64,000 nucleotides of DNA from Lophium mytilinum (lineage: Eukaryota; Ascomycota; Dothideomycetes; Mytilinidiales; Mytilinidiaceae). How positions within the stretch are numbered: the stretch's first letter is position 1; each line of letters opens with the position of its first letter. This document shows, in pieces, positions 1 through 64,000 of this stretch. The DNA is taken from NCBI GenBank assembly GCA_010093605.1, contig MU004198.1:6456-70455 (forward strand). The letters run 5' to 3'. The position numbers and the translations under genes were made by a program. Under the pieces are notes generated by a model, which was not told where the DNA came from, did no database searches, and saw nothing but the letters and a program-made list of their open reading frames with translations.

Positions 1-2030
1 CTAATTCTTAAGTATAAGGCTATTCTTATACTAAACCCTTTAAGTAATTTCTATTCTATACTTATATACTCTATAGCCTCTCTATATCTACCTTAAGCTA
101 CTACTATAGCTTATAAATTAAATTAAAGTTAATAGAATGCTATTATATTATATTTTAAGTATTATTCTTTATATATATACTCTATTTTATATTATAGTAG
201 TTAAATATAGTAGTATAAGGTTATACTATATATAATACTTAAAAGTTAATTTTCTTTATATTAAACTTACTTCTCTCTATATAACTCTAACCCTCTAGCC
301 TCTATAATAAAAGTAATTAAGGACGCTAGTAGATCTATTACTATTAATAATCTATTACTATTAATAAGGTTTCTAATTATATTATAGAGGTAGGTAAAAG
401 GTAAATAGAAATAAACTAGATACTATTAGATATTTTAAATATAACTTCTAGTAGGAAATAAAAAACTAGCTACCTATACTAAAGTTAACTAATTATACTA
501 AAATATACGCCTTATTAGGGGGTATTTACCTAATATCTAGAGAATTATAACTATTACTTATAATTTTACTACCCTTACTAATATAACTATAATTCTTTAA
601 AGTAACTAAACTAAACTATAGTCTATAGTTAGTCTTATATATAAATATATAGTATAAGAAATAGTAATTATTACTACTAATAAGTAGATTAAGAAGATAG
701 CTATATAAGTATAGAACCTTACTATAGAGTATAGAGTAGTTTAGTTAATTATTTAAAACTTTTAGAAATATATACTAGTAACTTCTAGCTACCTCTAATA
801 AGGTAGATATAGTAGCTAGTAATATAGCTAAGTTAATTAATAGTATCTAGAAGATTATCTCTAAGATATCTACTCTTAAAACCTATATACTACTATTAAA
901 GTGCGCGCTTACTACTACTAATAATATTAATAGAGTATCTAAAATAGTTACTCTCTTTAACTAAAGTCTCTAGAAGATTATCTTTAAAGTATCTACTACT
1001 AAAATCTATATACTATACTTAATAGGCGTAATTACTACTATAAATAATATAGAAAGCGTATCTAATAAGGTTACTACTCTAGATAAGAGCCTTTAAGAGA
1101 TAGTCTTTAAGATATCTACTATTAAAACTATATTATAGATAATACTTCTTAAAAAATTATTCTTAGTAGTCTTAATAAAGAATACTAGCTATAGGCTAAT
1201 TTTATATAATAGTATTAATTTTATACTAGAATATAAGTTTATACTTTATAATAATATAACTCTATTCTTCTAGTTAGTATCTTTTTAAGATAGTATAGAT
1301 TTAGAAGAACTACTCTCTTACTCTATAGTACTACTTATATATACTAGATCTACTTTTATCTAATATAAACTATTTTTAGTACTATAAAGAAGCTTATTTT
1401 ATATATACTCTTAATAAATAAACTAATTCTATTAGTTCTATTTATAGAATAAATAGCCTATATTCTAAGTATATTTTTTTAATTATAAGTTAATTAGATA
1501 GTTATATAGAGAAGGTAATATCTAAGTCTAACTATTACTAGAAGCTAAATATAGATAAAGTAAAGTATTTACTTAACTATAGATAGACTTCTATAATTCT
1601 TATTAAAAGTTCTCTAATAGTAGAAGTATAATTAAAGATAGATATTATTCTAGTAAATAAGGTATACTATCTATATATTACTATATTATATATCTAGTTA
1701 AATAGCTAAGAAAACCTAAATAAGAACTAGATAACCTAGTACTAACTAGGGGAAATTATAAAGTATATATTCTAGGTATAGTAATAGATAAGCCTTAGTT
1801 ACTTAGTTATATTTTTAATTAATATAATCTATATTTTCCTTAGACCTAAAAATACGCGTAAAAAAAGTATATTATTAATGTAATAAGTCTATTAAGAAGT
1901 AAACGCTACTCTTATACTTAATAGAAGCCTAGAAAAGCTTTATACTAAAACCTTATACCTAGAACTTTTAGTATATCTTATTTTAAGCCTATAGGCTAGG
2001 AGACTTTAGACTCTTTAAGAGGGTGTTCTT
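1..2030. repeat. AT-rich, RIP-like block of decayed repeats
   Basis: Almost pure A+T sequence dominated by TA-rich words, with hardly any C or G until about 2030, where composition returns sharply to normal. This is the signature left by repeat-induced point mutation on repeated DNA in Pezizomycotina. No open frame of useful length survives on either strand, and I could not assign the parent element to a family. It extends past the left end of the window, so its full size is unknown. The adjoining HET-type gene relic starts right at its edge. Confidence 0.8.
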
Positions 2031-2168
2031 GCTCGCCGCCTTTTTATTTAGATTAGAGTGGGGCAGCCATTAGACGTCGCAAACCTACTCGCTGCACGTT
2101 CTCTAGCTAAATTAGGGAGTTCGGCAGCTCTTTACATGCAATTAAAGCCGAATTTGCCAATCCTCTAG

Positions 2169-3356
2169 GGGAGTGTCGAACGAAGCCTGTTGGACTTCTC
2201 GAGAGTCGGCCGTTTGAAAAGTCGCAGATGGATCAAGGGCGACAGCAAACGTGAACTGGAAACGGCCCAAGAACGTATAGCAAGACTCGTCAGTATTGCG
2301 CGTTCAGATGGGGACACGCTGAAGAAAATACTAGAAGCGAGCACTTGGCAACAAGTCCAGAGTATGGGAGAGAACGTTCTCGGCTACGGTGAGATCAATG
2401 ATTCCGATGTGAAACGGATCATTGCGGAATTTGAGGCCTACGGGTATAAATAACTTGCTGTCGGCCACATGAGCGAAGAGAAGAGTCGACTCCTAACTCC
2501 TCTGGGGCGCGCACAGACTTTCATGAGCCTCTGGTCAGCAGTCTCTTGGAGGTTAACTTCTAAAATGGAAGACGAAGCGGTTTGCATCGGAGCCCTTCTA
2601 GACACAGATATTGGGGGCATCATTTCTAGATCCGAGGGAGTCTCAGGCAAAGATCTTGCCATTACTCGGTTCCGCCTTCTCTTGCAACAAATGGGAGACC
2701 TGCCGTCCTATGTTCTCTTCGCCAACGTGGCTCGTATGACAGAACGAGGGTTTCGTTGGGCCCCAACAAGCGCTATGAGGGGGGGCGAGACTGATAGCGA
2801 CGCTGTAACCAATAGTCCTTCCATAGGTAGAGTGACCGAAGAAGGTGTCAGACTCAGGTCGGGCGGCTTCGTCTTTCCTACGGACTGGGAGAAAAAGGGG
2901 GGGTCTGATTTTGGGTAGTATTTCAAACCAGCTGAAACCTCGCGCAGCAGTGGCTTCACGTTTCATGTTGAGAAGGATGGGCCATCGGATTATTGGAACT
3001 ACGGCTCAGAGGAAAGGTGGTCGATCAATAGGATGAAGATGGCCGCTTTGGAACACGACCTTCAAACCGAGTCCGGACGTCGTCAATTGGCACTCATATT
3101 CAGGTATCCTGTGTCAAGGCTAACAGGGGAACAGGAAGCCAAGCCGAACTATGATGGTATTATACCAGTAGCGCTTGTGATTGTGGAGGCATTTGGACCG
3201 CGTTCAGACGAAGAAGAAGAAAAGAAGGGAAAAGCACGTCAGGAAGGAGAAGAAGCCGAGGATGGCGAGCTAGTCATTACGGCCAAGTACCTGCATACGG
3301 GAAAATTAAAGTGCTGCCGTGATTCAGTTAATCGACCTTGCGGAGATGAAAATTAA
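2169..3356 (+). pseudogene. HET-type incompatibility protein, decayed 3' part
   Basis: One reading frame runs from 2169 to 3356 and is broken by two in-frame stops, TAA at 2451-2453 and TAG at 2916-2918. The middle part carries the pattern seen C-terminal to HET domains: a W-S-A-V-S-W-R/T-S block, then M-E-D-E-A-V-C, and later G-F-R-W-A-P followed by T-E-E-G-V. The N-terminal HET domain itself is absent; the frame closes upstream at the AT-rich block. Both stops can be explained by one CpA-to-TpA change each (CAA to TAA; TGG to TAG read on the other strand), as expected of RIP spreading from the neighbouring repeats. A short acidic E/K-rich stretch lies near the C terminus. Family assignment is by motif only. 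An alternative is a live gene with introns over the stops, but I saw no convincing splice pairs there. Confidence 0.6.
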
Positions 3357-3534
3357 GCAGAACCTAGAGAACATGTAATAGAGAGCGTTCAGGGTATATT
3401 AGAAGTGCCGGAAGAGCAGCTGTGGTGCATCAGCTAGACCGTTTCGTCAAACGTTCAATCTCGTTATTTGCTCTCACTTCGTGTTGCAGTAGCATGTAGT
3501 AGAGACTAGAGAAGACGGCAGTATAAAGGGAGCC

Positions 3535-5326
3535 CTAAGCTCTTTGTGTCAACTTCACATGTAATTCCGCCTTCTCCCACAAAATGAAAATCTTGTTCCG
3601 GTCCATCCAGTCCTGATCTTCCGGCAAAAGTTCGAGATCAAAGTTCCAAAGCAATTTGGCCATAATGAGGCGCATCTCTGCCCACGCTAAACTGTTCAAT
3701 ATGTCAGCATCACGATGTCCTCCCTCTACCCAGAAAGAACGAGGGCTTACTTCTTCCCTAGACAGTTTCTAGGTCCATAAGAGAACGCCTGTGCCGCTTT
3801 CTTATGATCCCCGTCATACTTCGGATCGCCCAACCACCGCTCGGGCATGAAAGAATCCGGATCCCGCCACATGCGCTTGGAGTGATGCGCTGCCCAGGCT
3901 GTGACGCCTACCTCCGTCTTCATGAGTAGACGAGTCAGCCATGTAATACAAAAGTCAGGTCATTGTGGATAGCTTACACCCTCAGGAACAAAGCGGCCGC
4001 ATACGACCTCTCCTGCTTTCGGCGCAATCCGCGGGAGCGCAGTTGGTGCTGGTGGAAACATGCGCAGACCTTCTTCGATGCAAGCGTTCAGATACTTCAG
4101 CTGGCCGACGGAGACGATGGACATGTCTTCGCTTGATTTGAAGGTGGTGCGGATCTCGTTCTTTAGGATTTCGTAGACTTCCGGGCGTTGCAGCATGAAA
4201 TACGTCATTCCTGTAAGCACTGTAGCCGTCTAATCATGGACGGTGTGAGTACAGTACTTTCTTGAAAGTGGAAACAGAAGCAACCTACCGTCTCACTACC
4301 CGCCAGCACCAAAATCAGCGTACTCTCATTCAGCTCATCGGCCGACATCCCCTTCTCCCCCTTCTCTCTCAAGATATAGGACATGAAATCCTTCCGATCC
4401 GTTTGCATCCTTACCCGCTCCTGCGCCTTATCTGCACTCCACTTCGCATGATTAGTCCTCACATCTTTTAAGCTCTGCGGAATCAGCATCTCCAGCAGCT
4501 TCTCAATGACTGGGAAGATGCGCGTCAAACGCATGAACTCCATCATTTTGATATAATCGAACGTGACCGCTATCCAAGGATGCAGCTTCCCGGACTCAAT
4601 GCAACCGAATGGATGCGCGAAAGCAAGATCGCCGATAAGATCAAAGGTCGTAAAGTTGAACCACATGGAGATGGGGACGACGCCTTTCGCGGAGCCGGAT
4701 ACTTGCTTCTGGAGACCGCTGATGAAGCTGGTAACGTACTGGAGGAGGAAGGGCTCTTGTTCTGCGAGAGCTTTTTCGGAAAAGGCATGAGATTGGAGCT
4801 TGCGGAGGCGGCGATGGTCCATTTCGTTGGCCATGATGCTGTTTCAATATCAGTGATCAACGAGCGTCCTGGATGAGTAGATCGAGAGCGGCATTACATG
4901 TTTGGAGCTCCAGATGGAGTGGGGCCATAGAATGAGTAGTCTTTCTCGAAGGTCTTGGTGTGTTTTGCCTTGATATGCCCGTAAATATCCTCCCAAGCCT
5001 GGTCGCTATCATACGAAAGGTAATTTGGCGAAACCCGAACCACTTCGCCGTACTTGTCGTGAAGCTCTTTGATAGCATATGGAAGTCTCCCTTTGAGAGC
5101 ATGGATAGCGGATGGGACGAAGCATGAAGCCCATAGTTTCGGGCCAGGGTAGGATCGCAAGGGGTGGAAGAAGACGTTGTAGATGCAATAGGTGACGGTA
5201 TAGAGCATGGCCTAGATTCAGTATGAATATCAAGTATTAGCCGTCAATGGACTTGGTGCGGCGAATATGGCTTCCTACCGCGCCAATGCTCAACGCAAGA
5301 ATGTTCGCGTACTGCGCCCAATGCAT
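3535..5326 (-). CDS. cytochrome P450 monooxygenase
   Basis: Six exons, complement of 5279-5326, 4898-5211, 4289-4838, 3978-4229, 3751-3917 and 3535-3691, give 495 residues, a normal length for a microsomal fungal P450. All introns are GT-AG and the phases agree. The N terminus is a hydrophobic anchor followed by F-F-H-P-L and Y-P-G-P-K-L. The I-helix motif AGSETT lies near residue 300, the ExxR motif (EGLR) near 353, a P-E-R-W block near 415, and the haem-binding FSYGPRNCLG near 432 with the ligand Cys. It should be an ER-bound haem-thiolate monooxygenase; the substrate cannot be read. A small first exon (48 nt) was chosen because its ATG and splice join restore the membrane anchor. No polyketide or peptide synthetase lies near, so a pathway role is open. 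Confidence 0.92.
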
Positions 5327-6096
5327 CGTGACGCCGCGTTGCTAAAGAGAATATGTACAAAGATTGATAGTTGAGGACGAAAGTGTGAGTATAACAAGGT
5401 TCGCTCGCAGTCAAACAATTTACAGCTGTCGACATCCAGAGCGGACTAGTCGCGGAGGTGCGTTTGCGGGGGTGGTGGACAGTAATGCAGGGACAGTCAC
5501 CCAATGGAAGCGCTTCCAAAGTTGTCAGTCTTGGAGAGTAAGTAGGTTAAGTGGAGCCACCACTGAAGAGCTTCGGAATCAGGTGGACCAAGCTGCAATC
5601 CGACTGGATGAATGACGCTGGTTATTATCACTAGAGTGAGACGGCTGCACGTGACCGAAACATTTAAATTCCGCGTGTGGGGCCAGATTTCCACTGGCCA
5701 ATCAGAATCAGTCTCAGTTCCGGCAGTGAAAACCTTAAGGAGGCAATCGCCCACATCTATCAACTTTAGAACCACCATTCGCGCGTTTCCGAAAGTTCCC
5801 AGCAGCACGGCTGCTCTCTAGTGATTACATCGGCGTCAGGGCTGAAAGTATAAGTCAAGCAACTAAAACAACTAGTAATTCAGTAAATGAGACGATGGTT
5901 TACAGCAAAATCATTAGCTATCGAGGAATGCATCAATGTGTAAAAAGCACGGTGGGACGACTATATCAGTTTTCAAGTCTTTATTTCACATTTGGCGCCA
6001 TATGCACACCTTTCAAGTAATGACCAGTCTAGTAATTCACTCGCGGGAGGAAGGAATACGAAGTAGGGAGGCTGGCAAAGACGACAAATATCCGTT
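5327..6096. other. intergenic, no gene seen
   Basis: Between the P450 start and the 3' end of the kinase-like gene. Reading frames here are short and lack family signatures. It should contain the P450 promoter, but no clear TATA box or other site was recognised. Confidence 0.6.
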
Positions 6097-7365
6097 TCAG
6101 CGTCCATGTTCACTTTCCCACTCCTCCATCTCCACTACTCCTAGCTTCTCCGTTTCCTCGGTCTCTATAGCAAGATAATCGATGAGGTGAGTGATATCCT
6201 CCCTTCTCCGGCGCTTTCCACGTTCCCAAGCGTCAACCCATTCCTCCGGATCCGCCCCCACACCGTCTTTCCAGTGCCCAACGCGCCCCAGATCTATGAT
6301 TCGGAAGCTGGGATGTTCCATAGAACGATGACAGAGTGGTTGTGATAACGGGCCAGGTTGAACAACGATATTGCGCGGATATGATGAATTATGAGCGAAT
6401 CCCAGGGTATGTAGCCGGTCATAGAGCTTCCGGATCCCGTCACTAATCAAGTAAGCATGATAATCCGGAAAGAAGAGCACGCGAGAAACAAAGGGGAAAA
6501 GGACTTACATCCAGTCCGGTTGTACTCCTTCCCAGACGTGACTAAATGGATCTCCCAGTCGCCGACCGCAATCCTCCATGAGAAGACTTCCACATTTCTG
6601 CTTCTCGCATAAAGCAGGCAGCTCCTTCAAGCTAGCTTTTTCCAGCTCCTCAGCGGTCACATTCCCTTCCCACTCATAATATCCGTAGAACGTTGGCACA
6701 ATAGGCTCTATGCGCACCATCCGCTCTTCACCATCTCCATCCTTCTCTTTCTTTCTTTGCTTCTTCCCTCTACCCTTCACTTTCTTCAAACCCCCCATCA
6801 ACGTCCGATACATCCCTTTCGTCAGCTTCGTATACGTCTTTGCTTCCTCCCTCAACATCTCACAAGCATCCTCCCAGTCGGAGTCATCCTCCGTGCCATC
6901 CACCTCATCGCTTTCGGCCTCCGGGTAGTTCACATGCCCCAGCTTCGCCATCACCGTGACCGCAGCACCTGGCCCGGCGAGCCGCTCCGGAAGGACGAGC
7001 GGCGCGCGGTACACCGCAGCATGCGACCCCATACCGGCAAGGTTGAGAAAGTTGATAGTGAGCCATGCGACGCCAGACTCCGGTACCGCATCCTCTTTTG
7101 CAAGGGGCGGGTACACCCGCACATATCGTAGCAGGTTCGCGGGCTCTTCTGATCGCGATTTGGCAATGTGGTGCGTGATTCGTGCCTTGTTCGCAAGACA
7201 GGCTACGTGCTGGCTTGGCAGTACTTCGTCGTACAGCTGGGAATTACCGGTGTAGAACATGTGCCGTACGGAGGTGCATGTGTGCGGATCAGAGACTATG
7301 AGGGTGGTTGGTAGTTGCCGATTGCGTAGGAAGTCTTCGAATTTGGGGGGTAATGCGGACTTCAT
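6097..7365 (-). CDS. kinase-fold protein, likely pseudokinase (paralog 1)
   Basis: Two exons, complement of 6509-7365 and 6443-1 to 6097 (6097-6442), joined over a 66-bp GTAAGT/ATTAG intron, give 400 residues. The ATG at 7365 was chosen because the following residues (L-P-P-K) align with the paralog at 15430. A kinase-like order of motifs is visible: glycine-loop-like GMGSHAAVYRA near 111, a Lys in V-M-A-K near 141, a hinge-like LLMEDCG near 260, a catalytic-loop equivalent H-N-S-S-Y-P-R-N at 303-310, and D-L-G in place of DFG at 336. The usual catalytic Asp (as in HGDLHPRN) is Ser here, while Asn and the DFG-type Asp remain, so classical phosphotransfer is doubtful. A Lys/Arg-rich acidic insert lies mid-protein. 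Function is unknown. Confidence 0.85.
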
Positions 7366-7904
7366 TCCGCCGGTTCGTAAGTATCGACTATGTCGTAGAA
7401 GCAGAAAAAACTTGGGAGCGAGATAGGGAGGGTTTAGTCCGATTTGTAGGCCCAACGTCCAACGAAGAAAGAAACCGATTTACTTCTTATTGGACTGTCT
7501 CGGGGTCTCGTTTGACATCCGTTTGTTACCATGTGGGATGCGCTTATGATCTTCCCGGAACACGAACATAACGCAAAAGACGATGCAGTAGAAATCAGCT
7601 GGTTCTCAATGAGCGCGAGCGACAGTCATGGCGCCGGTAGAAAGGTATTGATTAACAAAAAGATAAAAGTACAGCTTTGAAAGAGAAATGGCAAGATATT
7701 GGCTGAATGCGACCATGCATACTCCGATACTCTATCTTGTCTCATAGAACCGTCACGAATATGTACAAAGAAAAATGGACGAGTGAGTTCGGCCAGTCGC
7801 TCGCACATCAAGCGGGTAGTGCCCAATCTGCGGGAGGTATCCGTAGGGCTCTCAAGCAGATTCCAAGAAAGAAGCCCGAGTGCAGTGATCCTAAGATCGC
7901 AACA
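7366..7904. other. intergenic, no gene seen
   Basis: Gap between the start of kinase-like paralog 1 and the 3' end of the lectin gene. Only short frames without recognisable products are present. Confidence 0.6.
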
Positions 7905-9552
7905 TCAAGGTACTACATCTACATCCCCGACAACTGCCCAATCGGACCCGTCTAATCTGACTTCTCTCAACGCACCACCGGCCTGAAAGTAGCATCTACT
8001 TAGTGGACTGTCCGCCTCCAGCGGGGCATATGTGAAAAATGATGCTTGGGTCATGCATGCAATATTGGTGCCGTTGTCGGCATTCTCAAATGCTGGAAAT
8101 GTAGAGGGACCCATCCAACTTGAATTGTCATCTTTCCATATAACTTGAATGGTGCCGTCACCATCCTGGTAAAGGATGTATGTGTTCAACGCGGTGTTGG
8201 ACGACGAGGGGCGGACCACAGAGAGAGCAGCGATGGAGGCAGTTGTAGGAAGGGAGACACTGAAAGCGGAGGCTGCGTTGCGTCAGCTTCAAAGTGCTCA
8301 TTCAATAATGCGAAGGAGATATACCGGCGTTGAACGATCCTGATGTTGTGTTGCGGGCTAAACTCATCATCTTGTGATCGTCTCGCTCGTAGATCAAGTT
8401 CATCTCCTGCAGGTTTTGCTCGTCGGGGAAGAAGGCAATGTTGCTGCCATCTGCAGCAGATACGTTCAAGGAACGGTTGCTCCAGCATCCAGGGTACGTG
8501 CAGTCGTAGACGATCTCGTGAAGGTTCAATCCAGCGTCTTGGTAGATGATGAAAGGCCAATACGATGCCAGATGCGAGTCAGAGCCTGTAGCGACTGTAT
8601 AAGCGGTTAAACTACCCCTGTTTCCTGATATGTCTGTGGAATCCCAGTTCCATTCGCTGATTTGATCTTGCTATTCTTTTAGTGATCGGTTTTCATGGTG
8701 AAGGAGAGAATGACTCACTCTTCGCGTCCAGATAGAAAAGCTCCTGTTGCATAACCTAATGTTGAAAATATTAGGATTTGACAACTCGTAATAGCTCGAT
8801 TTATATTTATACATACCGACTCATCATTCCCATACCATTTCTTGTCAAACGAGGTAAACGCAAATGGCGTCCCAGCCTTTGCTTTCGTAATGTTCGAAGT
8901 CTGTTTCCAGGCGTTGTTAGTGGATTCAAACGCCGAATACTGAATCATATTATCGTCGCTTTGGAAGATGGTGCGGATAGAATAATAATTGCCGGTGACC
9001 CATCCTGTGACTGCAAGCGGTGAGTTTTCTCGAATACCACGGGGTCTTGTCGTGGGCGATGAAGTCGCAGTTGGCGAGGACGACGATGTAGCCGTAGGAG
9101 ATGCCGTGGCGGATGGGGCGCTTGCTGCTTGGTTGTTCTTCTTCTTTACGTGATGAAGAGTCGCGCCGAGAGCGCCTCCAATGACCGCGACGATGATGAT
9201 GAGAACCACGAGAGCAATTATAGTCAGAACTTTCCGCTTCGACCGTAATGATGACTTTGCTGCCGGTGCTATTGCTTCTTTGCCGTTCTGGGAGTACTGC
9301 GGCGGATATTGCGGCGGATATTGCGGCGGATTCTGTGGTGTCTGTGGCGGGTGCGGCGCGAGATGAACTTGCTCTTCATAATGGCTCGCCCATTTCTGGT
9401 CCTGCCCCGATACAACCTCGAGGCCAGCCTGAGGATAATAGACCTCCAGACCGTCCTGTCCTTTGGTATCTTGGTATTTCTAGGACGCCGTTAGCGGTCG
9501 TGATCGACGTGGGGAATAGCGGCCAGGCGGTAGTCAAACTAACGTCGTTCAT
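7905..9552 (-). CDS. membrane-anchored fucose-lectin-like protein
   Basis: Five exons, complement of 9544-9552, 8817-9479, 8719-8755, 8325-8666 and 7905-8272, give 472 residues with phases that agree at each join. Exon 1 holds only three codons; its intron has GTTAGT, a CTAAC branch point and CCTAG. The N-terminal region is acidic and Pro-rich with a repeated G-L-E-V motif and P-P-Q-Y repeats. One transmembrane helix (about residues 95-115) follows, then a Ser/Thr/Pro stalk, then a repeat domain. In that domain Q-E-L-F-Y-L-D-A-K, Q-I-S-E-W-N-W and I-Q-V-I-W-K-D recall the blades of fungal fucose-specific lectins (six-bladed beta-propellers). This arrangement (short cytoplasmic tail, helix, propeller) is common in Pezizomycotina genomes. 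Sugar binding is inferred from the family, not shown. Confidence 0.85.
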
Positions 9553-10552
9553 CTTCAAGACTCAAAACTCGCCAGATGTCCAGTAGAGATGGCCCGCGAA
9601 GGATTTCGAGAGAGCAGCGAGGCAGGGAACAATGGAGCGGGAGTCCGTGGTTTTCTGGGTTCTGCAATGATTTTCGACTGCTGCCATGTGGCATGGGGTT
9701 CGTGTTCCAATTACGGCACTAATTCGAGCCATATTCCATGTTGGGCCCCTTGGTAATACGATAATACGCCGGTGTGTAGAAAGCGATGGTTTTACCTCTA
9801 TCTCAAGAACCGAACCACTTTGAGCATGGTTGAAGGCTTAGCACCGGGGATGCTGTTGGTGCCATACCCCCAGAGGTTACAGTATACAAAAATTACCAAT
9901 GAACGCAGGGCCGTTGTGTACACGCTATCTTTGTAGGGCTTCAGGGGCCCACAGGGGTTGGGGCGCAATGAGGCTACCCTTACAGTAGCCGCTATGCCTT
10001 CTTCCAACGACAGCGAATGACTCCGCCATGATGAGAAGAACTGCAAACGCTGCCATCAGCGCGACCACCTCGCACAGCAGTCCATCTAGAGCGACAGCAT
10101 AGGCATCAAGATGCTGGAGGCCTAAGTACACAATATGAGTCGACAAGCGGGCTCAAGAGGCCCCCGAGACCTGGATGTTTGAGATTGGGGCGGAAGTGCC
10201 TTTTGGGCATAGCGGATCCCAGAATAAAGTTGAACGTAAGATTTCTAGGGCAGCTTTCCCCCTTCTTGGACGACAGTATATCAAAAGACCATCATCGCCT
10301 ATATTGAAGGGTGCGCCGGAGCAGTGTGGTGATGGTGGGATGGCGAAGAATAGGAGGCGTTGGGCCCCGCACGGCATTTCTCGAATAATGGCCAAGCACG
10401 TGATCAGGAGGCGTCTGGTATCCATTGCGCGCGAAGACTCTTCCGACATAGCATCCACGATACTTATCAGTGTCCAATCACGAACCATCAACTTTGCGAG
10501 ACTTACCCTCTTCCAGACCGTGAATCGGCGTGTCTCGTCCCAGCTCCACGCA
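9553..10552. other. intergenic, no gene seen
   Basis: About 1 kb between the lectin start and the 3' end of the broken DUF7580-type gene. Open frames on both strands overlap each other and show no family signature. Confidence 0.55.
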
Positions 10553-10882
10553 TCACCGGGGTAGCCCATGAAGACGAAAGCTCATCTCTTCCTCCAGTGG
10601 AGCCAGAATCTGCGCTTCGGTTGTTTTCGAGAACTCCTCGTTCTTCAAGCTTGCGTTAGGGTTGACAAAACAGTTCAGACAGTATCCTAACGCAGAATGA
10701 AAGGCGAATTATGAACCCTCCCCGGCTTCTTCTCTCTCCCGTAGCACCGCCTGGAAATCTGACATCTTGTTCGGTTGATTGTTTGCACTGGGATCCTCTA
10801 ATTTCCGGAGGGCTTCGATGGGGCGCCCGAAGATGATTTCGAATAGCATAATGCCAAGCGCAAGCAGCTTGGACGAGTCGTT
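10553..10882 (-). pseudogene. DUF7580-type kinase-like gene, 3' part
   Basis: On the minus strand this frame reads N-D-S-S-K-L-L-A-L-G-I-M-L-F-E-I, then G-R-P-I-E, and ends with L-A-P-L-E-E-E before TGA at 10553-10555. That order is the C-terminal half of the fungal DUF7580 (kinase-like) domain. One in-frame TAA at 10709-10711 interrupts it and fits a CAA-to-TAA change. Upstream the gene is cut at 10882 by the hAT element and continues at 14695. Reading across the insertion with one copy of the 8-bp duplication keeps the frame (Q-P-C-N-D-S-S-K), so the element entered a coding exon. DUF7580 proteins often accompany fungal incompatibility genes; their function is not established. Confidence 0.75.
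10875..10882. repeat. 8-bp target site duplication, left copy
   Basis: GAGTCGTT directly before the left terminal inverted repeat of the hAT element; an identical copy follows the right terminus at 14695-14702. Eight-base duplications are the hallmark of hAT insertion. Confidence 0.92.
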
Positions 10883-10903
10883 CAGTGATGTTGTTGGACT
10901 GGA
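10883..10903. repeat. hAT left terminal inverted repeat
   Basis: 21 bases beginning CAGTGATG match exactly, in reverse complement, the right end at 14674-14694. The first bases fit the CA-rich start common to hAT termini. Confidence 0.93.
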
Positions 10904-11429
10904 GCAATTTGGACTGGATCCGGATGGAGGCACCTGAAAAAAGCATTGGACTGGATGGAGTTTCTATTTGGCCCGCGTGGATTAAAGGTTGTAGATGCTC
11001 TAGAAGCTCTAATAGTTAGTAGTAATATATATATACTAGTATTAAGAATAGTATTTTAATATTTATAAGGCTTAGGCGTCTATAATTCTTAGCTTTAATT
11101 AGTTTATCTATATAAGCTAACTAACTAGCCTATAACTATATACTTACTCTTAGCTTTACTATTTTATACTTACTATTCTCTATATACTTACTATAAACTA
11201 TATACTTACTATCTTCTATATACTTTCTATTTTACTTAGCTATTAGCTAATAGCTAAGAGATTACCTACTATAGGTTTTAATATTCTCTATTAACCCTAT
11301 TACCGCCGCTATAGTAGAGGATTACTCTTAATATAGTATTATTCTTATACTTAGTACTTACCGCCCTGCTATCCCTATTACTAATAATATTATCCTCGCC
11401 TCTAAATTAATTAACCCCGCTCGCGATAT

Positions 11430-14400
11430 TAATATTAATATTAATAGTTTTTATATTAATAGAAAGGCGTATACCCGGTATAAGAATAGAATAAGAGACC
11501 CTTAGTATATAAAATAACGCACGTTAAGTATATAGAATTAGGGTAAGAATATCTACCTTATAGAGGAAGATAGTAGATCTAGTAGATCTAATATCTACTA
11601 TTACTACCTCTATAAGAAATTAAAGTAAAAGTAGAATCTTTATATTATTTCTAAAGGTAGATTAATAGCTATAGATTACCTTATAAAAATATATAATCTA
11701 GATAAGAAGATAGGTATACTATAGATATTATAGTAAGGACCTCTACTAAAGTATAATACTACTAAGGTATTTAGTATTATATTTAACTTTAAGTAATTTA
11801 AATAGCTACTAATCTAATAGATTATCTATTATTATATTACCTTCTTCTAATTTAAAAATATATACTTCTATTAGGTATTAAGCTTTCTAGTACCTAGTAT
11901 TAATAGATACCTTCTAAAGGCACGTAGTATAATATAGAGTTAGGTAATTAACATGTAGAAAGAAAGGAAAGCTATACTAAAGTAAGAGCTTCTTAATATA
12001 TTATACTCTTATCTACGCCTAAATATATTATTATTTAATATTATATATATAGATTACTATCTAACTTTATATAGATAAGAGCTTTAAGATATATATAGCG
12101 CTATATCTATCTTCTTTAATCTCTAGATATTACTAAATAGATATGCTATTAATAGCGTATGCTTCTATTTTATTAGTAATACTAGATAATAATATATAGC
12201 TATTGCAGCTCTTTAAGAGATCCTTAGTAATTATAATAGAGAAAATATTATATATAGCTTATTAGTAGTTATATAGAACTATAGTATATAAATAAATATT
12301 AGCTTCTTTATATATAATAATATAATAAATAATAATAGCGCTATAGATGCTATTCTACAGGCACTCTATCTATAGATAATAGCTAAGTAATAAAAAGCCC
12401 GTTAATTATAATACTTTAGCTATATTATTAACCTCTATATATAGGACTTTATTATTAGAAAGAATATAGATAAGATCTATTAATAGATTAAGAGGGCATA
12501 TATAAATTAAAACTATAGAGAAGTTTAAAGGCTTTAGAAGTAGTATAGAGTAATTAGATTAATATAGAATATTATCTAATATATCTATAATAGCTCTTAG
12601 CGCCGGGGCTTCTTCCGCTATATATAAAAAGGTAGTCTTTTTATAGAATAGAACGGCCCTAAGGTATATATTTATTCTTTCTATTTTATTAATTAGCCTT
12701 ACTATTTTACTATATACTTTCTATTTTACTATATACTTTCCGCGTTTATTCTTTCTATTTATTAATTAGCCTTACTATTACTATTTAGCCTTACTATTAC
12801 TATTTAGCCTTACTATTTTACTATATATACTTTCTATTTTACTGCGTAGGCCTTAGTCCATCCTTTCTAATATAGAAAGGATAAAAACGGGAAGTATATA
12901 GTAAAATAGAAAGTATATAGTAAAATAGAAAGTATATAGTAAAATAGAAAGTATATAGTAAAATAGAAAGTATATAGTAAAATAGAAAGTATATATAGTA
13001 ATAGTAAGGCTAAATAGTAATAGTAAGGCTAAATAGTAATAGTAAGGCTAAATAGTAATAGTAAGACTAAATAGTAATAGTAAGGCTATATAGTTCTACT
13101 AAAGCTCTACTAACTAGTTATACTACTATGCGCGTACTACTATACTATATATACTAACGCGTTACTAGCTTATCTAGAATAACTAAACGTAATAGAATTT
13201 ATTATTTATAGCTATTAGCTACTTTCTTAACTACTATAAGCGCGTTTAAGAGTTTTATAAGACGTATATTTCTCTAGATATAGCTAAAAAGCTTAAAAAT
13301 AATAATATTCTTATAGAAACCTAATAGTAATAACTTAAGTACCTCTATATAAACCTTAAGCTATTCTATAAAGCTACGCTAATAGTAGAGAGCTAGAAGC
13401 TATTACTTACTAATTATTTTATTACGCTTAACTAGCTAGTTAATTACCTTAATAAGTTAAAGAATAACTTTATAGATCTATTATAAAAGGCGCAATAATA
13501 TATTAAAATTAATACGTATTAGTATCTCTCTAATTATACTTTAGTAGTATAGAATAAAGCTAATATATACTATCTCTTAACTAATTAGAAATTATCTATA
13601 TACTACGCTGCTATTATCTTTAATCTATTACTTAAGATAAGATAGTTTAATAATTAGAGTAACTACTCTATTAAGAAGAACTATATTAAGATTATAAAGG
13701 ATTTTATTAAATAATACTAGTAGAGCAGCTATTATAGTAAAATAATATATCTTTAGCCTAAACTATCTAATTCTAGGCTAGCTTTTTCTTCTTAATAGCC
13801 CCGGGTATATATATCTATATAAGATTATAAGCAGCTTAAGCTTATATATAATAATAGTAATAATAGTAATAGTAATACTACTATAGCTATACCTAATTTC
13901 TATAAAGAATATATTAATACTTTACCTCTATTACTTGCGCAGGTGCAAGGCCGGAAGGGTACTAATAACGGGCAGCCGCTTAGCGTTAATAAGATAATTA
14001 TATAGTAGAATAATAGATATAAATTCTAGCTAGATATTACCTAATTTATACTTAATATTCTTATAGTGCCGCTAATATTAGATAACTATAAAAGGCTATT
14101 TAGCGGAGCATCTATTATACTAGATAAGTATTGCTAATATTTTAGAATAGATATAGTTAAGATAAATAAGTACCTAAGGTTATTATATAGGCTACTAGTA
14201 AAGAACGCCTTTAATAATATAGAATATATAGAGTTACTTAGTATATTATATACTTTACTATAAACGCTTACTAATATAGTAATAGTATAGTTAGAAGTAT
14301 TATAATATAAAGAGGTAGAAAGAATAGATAAGAAAGAGAATAAATATATAATAGAAATTAAAGAAGCTATACTAGAAGAAGTAGTAGGTATAATAGGCAC
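11430..14400 (+). pseudogene. hAT transposase remnant
   Basis: The plus-strand frames retain the order of a fungal hAT transposase although many Gln and Trp codons now read as stops. Recognisable pieces are a hydrophobic core with a G/S-H/Y-I-I-N-L-like block near 12410-12450, an I-I-Q-Y-I/S-S/R-R-G-F-F-like block near 12560-12620, S-I-Y-Y-A-A-I-I-F-N-P-L near 13590-13630, and the C-terminal dimerisation region near 14030-14230. There N-I-L-I-V-P, R-L-F-S-G-A-S and a later Y-L-R-L-L-Y match the usual L-D-I-L-S-I-P / R-V-F-S-G-A / C-L-K-H-W-Y pattern. A repeat-rich stretch (12660-13090) interrupts it. It is not functional. Confidence 0.75.
12696..13090. repeat. 19-bp tandem repeats forming a large inverted repeat
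   Basis: From 12890 a 19-bp unit (AAAGTATATAGTAAAATAG) repeats about five times, followed from about 12998 by about four copies of another 19-bp unit (TAATAGTAAGGCTAAATAG). The same words occur in reverse complement at 12696-12840, so the whole block can fold on itself around a small palindrome at 12870-12892. It lies inside the transposase remnant and breaks its continuity. It may be a later insertion or expanded subterminal repeats. Confidence 0.8.
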
Positions 14401-14673
14401 TAAGAATAAGATAGAAATAGAAAGAATATACTAAATAGAAAGGCTAAATATAAACTATATAAAATAGAAAGGCTATATATAGACTATATAAAATAGAATA
14501 AATATAAACTAACTATAACTATAAGATTTCCTATACTAATTACTTTAGGTAATTAGCTAACTGCTTTAGGTAATTATATACTACTTTAGCCTTACGTAGA
14601 TAATCCTAGAGCTCCTGGAGCTCTATAGAGGTTTCTGGTGGATCGCGTGGATTTAGGGCCTCATCCAGTCTAG

Positions 14674-14694
14674 TCCAGTCCAACAACATCACTG
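14674..14694. repeat. hAT right terminal inverted repeat
   Basis: Exact reverse complement of 10883-10903; ends CATCACTG and is followed at once by the target duplication. Confidence 0.93.
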
Positions 14695-14702
14695 GAGTCG
14701 TT
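14695..14702. repeat. 8-bp target site duplication, right copy
   Basis: GAGTCGTT, identical to 10875-10882. Confidence 0.92.
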
Positions 14703-14990
14703 GCAAGGTTGAGTGTTTTGGCGGAAAAGTGTGGTGGTGTTTGGCTTGTTTTCGCGGATAAAATATAAGTGCTTGACGGCTACTATCGTTCCGGCCATAG
14801 CGGAGCCATCTTTTGTATAAAGAAATATGAGATTAGTCTTGCTCCAGGAATATTAAAGCCATGGTGTATAACGGAGTTAAAAAGGAGACGATGTGAGTGT
14901 AGTTAATAAGGTATGTACTTCTTAGGGCTAAAGGCACTCTTCTAGCTCACACAGCAGCATGGGCTAAGCGTACGGTAAATTGTCTCACTA
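14695..14990 (-). pseudogene. DUF7580-type kinase-like gene, 5' part
   Basis: Minus-strand continuation of the gene at 10553-10882. The frame shows L-R-Y-T-P-W-L, Y-S-W-S-K-T-N-L-I-F-L-Y and later V-K-H-L-Y-F-I-R-E, the pattern in DUF7580 proteins around the T-P-W-L / W-S-K block. In-frame TAA codons at 14853-14855 and 14877-14879 sit where Gln is expected (CAA to TAA), and further stops follow upstream, so the 5' limit at about 14990 is approximate. No start codon was identified. Confidence 0.65.
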
Positions 14991-15429
14991 AAACCCTTCT
15001 CTGTGCTCTTGGTCTTGAAGCGAGTCTCTCCGACGCTTCAATCTACTACGACTCGTCACAGAGGCTCCTGTACTCATTTAACCCAATCCCTCGCATAGTA
15101 TTTTAAATAGTAAAGTACGGCATGTCGGACTACTAGTGAACTCGTCAACATGGCGGACACGGATTAAACGTGTATCCGCTATCCCCAGTTGCTAGTAGTA
15201 TGTCGGAGCCCCTCAAATAATGGTAGGAAGTGTACGGATAGATATGGCAAGGGACCGTAAAAGTACCTGAATTCCGTCTCCAGCATGCGTTGAGGTCGGT
15301 GAACGCTTAGTAATATCCGAGTGCTGTTTTTTTCTTCCTGTTTCAAAACTGTGAATTACTCCATTAAGCTTTTTCGACGGGACATTTCTCTTCAACCAGC
15401 AAACGTACCCCACCTCCTGCACAGCGATT

Positions 15430-17033
15430 ATGCCAAAGCCCTTCCCGCTCCTCACAGGGCAGGTAGCCGCTGGAAAGGAAGATGCAATGTCAGAACCATC
15501 CTCCGAACCAGAGACGCACCCGTACGACAAGACTTTGCCGCCGAAACTCGAAGAATGCCTGAGCGAGGGCTCCTTTCCCACCCTCCTACTCGTCCACGAC
15601 CCTGATAACTGTACGTCCATAGAAGTGGTCAAGTGGCTTTCAGATACGACAGTAGAGATTTCACCTACTGATGCACTATACTCGCATTGTACTGGCGTTA
15701 TCAAAGACCAAGGAAACGAGACAACAGTCGCACCAGACAATCCTGATACAAGCAAAGTCGAGTTGAAGCCGTTCTTCGAGCGACGAATTCCGGCGTTGCT
15801 TGGCCCTTGGCCTCCATGGCAACATCGTCATGAAGCAACATTGACGCTATCGTTCCGCAACCTTGTCGGGGTGGGCCACCACGCTGCTGTTTACCGCGCT
15901 TCTCTTAAGCTCTCCGATGTAGTGGGTGTGAACGGCCGATCAAAGAGCGGTGAGGTACCGGTGATTGCAAAGCTGAACTACCTCGTATCCGACGACAACG
16001 AAAACAACGCCCATATGCTGAAGAAGGAGGCAAACACGTTTCAGAAATCTATGGGAATGTGTTCATTGCAGCAGGAGGCATATCTTTGCCTATATCATAG
16101 CAATTTAATAGAGGGGGTCACTACACTATCGCATAGGGGACACTGCGTTCCCCCTGTCCTAGTTACGCCGCCAGTTCTCCCTAAGTTTTTTGGCTACTAT
16201 AAATGGGGTCCCAAGAGCTCGGAACTGGGACGGCGATGCAAAATCCTACTTATGGAAGATTGTGGACAGAGCCTTGAGACATATATGGAGCTCAACGACG
16301 AAGAGAGCATACCAGTAGCATGGATGTAAGTTTTCCACAGAGCAATACGGAGGGTGAGATTTCTAACCATACTCAGGGATGAGATTAAGGGCCTTTACAA
16401 GCGACTCCACGGTACCGGCTTCATGCATGGCTCAGTATGGCCCCGTAACATCACCATACAGCCCGGCCCGCTATCCTCTCCACCGTCGGCCCGATCCATG
16501 GATATGCCGAGCTTCAGAATCATAGACCTGGGACGCGCTAGGCACGTCCGCGATTGCAAGCGTCAACCGGTGTTCCGAGAGCAACAGCAGCGTGAAAAGC
16601 TCTTCCTAGCCAATCGTTTACCGGTCCACCATGAACCCGTGGTGGATCATAAGGAAGTTGGTACAGATACCGAGGCTGATCCAGCCGCCAACGAGAAGCC
16701 CACAGGGAGTGGAGAGAACAATGGCAAAGACATCGAGACTGGAGCTGAAATTACTGCAGAGAAGACTCAAAAACAAACAACAGAACAGATTAGGTTGAGG
16801 GTGTCGGAAACAACACTGATACAGCGACGGACTAGAAAGATGCTCACGAGACCGAGGCTGTGGAGGCTCTTGTGGGCGAAGAGCCGTTGGATCCAGTCCA
16901 TGAAGTCCCTGCGGGTCCCGATTCTACTAATGTCAAGGCTTCAACGAAGACAAAGGCAGAGTTCCTAGATGGTCCTGATGGTAGCAATGTGGAGGCGGCT
17001 CCAAAGAAGCAAAAGGTTGAGGGAATGGAGTAG
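15430..17033 (+). CDS. kinase-fold protein, likely pseudokinase (paralog 2)
   Basis: Exon 1 is 15430-16325 and exon 2 starts at 16377 after a 51-bp GTAAGT...CTAAC...CTCAG intron at the same position as in paralog 1. A second possible start lies at 15487. Motifs match paralog 1: L-P-P-K-L-E near the N terminus, G-V-G-H-H-A-A-V-Y-R-A, I-A-K-L, L-L-M-E-D-C-G, H-G-S-V-W-P-R-N and R-I-I-D-L-G-R. Again Ser replaces the catalytic Asp. The open frame stops at 16968 with a basic tail. A different frame from about 16830 reads an acidic tail ending at 17033 and is more natural; a short intron (GTTGAG...ACTAG, about 16793-16834) or a frameshift would reach it. The acidic tail contains K-K-Q-K-V near its end. 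Function unknown. Confidence 0.75.
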
Positions 17034-17576
17034 GGGAATGGAGTAGACGGTAGACACTCCACCTGTTGCTTCCACGGTGTCCCGGTTGAAAAGGACAAGG
17101 TGAAGTTAGCGAAAGTCCGTAGGCATCGAGACAATAGGATAATGGGCGACTGACCTTGATCCGAGTCTTGATAAACTGCACTTTAATTCCGAGGGAAGCT
17201 TGCCGTGAGTGTGAATGTGTATGTCACTGTCTGAGGTCCTTTAATGCAATTCAAGAACCTCAAAAGATGCAAAAGCTGTTCGCTTTGAGCTATGCAGAAC
17301 CCTGTCGAAGCATTCCCAAGCAGGGGTAAACAAGTGTGTACACACGAGCGCTCCAAACAGAATGATTTACAAGTATCCTGACATTTTCACGCCCAGGACG
17401 TCTGCTTCCAACTTTCCTCCTGGGACTCCCTCACTTCAATCCATTTTCAAGAACTCCACACCCTCAAACTACCACTCACAGCAACGAGACGAGGCCAAAC
17501 CAATCGAAACCCAAAAACATAAAATCTAATAGTACGAAACGCTAACATAAAACCATCTTTTACCCTTCCCCACCAC
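17034..17576. other. intergenic, no gene seen
   Basis: Shared 3' flank of the converging kinase-like paralog 2 and P450; no supported coding or RNA feature. Confidence 0.55.
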
Positions 17577-19412
17577 TCACATCTCCACCCCTCGCGGCAC
17601 AAACCTCGCTGTCGCACCCACCAACTGCGTCGAAAAGAAACTCACACTCTTCAACTTCCCCGTATCAATATCCAGATCAAACTCATCAAACAAACGCACC
17701 AACATCTTGACCATCACAAACATCGCCAAGTTCTGCCCGGGACATCTCCTCGATGCACCCCCAAAATTCATCAGATTTCGCTCCATCCTCACCTGCTCCT
17801 CTTCGCTCGCCCCCGTCCAGCGCTCGGGGATGAAGTCGCTCGGATTATCCCCAAATATCGCAGGGTTGGAGTGCAAAATATACGGGTTGATCCCGACAAC
17901 GGTCCCGCTCGGGATGACATGGCCGTTGATCGTAGCGGTGTCTGGCGGCGACGCCCTCGGTGCAGGTGGCACGACGCGCATGAGCGAGATGCCCACGGCA
18001 GGCTGGACGCGCATGGCTTCCTTCACGCACGCTTGGAGATAGGGGAGCTTAGCTGCGTCGGTGAACTTGATCGGGCCGCTTTCTTCGACGCCGCTTGCCT
18101 TCCGTGCGTTGCGCAACTCCTCCCGCACGCGGGCTAGGACAGGCGGATGGGTAGCGATGCAAAGCACAATTCCTGTCAAGCTGACGTTGATGGTGTCGTG
18201 CCCGGCGCCGAAGTTGGTGAGGGACATGTTGACGATGTGCTTCTGGGGGTATTTGTCCGGCTGGGCGAGGTGGACGGCGACGAGGTCGGAGAGGATGTCG
18301 ACTTTTTCGGGGGTGCCTTTAGTGGTGTTGGAGTCCGGGGAGGTCATGGAGCCGACGTTGGGGAGGGGGAAGGGGTAGGGGTTTGCGTTTTTGTTGACGC
18401 CTTTGCTGGTGCTGCGGAGGGAAGGGGTGGTGAGGGGGCGTAGGCGGGCGAGGATGAAGGGGACGGCGGCCTGGTAGGTATAGTGTTAGAGTTGGAGGGG
18501 GAAATAAGTATGGGGCAGAGGGCAACGTACGGGAATGATGGGCATGCCCTTTGGTAAGTTCATACCCAGAATACGGCAAGTCATGGTCTTAATCCAGGGC
18601 ATTGGGATCTTGCGGATGAAGTCGACGTAGCTAGGGAAGAGGCCGATGGTGCTGAAGTAGCGCATCATGTTCTCGGACTCAATCATGTTACCGCCGTCGT
18701 GGCCCTTTTCGATGTAGCCAAAGTTGTGGGAGAGAGTGGTTTCGGCGAGCTGGTCGAGAACGTAGTTGTGGATCCACTTCTCCAGGTCGACATATTGGTC
18801 GCCGAGAGTCTTGCTCTTTTGGATGAAGCGGTCGACGGTTTCGTCCATTCTGTGCTCATGCTTCTCGATACCAGCGACGGAGTATGTTGGGCCGATGAGG
18901 CGGCGTTGCATTCGATAGCGGTTCTTGTCCATTTCGGTGAGGAGGTCCATGTTTACGACATCGTCGCCGACGGAGGCAGGGGCAGCACAAGCGCCTAGGA
19001 TGGCATTTAGCGAGTTGAAGAAGAAAGTAATGCTAAGTGTTACTTACGATACCACGGAGCCTTGACGTAGGCACTGTTGACATCTTAATGACGAGAGTTA
19101 GACGGAACTTTTTAACTGCAGTCGAGGATGCATCTTACTGTAGATAGTCCTCACAGCCTCCTCAGAAGCGAAGCTCAACTCATCAGGCGCAATACGAACG
19201 ACATCACCGTACTTCTTATGAAGTTCCTTGATAGCAAGATGCGGATCCCCCATCCGGTGGTGAAAAGCATAGTAAATCTTCGAGGCTGCGAGCAGCTTCG
19301 GACCTGGGATTTTGGCAAGAGGGTGAAAGTAGAGTCTGTAAATTACCAGCCCAGCGATAGCTAGAGGTAACAGGGCCAGCCCGTGAATTGGGGTAATTTG
19401 TGAGAAAGTCAT
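17577..19412 (-). CDS. cytochrome P450 monooxygenase (second)
   Basis: Four exons, complement of 19139-19412, 19048-19083, 18531-18994 and 17577-18470, give 555 residues; phases agree and two introns show CTAAC-type branch points. The N terminus has a hydrophobic anchor, then Y-F-H-P-L and I-P-G-P-K-L. The I-helix motif FGAGHDT is near 345, ExxR (EAMR) near 409, P-E-R-W near 474 and the haem loop FGGASRRCPG near 494 with Cys at about 501. It is a microsomal P450 of a different subfamily from the one at 3535: the I-helix has Asp instead of Glu and the spacing differs. A Pro/Asn-rich loop near 290-310 lengthens it slightly. Substrate unknown. Confidence 0.92.
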
Positions 19413-21590
19413 GTTGCTACTTGAAGGCTGGAAATTCGAATAATGTAGTAGTGGCAAGATATCGTGAGCAGGTAGTCAGGATCTCAAACCTACTGACGGA
19501 TGAAGTATTGAATCCATTCCTGTGGAAGCTCAATTCATATTTATCTGCCCTTTCCCCAGATCTATCGGACTTCCCCAATCTCTGAAACGCAGAGAACGCG
19601 CAGTCGTCGGATTCTGATATCATCACAATGCTAGTATACAAAAGGCCGACGAGGTTGGGAATGGGTGCCCCTAGCCATGGTGGACAGTGCAAAGGGGCGT
19701 AGGTGTAGGTTGAAGCGAAGCCCGATGTGGATGGACAAGGTTGCGTCAGCGACTGATATCATGGCGGATTATCGCTCTCTAGATTGGGACGAGGGATGTC
19801 CGTATTGAGTTGGACATAGTCGGAGTGTCGATCGCGGGTTGCCTCGTTTGCCCGTCGTAATAATGGTACATGGGCAGGAGGCAATGTTGGAGGTGCTTGA
19901 TGCTTGCGGGAATTGAAATGCTAAACGCAGTGAATTCGAATGTCAGTGACTCTGATTTGGAGGTGGGAACTCATCGCACGGAAACGACATCATTGTGCGT
20001 GGAGGCACGGTATCCTATGCATGCTTGATCATTCTGATGGCCAGGTTCTAAAAGTAGCAATCAATTTACAAGGAGGGATCTGGCACCACGTTCCCCATAA
20101 GATGGCTCCCCAAAGTTGACGGCCGTTAACTTGATGGATTTCGTCTCATACAAACCTCTGAAGGCGCACAAGAAGCACCCACCGCATGGCAGTAATGTAA
20201 ATACAGACCTATGGCGCGCCACTATACACCCGACGCAATGGTAGAATACACGAGGCGGAGAAGAATTCGAGAAGTGAGACATCCGAAACCTTCTGCAGAG
20301 TGGTGGGGTTGATGCTGGCACCTCGTCTGCAATTCCGTCCTCTCGTTGAAACTTTGATGCAGAGGCTCGGCGGCAGTGCACACGACACTACTGCGCCGTC
20401 AGCACGTCTCCAGCCACTCAGCTGTCAATCATGGCCAGGATATTTCTGTAGGCGATGAGTGAGCAAAGACATGCCGGCCAGCCTTGCCTCGGCTGGGCAA
20501 TTCTCCACTTGAGATGCTTGTTTGTTTTGTGAAGATGTGCGCACTGACGCAGTGCTGATGACGTTGGCAGGAGATCCTTCGTATTACTTCAACACCTCCC
20601 TCTCTCGTCCTTCGTAAAACGGAGAAAGTTGAACGTCGTCCTCATCACTGTCGCGTCCACTGTGATGAACTGAATGCGCAGTCTGCGCTACGATGGAAAT
20701 GGCATGGTCATCGGAGGATAGAATCCGAGATGGGGTCCGTGGAGCGTGAAGGATGCGAAGGATCTGGTGTTGATGATCAGCATCTTGAAACGAGCAACGC
20801 CGAGAGCGCCAAGGCGCGGGACAAGAGCACCAAGCTTTCGCGAGGCGCAACGCTTGATTGCTGCCCAGAGATGCCTAGAGATGCCGAGATAGCTATTCCC
20901 GAGTGGCCTCATTTCAGTCGTCGTGGCATTTTTCCCTTGTTGGTATGCTTCATAGTCTCAACATCGATGTGGACATCGGACAAGACGTCTCTGTATCGCA
21001 CAGACACCAAAAGCACCGCGAGGCCCCCAAGCGTGACGTCACGGTGCGAAGGAGAGTCGGAGGTCGTGAGGGCTCCGGAGAACGTGACGCGGCTCAGCGT
21101 GGCCTGTGCATTTTTGCGAGATAGAATAGGGCAGTTATCGCGAGAGGGCCATGATTGCGGGGGGAATAAACACAGGCATCAATTATGCCCGGGGTGGCGT
21201 ATAAAAGGGTGGTGTATTCAATATAGTTAGCCCTGGAGTGCAACCCTCAGGAACGAATGCTAATTAGTAATGCATAGCTCCAGTCACGTGCACAATCTGC
21301 TAGAGAAATGATAATTTATCTCTAAGACACCGACGCACTCTCATCTCCCAAAATCAAGCATTAGGTACATTGTGGCCCCTCCTCATCTTTCGCTCTACCG
21401 GCGCCTATCGTGCCATCCGCTTCTCGACGTTGTAGTAGCTTAGATGAGCTCTCCAGTGGCTTCGGTAACGATGTGCGAGACGTGGATTTCCGGAACTGTG
21501 TCGATTTAGCTGACTGTTCTGCAGTCGTTTACGGTTGGAAAGTCGACTCACTATATCCCCTCAAAGCACTCTCGTATCTCCCGCCAACGT
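19413..21590. other. long intergenic stretch, no gene seen
   Basis: About 2.2 kb. Several frames of 70-166 codons occur on both strands but overlap one another and show no domain or splice support. A TATAAAAG word near 21200 on the plus strand resembles a core promoter, but no gene follows it in that direction. Nothing else recognised. Confidence 0.5.
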
Positions 21591-22325
21591 TTAGTTCTCC
21601 TCCTTCGACCAGCGGTAAAGCGGCTCGGCGCCCTCGCCCTCCTGGATACGGACCCAGCCCAAGATGCGCTCATACTTGTAGCCCCTGTTGTACGCGCCCT
21701 CGCCCTCGGGGTCGGTAGTGTAGAAGTGGGTACCGCAGTCAGCGTTGTACCACGCAAAGAATGGCACCACGTCGTTCTGGCCCTCGAGGTTGGTGAGATC
21801 AGAATCATCGGGGATGATGAAGAACTTCTGGCCATTGTACTGGTAGCCGTAGGGCGAGCCCAGGTCGTTGGGGTCGGTGGTGAGGTAGTAGTCGCCCGAC
21901 TCTCCGTTGCACCAGCGGTAGACGGGGACGAAGTCGGGGTACTGGCTCTGCTCGTGCTCGGCCTGGCATTCCTCCTCTTCGGACTGCTCGCCGCCCTTCT
22001 CCTCGCCACCCTTCTCCTCGCCTCCCCAGGCTGGCGAGGGAGTGGGAGTGGGGGTAGGAGACTGATGGGCCGCCTTGCACTTGGAGATCTGCTCCTGCTT
22101 CTCGGCCTCTTTCTCCTGCTCCTCTACCTCGAATGGCACGTACGAGTCGTACGACTTCCAGACGTAGGCAGAGACGCCCTGGAAGAGGTAGCCGTCCTGC
22201 TGCCAGTATGAGGCAGACTCTTGTTGGCAGTCGGTGCTGTAGGCGTACGTGTCGCACGTCTGGTTGTCGCCGCCGGCCGTGGCTAGGGTGGCTGCGAAGC
22301 CGAGGATGAGAGCGCTGGTGAGCAT
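21591..22325 (-). CDS. secreted DUF5648-type protein
   Basis: Single exon, 244 residues. The ATG at 22325 opens a signal peptide (M-L-T-S-A-L-I-L-G-F-A then A-T-A-G-G). The N-terminal third has Cys pairs and Tyr/Trp; the middle is a low-complexity Glu/Lys/Gly/Pro stretch. The C-terminal half shows repeats of the DUF5648 kind: V-Y-R-W-C-N...Y-Y-L-T-T-D-P, F-F-A-W-Y-N...H-F-Y-T-T-D-P and L-Y-R-W-S, with Y-K-Y-E and G-W-V between them. Such repeats occur in secreted fungal and bacterial proteins; their ligand is not known to me. An exported protein is well supported; an effector or wall role is only possible. Confidence 0.85.
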   Translation of the reverse strand: MLTSALILGFAATLATAGGDNQTCDTYAYSTDCQQESASYWQQDGYLFQGVSAYVWKSYDSYVPFEVEEQEKEAEKQEQISKCKAAHQSPTPTPTPSPAWGGEEKGGEEKGGEQSEEEECQAEHEQSQYPDFVPVYRWCNGESGDYYLTTDPNDLGSPYGYQYNGQKFFIIPDDSDLTNLEGQNDVVPFFAWYNADCGTHFYTTDPEGEGAYNRGYKYERILGWVRIQEGEGAEPLYRWSKEEN

Positions 22326-22440
22326 CTTAAACGGCTTTGAAGAAGAGAAAAACAATTGTAAGAGTTTGGGTTGAGATGTGAGGATGTCCCACGGGATGAA
22401 TGAAAGAATGAAGGATAAGAGAACTGGTTGGGAGTCTCGC

Positions 22441-22450
22441 CCTATATAAC
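22441..22450 (-). promoter_or_regulatory. possible TATA box of the DUF5648 gene
   Basis: On the minus strand TTATATAGG lies about 120 bp upstream of the ATG at 22325, a usual distance with a leader. Support is by sequence and position only. Confidence 0.4.
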
Positions 22451-23388
22451 CAGGTCGCACGTAGGTCCGCACTACTCCGCTTTTGATCAAGAAAAAGCCG
22501 TATGTGGAGATAGGAGGCTCGGTCTCACGATAATAGAATCGATAGTTGTACTAGATAGTACCTAGATACGGCACTAGAGTTGAATGAGCACGTCCAATAG
22601 CATCTGCGGTAATATGAACGAATATCCACCCTACATGGTCGTCAAGCATCCAAGAAACAGCAAAATCTCGCCCGATGGTGTCGAAGAGGGAGGAGACTGT
22701 GAGTATTCATGGCAAGCACCAGTCCGGATCGATAGTGCTCGTAAGTACTCCGTTGACGCACTTCTTAAAATATCTGATAGCGCGACGAGTGGACATGCGT
22801 TCGGCGTGGGGATCGCCAATATGGATCCACGTACCAGAGACACATTTGCCGTTCCTGAGTTTCAGTGACAAAGGCTGTTCGAGGTGGTGGAGGTCGTGTC
22901 TTATGTACCTGGGAACAAGGTTATTTACAACCATAGATGCTAAACTTAGACCCACGGAACCACACCCAGAAGGCCCATATTAGAACCGGCGCCCTATCGT
23001 AGGCTGAATATTACGACAGGGCGGATATTGTGACAAACGAGAGTGCTGCTGAAAGGTCTGGATGAAAATGAGCGCGCCGACGTCGAACATCCTCCGCCGG
23101 TGAGATCATCCTTAAAGATAATATCCTTACCCTTTCTAATATCTTTGGGCGAGCAACGAAGTCGTGCCTCCGGAGTAACATCTGAGTCTACCGTAAGTAA
23201 GCTTTACTAGAACGACGTGTAATTATGCTTGAATATTAGCCTAATAGACTAGCCTTTATTTGTTTCTAGCCAATTAGACGTGACCGTGTGACGCGGTCGC
23301 ACCGAATTAATGAACAAATCCAGGGATATACAACACCCCATAAGCGCCAACGCTGCAAAACACACAACTCCATGGACTAAAAGACCCT
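22451..23388. other. intergenic, no firm gene
   Basis: A 94-codon plus-strand frame (22584-22868) has no recognisable domain or intron signals and is not called. Nothing else supported. Confidence 0.5.
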
Positions 23389-24749
23389 TCAACCACTCCC
23401 ATTCACACCCTCTGCGGCCTTCTTAGCTGCCACCTTCTTCCTCTGCTCCTCGCGCTCTTCAACGTTGATGTTGATATTGAAATGCGCGTTCCGAATCTGC
23501 TCATAGAACCTGCCTGCCGTAACTCCTCTGATTGGCTTCTCAAACTTGCCGGTAATTTGGGTCGTTAGTGTGTCGGTATCCACAATGACTGGTTCGTGAG
23601 CACGGAGAACAAACACGATAGAGTACCGATAGTTCGGCTGAGGTTGACGTGACGGTGAAGTGGAAGGTCGAGCTTCGGTACGACCGTATGCCTTGACTTG
23701 GTGTCCACCGGCACGATATCGATAGTTAGAGAGCCGTTCGAGCTGCCGTCCAACGAGAAGGGACCCGGCGGGATTCTCATAAGTCTTTTCGATCGGAAAG
23801 AAGCATTGCGTGGGTATGTCCCAGACTTCTAAGCCCGGCGTGTCACCAATGACGAGGCTAAGAAGACCTAGGTCGCTGTGTGCTGTTTATTGTTAGACGC
23901 GTGCTCCATAGGCTATGCTGCGCCATGCAAATATTGCTAATGGGAATGCTTCCAGTAGCCCCGAGAAGCGCAAACGCTCAACTCTACGCGTGCTTGTTGC
24001 TGTTCTCCCGCCTGACATGCCTGACTCGAGTAGAGATACGGAAGTATCGGTCAATGCCGTACTGCGGAGAAGAAAGAAAAGAAACATCTAAACTTACGCT
24101 CAGCAACCACCTTCATCTCACCCCCCTCGTACCTAAACAGCCTCAACATCGTTGCCGTTTTCTCCCCATCCTTCTCCTGAAACCTCTTACACGGCCCCAC
24201 ATACCGCCTCAACCCGCCCTCCTCCTCCGCAGCCCCCTGCACCCCCAAACTCTCCCCAATCCTCCCCAAGCTCTGATCCAGCAAGCCCCCCGCCGCATTC
24301 CAATACGCCCGTGCCGCAGCTTTCAGCACCTCCGGCGTCCCCTCCACAGTCCGTAACGTGATGAACTCCTTCTCCCCCTCGATCCGCGACCAGCCTTCCT
24401 CGGAGCCGAGCTTCGTCTTCCAGACCTCCTTCTCGGAGAACGGGAGAGCAAAGAAAGCGCGTGAGGCTTCGAAGAGGTTTTCAGAAGCGCGTTGGAGGGG
24501 ATGCGGGGAGGGTAGGGCTGGGGAGGGCGGGGGAAAGGTGATAGTAGTCCAGCCTTGGAAGGGGAGGTTGGGGGCGTGTTCGGCTCGGACTAATGGCAAA
24601 GGACTCGGGAGAAGAGGTGGCCTGGTGTCGAGTTGAAGGTTGCTAGTTGATTTGGACTTTGATGAGGCGCGTAGGCGGGCTTTGAAGCGGGACCAGAGGG
24701 GTGGGGTGTCGTGCGCGGGTGAGGCGGGTGAGCCGGTGGAAACAGCCAT
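23389..24749 (-). CDS. 2-oxoglutarate/Fe(II) oxygenase-like protein
   Basis: Two exons, complement of 24098-24749 and 23389-23882, joined over a GTAAGT...CAG intron, give 381 residues. The fold is that of isopenicillin-N-synthase-like dioxygenases: an N-terminal L-P-F-S-E-K-E-V-W-K segment (DIOX_N-like), then the iron ligands H219-S-D221 in H-S-D-L-G-L-L-S-L, and a distal His at about 278 in A-G-G-H-Q-V. The 2OG-binding R-Y-S (303-305) follows in N-Y-R-Y-S-I-V-F. G-L-E-V-W-D after the HxD motif is typical of fungal members. The full facial triad is present, so an active enzyme is likely; substrate unknown. The N-terminal 60 residues are low complexity. Confidence 0.88.
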
Positions 24750-25070
24750 CGTGTCTACTTAGTTGGGGCAGAGGTAGAGTGTTCTATTAGGTTCTAAGGA
24801 TATGAATGCGACACGAAGGTTGACGGAGGGAATGTTTGAAGATGAATGGGCTGAGATGGGATGACGTTCCTGAGGTAAGGTCACGTGGCGGGTTTAGTAC
24901 ACAGCCACAGCACAGCCATGCCAAAGACGGACCAGAAAACCGAAGCTTGGAAGGCTGCCTATCGCACGGATATCAAAGCGGTGTTTCATAGGTTTTGAGG
25001 TTGACGCTGTCTCGAAAGTCTTTGGTATAGATTGGTACGCTGTGTATGCACGTCTATGTAAAGAGCCTAG
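24750..25070. other. intergenic, no gene seen
   Basis: Short gap between the oxygenase start and the IBA57 stop; nothing recognised. Confidence 0.6.
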
Positions 25071-26357
25071 TTAGTTTGCCTTTTGCTTCGCCCACATCTG
25101 CTGCTCTCGCGCTCTCAGCCATGCTGGAATCATAGGCTTCACTCTAACGTCTGCATCAGGCGCTACAGGATACTGGACGCCAAACTCCATTCCTGGTTTC
25201 CAGCTGCCGCCCTCAGCACTAACTCGGATATCCGTCATCATTTCCAGCCTGCACAATGCAAGACCGACATTCCCGATATTACCTATCAATTTCCCTGCAG
25301 CGCGTCCCTTCTTCATCGTGCCATCGTCGCTTAGCTGCTTTATGTCCTTACTCTGGGAAGCATCACTCGAAGGATCGTTAGAGTTCCATTGAGGGTCGAA
25401 GGCTGGTACCTCCGCACTAGGCAATGCTTCGCTGCCATGATATAGCTGGATAGGAAGTATGCGCTTCCTTACAACCCCAGTATGCTTCGTCCGAATAGTC
25501 AACTCTTGCCCGACGTAACATCCCTTCCGAAAATCGATCCCGTTCATGAGGTCGATGTTGGACTCCATGGGAAGGGCAGACGTAGGCGGAATCTCCTTCG
25601 GCCCCTCCGGCAACCCATACGTGTATCTCCGCAGATGATACCACTTCAAATCCACCATGTGCTTGTCCAGAACTTCGCGGAATGGCCCGCCCTTGCTACT
25701 TTCGCCAGAGAGCAGTATGCGCTGCCCGAATCCCGGAGCTCGTGGATCTGGTAAACCGCCGGGCATGATGTTCGCATCACCATCTTGCCATGATGCCCAC
25801 ACACCACCCGATCCTTCCTCGACCAACTGCAAGTGGATCTTTGACCGTAATTTATGCCTCTTCAAGTGCCTCAGCAGGCTATCCGCCTCTGTGGAATCCA
25901 CCTCGATAAAACAGGTCCATTCGGCGGAGTCGGGACTCGGATCTGGGTAGATGAAAGCGTCCCATAGCATCCGCCCTCTCGCATCCATAAAGGCCGAGTA
26001 GAAGGGTGTTGTTGTAGTGGGGCCAAGGTTGTTCGAGATGAGACCTTGAAGAAATTTGGGCGCATCTTTGCCCGACAAGCGAATCAAGCGGCGATGGGAG
26101 AGTCTTGTAATACCGACGGCCGGGGGGCCGCCTTCAGTGGTTGCGTTCGCGCTGGCATAGCTGCGACTAGAGAAGTAAGGCCTATAGGAACTTGTTTTAT
26201 GGCGTGAAGATCGAGGCGGAGATAGGCTGGTAGGACGGGCGGCGGTTGCGAAGGTGGCTCGGGGAAGAATGAAGACGCCGGTAGATCTCGACGTAACATC
26301 GAGCCTCTGAAGACATCTAGAACAGATTGAGAGGGTTGATTGGGGATATAGGGCCAT
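25071..26357 (-). CDS. IBA57: mitochondrial Fe-S assembly factor IBA57/CAF17
   Basis: Single exon, 428 residues. The first 75 residues are rich in Arg, Ser and Ala with few acids, a mitochondrial presequence. The body is the GcvT/YgfZ fold: S-G-K-D-A-P-K-F-L-Q-G-L near 95, D-A-R-G-R-M-L-W-D near 125, and the family signature K-G-C-Y-V-G-Q-E at about 278-285, followed by T-I-R-T-K-H-T-G-V-V-R-K-R. IBA57 works with ISA1 and ISA2 in the matrix to make [4Fe-4S] clusters for aconitase and related enzymes. Length and motif order fit fungal CAF17 proteins. Confidence 0.95.
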   Translation of the reverse strand: MALYPQSTLSICSRCLQRLDVTSRSTGVFILPRATFATAARPTSLSPPRSSRHKTSSYRPYFSSRSYASANATTEGGPPAVGITRLSHRRLIRLSGKDAPKFLQGLISNNLGPTTTTPFYSAFMDARGRMLWDAFIYPDPSPDSAEWTCFIEVDSTEADSLLRHLKRHKLRSKIHLQLVEEGSGGVWASWQDGDANIMPGGLPDPRAPGFGQRILLSGESSKGGPFREVLDKHMVDLKWYHLRRYTYGLPEGPKEIPPTSALPMESNIDLMNGIDFRKGCYVGQELTIRTKHTGVVRKRILPIQLYHGSEALPSAEVPAFDPQWNSNDPSSDASQSKDIKQLSDDGTMKKGRAAGKLIGNIGNVGLALCRLEMMTDIRVSAEGGSWKPGMEFGVQYPVAPDADVRVKPMIPAWLRAREQQMWAKQKAN

Positions 26358-27178
26358 GTTGAGGATTTTTGAGGAAAACGAGGGATTTCAGTGACGCAAG
26401 AAACTCCGGCATTTGCCGCTTATCTAGGCTCGGCGTTTCAAGGGTCTCGACCTCAAGTCTTTCAACACCATCTCCAACAGCGCCATCCCACTCCTATTTA
26501 TGTGTTTACTAACTCAAATGAAACTTCGATGAGTACTCTGCAGGACCCATAATCCGACCGCCTTGCATTAGTCATATATTTTGAAGCTACTCTAAACAAT
26601 CAGTTGTCCGCGCAGGTACTGGTTACGGGTAACGAGTGCCTTATACTTAAGTAGTCGGGTACATTGGCTTCGTATCCCTTGGCCCGTCGTGGCGCAACGC
26701 TCGGACTTTCCGTTGAACACTGTGTTAAGGGACAGTCTGGCACCGTTTGAGGTGGCCCGCAAGGCTCTTAGTCTTGTCAAAACTGTCCTTTCTGATCTCT
26801 TATGATGTGCTACAAGACCCCAGGCGCTGCTAGGCTAGTGTACGAAGAGCCTAGAGGGCATGTGTTGCTCAAGCATTTTGCTGCAGCTCTCATCACTTGA
26901 AGCTTCCGATCGTTTGTATTCTTATCGATATGGTAGCCAAATTCGACGGGCCAAGGGATACTTCAGCGTCCCCATCGCTTTCCTTGATTCATCATGATCA
27001 CTCATGCCATCATATTCAATTCTTAAAAAGAAAGGTTGCTTTATTGAAAAACAGACTCAAGCTACATATACGCAGCGAGTAAGAGTAAGAAGCCGAATTT
27101 GAGAACGGAATACTACGATGCTCAGAACAGTCAGGATCCCGAATACTCATGACAGCAACGAGCGGTTTTCCAATTTGC
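26358..27178. other. intergenic, no gene seen
   Basis: Contains the IBA57 promoter region; no coding frame or RNA gene recognised. Confidence 0.55.
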
Positions 27179-29922
27179 CTATTCGAAACTGGAGAGCAGA
27201 TCGACTACCGATTCGTCCGAGGCTTCACCCGAGTTTCCAGACCTCCTGAACGCTCTTATAGCTGCGCGGAACAAACGACTTGGGTATAGTGAGCTCCCAA
27301 GCCGCCCAGATCCCTGTGTATGAAATGGCGGCAGAGAAACGTACTGTAATCGGCCTACACTCGGCAGCGGGAAACGCCCCCCTAGGTGATGTTGTGGTGC
27401 CGGAGGCAGTGCTGTGCTAGTCGAGGATGTTTGAGTCGGTGGGGCATGAGCCTGTTCTGGATTGTACTCGACCGGTTCGGAGTACTCCGTAGGATCGAGT
27501 CCTAGTAAAATAGCACCCGAGCTCACTGCAGCATCCTCAGACGAGCGCGACCGCTCCAACGGACCAGCTGCCTCAGACGGCTCTCCTTGCTCGGACGGAC
27601 GGTCCCTCTCCAATGCCACCTCCGAGGGCGAGGGCGAGGGCCGATCTTGTCGATGGATCAACGCCACCCAGGCGTTTACTCGCACTCTGTCCTCGATCTC
27701 ATGCAGAATCCACTGCGCCAAGCTTTCCTTGTGCATTGTAAAGACAAGGCCTTCTCTCTGCTTTGGCATAAAACCAACCCACACAGGCAGCGCCGGACCG
27801 TCTGTTACCCGGGGCGTTATCAGGGCCGTCCACTCTAGATTGTGCTTATTTCCTTCAAGCAGCCGCGCGATCGCTGCATTGCCTGACCTGTGTATGCACG
27901 GAATGTGTTGGTAGCGCCAACGCTGCGGCGGGGAAAACCATAACTCGGTCTTTGTCTGTGGCCACAAGGCCAGACGGCGCTCCGTCCCGTACGACCGGGA
28001 TGTGAATGCGATTATGCGCTTGCAGTTCGTCTTTCGCATGGCCCTGAGAATTAGACGGTATACGGCCGCGGTTGACAGCGGTGGTGCCACGAAGGTCCAA
28101 AGATAATCCCAGGCGTTTGCGCGGACAAATGAGACCACGATGTCAGCGCGTCTCTGGCCTTGCGCAGGGACCAGTAGTTGTGCAAAAGGCCTTCCCAGAC
28201 GTGGCAATTGGAGTGATCTCTCTCAAACTCCGCTGGAACGTCCTTTTTGTTTCTTACGTACAGGTCCAGTCTTGGGGGGTTCGGGTGATGGCGAGTGTCG
28301 TTGATCACTTCGCGGATGAAGACGAGACCGCAAGGAGCTGTAGTTGTTAGCAAGATTTGGGGTAAAAACAAAGCTAGGGTCACGTACTTGCTCCACCAAC
28401 GACAAGGATATTCGCGTTTTGCCAATCCACTGTTTCATCGGCTTGAGGGGAGTTGTGTGCGGACAGGCCTGATATTTCGTCTGCTTCCTCCTGGAGATCT
28501 GCTAGGCGCTGCTCGTCATCGCTCTCGTTCTCGGATGGGCGAATATGACCGCCGCCGCCACGGAGAGAGGGTGTACCACTCCATGACACACTGCGACCTC
28601 TCGGCTTACGCGTTGGACCGTATGTTACAGTCAAAGCCTCGAGCGACCGCGACAAGAATGCTGGTCTAAGGTTGACTTCCCCTAGCGATTCCACATCACT
28701 ATCGTCGGAATCGTTGAGGGAGCTGCAGGCGTCTGAGGTGGCCTGTCGAGTCCAAGGGTACTCCAAATTGAATTGATGTTGTTGGACTTGGAAGGCCTGA
28801 GGCACCTCTAACGGCGTTGTCGTGTTGTCCGTTTTCTTCTTCAGGAGGGATGAGGATGCTATCGCGTCGTCTATGATGGCTTCGTCTATGGTGACGCCTT
28901 GCAGGTTCTCTTCCCTCTCGCCACCTGGAGGTGGGAGGGGGAATGACGAACTTCTCCCTTCCAGGAGCGCTGAGGGTGACACGATATCATCCATGGTAGC
29001 CCTCCGCATGTACGCCTCATCTGTCAGACCCTCCTCATCCGAGAGCGTTGGGGGCGTAGCGACATTCTCCGATTCTGGGTTGAACCCATGTTCGCTGTCA
29101 TTCAGGGGCACGCTGTCATCCATGGTGGCCCTTCGTACGTACCTCAGGTCCTCTGGGTCGTTCTCGATTTCTGGCGGAGGAGATGCCATCCCATTTTCAG
29201 CGGCCGAAGTCTGCTCTGGGGAGGCTCTCGCATTGTCCTCGGCGGGATTCTCCTCCGGGGTCTCTGGCAATGGCTTCCAAGTAAGGCCACCTGCCTCGGA
29301 CGTGGGAGTCAGCGTTATCGGAACGTCTCTCTCGGCGAGTTCAATTGCGCCGGATGTCGCCGGCTGCTCAGATGCTGATAGTGATGGTTCGGGTTGGGGT
29401 GTAGGGCATGAGACGACTATCTTCGGGACAGCTCGGACTTTCCCAGGGCGCCCATCGTCCGACTCATCGGAAGAGCCCCCAAACTTACAGATCCCACAGC
29501 AAAAGATGGAGTGGAGAAGGCTCGAAATGCCTTCATCGTGAGGGTTAGCTTCCTTACGAAATGATTCCGGACATTAAGACTTCTTACAATTTGCCTTCCC
29601 CTTGTTGCCGCCGATAGAGGTATTGATAGAGTCTGCGCGGCCTACTTCCTGCACGGCCTGTGCCGACTGCTTTGCCTGCTTTGCCCGTGTTGGCTGCATG
29701 GTCCTTGTTGGTTGCGTAGATTGTGGTGGCTACGTAGACTGCAACACAAAGGGCGGGTAAATGTAGGCTAGCGAGCGTAGGAATAGGATGTTTCAATGAA
29801 CGAGCGGAAGGTACATGTGATGATATGATGTTGAACGACGGATGAGATGATAATCGGTTGGACTGACTGATGGATTGAAATGTGACGGATTGAAATGTGG
29901 TGTATGAAGATAGGAAGGCCAT
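27179..29922 (-). pseudogene. NmrA-like NAD(P)-binding protein, apparent frameshift
   Basis: Model: exons 29588-29922, 28388-29520 and 27179-28337, with GT-AG introns and CTAAC branch points. Exon 1 encodes a hydrophobic segment (about residues 50-70). Exon 2 encodes a long acidic, disordered region with repeated R-R-A-T-M-D-D and L-N-D-S motifs. Its end carries N-I-L-V-V-G-G-A, which joins exon 3 as a Rossmann dinucleotide motif (NAD(P)-binding, NmrA/atypical SDR). Exon 3 reads on to L-R-K-A-R-D-A, but the matching D-I-V-V-S-F-V-R-A continues one frame over at about 28150. One missing base would explain this, so the gene is either newly broken or holds a sequence error. A Ser/Pro-rich tail ends the protein. 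Confidence 0.65.
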
Positions 29923-31156
29923 GGTTGAGAAGGGTTGGAAGGGTTGTTTACAGAGGTCTTTCCTCACGATTGCATGGTGCGCAATGCAAGAGCATTCCTA
30001 CAGTGCTTCGATACATGGAAGAGAAGGCAGAGGCGTCCTGTGGAAGAAGGATGCGAAGGGCGTACCTACTCCCGCGTGAGAGTGGTGAAGAGGCAACTAC
30101 ACCTGTAGTGGCAGGCCACAAGTCTGGGCATACAGGTACGCCACCGCTTGGGGTACCCCGACAGGGGTTCGAACACTCAAGAACGATGTCAAGCTTCAAG
30201 CAGCTCAGGTTGGACTGCCTTTTGACTAATTGCCTGCTCAGCAGTCAGGCTAACCCCAGCAGTGGTGTTGGGTGGACAGGTTGGAGCCGAGTCAATTCGT
30301 CTGTCTGAGGTAGTAGACCGAGAAAGTCGGGCGACAGGCTGTCGTTTGGACGTCCAGTACAGTGGCGCGGAGACTGAATCCGTCGCGGTGCTCTGGAAGC
30401 TCCGCAAGCTTTAAAATCGCCTCCATCGAATATTCCCTCTACTCATGTCATTTGTCCATCCATCTTTCCGCAGATACGCTTTTACAGTTTTTGAATTCAT
30501 TGTCGTAGGTAAGTCATGCATCCCTATCCTCTTAATGTCATTAACTTCTAACATATCACTGCTAAGGCCGTTGAGCAAGCCTAAGTGTACTCTCTAATCG
30601 TTACTATACGCAGAATCTAGTCCCCTTGGATCATCCTGCTACAAGTAAGAACGCCTTGAACTAAGATATTGTGAGAATGGATCTCACGACTCAAATCTAA
30701 CTGCCTTACATCAAATCAAAAGCGAGCGTTACTCGATTCTAGGACAATCTATAGAAGTCAGCGATGTTCACACGACGCTAAGTTCAACAACGCCCAACGA
30801 CAACAAAGACGCCGAACCTCTTGACCAAAGAACCAATACAAAGAAGCCGTCTAAGCCGAATGATTATTCCTTTAAGATTAAACTCAAGAACAAAGAACCC
30901 CACTCCGCCTACTCAATGCCATTCTCAAGCATCACAATCACCGCTCTACAGCCATCGAAGCCACATCCCAAGACTAACATTCCCAGCGCTCCTATAAAGT
31001 CTCGTCCACGGCCACCGTTCCATTCGCCATCAGCTTCTATCCCAAATCCCATATCCCACCAACTCCCCTCCCATCCCTCACACCTTCCAACCTCCCCAAC
31101 TCCCCTCCATCACAACCCCAAACCCATCTTCTTCCACACACCAGCCAAACCCAATC
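29923..31156. other. intergenic, no gene seen
   Basis: Between divergent genes. From about 31016 the plus strand turns strongly pyrimidine-rich. No supported gene. Confidence 0.5.
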
Positions 31157-31708
31157 ATGCTCTCTGCCCACCTCACCCTCCCCACCCTCCTCTCCCTCCT
31201 CTCCCACCTTCCCCCCACCCTCTCCCTCCCCAAATCCGCCTCCCTCACCCCCCTTTCCCCCAACACCCTCACCCTCCACAACGCCTGCCCCTACCCCCTC
31301 CTCCTCTCCTCAATCTCCCAAACCCTCTCCCTTACCCCCCTCACCATCCCCTCTGGCCGCACCCACACCGAGCCCCTCCGCACCTCCTGCGCCGGCTGCG
31401 GCGTATCTCTAAAACTCGCGCACCCCGCCGCCCCCGCCGCCGTCACGCAATTCGAGTACTCGATCACCGGCGGGCGGGTGTGGTACGACATCTCGTTGAT
31501 AGACTGCGTGAAGGGGGGCGATGCGAGCCAGTGTCCGGGACATGAGGCGGGGTTGAAGATCCATGGGGATGGAGGCGATGTGATGAGGTGCGCGCCGGGG
31601 AGTTATTGCGCGGCGGAGGCGTATTATGTGCCGGTGCCGGGCGCGGTGCAGCCGGTGGGGAGTGCGGTGGCTGGTGGGGATTTGAGGGTGGAGATTTGTT
31701 CAGGGTGA
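31157..31708 (+). CDS. BYS1/antigenic thaumatin-like secreted protein
   Basis: Single exon, 183 residues. A Leu/Ser/Pro-rich hydrophobic N terminus (about 22 residues) serves as signal peptide. The mature part begins N-A-C-P-Y-P-L and shows the BYS1 pattern: T-I-P-S-G-R-T-H-T-E-P-L-R, F-E-Y-S-I...R-V-W-Y-D-I-S, then D-C-V-K...C-P-G-H-E-A-G-L and C-A-P-G-S-Y-C-A-A-E-A-Y-Y-V-P. Eight Cys residues suit a disulphide-bonded extracellular protein. The first 300 nt are very C-rich on the coding strand with almost no G. BYS1 proteins are small secreted antigens of ascomycetes; function is not settled. A decayed copy of its 3' end lies at 36223. Confidence 0.88.
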   Translation: MLSAHLTLPTLLSLLSHLPPTLSLPKSASLTPLSPNTLTLHNACPYPLLLSSISQTLSLTPLTIPSGRTHTEPLRTSCAGCGVSLKLAHPAAPAAVTQFEYSITGGRVWYDISLIDCVKGGDASQCPGHEAGLKIHGDGGDVMRCAPGSYCAAEAYYVPVPGAVQPVGSAVAGGDLRVEICSG

Positions 31709-32080
31709 TGTTGACTACGAGATTTGGCAGTGTATTCTTCTCTTCCTTAGTTGTTATGGGCATTCTTAATTGAGAGGGGCTTTCTCGGGCTGGAGAGGAG
31801 GGGGAGGGTACAAAGGAGCAACAATGTGATTAAGAGACTGTCTTGCCATAGCATGGTGATTCGGTTGGCAAACTGTGTTCGAGCGGAATCATAGCAAAAA
31901 GGATACGCACTGCAGCAGTTAGCCCAGTATTTGAGTGTTCTCGATATCATGAACTTACGCGGTTGTTCAGTGAGAAAGCAGCCAACTCCACAAGGCGGCG
32001 GTCCACAATAAACACGTCTAATCGTAGCTTGGTAAAGGCTGCAGGAATCTTATAAATGCTCCAAAGCATATGTGAGATTC
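31709..32080. other. intergenic, 3' flanks of converging genes
   Basis: Includes the BYS1 3' region that is partly duplicated at 36290-36445; no gene. Confidence 0.6.
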
Positions 32081-34360
32081 CTAGATAATAACAAACCATT
32101 TTCCTGGAAGCTTCGCTGCTGCTTGAACCGCACAATCCTCGCAGCAGCCAGGCCCACGCAACATCGTATTCCGTGACGTTTTTGCCTCGACAGCAACGCT
32201 CACAGCCAGCCATCTCGATCTTGGGTTGTTCTTCACCAGCACGACCACAATTCTTTCAGGGATGTTACTGTTGTTTCTCTTACTTTGCTCAAGAAAATGC
32301 CAGGACCAATTTCCAGCCGCGGTAGCAACGTCCACACTAAGTCTTGCGGCAATCGGTCTCTCACCGTGGGAAAGACTACCATGCTCACACGTAGGTGCAC
32401 GATAAGTGTGCCATAGATTGTCGTGTAGCCCCCGATACGACTTTTGAACGTCAAATGTTCGTTTGTTGTCGTTGGGCATAGCCGGCTCTAAGTGCTCTCC
32501 CATGAATCGAATCATGACATTGAATGCGGCGTTACTGGGTCCGTAGAATTCATGGCGCTCCAGAACCGGAGAGACGCAGCGGGGTTCGTAATGCAAAACA
32601 CTGTTCTCAATGACCCATGCTGACTGGACTCGTCCGCCACCTATACCACTGCCGATAAATTCGATGGAAGAAAGCAGTGCATCTCGGACACGGAATTTCC
32701 TCTCCCCAGTTTTCTTATTGGTCGGCACTCCCTCGAGCAAGTAAAGATTCTCAGGGTTGATCTGCGCAGGGTCGCCGTCATTGCTACCGAATGACGGGAG
32801 AAATAGAGTCCAACCGAATTCGCTGACCATGAAAATGTCTGTCGTGTTCTGCTCCAGCGCCATGCTGGGGTCTGCGGGGTCGGGGCCGAGCAGACGCCAG
32901 GATATGTACGAGAAGGAGTCGATAGAAGATAGTGCAATACTATCCTTGCACCCTACTATTCGGTCGTATATCTGGCTGTTCCCCATGAAGTCGGTTTCGC
33001 AAATGAGAGGGAGATTCTCACATGATTTGATCTTTGAAATGGTGGACATAAAGAAGATATCTACCGCTGCCCGCCAGATGGGAATTGGTCCTCTCTCGTG
33101 GATGTAAGATTGCAGTGAAGAGGGTAGGCGCTCCCTTGGAGTCTTTTTGAGTGGTTCAGTCATACAGATCGTGTCGGCATACTTCCTGATCAGATCTTCA
33201 TTGAATTCTCTTTCCCCAAATAGCACGTACGCTGCATTCCAGATTTGCCACTTCTTAATTAAACACGGAGTATCTTGTAGTCCACTTCGTGTAGCCCTCC
33301 TTGCCAATGTGAACGCTGCAGCTATGGAGAATTCCATGGCATCTTTGAAATCCTGGCTCTCTGCCCAAGAATATGGCTCATCGAATGCTCTGCAAAGATT
33401 CGTTGTACAGTAATCACGAAGTGGGTGACGCTCCTGGGCCTCGACTGGAACGAAATCTGCTTGTTCTGGGTCGATGCCAATATAGACTTTGTTCTCTCTG
33501 TCTAAAAGACAAACGGCCGGGCCCATATGTGTTTTCCTTGTGCCGTCAATAACGATGTTGGGCGCAGTCGAAGTCCCCGAGGAAAACAATATATTTTGCG
33601 ACGTTTCATGCCCTTGAACGAGGACTCGGAGTCCTAGTACGTAATGAGCCCATGCGATCAGAGTCACGCAGCCGCCATATTCGCTAACTCTTAGCGTGTA
33701 TTCCTCTGGCCATCTCTGTATTATTGGCAGTGAGTCCAGGCATGCGACGAGGAGATTCGTGGGTAGAGCTGTGTCCGCATTCAAAGATATTTTGTTTAAC
33801 AATGGACGTAAACGCTCTTCAACCGCAAGCAAGGTTTGACTCCAAAGGAAAGGACTTGCTTGGGAACTGATTGCTTCCAGTGTCCCGACCAGACCGCTAA
33901 ATCCTGGGCTTGGGTTTGCCTCCGGGAAACCAAGCTCAACTCGTTTATTCAAAGCGTAGTGCAAAGAGCCAGCCAATGAAGACCTTTCTTGAGTCGCCCC
34001 GAGTAGTGATAGCTGAACGACAGTGGCGAGGTCGCTTTCAGTGGCTGTAAATGCTCTGTCTAAGGTTGGGCCGGAGCCGACTTTCAATTCCAGCGTGGGA
34101 TGCGACAGAGAGTTCGTTGAGGTGTGCTCGACCACCATTGTTCGGAACTTGCTAGAAAGCTTCGAATCAACCCATACCCTTCCAAATACTGCGCATAATT
34201 CCTCTTCCACCAAAAGATCAGATCCGGATTGCTTCAGCGTACGAGCTATGCTCATTATCTTGGACCAGGTATACGTTGTGGCACTTGAGACCATCTGACG
34301 AATAGGAAAGATAGCCGCTAGCTCCAGGGATACTTGGAATCCCACTGAACTGGACACCAT
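32081..34360 (-). CDS. large fungal protein of unknown function
   Basis: Single open frame of 759 residues from an ATG at 34360. I recognise the type, not a named domain: proteins of this kind are widespread in Pezizomycotina, with a helical N-terminal third (repeated Leu/Ala, L-A-G-S-L-H-Y-A), then a P-E-E-Y-T-L-R-V-S-E-Y-G-G-C segment followed by I-A-W-A-H-Y-V-L-G-L-R-V-L-V near residue 240. A mixed C-terminal part contains F-Y-G-P-S-N-A-A-F and a C-E-D-C-A-V near the end. No signal peptide or clear membrane helix. An additional small 3' exon cannot be excluded. It lies next to BYS1 and shows no decay. Confidence 0.8.
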   Translation of the reverse strand: MVSSSVGFQVSLELAAIFPIRQMVSSATTYTWSKIMSIARTLKQSGSDLLVEEELCAVFGRVWVDSKLSSKFRTMVVEHTSTNSLSHPTLELKVGSGPTLDRAFTATESDLATVVQLSLLGATQERSSLAGSLHYALNKRVELGFPEANPSPGFSGLVGTLEAISSQASPFLWSQTLLAVEERLRPLLNKISLNADTALPTNLLVACLDSLPIIQRWPEEYTLRVSEYGGCVTLIAWAHYVLGLRVLVQGHETSQNILFSSGTSTAPNIVIDGTRKTHMGPAVCLLDRENKVYIGIDPEQADFVPVEAQERHPLRDYCTTNLCRAFDEPYSWAESQDFKDAMEFSIAAAFTLARRATRSGLQDTPCLIKKWQIWNAAYVLFGEREFNEDLIRKYADTICMTEPLKKTPRERLPSSLQSYIHERGPIPIWRAAVDIFFMSTISKIKSCENLPLICETDFMGNSQIYDRIVGCKDSIALSSIDSFSYISWRLLGPDPADPSMALEQNTTDIFMVSEFGWTLFLPSFGSNDGDPAQINPENLYLLEGVPTNKKTGERKFRVRDALLSSIEFIGSGIGGGRVQSAWVIENSVLHYEPRCVSPVLERHEFYGPSNAAFNVMIRFMGEHLEPAMPNDNKRTFDVQKSYRGLHDNLWHTYRAPTCEHGSLSHGERPIAARLSVDVATAAGNWSWHFLEQSKRNNSNIPERIVVVLVKNNPRSRWLAVSVAVEAKTSRNTMLRGPGCCEDCAVQAAAKLPGKWFVII

Positions 34361-36222
34361 TTGGCTGGTGAGCAGATGAAGGTGTCTACTATGTGAAATG
34401 GCTGATGAAATGGAGCTACTCGGTCGCGTCAGCTATCTTCTGACCGTTGTGCTAATGAATCTGCCAGAAATATATACCGGAGAAGTGAAGTCAGTGTTTT
34501 ACCGAACTACACGAAGCAAGTTTCGGAAGTTGGACATTGATCAGCCAGGAAGGCGAGATGCTAAACTGTTCAGCCTTGAGTCAAGATAATTGACCGCGCG
34601 TACGAGGCCCAGCCTTCTCTTATACGAGCAGCACTCCCTCTGCCGCCAAGCCCAAGATCAGCCTCGCATGTACGACCCAACGTAACTGACAAATGAGATC
34701 TCACCACATGGAATCTAATCGCGCAGCAGGCAAGACGGAATGCTAGCGGATATGTCTGTTGATTTGTGTATGTGCTTTAGTATTCCATCTATATCTTTAT
34801 AGCAAGAATAACATACAAAGAATAAGCTTAGTAAATACATAGAGGATGAGCATCTTTTTGCGTTGAGTTCATACCATCTATGGATAATGGTAGGGCGCTA
34901 TTCGTGCACTTAGGTAAAGCTCTTCACCAGGCTTCCTTTCAAGCTTCGTGTGGAGGTGCTCACGGAGAAGGGATACGGCGCTGACTCAACTGGCAAATAG
35001 AAGGAGATAAGATGATTGATAATATACGCGTATATATCTTAGGGGACAACTGATCCCACCAAAGACCAATTCTGCTTTTGAACCTGAATGCACAGGAATT
35101 GAGGCTGAGCGGTGACTAAGTCAACCTGAATTTGTGGCTGCATGTACAATCCTGAGCATGCGGTTAGCGGACAAACGAGAGGAACCCTTCCAACTCTACC
35201 TGATTGGCTCGTGTATATTGAGCCGAGGTGCCTAGTGACGCCTATCGCACCTCGATCGCCAGCATCCACGGCAATGGTTGCTTTAATGTTTTGAGAAGTT
35301 ACGAGCTCTGCAGGACGTTCTCTCTCACCAATCCCTGGAGACGTGGGGCGGATAGAGCAAGCGAAAGTGGTCAGGCCACAGAGCACGGCGTTCATGCAAG
35401 CCTCAAGATTATAGGCATGTTTCATCCTTTCCGTCTATGCCCAAGACGTCTACATGGTGTATATTGGCCGACAAATGTGAGACAGTCAAATTATTGAACA
35501 GGTGGTGTACGCAACCACAGGGGCAAGAAGAGCGGCCTCGTGCAAATTTGAGCGATACAATAACAAGACCAGGAGACACAGGGGTGTCAGCCCGCTCTTG
35601 TGACGCACCGCACACGTCCGGTCAAACCCCTCCATCCGGTCAAAGAGTTTATCGGCCCCTAATCAAGAGTGTGCTGTAGATATCAAGTGCCAAGCAGAAA
35701 GGGGGGACCACAGCGTTTGGATGCATCCGGTGAACTAGCGCAGATTTAACGCCACTGGTGTGCTAGATGAGATTGAAATAGAGAAAGTCCTTTTCTGGAC
35801 AATGTAATCTATGCAAGCCCTGCAGTACGTGCGTTACTGTCCCTAACCGCCAAAAATCCCGATGCTTCAGCTAATGCTGCTCTGTTATAACTACTAAGGG
35901 AGTTGAGCTCGTTTGAATATAGTGTTTCCGGTAAGCGTAGCCTGCAGAAATAGTCACTTGGTCATGGCGAGGCCTAAATCAGTAGCCAGGCGGCAATGAT
36001 GCACTATTAGGTAGTGTAAGGTAGGTTTCTCGCCACCCAGGGATGCATGCTAAGCTCGGTGCTGTTATAAAATTGCATAAAGGTGTTATGGTACATGAGA
36101 GATTTCCTGCTCAAGCAGCATCATGGTTTGCAGAGCCAATAGATCTAGGTTTTGCAAATTCCATGACATGATCCGCTGCCCACACCCTCAGAAAAAGCCC
36201 GTCGGGAACGTACCACTTGCTG
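34361..36222. other. long intergenic stretch, no gene seen
   Basis: About 1.9 kb of normal composition with only short overlapping frames; no domain, splice or RNA signal recognised. Confidence 0.5.
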
Positions 36223-36445
36223 TGGTGCAGCCGGTGGGGAGTGCGGGGGCGGGTGGGGGGGTTGAGGGTGGAGGTTTGTTCCGGGTGAGAGATGGAGGTG
36301 GAGAGGGGAGAGGGGGTATGTTACTTTCTTTTTCTTTTTTGTGGATGACTTTGAGTCGGATTGGGGTGGCCACGAATTGCGTTGTGAATAGAGAGAAAGA
36401 GGGGCTGGGATGGTTTAGAGACTGTCTTAACGCGGCATGTCTTAC
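36223..36445 (+). pseudogene. decayed partial copy of the BYS1 gene 3' end
   Basis: The block 36223-36285 matches 31643-31705, the last 20 codons of the BYS1-like gene, at roughly nine of ten bases, including a shared 23-base identical start. Weaker similarity continues into the 3' flank (for example AGAGACTGTCTT occurs in both at about 31834 and 36417). The copy lacks the Cys-rich domain and has no start, so it is a relic. Both copies are on the plus strand. Confidence 0.7.
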
Positions 36446-36906
36446 TACAATATCTTTATTCATACTTTTTATAAGAGTGTCGAGCGTACCCAGTAAAAGG
36501 AATAGCCCACTCACCATGCAACATACCTCTTCCAAATATCCAATGCTCGAGATCCCTTCCCTACGCGCTAGCACCTGTCCATATGACCTGCTGCCTAGCA
36601 TCATCATCACGACACCAGCACCGGAGTTGCGGCACTGGGAGATACTCTACTGGGAAAACTTGCGTCCGTCAAGGTGTTGATAGCTGGGTCCCCCACAAAG
36701 CACCACAGCACGTTGAAAAAGCGTTGTGTCCAAACTAGAAAATGTCGTGGTTAAGATATCTCCTACCCTCATAAAATGCCGCCATCCCGCACCCAATCGA
36801 TCAGCCAGCCAGCTGAGCACGCCATCCATACTCCGTCTTTGGCTGGATAACCATGCCGAAGAAACCATGCAAAGCATCCTTGTCCTCAATCCTCATCAAC
36901 TACCAT
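36446..36906. other. intergenic, no gene seen
   Basis: Between the BYS1 relic and the DCN1 stop codon. Nothing supported. Confidence 0.5.
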
Positions 36907-39133
36907 CTACTCCACCTCCATCGCCTCCCCCTCCGTCTCACCTCCGCCCCTCTTCTCCTTCACCCACTCCACAAATTCATCGACGACGCTGGGCCAGCTG
37001 CTCTCCTCTGTCCAGAACCCCAAGCTCTCGTCTTCCAGCGTCATGCTCGCAAACTTCAGCGTCTCGTTCCACACATCTTTGTTGACGCTCTTCTTCCACT
37101 TCGTCGTGAGGAATTCGACCCACCAATCGAGCCACGGGTTGCTCTGCGAATTCCATCGCACGGGGGAGGCCGCGGAGCCGAATAGCACCTTCCAGTACTC
37201 GACTGCTGTGTCGAGTTGGACAGATTTCTGGTTGCCGGTGCGGCCGATGTTGTAGGTGTATTTGTAGATGCGGGTGAAGGTGTCTTTGTTGGCGGGGAGG
37301 GTTTTGAGCAGGTTTTTCATGTATGATTTTTGCTTGTCGACTGTGTCGCAGCTAGAAGGTGTGTTAGTGAATGATTTGAGGTTTTCAGGGAGCTGAGCGT
37401 CGTACCTCTGTGCCCCCCAGCCCTCGGTGAAGCCTTCTCGAGTCATCTCGCCCATTGTGGGGCATTGTAGGATTTCCGACACGGCGAGCATCCCGATGTC
37501 TTCGAGTTCGACCTTGATGTCGTTGAGATACGACATCATACCGGTGACGCCAATTGTGTCAGGGGTGGTTTTGTCATCTGAAAACTGTCAGCGATGTGGT
37601 GGTATTCGAGAAAGAGGCTTGATCATACCTCGATACTTGTCGAACACCTTGTTCAATCCTGACTTTGACGAGCCGGAGGGAGCAGATGCTGCTCCGCCAC
37701 CTGAGAAGTATCTGGCACGAGACATTTTGGTTAGCAAAGAGACAGGTGTGTCAAATGTGTGTGGTGGTTTTGGGGAGTAATCATGAATCCGGAATTCCGT
37801 CCGAGGCGTTTATGTAGGCGTCGATACTCTCCAGGCACCAGTGATTCCGGATTGGGCTGCAGCTGTGAGTGAAATTCGAGGCTCCAGGATTCACTCTAAT
37901 GAAGAACGTAAATAAGACATAATCTGGTTTACATGGTGAATAGCGCTCGGTTTTCTGACCAGGCTGAATTGGCGATGGGTGATTGATGGATTGCTGAGGG
38001 GCCTGAGGTGTTGAAGCACCCCCGGCGGCGCGAAAAGAAGACCGTTCTAGGATACAGATTTGGCACCATTTATTCGAAGATGTGGCTTTGGGTATGCATT
38101 TCATCCTTAGGACGGAGTGAAACCTACTGATCGTTGAATGGCTGGCTGAGGTGGTTATTGCCCTGGATGCCCTGACCGCGAAGTAGGGCCTCCTGGGCGA
38201 TTGCGTAGTTGTATTTCCAGACGACAGCGCTCTGTTTGGCCCGATCAGAGGACGCAGATCCACTCGAGAACATGGTGTATATCGTAGTCGAGTTTAGGAA
38301 GTCTCTTAAGGTGAGAGCGGAAGTGACTTGGTTGGGAGAAAGCGTGGTGGACTGCGAGGCGGAAGAGCTGAGAGAGATCGATCGATCGAGGGATGACGCA
38401 GATGCGAGGCATCACGCGGCCTAGAGCTCCTAGCTCATGCGTGCGCGAGGTAGTTGCAGAACAAGGTCCTACAGGAGGTCGCTTCCTCAAACACTCTACA
38501 GGCAATTGTAGAGCAACCTACTACTCGAAATCCGTTGACCAGCTGAACAATGCTTCGGGAATCGTGTCCATCGCTCTCAAAGTCCGGAAAATTCCAAAAG
38601 TGTGTATCATGACCCGCTCGTCCCTAATTTGGGTGGAATCGCATGGTAGACCATCCTGGCGCTAGACTTCTTGACGGAATCTAGCCATCCAGCATTGTAT
38701 TTCGACAGCATTCGCCTTCACTCTCGCGTGTCCAGAAGCTCCAGATCCTTCCCAGTGGTATTCGAAGCCTCCTAGTATACGGCCAGATCCTCGGTCGGTA
38801 TTCCGGATGGTAGATCGTGAAAGGGCTCGATGGACGAATGTGGTGAGAACAAGCAATGCAGAAAAACCACTTACCCATTGACGGCTTGTTCCGAGTTCCA
38901 GTTGTGCGTTTTGAGGTGCTAAATGCAAGAATCAGGTCAGCCAATACTCTTTCAAATGTCGAGGACAGCAGGGTCGCAGTATGGGGAATGCCGCACTGGG
39001 CTGCAAAAGCATGTAGGAAAGCGGGGGTTCGAGGCTGGCAACTCACCTTCACAGCGGTATTGCGGTCTGACGAGGTAAAGCTCATGAACTGAGTGATGGC
39101 ACTCTTCTGCGCGGTAGTATATGCTGGAGGCAT
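36907..39133 (-). CDS. DCN1: DCN1-like cullin neddylation factor
   Basis: Five exons, complement of 39047-39133, 38875-38918, 37629-37711, 37406-37577 and 36907-37351, give 276 residues with phases that agree at every join. Exons 1-2 encode a UBA-like domain (I-T-Q-F-M-S-F-T, then H-N-W-N-S-E-Q-A-V-N-G). The rest is the potentiating-neddylation (PONY) domain: V-F-D-K-Y-R, P-T-M-G-E-M-T-R-E-G-F, W-K-V-L-F near 190 and the C-terminal W-P-S-V-V-D-E-F-V-E-W-V. DCN1 is the scaffold-type E3 that places NEDD8/Rub1 on cullins. Intron 2 is 1163 bp, far longer than others here, yet has GTAAGT, a GCTAACC branch point and CCAG. It contains another small gene (separate entry). Confidence 0.93.
37929..38273 (-). 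CDS. small protein nested in the DCN1 intron
   Basis: Two exons, complement of 38128-38273 and 37929-38046, joined over an 81-bp GTAGGT...CCTAG intron, give 87 residues and a TAA stop. It begins M-F-S-S-G-S-A and has V-V-W-K-Y-N-Y-A-I-A-Q-E-A, N-N-H-L-S-Q-P-F-N-D-Q and T-V-F-F-S-R-R-R-G; no signal peptide or Cys. Composition looks like a real protein and the splice phases agree, but I cannot name the family. It lies wholly within DCN1 intron 2 on the same strand, so the DCN1 pre-mRNA would carry it. Alternatively these could be chance frames in an unusually long intron. Confidence 0.5.
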
Positions 39134-39365
39134 CGCTATGCCGCGTTAGCGCTGTCTTCGTATGGTAAATGCAGGTAGAGTTGGTGGAGGCGTAGTGCAG
39201 AATATATGCAGGTAAGAAGGTCAAATTGCGAGTGCCAGAATAGAGTTGTGGATGCAAAGTATAGGGTTGTGGTTGAGAAAGGCGTGTCTGGAGGTGACTC
39301 GCGCACGCAAGGCACCGCCGCCCAAGACAGTGGAGGGGCTAGTTTCGGCCTCAGGCACACATGCG

Positions 39366-39719
39366 TCACCGTGGCGGCGTGGGGGTAGTTTCAGTGCAAG
39401 GCTGAGAGTGGTGACAATATAAAAGCGACTTACCATCCTGTTCGACCGGCGCCTTGACTGCCACTTTAGCTTTCATTTTGGCCGCAGCTTTTGGCTTCGC
39501 TTTAGTCACCGGCTTTGGTGGTGTTTTGACCTCCGACGCCACCTGTGTCTCTGATTTGGTCTTGCGAACTCTCTTCGGCTTCGCGTCTTCGACTGGCTGG
39601 GCGTCGGGCTGTGTCTCGACAGCTTTGGCTTTGCGTTTGGGCGGCATCGTGGTGGAGGCTGGAGATGTGGTGCTAGAAGCTGGTGTAAGGAGTGAAAGGG
39701 TGCGGCGCAAGAGGTTCAT
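39366..39719 (-). CDS. Lys/Ala-rich basic protein (hypothetical)
   Basis: Frame of 117 codons starting with an Arg/Leu/Ser-rich presequence-like N terminus (M-N-L-L-R-R-T-L-S-L-L) and then a Lys/Pro/Ala-rich tail with K-P-K-R-V-R-K-T-K. A possible intron begins GTAAGT after E-Q-D at about 39433; with acceptor CTCAG it would end quickly in L-H-stop. Histone-H1-like composition only; no domain. It lies head-to-tail upstream of DCN1. Could be mitochondrial or nuclear. Confidence 0.4.
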   Translation of the reverse strand: MNLLRRTLSLLTPASSTTSPASTTMPPKRKAKAVETQPDAQPVEDAKPKRVRKTKSETQVASEVKTPPKPVTKAKPKAAAKMKAKVAVKAPVEQDGKSLLYCHHSQPCTETTPTPPR

Positions 39720-40041
39720 CGTTGACCTGAAACTCGGGCGCTGCTACGTGAAGGTCGGAGATGCCTCTAGTGAAGGTCAACCGCAACTTCCCAATTCCAC
39801 GAATGTGGCACAGAGCAGCAACTTTATGAATTAGAACCTCAATTTGGCTTCCTATGAGACAGAGAACCTCCGCCGAGATAACGACTACAAATATGCACGC
39901 AAGCCCCAAAACGCTACGCGCACCTCGAACCGTACAGTGATCTGAGCCGCCGAGAGAGCTAGAGATGAAACCTAACAGCAGACTTCCTATATACCCCAAA
40001 GCTAGAAATTACAGACGCTAAAAGATTACAGCTGCCGCCAT
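39720..40041. other. intergenic, no gene seen
   Basis: Between the MVP1 stop codon and the basic ORF; nothing recognised. Confidence 0.55.
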
Positions 40042-42395
40042 CTAATCTCCAAGCGGCATTCCTTCAACCTCCTCACTCAGCCCCCTCCAATTATCCGCCT
40101 GTAGCTCTGCGTACTTGACGCGTTCCTGGCTCCAATCCTGGTGCAGCCTGCTGATATGATACTGCGAATGCTGGAAGAAGAGCAGCTCGTCCCGCACACA
40201 CTCCTTGATGAAGACGCCGCGGGCATGTTGGGCGACGATAGACTGTTTGTCCTAGTACTTGTTAGCTGTGTTATAGACATTGTTGATTTCGGCATACTTA
40301 CTCGAACAATGGCTTCTTCAACCTTCTCTGCCTCGTTGGGCTTCTGCAGGTGCTCCGGCTTGTTCCTGATGGTCTGCAGCTTGTTTTCGTTATTTTGTAT
40401 CCTCTTCTCCAGCTGTGGGATATTGTCCTTGGCATAACGATCTCGTCGATCAAATAGATCTCGCATGCTGACGAGGCAGTCCCGTTGCCTCTTGAGATCT
40501 TCTAGAACACCTTCGTCCCAAGCCCGACCCTCGTCTTCTAGTAAGCTCTGGCTTGCTGATAGGTGTTTGGCGGTGGAGCTCAAGCCTTCATTGAGCATGG
40601 GAACGTCGTTGACATCAACAGCATACGTGTCTGATGATGCTTCGGTCAGGGATTGTAGAGCAAGGGAGAAGCGGAGGTATTCAGCCGCCAGCCCTTCGTT
40701 GCGCTTGCACAGCCGTTCCATGAGGTTGCATAGGTTGATGTATTGCTCTGCCGATCTCCGGACGCCCGATCGTACCTGGTCGAACAGATCCTGTAAGTTT
40801 TGAGGAAGAGAGTCTTCCAGGCCTGGTGGCAGTGATTTCCCAGTAAACTCTTCCTGGACGGATATCGTAGCTTGTTTTCGCCATACAGCCAATTCCTACA
40901 TCAGCCGTTAGCACGAGGTCTGCAATTACAGATCAGAAAGCGGACTTCTACCGTTGGAACTGTGAGGAACATGACGACTAGCTGCTCCTGCGAGAGCACT
41001 GGATGGCGAACAAGAGCGTTTGCGAATCGAGCGAGCCCACGACGTCGCTTCTCGACAAACGAAGCATCCGCAGCTAAGTAGTTGCCGTTGACTAAGAACC
41101 CATCAATTCGTGGTGTGCAAACGGACAATGGGAGACCTACTGGCGACACGTTTTGGTGGAAGGAGTGGGAGCTGGCGGAAAGGATACCTCTTGTGTAGAC
41201 AATCCAACAACCATACAAAGTCGCTGTATCTTCGGATGATCTTGCTGTTGCGACGGGCGCTGGTGACTTCGTAGTTCCGATGCTGGAATAGAAACATCCC
41301 CTCTTTTTCGGTAATTGACGTCACGGTGATAATCTCTTCTACGCCATTACCCGCAACTCGGCCTCCTCCTGGGGATCTTCCCAAGCCACCTGGGTTGCGA
41401 CTCGCATCGTCTCCTCCCTCGTTTCCGAATCCATCGCCTCCCAGCCCTGCGCCTGAGAATCCATCGGCCGAAGACCCATTGTATGCTCCCCAGCCAGCTG
41501 TTCCACCTGTAGTCGGTCGCTCGCCTATGTGATTGCTTGGAGGGGGCGAGCTGGGATTGTCAGACGCCGTTGTGAACGCGCTTGTTGTTCGTCCTGGCAT
41601 CCCGCTGCTTGACAAGGTCGTCCCGTTGACTGGAGGCGCAGAAGCGTCCACAGTATGTTCATGACCTCGATGAAGGGCTGGACTTGACCATGGGTCCGCT
41701 TCCGGGAATCCGAATGATTCCTTGCGCATGACACGCGACTGACTCGGAGTTACGGCCGGCTGGCTTTGAGGCGTGGCAGGAGTTGGGGGAGGTAGAGGAG
41801 TCGTTGGTTTCGCAGCTTCCGGAGGCGCGGGGAGCTTGATTGAGGGTTCTGGGAGGTCTTTGCGATGTCAGGACGGGTGTTGCGGCTGGGGTGAAGCGTT
41901 TGAGAGCTGGGACCTACGTCGTCTATGATCGTCCACGCTGTCCAGCGTCACGTCCTCGCCTTCCTGCGCCAGCCCAATGAGGGCGAGCAAGACATTGAAC
42001 TCGCCCCTGCCGAATCCAGCAGTCGAGTCCTGTCCCGGTTGGGCCACGATGCCTAAGATCTTGGTCTGGACGTCGGCGGGGAGTCCGCTGTCTCCCAGCA
42101 GCTTCTTCACTCCCGCGAGGCTGACTCCGCTCCCCGTGCGGTCGCCAGATGCTATCAGCGCATCGTATGCGTCGACATAGCTCTCAGGCACGTCCCCACT
42201 TCCCAGCAGCGTCTTCACCAGGTTCCCGCGCGCTGCCTTCTTGGGCGTCGGAAGGCCCCAGGGAGAGTCGCCGGCATCGTTAAAGTCATCGGTGAACAGA
42301 CTCGAGCCTGATTTGGCTGCTGGTTTCGGCTCGTCGTCGAAGAGAGTGGACTGTTTAGGCCGCGCAGGCAGATCGTCATCGCCGAAGAGAGACAT
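40042..42395 (-). CDS. MVP1: sorting nexin MVP1
   Basis: Five exons, complement of 41918-42395, 41141-41857, 40952-41091, 40302-40895 and 40042-40251, give 712 residues, the usual length in Pezizomycotina. The N terminus is M-S-L-F-G-D-D-D-L-P; an EH-like or helical region covers about 50-140, then a Ser/Pro/Gly-rich linker. The PX domain follows: I-T-V-T-S-I-T-E-K-E-G, F-Q-H-R-N-Y-E-V, I-I-R-R-Y-S-D-F-V-W-L-L-D-C-L and L-P-P-K-R-V-A. The C-terminal part is a BAR-like coiled region with E-Q-Y-I-N-L-C-N-L-M-E-R. MVP1 binds PI3P and helps form endosome-to-vacuole and recycling tubules. Introns are 49-60 bp with clean GT-AG ends. Confidence 0.95.
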
Positions 42396-42947
42396 CACGG
42401 GCGAGGTCTAGGGTGCGCTGGAATTCAAGAAAGAGGCTACGGTCATCAATCGCGATGCAGTTAGAGACGATAGAGGTGCAGGAAGACGAGGTATTGTAGT
42501 TGAAGCATGGCAGACGTCGCCGTCGAGCTTGATGGACGATATGCGGCGGGAGCAGCTCGCAAGTAACCACCAGGCCGCGGTCCAAGCTTCGATAAACACA
42601 ACTTGGCATTCATCTCCAGTGACCTCGCCTCGCTCACGTCATGGGCTAGTAATTGCAGCATTTGCCCGGTAATAGTTAAAGTACGAACTCAATACCATGG
42701 AGGCTATTCAATTAAATCAGAACTATGTAAGTATCAAGAAATCTCCCTTAGATACACCGTATCGTCCACAGGGTATCCATATAGTACCGAAACGCGCCAG
42801 AGTAAGTATCATGCAATGCTAACATCCAACTGCTGATAATGTCAGAAACTTTTCGTCCTTGTCCGTCCACCAGTTACGCCGATTGAAACTCCTCTCAAGC
42901 CTGATCCCGATCCGGGTCCATAAAGCGCCGTCGTGATATTGGAAAAG
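42396..42947. other. intergenic, no gene seen
   Basis: MVP1 promoter side and palH 3' flank; only short frames. Confidence 0.55.
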
Positions 42948-45253
42948 TCAAGAAAATTGGGTATCGTCGTTGGGTGTATTCCGTTGAAAAGTGTCTTGAG
43001 TCGGCGGTGGATGTGTCACGAAACTAGACGGCAGAGTCCTGTCGAGGTTTAATTGTCTCGTCGATGGCTTCTGCCATGTCTCCGGCGTAAATCTAATTCT
43101 CGGCGAGGAGAGATTTTCCGACGTTGTTTGGGTAGCGGCTGGTTGCGGTGTCTCTATGGACTCAGTGACGTTCTGAGTCGGTACGACGGGAATGGGCGAG
43201 GATTCTGTCGAACTTGGGCCCGTCTGAGTTAAAACGTCGGGAGACCAAGTACGACCACGGGGTTGAGCTGGAATGATAGTGACAGGCAGGTTCGGCTCAA
43301 CCTGCCGAGTGCTTCCTCTTTCGCGAATCTTGTCGCCTTGCTCTGCTGCGAATGCCCCCAGCCTCGACTTCAAACCCCTTCGAGATTCTTTTTGCGGCGG
43401 AATGCTCGCAGAAACATCGTCCACGCTGAGAGGATCAATGACTCTTCCTCGCTGCACTTCCGGGGGCGGGGAAGCTCGCCGGCGCTTGAACGGGTTTGGA
43501 ACAGCTTGCCAACGTGACTGGGTCCTTCCATTTGTGGCCTCCTCTTCATCGGCCTCTGTTTGATTTCCGTGTGCCAATGGTTCAGATGACCTTTGTGGAG
43601 ATACTGCGGAGCTGATGTTCGGTTCTTGATGTGGATTTGCCGAAACGACCCTCCCCATATTGGGAGGTGATTCGCTGACTGGATGATACCGTACTGTGTA
43701 TACTGTACTAGCGGCACTGGTTGTGTCTGTCCTGCTTACTGGCGATACGATAGCAGGTGGAGGTGTGGCCACGGGAGCGCATGTTGGTGAGCCTATTTCG
43801 GTCTGTGATTGTGTTGGCTGCTTCTGATTGGAAGTTGGCGGCGCGTGTTTGCGACCAAGGGGAACAACGATTACGTTGTCTTTCTTCGACTGTCTTGTTG
43901 GTCCCAAGCGATGTGCCATTTCGCTCAACCCGTGGCCGCTGAAAGCTGAGGCGAAGACACTACCTCGGAACCCCTTTTCGCCTCCAGATCCATCATTTTC
44001 ATCGTTCCGGCCGTTTCGAGGCCAGTGGACATCATCAGACGGCGTGGTTTCTAACATCTCATCGCCGTCGAATATTTCTCGGCCCAAGATCCCATCTTTC
44101 TTTTCTTCTCTTTCTAGAGCTTCGATGCGCTCTACCCACTCCCATACGATGACGCTAGCAGCAGCAGCGCCAACCCATCGGAAGTAGTCGCCCCATCCGG
44201 CGACGGTGTAATTAGATATGTCGGTAATGAAGAAAACGACGGGAGTAAGAATTGCTACAAATGATAAAAGTGCGACCAGAGTGATATTCCACATCATGGA
44301 ATGGTAAAATGCGTATCGTCTTTTGGTGATGGAGTAATATATGACCCAGGCGGCGTAGAGCATGCTGAGAGCGAGTTGAAATAAGTAGCTGAGTGCTGGT
44401 ATGGCGTCCACAAAACGACGAGGTCGTCCTGCGGAATTCCCCACAAAGCTGTTCAAACAACTGAAGGCGATATCCAGCATGATAAGAGCGAATCCGGTCC
44501 ATTTGATGATGACCTTCTCCTTGTGACGGGGGAAGAGTCGAATGAGAGTTTGAACCTGGGCGAGCCACAGAAAGATGTCGGATATCACTCTGGAGACCTT
44601 GATCTCCATCCCCCCGACTACCTCATCGCGGAGAGCCATGGCATCCATATATCCGGCTTCATACTGTCTTTCCGCGATCCTGAAAGTGTCGGCGGTAGCC
44701 AGGGTCAACGATATGGCAACCGTCAATGCCGCAACCTTCTGCAGCCACGGACGCGTCCCAACACCAATGACTGATCCGCCACCACTGGCTCCGCTTATCA
44801 TTCCGCGTCTTCCCATGAGCCCTGAGCGACCTCCCGCGCCAGCGAAGAACGTCCGAGGGGTGATGAGCAGCATTATAACCAACATCCACGCGATTACGGT
44901 GGCCGCGCCAGTCGCGTATGCCTGAGGAGTGATGGAGGCGTGGAAGGGATCCCGCATGTCAGCGGCACTGCCTGGCCCGAGTAGAGCAGTGGCCTCGGAG
45001 GGCGCGCCGGACGTGCATTCTGGCGTGAAGACGGCATTGGCAGTGAGGGTGACGGTGAAGTCGGGGCTGATCTCGATAACGCCCAAGGATGGAAGGGTGT
45101 AGGGCTGACAGTGCTGCCAATTGTTAGTGCCTTGTCGCGCGCTCGTGGGATTACTATACACACTTCGTAGGGTCTGGTGGACGTCGCGGCGACAGCGTTC
45201 CATAACTGCCTCCGGAGGTATGGCTCGTCGCCCGCCATGCCTCTCGGGTCCAT
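42948..45253 (-). CDS. palH: pH-response sensor palH/RIM21
   Basis: Two exons, complement of 45164-45253 and 42948-45113, joined over a 50-bp GTGTGT...CACTAAC...GGCAG intron, give 751 residues. After a short extracellular N terminus with H-C-Q-P-Y-T-L-P, seven hydrophobic helices follow between about 110 and 390. The last contains W-E-W-V-E-R-I-E-A-L-E-R and leads into K-K-D-G-I-L-G-R-E-I-F-D-G-D-E-M-L, a segment conserved in palH. The long cytoplasmic tail is Ser/Pro-rich and disordered. PalH is the plasma-membrane sensor of the alkaline-pH (Pal/Rim) pathway and binds the arrestin palF. The first ATG with a downstream splice was preferred over the later internal ATG. Confidence 0.95.
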
Positions 45254-45925
45254 CACTGGTCCTGCAGTGAAGGGCGGCTAGGCATGTCGTACCGGCAAAG
45301 GCAGTCGTAGCATCGACGAGATGGATTCGGGGGCTGGGCGGATGGCAATGGGGATGATGATGGATCGCTCGAGGTGCGCCTTGCGTGATGCTTGTTCTTC
45401 TTGGCCGTCTTGGAGGGATGCAGGGCTGAAGTGGGCTATTCTAGACCGTGGCTGAAATCGCTGACACACTTGCCTAGCTTCTTCGCTATCGCGCCGGCCC
45501 GAATCAATCCGAGGATGAGACGACATACCAACACCACCAGTGGAAAGATAGTTGAACCCTCTAGGTAAATCTTGTTAATGCAGGAGCTTATAGATTACTA
45601 TCGGGCCATGTCGAACGATGACAAAGCGTAGTTATGCCAGCATCAGCGCTCTTTCTTGGTTGTACAAAACCTCGGCCTTATTGTATTACTGATACTTTCC
45701 AAGATGGCGTCAACGCAAGGGGTACCGTGTCTATTCATTGTATTAAGTGCGCTGGAATACATATATTACTCTTTCCTCTGTCTATTCAAGATCATAAACC
45801 CATCAGATCCTAATCAGCTCTTCGCCGCATCAAGGACGGAGTGACCCTCTGCTAAGATTCTATCGTCGTCTAACGCAGCATCCTAACTCACACCCCTACT
45901 CAAAAGAGCTAGTCAAGCCTTCACG
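45254..45925. other. divergent promoter region
   Basis: Gap between the divergent palH and epimerase genes. An 82-codon minus-strand frame upstream of palH (45278-45526) has no domain and may be an upstream ORF or chance. Confidence 0.5.
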
Positions 45926-47126
45926 ATGACTGGAGAGCTAGTCTTGGTACGAACAGCAAGCCGTTTTCAAGCTTGAAGCTGCTAACGATAGCTTAGATCA
46001 CTGGTGCATCCGGCTTCCTAGGCGCCCAATTGGTCAATGAGACGCTCAAGGCAGGCTACCGTGTTCGTGGTACGGTTCGTCGACAGGCTCAGGTTGAGAG
46101 CCTAGAAGCCTTCTTCCGCCCTAACTATGGAGACCGCGTTGAATTCGCCACAATCCCCAACATGACGCAGGAAGGGGCATATGATGCTGTCCTGCATGAT
46201 GTCGACTACATCTTCCACGTCGCTTCACCTCTGGCGTCTCCTAGTCACGCATGTACCACCAGTAGTTTCCAATATGAATCAGCTAACCCGCATAGGGCGC
46301 CGACACTGACTACAAGGCTGTATACATCGAGCCAGCCGTTGAAGGAGTTACAACTATCCTGGATGCAGCCACCAAGTACCCTTCAATCAAGAGAGTCGTG
46401 ATCACATCCTCCGTTGCTGCACTGCGACCACTGGAAGGGATTTCTGATGGCACCATCGAATCTGGTTTGTCTTCAATCTTACTCATATCACACACACTTA
46501 CGAAAAAGACTGACCATATTCCAGAACAGAGTGGCGCGAATATTCAGCTTTCCCCCGACCACCCCTTTGCTAGCTTTGGAGAAGCTTATGCCGGTTCCAA
46601 GATTCTCGCTGATCAGGCCACCACCGCCTTCGTGAAAGCCAGACAGCCAAAGTACTCCACCGTGACCATCCATCCAACCTTCATTTACGGCCGCAACATC
46701 ATTCAGACGTCTTTCTCCCAGCTTTCCGGCACCAACGCCTTCCTCTGGCATTCTCTCCAGGGTCCCCAGCCTATCGTAGGAAGTCGTGCCGTCCATGTTC
46801 TCGACGTTGCCGAAGCGCACCTCAGGGCACTCGAGTTGGTAGCCGATAAGGACCCGTACATGGACCCAAGCAGCTGGACTGGAGGCACTGCGAAGTTCAT
46901 AGTCGCTGCACCATCCTTCGATTGGCTAGACATAGCCGAATTCACTCGGCGGAAGTATCCTCAAATTGGCTCTAAGCTCGAAGAAGGAAAGACCATAGCG
47001 GGCTCCTACGATACTAGTCGCGCAACAAGCATTCTTGGTTTGAAGAGCTTCAGACCGATTGAGGAGATGGTCACGGATGTTATCGATCAGCTCCTCGAGT
47101 TCCCTGACTTCCCAAAGAAAGATTGA
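45926..47126 (+). CDS. NAD-dependent epimerase/reductase (extended SDR)
   Basis: Four exons, 45926-45946, 45997-46248, 46296-46464 and 46525-47126, give 347 residues. Exon 1 holds seven codons. The Rossmann motif T-G-A-S-G-F-L-G spans the exon 1-2 region, V-A-S-P-L follows, then I-T-S-S-V-A-A-L and the active-site Y-A-G-S-K (YxxxK). This is the dihydroflavonol-4-reductase/aldehyde-reductase branch of extended SDRs. The second intron needs a GC donor (GCATGT) with acceptor CATAG to keep the frame; the others are GT-AG with CTAAC branch points. Substrate unknown; an NADPH-dependent aldehyde or ketone reductase is likely. Confidence 0.88.
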
Positions 47127-47810
47127 GGAAATGAGCGCTTTCAACTTACCGGTTATTGCGGATTGACAGGAGGATGGATTGGTATTAATTTATACAAACG
47201 GTCTAAAACCTCATACCAAGCTCTCAGCATGTAGTGATGAGTGAAGTTGCAGATCTTGTAGCATCATTCTCTTTTACATTTCTTCGTCATATATCTGTGT
47301 ACACCTGACGGTTGCCTTCTGAGGTGCTGGGTCTCAAGCATGTGAGGTATAGGTCTGCTCTTGCTTTGCGACAGCAGTAAGTCCGTCGAGCTACCTCAGA
47401 GTGTGGCAGAAAATCGTGCAAAGATATACGACGCGGCGGTATCAGGCTCCCTCCATCAAAGAGCGGCAGTCTACGAATCGCTTCTGAATTGAAAGCCTTA
47501 GATTTGTGAGTACACATTCCTTCTGTGTCTGTGTGCCCTTGTCTGACGCCGCTTGGGGCCCTCTAGTATATGTTCAAAAGCTGCAATCCTGATAGCTCCT
47601 CACGTCAAAGGTGGCGGTCCTAGTGGGATTGCAGCGCTACTGAGTACAACGAACTCTAAGATTGCCTCTGACGCTTTAATTAAGGGCCTCATTGGAAATT
47701 TTTGTCCCATTTGCTGACGATGTGTAGAGCTCCTCAACTCACTCAACCCATCTAGAATCTTCTCGCTTTCTGTCACACGGTAAGGCTACTTTTAGGTTAT
47801 AGCTTCAGCC
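47127..47810. other. intergenic with promoter-like blocks
   Basis: Holds two blocks shared with other sites: 47551-47575 (also near 60433) and 47713-47750 (also at 50209-50246). The second looks like the 3' end of a leader intron plus the next exon. No coding gene. Confidence 0.5.
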
Positions 47811-48108
47811 TTCGTACTCAGAAAGATAGACTCATCTCACAACAACGACCCTCTCTTTCACACGTCGACAAAGTCTCCTCAATTTTCCATCTGCACCTCC
47901 AGCGTTCGTACTCATAACAATAGACCCATCTCACTACCGACCCTCTCTTTCATACGTCGACAAAGTCTCAATCGTTTTCCCATCTCACAGCAACAACCCT
48001 CTCTTTCACACGGCGACAAGTCTTCCCACCCACGCACAGTGACGAGGACTCTTCTTTCTCGCAGCTGCACCCCTAGCCTTTGTACTTAGAACGATAAACC
48101 AACCTCAC
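47811..48108 (+). repeat. imperfect tandem repeat in a gene leader
   Basis: A TTCGTACTCA...CATCTCAC block occurs at 47811, 47904 and, diverged, at 48079. A CCCTCTCTTTCACACGTCGA block occurs at 47849, 47941 and 47998. The first two full units are about 93 bp apart. The repeats run up to the ATG at 48118 and so form the likely 5' leader of that gene. They are pyrimidine-rich and G-poor. Confidence 0.75.
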
Positions 48109-48117
48109 CAACTCGAC

Positions 48118-49569
48118 ATGGCGGCCGACATGAGTTGGCTCCAAACGTCGAAAGAGACCGTCGAATGGAACTGGGAGCTCGAGAGGACGGTGTACTCGAA
48201 AAGCAAAGAGAAGGACCGGGTCCGAGACGTCGTCATCAAGTATGGGCCAATGCCACGCAACTGGCTCGTTATGCTAGATAGCGAGTACCTGACCGGAGAC
48301 GAGGAGATGGTCTGCTCGGTGATTGCACCCTGGCATAACCATGCGCCCGCCAACCGCAGGGAGCAGTATCGGAAATCTATTGCGATGCATCCAAGGAGCC
48401 CAGAAGCCGGCATCAAGTACCCAGGAGGGATGTTCCTGCGGGAGCAACTCCCACCCAGTCTCTTTGGAGACATCTTCTCGCGCCCAGTAGAATTTAATTA
48501 CAAAACCTCTGTCTGGATTAGAGCGCGTTCTAACCTTGGAGCACTCTACAATGGTTACGTCACATCTTGTGACACTACCGACGACAAGCTCTCATTGCCC
48601 AAGTACAACAGCTCCTCAACTCCGGCATCTCTGCGACTGACATATTGCACGACTACATTGAGAACCCGGCGGATACTGCCTGGATGCCGATGGTGCCAAA
48701 GGAGCTGGATATGGCTGTAGCCAGCCGGAAACTGGGCAGATCACTTGTCATCGTACAGCCTGTTCGCACCCCCGGCCCTCGCGGAATCCCAAGGGGTATC
48801 CCAGAGATCGACCAGCTTGACGTCAACAAGCGTACTGCCCTTGTAGCACGTTACGCTATTGGACGAAACCAAGATCTGTACGAGCCAATGGTTATTGGCA
48901 GATACATGGGCACCTGGTATAGTATCTCGACGAAGGATAGCGCCGCCGTACGCCAGAAGCACCACCAGGCATTGAACTGGGAGTCGCAGTGGCATCGCCT
49001 TCGCGGTAAGGGATTCAAGTTGAACATGCTCGGTCTGCAAATGGTGTGCATTTATATTCGCCACTTGGTGCGTTCTAAGCTGAAAATCAGCAATTTGGAT
49101 GCGGCCATTCTAACGTTCGGTCATCTACCCACGACTGAAGCAAGGCTCCACGGCTGCCAGGAGGAAGGATCGGTGATGACGACACGATGGCTCAACAGAG
49201 CAATGCCGTACGTTCCGAAGCAGGCGAAGCGGTTTGCGATCAACGTAGATCGCATGTGGGAGGTCATCGGCGTGCTGTTGCTGCTGGAGAACAAGCACGA
49301 AAAGGTGGCACATTTGATGGCAGAAGGATACGTACAGGGGCTGCTTGACGAGAGGGACCGGCTTATGAAGGATTGCATCTTCGACTACGCGATATGGGAG
49401 ATCGTAAGTACAACCTTGAGTTCTTCGAATATCATGTTAACCACTTGACTTATAGGACGACACAGACGGCCAGATCAACGACATCCCCAGCGTTCACTTC
49501 GAGACCTTTGAGCTCGAATACCCTGAAACTAACGCACTGCAAGATCCGCTTAAAGGCTGGCGGTTCTAG
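48118..49569 (+). CDS. 454-residue protein of unknown function
   Basis: Exons 48118-48553, 48589-49403 and 49456-49569. The last intron is a normal GTAAGT...TATAG. The first would be only 35 nt (GTTACG...ACAAG); without it the frame changes and the product ends at 48720. With it the join reads L-Y-N-A-L-I-A-Q-V-Q-Q-L-L, which is smooth helix. The product has a charged N terminus with W-N-W-E-L-E-R and W-H-N-H-A-P-A-N-R-R, a P-V-R-T-P-G-P-R-G turn mid-way, and a helical C-terminal third ending in W-R-F. No signal peptide, membrane helix or known domain seen. The leader carries tandem repeats. Confidence 0.7.
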
Positions 49570-49718
49570 GAAGAGCCGGTTGTCCCGCCGCCCAAGAGTT
49601 AGTTGAGGATGGTGGGCATGGACGTAGAGAGCTTAGATGAGTCCGACCATTACCCTCGCGCTCCCAGATAGCTGTTGAAGAAGGCGGCCGAAGGGGCTTC
49701 TTTAAATACTACTGTAGG

Positions 49719-49761
49719 AGTGCCCCAAGTAACACATCTTCAGCCAGCCGAAAGGTAGTCC
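49719..49761 (+). promoter_or_regulatory. promoter-like block, copy A
   Basis: AGTGCCCCA...CAGCCAGCCGAAAGGTA resembles 50895-50937 (copy B) at roughly 70 percent by eye. Each copy lies a few hundred bases upstream of a plus-strand start (50338 and 51085). Confidence 0.4.
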
Positions 49762-50051
49762 AATTTGCATTGTGTCAACCTTTACATGGCGTCTAGATTT
49801 TTCAATTCCTGTCAGGGCGCCCCAAACAGTCGCAAAGAGTGGCCAATCCTATGCCTTCATACTCTATGCAGCAGCGGCACACGCATACTCTCGGGGAGGC
49901 CCCAGCCTATGCTCGGTCAAGTTAGTGAATGCCCGTTCGCCTGCTCGTTCGCCGTCATTCTGCTGCAGGTACGCGCTCGGAAAGCCATTGTCCACGCCGT
50001 ATTCAACTTATTGACCGCCTTCTGCTCACGCGCAGCCTGTTGACAGCGAGC

Positions 50052-50058
50052 TATAAAA
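50052..50058 (+). promoter_or_regulatory. TATA box of the zinc-ribbon gene
   Basis: TATAAAA about 280 bp upstream of the ATG at 50338, with a leader intron (GTAAGC at 50171, CTAAC, ATAG at 50223) between them. Confidence 0.5.
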
Positions 50059-50337
50059 CCTCCACCTCGCACTCTCTACAGCTGTACACCGACAACAAAC
50101 ACCTATAAAGTAGAGCAGCACTAACAGCACCAAAGTTGGCACTCAATAGAGTCTCGGACAATCTCTTCGGGTAAGCTTTGGATTTACTTGGACTTCTACG
50201 TATTGGGAGCTAACGATGGATAGGTCTCCTCAACTCCCTCAACCCACCAACACAACACTCTTCTCTCGTTCACTCTAGAACTAGGTACGACCACCTCAAA
50301 CAGGACGTTTTCATCATCTCACCTTTTTTAGTCAGTC

Positions 50338-50628
50338 ATGGCTTCACAGCAGTCAACGGGTGCTGCGAGCAAGGTCCCAGCGGACAAGGCCCAGGCGGGA
50401 ACCCCAGCGGGCAAGACTACAGGTGGTTTGGCGCCAGGCGGAGCAGGAAAGGGAGGTCCGGGAGGTCAGGGTGGTGGCCCCCCCAAAAAGAACGATGACG
50501 ATTCCCCATTGCGACATGACCATGACAAGAGGATCCGCTCGCTCCCCACCACGAAGTGCGCAGGCGAAAATTGCGAGGAGAAAGTTCAGGGCGGCCACTA
50601 CTGCCCCAAATGCGGTTTTCCGAATTGA
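50338..50628 (+). CDS. small Gly-rich zinc-ribbon protein
   Basis: Single exon, 96 residues. The first 50 residues are Ala/Lys/Gly-rich (G-G-A-G-K-G-G-P-G-G-Q-G-G-G); the C terminus has four Cys at about 74, 79, 89 and 92 in the order C-x4-C and C-P-K-C-G, a zinc-ribbon-like arrangement. No hydrophobic segment. A small nucleic-acid- or protein-binding role is possible. Its leader shares a 38-bp block with the region upstream of the gene at 48118. Confidence 0.7.
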   Translation: MASQQSTGAASKVPADKAQAGTPAGKTTGGLAPGGAGKGGPGGQGGGPPKKNDDDSPLRHDHDKRIRSLPTTKCAGENCEEKVQGGHYCPKCGFPN

Positions 50629-51084
50629 CGGGGACGGGAACTGCATCATTGGCTAGGTTTCCTTTCTTCTTGCTCTCAATCACACAGTGAAATAGCTAGG
50701 AAGGCTCGTCTATGAACATGGCGAGATGGCAGGGATGCACATCAGAAGTCTTTATCTGAACTAGACATAATGACATAAGTTCATGAACCAGTCCTGTATG
50801 GCATCAGATTTATGTGAATGCTTGAGGTTTACTTTTCATTATGTAGATCTCACTGTTCGGGCTCCAGCCTTGCTCACTTGACACCACTGTATGAAGTGCC
50901 CCAGCTAGCTTCTTTTCGGCCAGTCAAAAGGTATCACCTCAGCGGTCAAATAAATAATCCGAGTCGGTGCCGACATCATTGCTGGCGCGTGTTTCTCGTG
51001 GTCAAAACACGGCGCGCCTTCCACCTCCACTTCTCCTCCACAACACCGCACCCTCCGCGGACAACACGACCTCGCTTCCCGAAC
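50629..51084. other. intergenic with promoter-like block B
   Basis: Contains 50895-50937, the counterpart of 49719-49761. Nothing else recognised. Confidence 0.5.
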
Positions 51085-52665
51085 ATGGCTGGTAAGTTTC
51101 TTAGCTTTATCAAGTACGTGACAGAGTCAAATAACAGTTTGCTAGATTCAAATGATTCAACGGTAGGCTTCCGCTGGAACGTCTTCTCTACCATCCCCGA
51201 GGGCATGGCTTTGCGCACTCGTGCTGAAGCGGCGCTTGGAGACACGAATTGGGATGCTTTGCTTGAGTATGCATCGAAACTTCGCGATGGTACCGAATGC
51301 AAATTGTTGACGGACATTGGTATGGGCGCCAACCACATGATCCGTGTCATCGAGTTCGACGATGGCAAGCGCTGGGTTGCTCGCGTACATATGCCATACA
51401 GCATGTACGATGGCAGCATCAAGATGGTCTGGGATGATGCGAAGGAAACCTTCGACAACGAGGTGGTCATTCTCAACCTCATTCGGGAATCTTCCAACAT
51501 TCCCGTGCCTGCGATCTACGCTCATGAAACCGCTGATACGGTGGGCGTTCAGGCTCCATTCATTCTCATGGAGTGCGTGGAAGGCAACGTAGGAACAGAT
51601 ATCTTTGATGACAAGACGTTTGAGGCATTCCCAGATGAGCGAAAAGACACCCTCTTCGACAGCGTTGCCGAAGTTCATGTAAGTGTCTCTATTCTTTCAA
51701 GACAACGAAAGAATCTAACATCACTCTCGCTATAGGTCGGCCTATCAACTGTCTTGTTACCCAAGATAGGCACCGTGATTGGTAGGAACGAGGATGGAAC
51801 GTACATCCAAGGACCAATCTATCCCATTGGCGGCCCTTTCGATACGGCAACCGAGTTCTTCCAAGCCTGGGCTAAGAACATGCCGTTTTGCAACCTAGCA
51901 CACATGCCCCGTCTACTAGCTAAAGGTGGGAGGTCTGCAGAGATCCCCGCATCAATCGAAGCATTCCGAGCGGCCATCCAAGAGCTAGCCAGTAAGATAT
52001 CCGTCTGCGACAAAGGTCCGTTCCCGATCTGGCACAATGATTGCGGCAACAACAACATCATCATGGACGACAACTTTGCTGTGCTGGGCGTCATTGACTG
52101 GGAAATGGCCTACGCTGCACCATGGGAAGTTTTCGGAGACTATCCACGATTCATTGAAAGCGTTCCTCGGGCGATGGATTCACCACAATTCTGGGATGAG
52201 TCTGGCAATCCTGCAACTGCGCGGGGCAGAATGGACGCTGCACACCAGAAACAATACCTCGCAGCCGTCATTCGAGCGGAAGCAAAGCGAGGACTTACCT
52301 TGGATAATCACTTGCATCTTCTTTCCGCAGCGCTCCAAGACACCAAGAGACATGCGGTGGCAAAAGCAATGTGGCTTTTCGATGATGGCAAATTAGCTTG
52401 CTATCACCTCGTCACTGAAGAGTTTGCTCAGAGTCTCCTGGAAGAACCTAAGGTCAGCGGCGTTAGTCAGGATGTTACCACCGCATCGTCCAGCGTCACG
52501 AATCCGAGCCCGACGAAGAAGAAGAGGAAGCCCCTCGGAGCCATCGTCAATGAACAGCCTACATTTGCGAGGGACATCAAAGTCCAGGAGACTACCAAGT
52601 CCAAGACTCCTGAACCCACGGCTAGCTACAGCAAAGAGAACACTCCCTCCTCCGGTACCGATTGA
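51085..52665 (+). CDS. APH-like phosphotransferase (paralog 1)
   Basis: Exons 51085-51091, 51167-51678 and 51736-52665 give 482 residues; the first intron (75 nt, GTAAGT...GGTAG) is in frame and open, so its retention would add 25 residues. The protein is an aminoglycoside-phosphotransferase/choline-kinase-fold enzyme: F-P-I-W-H-N-D-C-G-N-N-N at about 265-280 is the Brenner-type H-x-D-x4-N loop, and V-I-D-W-E with Asp at about 294 supplies the metal-binding Asp. Fungal members act on unknown small substrates, not antibiotics. The C terminus has an extra 70 residues with K-K-K-R-K, a nuclear-signal-like motif missing from paralog 2. Confidence 0.88.
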
Positions 52666-52985
52666 GCCCGGTTCTAAATGACCGCATTGTATATCACCAT
52701 TGGAGTTCAAGGCGTCTATCAACCGATTTAGATACCCTTAGAATTTGACACTTTCCATGGTAGTCTGCCTTAGAAATGCTTGGATAGAACTTAATGACAC
52801 TGTCCTCAGGATTGGCCTTGATCTCTATGAGTGATCTCGTTTGTCTTAAAACCTAACATCCCTAGGCGGAAATTTCAAAGTTGCCCAGCTATGGTGAATT
52901 GATACGAGTGCACAACGTAAAGTAGGGACCTCACATCATCATCTATCTACATCGACACACCTTTGACATCATACAACATCTAATC
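52666..52985. other. intergenic, no gene seen
   Basis: Short gap between the two APH-like genes; should hold the second promoter. Confidence 0.6.
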
Positions 52986-54368
52986 ATGGCGGACGTCGCG
53001 CCAGGTACGCCTACATCTACCTCTTTAGGAGTGGGTATTAAAGCTAATACTTCATACAGGCTCGCCTCAGTCTCCGGAAGACTCGTCCGCCTTCTCAGGC
53101 TACAAATGGACCGCAATAGAATCACTAGACCCGGAAAATTTCTCCGAAGCCCTCGCCCTTCGCTCTCTCGAGACTGTGGACTGGGACGCCTTGCTCAACT
53201 ACGCCACGCAGAAGCGCGATGGCGTCCCCTGCAGCCTCTTTCCCGATAACATCGCCATGGGCGGCTCCCAACTCGTCCGACTCATCCAATTCGAAGACCA
53301 GAAGCAGTGGATAGCCAAGCTCCGCATGCCTTCCAGCGAGCTTTGCGACGAGCCCTATGGCATCCAGTGGTCCCTGGCGGGGGGAAACACACTATGTGAG
53401 GTCGCAATCAACGCGCTCCTGCGCGAGCGTACCTCCATTCCTGTTCCTGAGATATACGCCTACGAGATGGAAGATGAGTATGGCGTGCACGCGCCTTTCA
53501 TGCTCATGGAGGCGATGGAGGGGAATACCGTTCCCGACCTGACCGGAACTCCAGGTGTGCCCGAAGAGCATTTCGCAGATTTCATGGAGAGGATTGCGGA
53601 GATTCACGTACGTCCTCATCGCCATGGGATGAAGTCAACACGAACCCTGACTTGCGTTACTAGGTCGAACTCTCCCAGCTCCAAATGCCTGAGATAGGAG
53701 CCATCGCCAGCAAAGACCCAGACGGCACATACACCCAAGCCCCCACCTGGTTCGGCGGTCCCTACTCAACCGCAACATCCTTCTTCCACGCCTGGGCCGC
53801 CGCCCACCGCACCTACGCCCTCTCCGAAACGAAGATCCGCGCCTGCGCGCCCCCAGAATACGGCGACGCGCTCGTGGAATCGGCGAAGAACTTCCCCGCC
53901 GCCATTCAAGAACTCGCGCCTAAGATCTCTGCCCGTGATAGCGGCCCTTTTCCGATTCACCACCCAGACTTGGGCACATGGAACATCCTCGTCGACGACA
54001 ATTTCAAATTGGTTGGTATAATAGATTGGGACGCGGCATTTGCGGCTCCCTGGGAAGTGTTTGCGCAATTTCCGTTGTTCATATATGGCGTACCGAGACA
54101 GCTGGACTACCCGGGGTGGTACGATGATAAGGGGAATCCTACGGACCCAGAGATCATCGAGAAATATGAGAAGAGGAAGCGGTACATTGACGCTGTGAAG
54201 CGGGCGGAGGACAAGATGGGGATGGGTGGGGATGGGGAGGGGTATTTGCTTTCGGTGGCTCTGGAGGACACCCAGAGGCGCGATATTGGGGCTGCTATGC
54301 ATATCTTCTCCGATGCGGCTAGGCCGGGCTTCTTTATGAAGCTAATGGAGGAGCTGGATCTGGGATGA
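52986..54368 (+). CDS. APH-like phosphotransferase (paralog 2)
   Basis: Exons 52986-53004, 53060-53607 and 53664-54368 give 423 residues. Intron positions match paralog 1, so the two arose by tandem duplication. Motifs: W-D-A-L-L-N-Y-A near 50, A-P-F-M-L-M-E hinge, F-P-I-H-H-P-D-L-G-T-W-N loop near 286-296 and I-I-D-W-D with Asp near 310. Spacing between loop and Asp equals that of paralog 1. The end (M-E-E-L-D-L-G) lacks the basic tail. Active-site residues are complete. Substrate unknown. Confidence 0.9.
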
Positions 54369-56845
54369 GTTGAGCTTCTTGAGCGGGGAAGAACGTAAGG
54401 CATTCTTCGTATGTCCGAATATTCGTATATCTCTTTTTCCTCCTCGGAATATCCACTGTATGCGTTTCTTATCTTCAGGGCACGTTCATGTGACCTTGCA
54501 CGTGCCAACTCTCTCTCCTTCTTTCTTTGGGTATAAAGTGCCCCAACCTCCATCGCTTTCCTTCGCCAGGAACTGAAGCGGAGGAGCCATTGGAAGAACG
54601 CCTGGGACGGTGCCTGAGAAAGATTGGCAGGTGATATTAATGATGGTGCTGGGAGGATCAACTAGGCGACTCTTTTTATCCAATGGCTCGGAGGTGGGAA
54701 GCGTGGCTAACCACTATACTTTGAAAAGAGTGATAATGATACGCATCCCCATCCACCGCTAACGAAGCGCAGCAAATCAATAACGTAGAAATTGAAATCG
54801 AAACAGGCAACTGGCGAGCTCCACCAGCAACTTACACGCGCGTCCCATCACAAACACACCATTTTCGTTTTCCAACCACCACCGCGAGCCTCCATGCGTT
54901 GTCGCGGAACATCATTTTCGCAACCAAACCCAGACAGCAGGCATTGCCTGCTCCTCTGTCTCGTATTGCTTCCTTCAACCTCCAGAAGGATGTCTGTCCA
55001 AGAACCCGCGTCTGTCGCTGCTCGCTCCTTTTTTATACCGAAACTTAGGGAGGGCAGGGGTTAGATAGCACGTGACCCCCACATGCTTTTGTAAATAACC
55101 TTGAGCTTAGAAGAGATGTGGTAGGGAAGCAAGACGGTGAGGGAGATGCTGAGTGCAGTCCAAAAGGGTCTACGCCTTCCTGAATACCTCCGCCTCACAA
55201 GTTTACTGCTAAAACACGCCCCGACCTAAAGCGGCAAGTGTTGGGTAAAGAAACCTTTGCAAATTAGATATAAGCATGGAGAGGGAGTCTGTTCTTTGGC
55301 GCGTTTGGATCTGTGTCTCGGCAGTTTCAGAAACGCCAAGACACTGATTTCTTCTCTGGATTTGATACTTTGCAGCGGAATGGAGGCTACGGATTAAGGT
55401 AGGGAGCGTGTTGCGGGAGAGATATAGGCGGAGGAGATGGAGAAGATGGACGAGTTGGGAAGAAGGGAAATAAAACAGTAGGCACGCGTTTGAAAGGATA
55501 TTGGAAGTAGACAAAAATGCACGCAGGACATTAGATGGAGACGAAAGATACCAGGCGCCCTTGCCCGCAACCAGGCACCGAAAGCAATGCCCTCGTCGCA
55601 GCAACAACTCTCCCATTCCGTGTTCACGCACGGAAAATCTGCTTGTAGTATATGCAACTCGTAATTCAAACCCTAGTAGTGTGTCCACGCTAAATGCTAC
55701 CCCATCCCATGCAGATGCTAATGCAGAAATATGCTCCCTGACTCCCGAAAACCCTTCCAATTCAATGCACACTCCGCCCAATGAAAGGCGCCCGAACCAA
55801 ACCCGTAAAACGACAAAAGAGAAAAAATCCCAGCCCAACCAGAACATCAATGTCGGGAGGACAGCCCAACCCTCCTCGAAGCGCTAAAACCTGCCTCATC
55901 AGGCGAAACCGAAACATCGCAAAGTGGATATTCGCGTCCTCCCAAACTCACACATGTGCCAGAAAATCGGGAAGAAATAAACGCCCTACCCGCACCGCAC
56001 TCTTAGATTGACAAAGAAAATTCTCTCTTCCCCTCGACCTCGCTTCTCGAGATCCCAAATCGGACCGAGAATCCCCTCACTCTCTTGTTTCGCTTGCGTG
56101 CTCTCTTTTCTCACCGCCCACTGCCGTCTCGGCACGCCGGCCGGCACCTGCCGCTCCACCCACCGCGACGCCAAGCCACACAGAAAATCTTAGGTAATCC
56201 AGCGGATTCGAAACACCGACGCGCGCGTCCGGTTCGCGCTGGGGCCGCCGATGGATGAAGGGAAGGCAGGGCAGGGCGGAAGACGGCTCCCGCCGCGGGA
56301 TGACGCGGGATTCTTCTAGCTTCGTTGGCATATGGAGGTCATGCCACCTGCTGTGCAGTGTGCGCTGTCCTGGCCAAGGTTGTGTTGCAAAACGCAAGGC
56401 TAGCCTTATTCAGCCCAAGACGCAGGAACGGGCGATTGGAGGTCCGGTTAAAGTTGTGTGCGGAGGAATGGTGGGGGCGACCTTCTAGAAGCTGGCAAGC
56501 GCGAAATCCTCCACTCTTGATTTCTCGAGATGACAGATGTCATGTCATCTCGTGAGGTGGCCTTTTCCGATTTATCCAAAGCCTGGGAGTTGAAGGCATC
56601 CAAAGCGATGCCTACTGCGGCGGAGAAAGCGCTCGCAGGATCGTCGCTAGGGAAGTACCAAGGCATAGGTTCGTACCTAGGTCATAGTCCGCGTCGAGAG
56701 TGGAGGTGGACCCTTGCAGCTCAAAACTGCGGGGCTTGCATCACCTGCATTCCGGCGCGCAGGTCATGTCGCACGAGCAGTCCCAACAGTGCAACGTGGC
56801 ATCTGCATCCGAATCCTTCTCTTTCGGGCGGGATGAGGGCGGCGA
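54369..56845. other. long intergenic stretch, no gene seen
   Basis: About 2.5 kb. The longest frames (for example 55209-55850, minus) overlap frames on the other strand and show no domain or coding signature. No RNA gene recognised. Confidence 0.5.
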
Positions 56846-58300
56846 TCACAGCTCCTCGGCCAGCATGCCCACCCACCGCGCCGGCACACCGCCATCCGCG
56901 TCCACAGCCTCTGCTCTCCCGCTCGTCTTGCGGGGTGGCAGCCAAACCCGCGCTCGGCCAGCGGCTTTGGCGTCGAGTTTTCCGCCGCGCCGCATGTTCA
57001 TCTCGAGCACGATAACGCGGAGGAAGTCGCCGTTTTCGCGGGGTTCGCGCTGGCGGACTGCTGGGGTCGGCAGGGGGGCGCGGCGGTCTTCGGGGAGCGA
57101 TCCGGTGCTGCCGCGGCGTTTGCGGGACGTGGAGCGGGAGCGGTCGTAGGTTTGCATCTGAATCATCGGCGGGAGGGAGTCGGCGTCGTCCGCGTCGAGG
57201 CCGTCGTGGAACTGCATCGACAGCTCGGTGGGGGAGATCGGGGTCGGTTGGGGATTCAGATATCGGCGGAGGGCCGGGGTAGGTAGGCCTTGGAGTGGTT
57301 TGGGGCGCATCTCGCTCGTGAACCGGGGGGAGAGGAGGGAGCGGGTGAGAAGGTCGTCTGGGGGGACGCTGGGGGCTGTGAAGTTGGAGAAGGATTTGGC
57401 TGCGGATTTGAGGGCTTGAAGCGATGCTGTGAGGTTCGATTTGAACGTCTTGAAGCGCAGCGTGGATGGTTGAGACTCTGGGGAAATGTTCGTGATGTTG
57501 ATTTTTGCAATCTCCTCGTACTCGTCGGAGCTGAAGTGGAGCAGCGGATGGTCGAGCACACACTCTTCCTTTGGCGGAGACTGGATGTACTTCTCCTTGC
57601 GCTCTACGCCGTTCTTCCTGGCCGAATAATTAGGCGTGGGCGCGGAGTTCCATGAAGATGCTACCGACTGCTCGTCTCCCTCCAGTGATGGCACAGACGG
57701 TATGGACTCGCTCGAGACGGATCTCGACGACATGAAGTCCTGGTCTTGCTCCGGGCTTCCCAGGCTGCCCGGCTCGTCTTCCTCGCATTCATCCGGCGGT
57801 TCCAGCAGCAGGTCCAGATATGAGTTCACGCTGGGACTGCCACTGTCCACGTCCTCTCTCCTCCATTCCTGGATCAGCTCGTCTATCGATATGCGTCTAT
57901 CACTCGTGGTAGTCTTGCGTCGTCGATTCGGCCGGGGAGGTATCGCAGTGACTGCGAGCAAGGCTGCGACTGCCGGGGGGATAGCATTCGGTTTGTGATC
58001 GTCGGAGATTTTCTGCCTCCTGCCGCCATTCTGTCCTCTCGCCCTCACAGTCTGCGTAGAGATCGACGTCCTGGTTGGAGTCCTCGGGGGGATGACGACG
58101 GGCTTCGAGTGCGGCGCAGGATCCGAAGCCATCCTGGCGGGTATTGGTTTGTAGCTTGCTCTCGTCGGCACTGGTGATGAAGAGACTCGCGAGGGCACGA
58201 AGGCGGGTCCTGTGGAAGTGGCGCCCATCTTCTTCTCGTCCTGGGGGTGGTCGGGTGAGGCGGACCGCTGGAGCAGGCGATAGGACCTTGGCACCATCAT
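56846..58300 (-). CDS. conserved fungal protein of unknown function
   Basis: Single exon from an ATG at 58300, 484 residues, mostly low complexity (Ser/Pro/Arg). Two parts look conserved: an I-S-I-D-E-L-I-Q-E-W-R segment near 135 with a following S-Y-L-D-L-L-L-E-P-P, and the C-terminal G-D-F-L-R-V-I-V-L-E-M-N-M-R-R then L-P-P-R-K, which I recall from many uncharacterised Pezizomycotina proteins. No signal peptide or membrane helix. Possibly a nuclear or cytosolic regulatory protein; role unknown. Confidence 0.75.
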   Translation of the reverse strand: MMVPRSYRLLQRSASPDHPQDEKKMGATSTGPAFVPSRVSSSPVPTRASYKPIPARMASDPAPHSKPVVIPPRTPTRTSISTQTVRARGQNGGRRQKISDDHKPNAIPPAVAALLAVTAIPPRPNRRRKTTTSDRRISIDELIQEWRREDVDSGSPSVNSYLDLLLEPPDECEEDEPGSLGSPEQDQDFMSSRSVSSESIPSVPSLEGDEQSVASSWNSAPTPNYSARKNGVERKEKYIQSPPKEECVLDHPLLHFSSDEYEEIAKINITNISPESQPSTLRFKTFKSNLTASLQALKSAAKSFSNFTAPSVPPDDLLTRSLLSPRFTSEMRPKPLQGLPTPALRRYLNPQPTPISPTELSMQFHDGLDADDADSLPPMIQMQTYDRSRSTSRKRRGSTGSLPEDRRAPLPTPAVRQREPRENGDFLRVIVLEMNMRRGGKLDAKAAGRARVWLPPRKTSGRAEAVDADGGVPARWVGMLAEEL

Positions 58301-59049
58301 GGTGAACCGCTGGGTAGGCTCCACTCCTCGTACGGAACGTGACAAACGTGACGGGTGCCGCAGGGCAGGTCTGGCGCGGTCGGGGACAGGCCTCGCTGCC
58401 AGACAAGGTTCGTGACGTTTGGTCGCAGGACGCTGGCGGGTCGCTTTACGTTATTGCCTCGGCGGGATTGGATGCAGGGCCACAACGGGGTAGCTGAGGT
58501 TGACATCGGGCGTCCCAGGGGAAAGGTCGGCTTGGCGAGGCTGTCAGAGTCGTGTGGTGTTGTTTGACGAAGGACAAAGAGACGTGCTGGTGGGTATATA
58601 GGGAGACGACTGAGATGGGGGCAGTGAGACCGAGCGCCAGGCAGGAGATGGGGGAGTTTGGGGGTGATGACGGATACGACAAGTCAAAGCCCGATAAGAG
58701 ACGGGATGCCATCGGCTTTACTCGCTGCCACCTGCCAGCGGTCGCGTGTGCCCTCGGGCGCTCAGGCTGCCCTCAGGCTGATGTGACTCTGCAGCGCCTG
58801 CCCGGCCTTCGCCTTGCACGCTGCAGCGGCCGCCCATTCCGGCTGGACGAGGCAGAAAATAGCGCTCCTTGCGGTTCTTCGGGGGCGTGCTGTCCCTGTC
58901 GCCGGCATCCCGAACGACTGGCTTCAGATCTGACGCGCGAATAACGCCGCCTCCAATTGGCCCTCTCCCACATGCCTAAGTAGGGCTGATCTCCTTACAA
59001 GGGACGCTATGTCTGCATCATTCCACGCCCACGCTGCCTCTCCAAATTA
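58301..59049. other. intergenic, no gene seen
   Basis: Promoter side of the 484-residue gene; nothing else supported. Confidence 0.5.
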
Positions 59050-59324
59050 CAAAGGGTGCGGCCGAGTGCATATTCCGGTTACGTAAGCATCTCACCCAAA
59101 TCTCAAAAGTTGTTTTGCACCACCCACCATCGCTCAATAATTTTACTTGCTTCGAGCAATATCATCAAGAAGCACCAAAAGATACTTCTAGCAATTTAGA
59201 TTGCATCTGGTCGCGGTAATTGTCGTGGTGTAGCTCTTCTGAAACACCAAAATCTGGTGGTTTTGATGTTCCTCGCCTCGCGTAGCTGGTGGAGATCGGA
59301 ATGTACACTCGGCCGCACCCTTTG
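59050..59324. mobile_element. 275-bp MITE with terminal inverted repeats
   Basis: The ends form an inverted repeat of about 28 bp with three mismatches; the first 19 bases (CAAAGGGTGCGGCCGAGTG) match exactly with the reverse complement of 59306-59324. A TA dinucleotide flanks each side (59048-59049 and 59325-59326), as for Tc1/mariner-type target duplication. There is no room for a transposase and no open frame. It is not RIP-degraded. Confidence 0.8.
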
Positions 59325-59326
59325 TA

Positions 59327-60607
59327 ACAGCGCAGGCGGTGAGGATGAAGTCTCTGCATCAGTCGTGTGCGGCTTCAACAGGCCAGCCAGCACAGCACCC
59401 GTCTGCGCATCTTGCATCTTGCATCCTCCGGCCAATTTATGTCTTCAGCTGCAGACGCAGGCCAGGTCACACCCCCCGTGCCATAGGGCCTCTCAGCTGC
59501 CTCAAGCTTATCTCGCCCAGCATCTTCGGGCCTGCCGCTGCATCATGCGCGCCAGCAAGTCGTGCAGCAAGCCGGTCGACTTCCGCCAGCCCCTTGCGAG
59601 GCGCGACCTTACCCCACAGCAACACCATACTGTAAACAGGCTGCCTATCCTGTAGAAATCCGGGGGAAGTGATAGGCGCGCCAAACACCCTGCGATAAGC
59701 ATTTTCCACAGCCGCCGTTCCCGACCCTCCCGGGCGAGCTTGCCTTGACTGAGACTGAGTAAGAAAGATAATAATATGAGCGTGGCTCCACCAGAATTGA
59801 TTGCACTGTGACTGCTGAGCGGAAGCGACTCCGTCCCGCACGTATTTATGCTCACCGTTCACGATCCCGCGTATAAGCATATTTGTTTTGAACATGATGT
59901 CTCGCTGCATACGCCACCGATCCGCGTGGGAATCGAGCGCCGGAGCAGTGATTCGAGCCCTGCGAGCCCACTAGAAGATCAGACGGCAGGGGGTGTACGT
60001 GGGGTGTACGTAGAGTGAAATAGGGGTGTATAGTTGTCCCAAAAATGAAATTCAAGCCAAATCCGACCACCACACCACTTCCAATCGATCCCAAGGTACT
60101 GTAAGAGGCTGTGCGGCATCCGCTGAGACGTCCCCCGGTGTCCATTTTGTGAATAGACCTCTTTTTTCGAAAATCGTCCATTTTGGCCGAAAATCGACAT
60201 TCCACAACATGATCCAATTGCCCTGAAACCTTCGCTGTGCAGTCCTTGCGGTCTGAAAAGGCGGCCTCTGTGATTTGAGTTACCGACATCCAAATGAGCT
60301 TGTGAACCGCTGATTACGGGTATAATAGCCAAGGCGTTAGAAGGTAGATCGAATGGAGTTGCGAGCACATGTGAGAAGCATTCTAGTACGTGGCTCTGTT
60401 TTGACTTGTGACACGTGAAGTTGCCTATTACTGCTTGGGGCCCTCTGGCATATGGTTCACCAAATGTGAAGCGAAAACATGGTGGCAGTCTATGCCAAGC
60501 CTAGCTCACAACTTCACCTCACTTCACTTTCCACCGCGTGCACTCATAACCTCTCTCCTCTACAACCACGACACGACCTTAATCTTACACCTCTTCACAG
60601 TTCCACA
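59327..60607. other. intergenic, no gene seen
   Basis: Contains a block near 60433-60457 shared with 47551-47575 and two CGAAAATCG words near 60168 and 60190. No coding gene supported. Confidence 0.5.
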
Positions 60608-61216
60608 ATGGATCCGACTTTCGAGAACCTCGCGTTCGTGAAGGCCATGGAAGAGGACCTGAAAGCAGCTGAGAGCCGCGCGAAGGCAAGAAAGGAGGCC
60701 CTCGAGAAGTTTGAGGTGAGAAACCAGAAGCTGAACGAGAGGGCCTCCACCCTCATAGCGGAGCTCAAAGAGCTCGACAGCCCTAGCTCTTCTGAGGAGG
60801 TCGCGAAGCTCATGGAGCAGCTGGAGCAAGACAAGGCCACCATCGCTGAGAAGCTGTCGCAAAAGCGTCGCAAAGATGCTCCGGTTGAGCATTACGACCC
60901 AGAAGACGACAAGATGATGTCTGGCCTTGGTGGTGAACAGGTCCCTTTGGGCGAGGAGCTGCAACAGCAACTCGCACAGGATCAGTCGCCGAAGAAGAAG
61001 GAATCGCAGACACGGATCTCCGAGGCCTCGAGCAAGGGCATCCAATCTCAAGCTGAGCAGCTAGAGAAGTCCGAGATTCTTGGGCGGCGCGGGCAACTCC
61101 AAGATGCCCAACGACCGGTGCACAAGACCAACGAAGCTTTGAGCAAACTCGAGGCTGAGATGGCTCAAGTGCAGGTTGTGGACGAGGAGGAGATGTCGGA
61201 CGAGGAGATCCTGTGA
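60608..61216 (+). CDS. coiled-coil protein (hypothetical)
   Basis: Single exon, 202 residues, starting M-D-P-T-F-E-N-L-A-F. Residues 10-100 and 110-190 form charged heptad-like helices rich in Glu, Lys, Ala and Leu (M-E-E-D-L-K-A-A-E, L-M-E-Q-L-E-Q-D-K). The end is acidic (M-S-D-E-E-I-L). No domain, signal peptide or membrane helix. Its upstream region has the shared 60433 block. It may be related to the larger coiled-coil gene at 62725 only in type. Confidence 0.7.
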   Translation: MDPTFENLAFVKAMEEDLKAAESRAKARKEALEKFEVRNQKLNERASTLIAELKELDSPSSSEEVAKLMEQLEQDKATIAEKLSQKRRKDAPVEHYDPEDDKMMSGLGGEQVPLGEELQQQLAQDQSPKKKESQTRISEASSKGIQSQAEQLEKSEILGRRGQLQDAQRPVHKTNEALSKLEAEMAQVQVVDEEEMSDEEIL

Positions 61217-62201
61217 GAGATCCTCTAACGCACGAAAGACAGACTAGTCCAATGGCTGCTGTCTCCACCCGAAGGTGGTTCCCACGGTAAAAGCAACCTT
61301 TGACCGTGGTGTGCGTGTGTTCAAGAGGGAGTTTTATATCAGGTAGTTAGTATTGAGAGCTTTATCACTAATCACCGTCACTGAAGTTGCTCTCTGAATG
61401 AATTTGCTGCGATGAACTCCCTTCAAGACGTGCATCTCTTTCATATATCACCATCCAACAGACAACGGCGTAAGTCGTGGCATAGACGCCAAAGGCCCGT
61501 AAGGAATGTCGGATCAATCATGCTATTATATTAATGTAAATGGGTGAGCTTATATACGTGATGAACGAGGAGAACAACGTAATATTTGTAGTGAACACTC
61601 TCTTTACTTACCACTGTCTGAGGTATCCTGTACCCCCTTTCAAAAGCTGATTTACTGCATTTTGGGCGGCTGGAAACACCGTGAGGGCACCTCAGACAGT
61701 TAATTTCTGCTGTGCATAACATAACATGCTCAGGTCTAGCAACGCCGCTTGGACCAGCAATTTGGATGGAGGCCCGCTTGTTTCGAGGCTGAAGGTCACG
61801 ATAAATGAGGCCTTCAGTATACATACAGTGACTGTAACGAGAAGAAATTGAAAGCACACTGCGACAGATATCTTATGAGTGGATGAGATAGTGACAAAAG
61901 TCGGGAAAAGTCTTTTTGATCTACACTGCGCTGAAGGATACATACTTTGACCACTCGTCCATAACTGTGATCAAGCGTAGCATGCTTCCCACTTATCTGT
62001 TGAGAGCGGTGCGTATCGTTTCGTCACTTTTCTACACCTGAGCATCACCTTGACACTGGCGTGGCAAGACTGAGCGAGACCGAATTGACCACAATCCGGC
62101 TATGATTCTGGAAACTGCCTACACACACCAACACACACCCTTGCCACAATCGAATTAACGTCGACGCCAACGCCAACGCTCTCAGTTCTTTTTTCGTTGA
62201 C
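61217..62201. other. intergenic, no gene seen
   Basis: About 1 kb of normal composition without a supported feature. Confidence 0.5.
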
Positions 62202-62438
62202 ATGTCCAATCCCTTCAACTTCCAACCCAGCGCAGACCGAGGTCGCGGAGGTCGTGGAGGCTGCGGAGGACGTAGTGGGTCTGGTGGGTTTACTGCTGGA
62301 CATGGCGGCCAGGGTCGCGGTAGTCGTGGAGGCTCTTCTGGGGTGCCTACGGGTCTTGCTGCCGCCCGCCCTGCACCAACGTGCTTGACGCGCGGTCGAT
62401 CCGGCTACGGCTTCCGGGACTGCCGCGACAAATGCTAG
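62202..62438 (+). CDS. small RGG-rich ORF (hypothetical)
   Basis: 78 codons starting M-S-N-P-F-N-F-Q-P; residues 13-50 are Gly/Arg/Ser with R-G-G and G-R-G-S-R-G-G motifs, as in RNA-binding tails, and the end has C-x16-C-x3-C. It may be a fragment of a longer gene. Confidence 0.4.
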   Translation: MSNPFNFQPSADRGRGGRGGCGGRSGSGGFTAGHGGQGRGSRGGSSGVPTGLAAARPAPTCLTRGRSGYGFRDCRDKC

Positions 62439-62724
62439 CAATGTTAGAGCTCCCAGCACCCGCGTTAAATATGTTGGGCGAGCCCGCGGCTGTATCCTAT
62501 AAATTATTAGTGGCGGACAGATGTCTAAAGGCCAGAATAGAGTGCCACCTTTCTTATGCCCTGCGAGCTAGGCTACGCTAGCCGCTTCGGGTAAAGTCAT
62601 TCGGGCCGATGATAATCCCTGACAGCTGCGCTCAACGGTACGTGTTGATGCCGCGTCAATCCTAGACCGCACCACCTCATCCATTCAGCGATACAACCCT
62701 ACACACGTCCACCTGTCTGTCAAC
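62439..62724. other. short intergenic gap
   Basis: Leader side of the gene at 62725; nothing recognised. Confidence 0.5.
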
Positions 62725-63720
62725 ATGTCAGATAAAATCACCTCTTATTTGACAAGGCCTGGCGAGAAGGGAGAGACGCTGGGGGCGTATGCGCGGAATT
62801 TCGGGCCCGGCTTCGACCTCCAAGAGATCGTAGAGAACGTGCATCGAGATGGAACGAGAGTTTACGATAAAGCTCGTCTAGCGGAGTTGAAGGCAGAGGT
62901 AGAGAAGAAGGCTAAAAGGGTCCATCAGCTAACTGAAGAGGCCAAGCCTCTTTATACTACTCTATTTGACTCTAGCAAAGGCTCCGCAGAGGGGTGCGAC
63001 GCCCTGTGGGCACACTACAAAGGCGTCGAGCGGGCTTCGGAGACCAGGTTCAGAGAATTGGAGGCCCGAGCAGATGCCCGCGTCGCTCGCGCGGAAGCCC
63101 GAGTGGATCAACTCGAGGCGATGGCGAACGCCTCGAATACGCAGATGATGGCACTCACTGAGAGCCTTGCGAACGAGACGGCGATGCGGGGGTCAGCGGA
63201 TCAAGCCCTGGCTCGGGCCACCCAGGACTTGACGGAAGAGAAGGAGAGGAATGCGCAAGCCGGACTCGTCATGAAAGCAGTGCCACAACTGGCCTCTTCG
63301 ATGGACCTGCTGCAGCGCAAGTGCGATGAGCTTGAAAAAGAGGTCGCACGGGGAAAGGGCCTTGAAGAGACGGTCAAGAACTTGACCGAACGTGTTAAGC
63401 AATCCGACGATGCCATCAGGAAACTCACTGAGGAAAACAAAAGATTGAACAACGAACTTGTTCGGTCTAGGATCGCTGAGGCTGCTTGGGCTGAGTCGCT
63501 GGATTCCAACGAAGTCTTGAGGACTCGTGCGATTGCCGTACGTGATCGGGATCAACTCAGTGCGGCTTTGAAGAACATGGCCCAAGATCATTGCCAATAC
63601 GAGTCTGACCTGCGTTACTATCGGGACATGATGAACGCACACAAGGCCGAGGCAGAAAGACACAAGTCCGATGCAGAACAGGCAACCAAGCTACTCGAAC
63701 AGATCGCAGGATCACGATGA
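62725..63720 (+). CDS. long coiled-coil protein (hypothetical)
   Basis: Single exon, 331 residues. The first 40 residues have a distinct start (M-S-D-K-I-T-S-Y-L-T-R-P, then G-A-Y-A-R-N-F-G-P-G-F-D). From about 45 to the end the sequence is almost wholly charged coiled coil (L-K-A-E-V-E-K-K-A, R-E-L-E-A-R-A-D-A-R-V-A-R-A-E, L-Q-R-K-C-D-E-L-E-K-E-V). No membrane helix or known domain. A scaffold or filament-like role is possible, without support. Confidence 0.75.
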   Translation: MSDKITSYLTRPGEKGETLGAYARNFGPGFDLQEIVENVHRDGTRVYDKARLAELKAEVEKKAKRVHQLTEEAKPLYTTLFDSSKGSAEGCDALWAHYKGVERASETRFRELEARADARVARAEARVDQLEAMANASNTQMMALTESLANETAMRGSADQALARATQDLTEEKERNAQAGLVMKAVPQLASSMDLLQRKCDELEKEVARGKGLEETVKNLTERVKQSDDAIRKLTEENKRLNNELVRSRIAEAAWAESLDSNEVLRTRAIAVRDRDQLSAALKNMAQDHCQYESDLRYYRDMMNAHKAEAERHKSDAEQATKLLEQIAGSR

Positions 63721-64000
63721 GCTAGTCTATTCTGAAGCTTCTGTCAGGCAAAACGTGTAGGTTGGGAGTGTTGAGCACGCGTGCCGGAGCTCGGAGAAGT
63801 AGCAGCTCACAGTTGCTTTTTCTGAGCCTTTGGCCGCAGGCTTTGCTTTAACTCACGGGAAGGCAGGAGTTGGATCTCGCTAGTTCTGCAGCAGAGGGCG
63901 TTGTTATGACTTCCAATGAGGTCAACAACAGCCTGAGCTATGAGGACTATTCAAGCGATTTCCACAATGCCTCCGATTTGTGAGAAAGGGCGAGGTGTGA
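63721..64000. other. window end, no gene seen
   Basis: 3' flank of the coiled-coil gene to the window end; nothing recognised. Confidence 0.5.

Follow-up and report, generated by a model that had tools for sequence, protein, structure and literature searches.

The question raised by this locus is whether a transposon with exact borders has split a DUF7580-type gene, and how such borders could stay readable around an interior that RIP has heavily altered. The locus lies in a stretch of 64,000 bp, here called the window, of the Lophium mytilinum genome. Very probably, a hAT element inserted in a DUF7580-type gene or pseudogene and generated an 8-bp target duplication, and the family to which it belongs was inactivated by RIP while its ends were spared. 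A transposon insertion is in itself ordinary; the curious detail is the sparing of the ends.

The element occupies positions 10883-14694 of the window, a length of 3,812 bp. It is bounded by terminal inverted repeats of 21 bp, CAGTGATGTTGTTGGACTGGA, read on the plus strand at 10883-10903 and on the minus strand at 14674-14694, which are identical at 21 of 21 bases and give the element the form CAGTG...CACTG. Immediately outside them are the two copies of the target site duplication, both GAGTCGTT, at 10875-10882 on the left and 14695-14702 on the right. With up to 3 mismatches allowed, the 21-mer is found at 2 sites in the window and at none in 100 dinucleotide shuffles; across the 43.2-Mb genome it occurs at 9 sites, versus 1 for a reversed control pattern. 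The exact inverted repeat and 8-bp duplication described at these borders in the earlier note are therefore both present. The span of 10553-14990 that accompanied that description does contain the element, but takes in flanking DNA on both sides. Among the 40 of 116 candidates scored, the flanking DNA did not recur elsewhere in the genome, and no empty site was seen.

Between its ends the element is saturated with RIP. The core (10983-14593) has a GC content of 0.24, a TA/AT ratio of 1.60 and a (CA+TG)/(AC+GT) ratio of 0.12, compared to 0.70 and 1.22 for the two ratios in the rest of the window; it is thus a repeated sequence with the high TA/AT and low (CA+TG)/(AC+GT) of RIP-altered repeats. 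The 100 bp at the left end (10883-10982) are unaltered, with 50% GC, 18 CA+TG and 1 TA, and carry GGACTGGA three times, at offsets 13, 28 and 65, the first of these within the inverted repeat. Little alteration is seen in the corresponding 100 bp at the right end (14595-14694; GC 0.50, TA/AT 1.00, (CA+TG)/(AC+GT) 1.20). As for the flanks, 1 kb on the left is without a RIP signature (0.62 and 1.39 for the two ratios, in the same order), the first 0.5 kb on the right is RIP-like (1.43 and 0.84), and the next 1 kb on the right is borderline (0.94 and 1.03).

We searched the window and 16 fetched stretches for further copies, allowing up to 6 mismatches at the ends. At least 8 two-ended copies were identified, including the one in the window, from the 40 of 116 candidates scored; matches with a single end (C6:638592, C9 and C11) were left out of this count. 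The three other large copies, in C3 (12.4 kb), C16 (20.6 kb) and C6 (12.6 kb), are each interrupted by AT-rich inserts. The smaller ones include two of about 500 bp in C2 and C16, one of 204 bp in C10 and one of 142 bp in C15. Identity to the window element ranges from 69 to 81%. Among the candidates scored, again 40 of 116, identity is 70-74% for the longest matches elsewhere and reaches 81% over the best 500 bp or so; no sister copy was found, and movement of the window copy after its alteration by RIP has no support.

A recognisable duplication flanks six of the eight two-ended copies examined. It is exact for the window copy, the large C16 copy and the C6 copy, has one mismatch for the C3 and C2 copies and has two for the small C16 copy. 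For the three other large copies the duplications are GGTGGCGG twice, CTTCTTAA twice, and the pair CTTCAGCG/CTTTAGCG. Each of the four mismatches between paired duplication copies is of the CA/TA or TG/TA type, such as RIP would produce. No duplication was recognised at the two remaining copies, both of them short (204 and 142 bp), and at the 204-bp copy a 7-bp near-match lies displaced by one base where the duplication was expected. Inside its ends, this 204-bp copy is closer to the sequence at C6:638592 than to the window element, and may represent a sister family. Within this family, the persistence of recognisable duplications at six of eight copies does not agree with the idea, put forward earlier, that clear borders are rare in RIP-degraded islands. 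Counted in favor of that idea is another RIP-active fungus, in which PMC4522978 was unable to identify inverted repeats and duplications for any non-MITE DNA transposon family.

The assignment to the hAT superfamily is well supported by the ends, the 8-bp duplication, subterminal motifs, fossil codons and a conserved peptide, although the match to the dimerisation domain would not decide the matter by itself. Inverted repeats of hAT elements begin with the consensus CA(G/A)NG, and a CAGTG start is typical; the ends of the window element, CAGTG...CACTG, agree with both. The 8-bp length of the duplication, a hAT feature, recurs at the three other large copies, twice exactly and once with one mismatch. 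Each of 12 ends from six copies has, in its outer 150 bp, two to four occurrences of the motif [GA]GA[CT]T[GA]GA, one of which falls inside the inverted repeat; the motif was absent from the flank read for each end (up to 300 bp). The element thus has in common with the superfamily (PF05699, Dimer_Tnp_hAT; hobo, Ac, Tam3 and fungal hAT-like elements) an 8-bp duplication, short inverted ends and a repeated subterminal motif, and a remnant of the C-terminal dimerisation region is a probable further likeness. PMC4763223 lists an 8-bp duplication together with a C-terminal hAT domain among the features that distinguish hAT elements, and describes subterminal repeats. The hAT-like elements of F. 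poae tabulated in PMC4994206 span 2,480-4,236 bp, a range that includes the 3,812 bp found here.

The window element departs from hAT elements in its coding capacity: no intact frame for a transposase was detected, and the core is altered to such a degree that the profile match falls below the cut-off in other copies and is missing here. We looked for traces of a transposase in the transversions, a type of change not caused by RIP, that separate the window copy from the other three large copies, counting distinct positions by window position modulo 3 (0, 1, 2). Two blocks show a three-base pattern. Block 1 (11483-12682, plus strand by analogy with block 2) has counts of 82:43:31 (p=1.2e-6), with the third codon base at mod 3 = 0, and block 2 (12983-14182, plus strand) has counts of 34:85:51 (p=6.8e-6), with the third codon base at mod 3 = 1; the block limits were set after the counts per segment had been seen, so that these p-values flatter the result. 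Positions 11183-11482, with counts of 23:16:16, were omitted from the test. The left end (p=0.79), the middle (p=0.88) and the right end (p=0.22) show no such periodicity, and AT-rich tandem and inverted repeats lie between the coding blocks at 12686-13106. The clustering of transversions at every third base suggests fossil codons, presumably those of a transposase.

A further trace is the putative remnant of the C-terminal hAT dimerisation region at 13952-14260 on the plus strand, recognised in a four-copy alignment. The encoded peptide is conserved in all four large copies, with a mean column identity of 78%, and a double stop stands at the same place in each. This place we take to be that of the WW of hAT transposases, where RIP would change TGG to TAG. 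When stops were read as Q or W, the top Pfam family was PF05699 in the C16 copy (E 0.02) and in the C3 copy (E 0.27), in both cases below the curated cut-off, the best score being 15.1 bits against 21.4; the C6 copy matched PAS_8 instead (E 0.039), and six control readings, three each from the window and C16 copies, gave no Pfam match. The window copy had no Pfam match in six frames or in five pieces with X at stops, nor with stops read as Q or W. Peptide pieces of the C3, C16 and C6 copies with X at stops gave no match either, and a six-frame scan of part of the C3 copy, also with X at stops, gave nothing. Blocks 1 and 2, in which the frame is heavily damaged, were likewise without a Pfam match. 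The HMM comparison with hAT families that had been proposed for the transposase remnant thus put the family first in two of four copies, at scores below the cut-off, and gave nothing for the window copy.

Sequence searches of PDB gave no match for a single peptide piece and, for the four-copy profile, one viral envelope chain (E 0.79) that had matched the profile's tail by chance. A genome-wide search for PF05699 listed two places, L018 and L019, neither of them at the element. By tblastn, the L019 domain matched the element with a best E of 0.066, and a match of the L018 domain (E 5.6e-6) was discounted since it falls in a repetitive YLSIYL stretch. One could ask whether the element belongs to some other superfamily of DNA transposons with 8-bp duplications, given that its transposase remnant has no database match above cut-off and that one copy prefers PAS_8. 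We regard this as very improbable: the ends begin with CAGTG as hAT ends do, the hAT dimerisation domain is the best Pfam family for the peptide in two of four copies, and the double stop falls in all four copies at what we take to be the WW motif.

The sequence interrupted by this hAT-type element resembles the DUF7580 family (PF24476), whose function is unknown and for which 18 places were found in the genome at E<=0.001, 17 of them over the cut-off and one of them the left flank itself. This match (10583-10915 of the window, from the genome search) scores 28 bits against a cut-off of 27, with one stop read through, and extends 33 bp beyond the insertion site. Searched apart with the profile, the left piece scores 17.9 bits and the right piece gives no match. 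We compared each flank separately with 12 of the 18 places (L020-L031). The same paralog, L025, whose frame is open, was the best of the 12 loci for both flanks, and the matches are collinear. On the minus strand, the right flank (14703-14921) corresponds to the upstream half of the gene, matching L025 residues 108-168 (38% identity, E 4e-8) followed by 14 residues, and the left flank (10556-10874) to the downstream half, matching residues 183-290 (44% identity, E 6e-26; the match itself runs from 10879 to 10556). The gap between the matched pieces is 14 residues in L025 and 14 in the window, in one frame, when one GAGTCGTT is counted. A shared best paralog, a single frame and a gap of equal length show that one gene was cut in two at this point, each flank holding one half. 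A 9-residue tblastn match of the right flank to another part of L025 was set aside as a chance match.

The claim that the flanks join into one DUF7580-like reading frame stands as far as this collinearity goes, but together they give just 107 codons (the right flank contributing 50 and the left 57) between in-frame stops at 14853-14855 and 10709-10711. The stops at 10709, 14853 and 14877 lie inside the matched stretches, and further stops lie beyond. In the right flank (14695-15700), tblastn to E 10 found no counterpart of L025 residues 1-107. Thus, although both halves match a paralog in the same genome, the window pseudogene differs from DUF7580 genes in its extra stops and in a 5' third that is unrecognisable. 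No paper on DUF7580 in fungi was found in the library searched.

It follows that the insertion may not have killed the gene. That the element sits in a DUF7580-type gene is borne out, whereas the further statement that it broke the gene is weakened by these stops and by the unmatched residues 1-107. The gene could already have been a decayed pseudogene when the element landed, with no functional effect of the insertion, and we consider this nearly as probable as its opposite. All three stops fall within homologous stretches, and that at 10709 is in a flank with no RIP signature (TA/AT 0.62), for which leakage of RIP out of the element would be a poor explanation. On the right, however, the flank is RIP-like over 0.5 kb, so stops there may postdate the insertion, and the stop at 14877 stands at a Q of the paralog, as a CA-to-TA change would give.

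We propose the following history. A transposon of the hAT superfamily very probably moved by cut-and-paste into a minus-strand DUF7580-type gene or pseudogene, duplicating 8 bp of the target, as the two copies of GAGTCGTT and the alignment to the paralog show. The composition and the fossil codon periodicity show that RIP then turned almost all CA/TG within the element into TA and ruined the frame of the presumed transposase. The RIP-like signature that extends about 0.5 kb into the right flank may have produced the extra stops there. A fading of RIP over the outer 50-125 bp, common to the four large copies, has kept the duplication, the inverted repeats and the subterminal motifs legible, probably through an edge effect where the repeat meets unique DNA.

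This fading is seen at all eight ends of the four large copies, each saturated with RIP inside. In 25-bp bins, the mean CA+TG count over the eight ends is 1.8-3.4 for the flank, 5.1 at 0-25 bp, 2.4-2.5 at 25-75 bp, 1.0 at 75-100 bp, 0.4 at 100-125 bp and 0-0.75 beyond. The first 50 bp retain 5-11 CA+TG at every one of the eight ends. In the next 50 bp, to 100 bp, GC remains at least 48% at three ends (both ends of the window copy and the right end of C16) and 28-38% at the other five. The spared margin is therefore 50-100 bp or slightly more, and is widest in the window copy. In the 498- and 507-bp copies the alteration is mainly central, and the 204- and 142-bp copies are unaltered.

Where AT-rich DNA lies on both sides of an end, in C9, the copy is altered up to its tip, and none of six junctions between large copies and their AT-rich inserts has a spared edge on the hAT side. 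The extent of the margin thus seems to depend on where the repeat meets unique DNA. It is quite unlikely that the ends were spared simply because they had diverged too far between copies for RIP to see them. The right end does lend itself to such an explanation, in that its spared 100 bp have 0.133-0.146 transversions per site among copies, more than the adjoining altered 50 bp (0.100), but the highest divergence (0.21-0.23) is found in the altered sequence at 150-400 bp. On the left, divergence in the spared 100 bp (0.097-0.100) does not exceed that in the RIP-saturated neighbor (0.099-0.118), and the altered C9 tip also speaks against divergence. Lack of homology is therefore not a good explanation, and we infer an edge effect in this one family, not an established rule.

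Several observations count against a general rule, and two other repeat families gave a mixed picture. At L051, homology to the longest other copies stops near 4892 and RIP near 4800-4850, a margin of some 40-90 bp, and at L049 homology stops at about 4420 and RIP at about 4400, leaving almost no margin (about 20 bp). In addition, PMC2621366 reports for one repeat family a slight rise of RIP towards the ends. The AT-rich island at window positions 1-2000 was unusable as an edge test, its right edge having matched only itself. A narrow combined query on RIP at repeat edges returned no literature, and we do not claim the edge effect as unpublished.

With RIP-inactivated fungal transposons and RIP-escaping MITEs the family shares CA-to-TA saturation and unaffected short copies. 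PMC4522978 gives 400 bp as the usual length limit for RIP and describes one LTR element with RIP inside and none in its LTRs, and PMC2621366 describes an rDNA repeat class with alteration especially in central regions. The present family differs in that the first 50 bp keep CA/TG at all eight ends, with fade-out by 125 bp, and in that the alteration of both copies of about 500 bp is concentrated in the middle. A bolder and rather doubtful extension is that in this genome RIP stops short of the border between repeat and unique DNA, so that for this hAT family a margin of 50-125 bp is just wide enough for the inverted repeats and subterminal motifs; the transposase would be killed while the ends might still be moved by a foreign hAT transposase, and copies of up to about 200 bp, being all margin, would escape. 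If the margin were general, it would account for dead fungal transposons that keep readable, possibly movable, ends. With its exact borders, known target frame and copies of varied length, the family offers a calibration case in which the start and stop of RIP can be measured against the edge of the repeat. As a minor observation, in the left insert of the C3 copy a single 50-bp bin with 8 CA+TG adjoins the junction.

To the right of the hAT element, a signature resembling that of repeat-induced point mutation (RIP) extends across about 0.5 kb (window 14695-15194); farther out it fades and becomes borderline. No RIP-like signature was detected in the left flank. Between the two fossil coding blocks of the element lies a series of AT-rich tandem units with inverted copies (window 12686-13106), the arms of which measure at most 69 nt, and many places in the genome match stretches similar to these tandem repeats.

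A profile search of the genome identified a hAT dimerisation domain (PF05699, E 2.9e-9) in a 192-aa open frame at L019 (C21:388234-388434). Sequence comparison of L019 with the window element matched nothing convincing, which argues that L019 belongs to a different hAT family.

The DUF7580/hAT locus is flanked by open frames at window 6505-7479 (-) and 15355-16968 (+). Judged by eye, the two are alike near LPPK.E..L....PT.L.V.DP..CTS, and they may be paralogs. Their kinase-like appearance is only an impression; a Pfam search of window 6505-7479 and 15355-16329 gave no match for either.

The window begins with an AT-rich island (1-2000, GC 0.21-0.22) that looks RIP-altered. Despite this appearance, its right edge (window 1500-2700) matched only itself in a genome search. 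A repeat about 3.4 kb long, strongly RIP-altered in composition, is common to six 5-kb stretches (L048-L053), and its copies are 92-95% identical.
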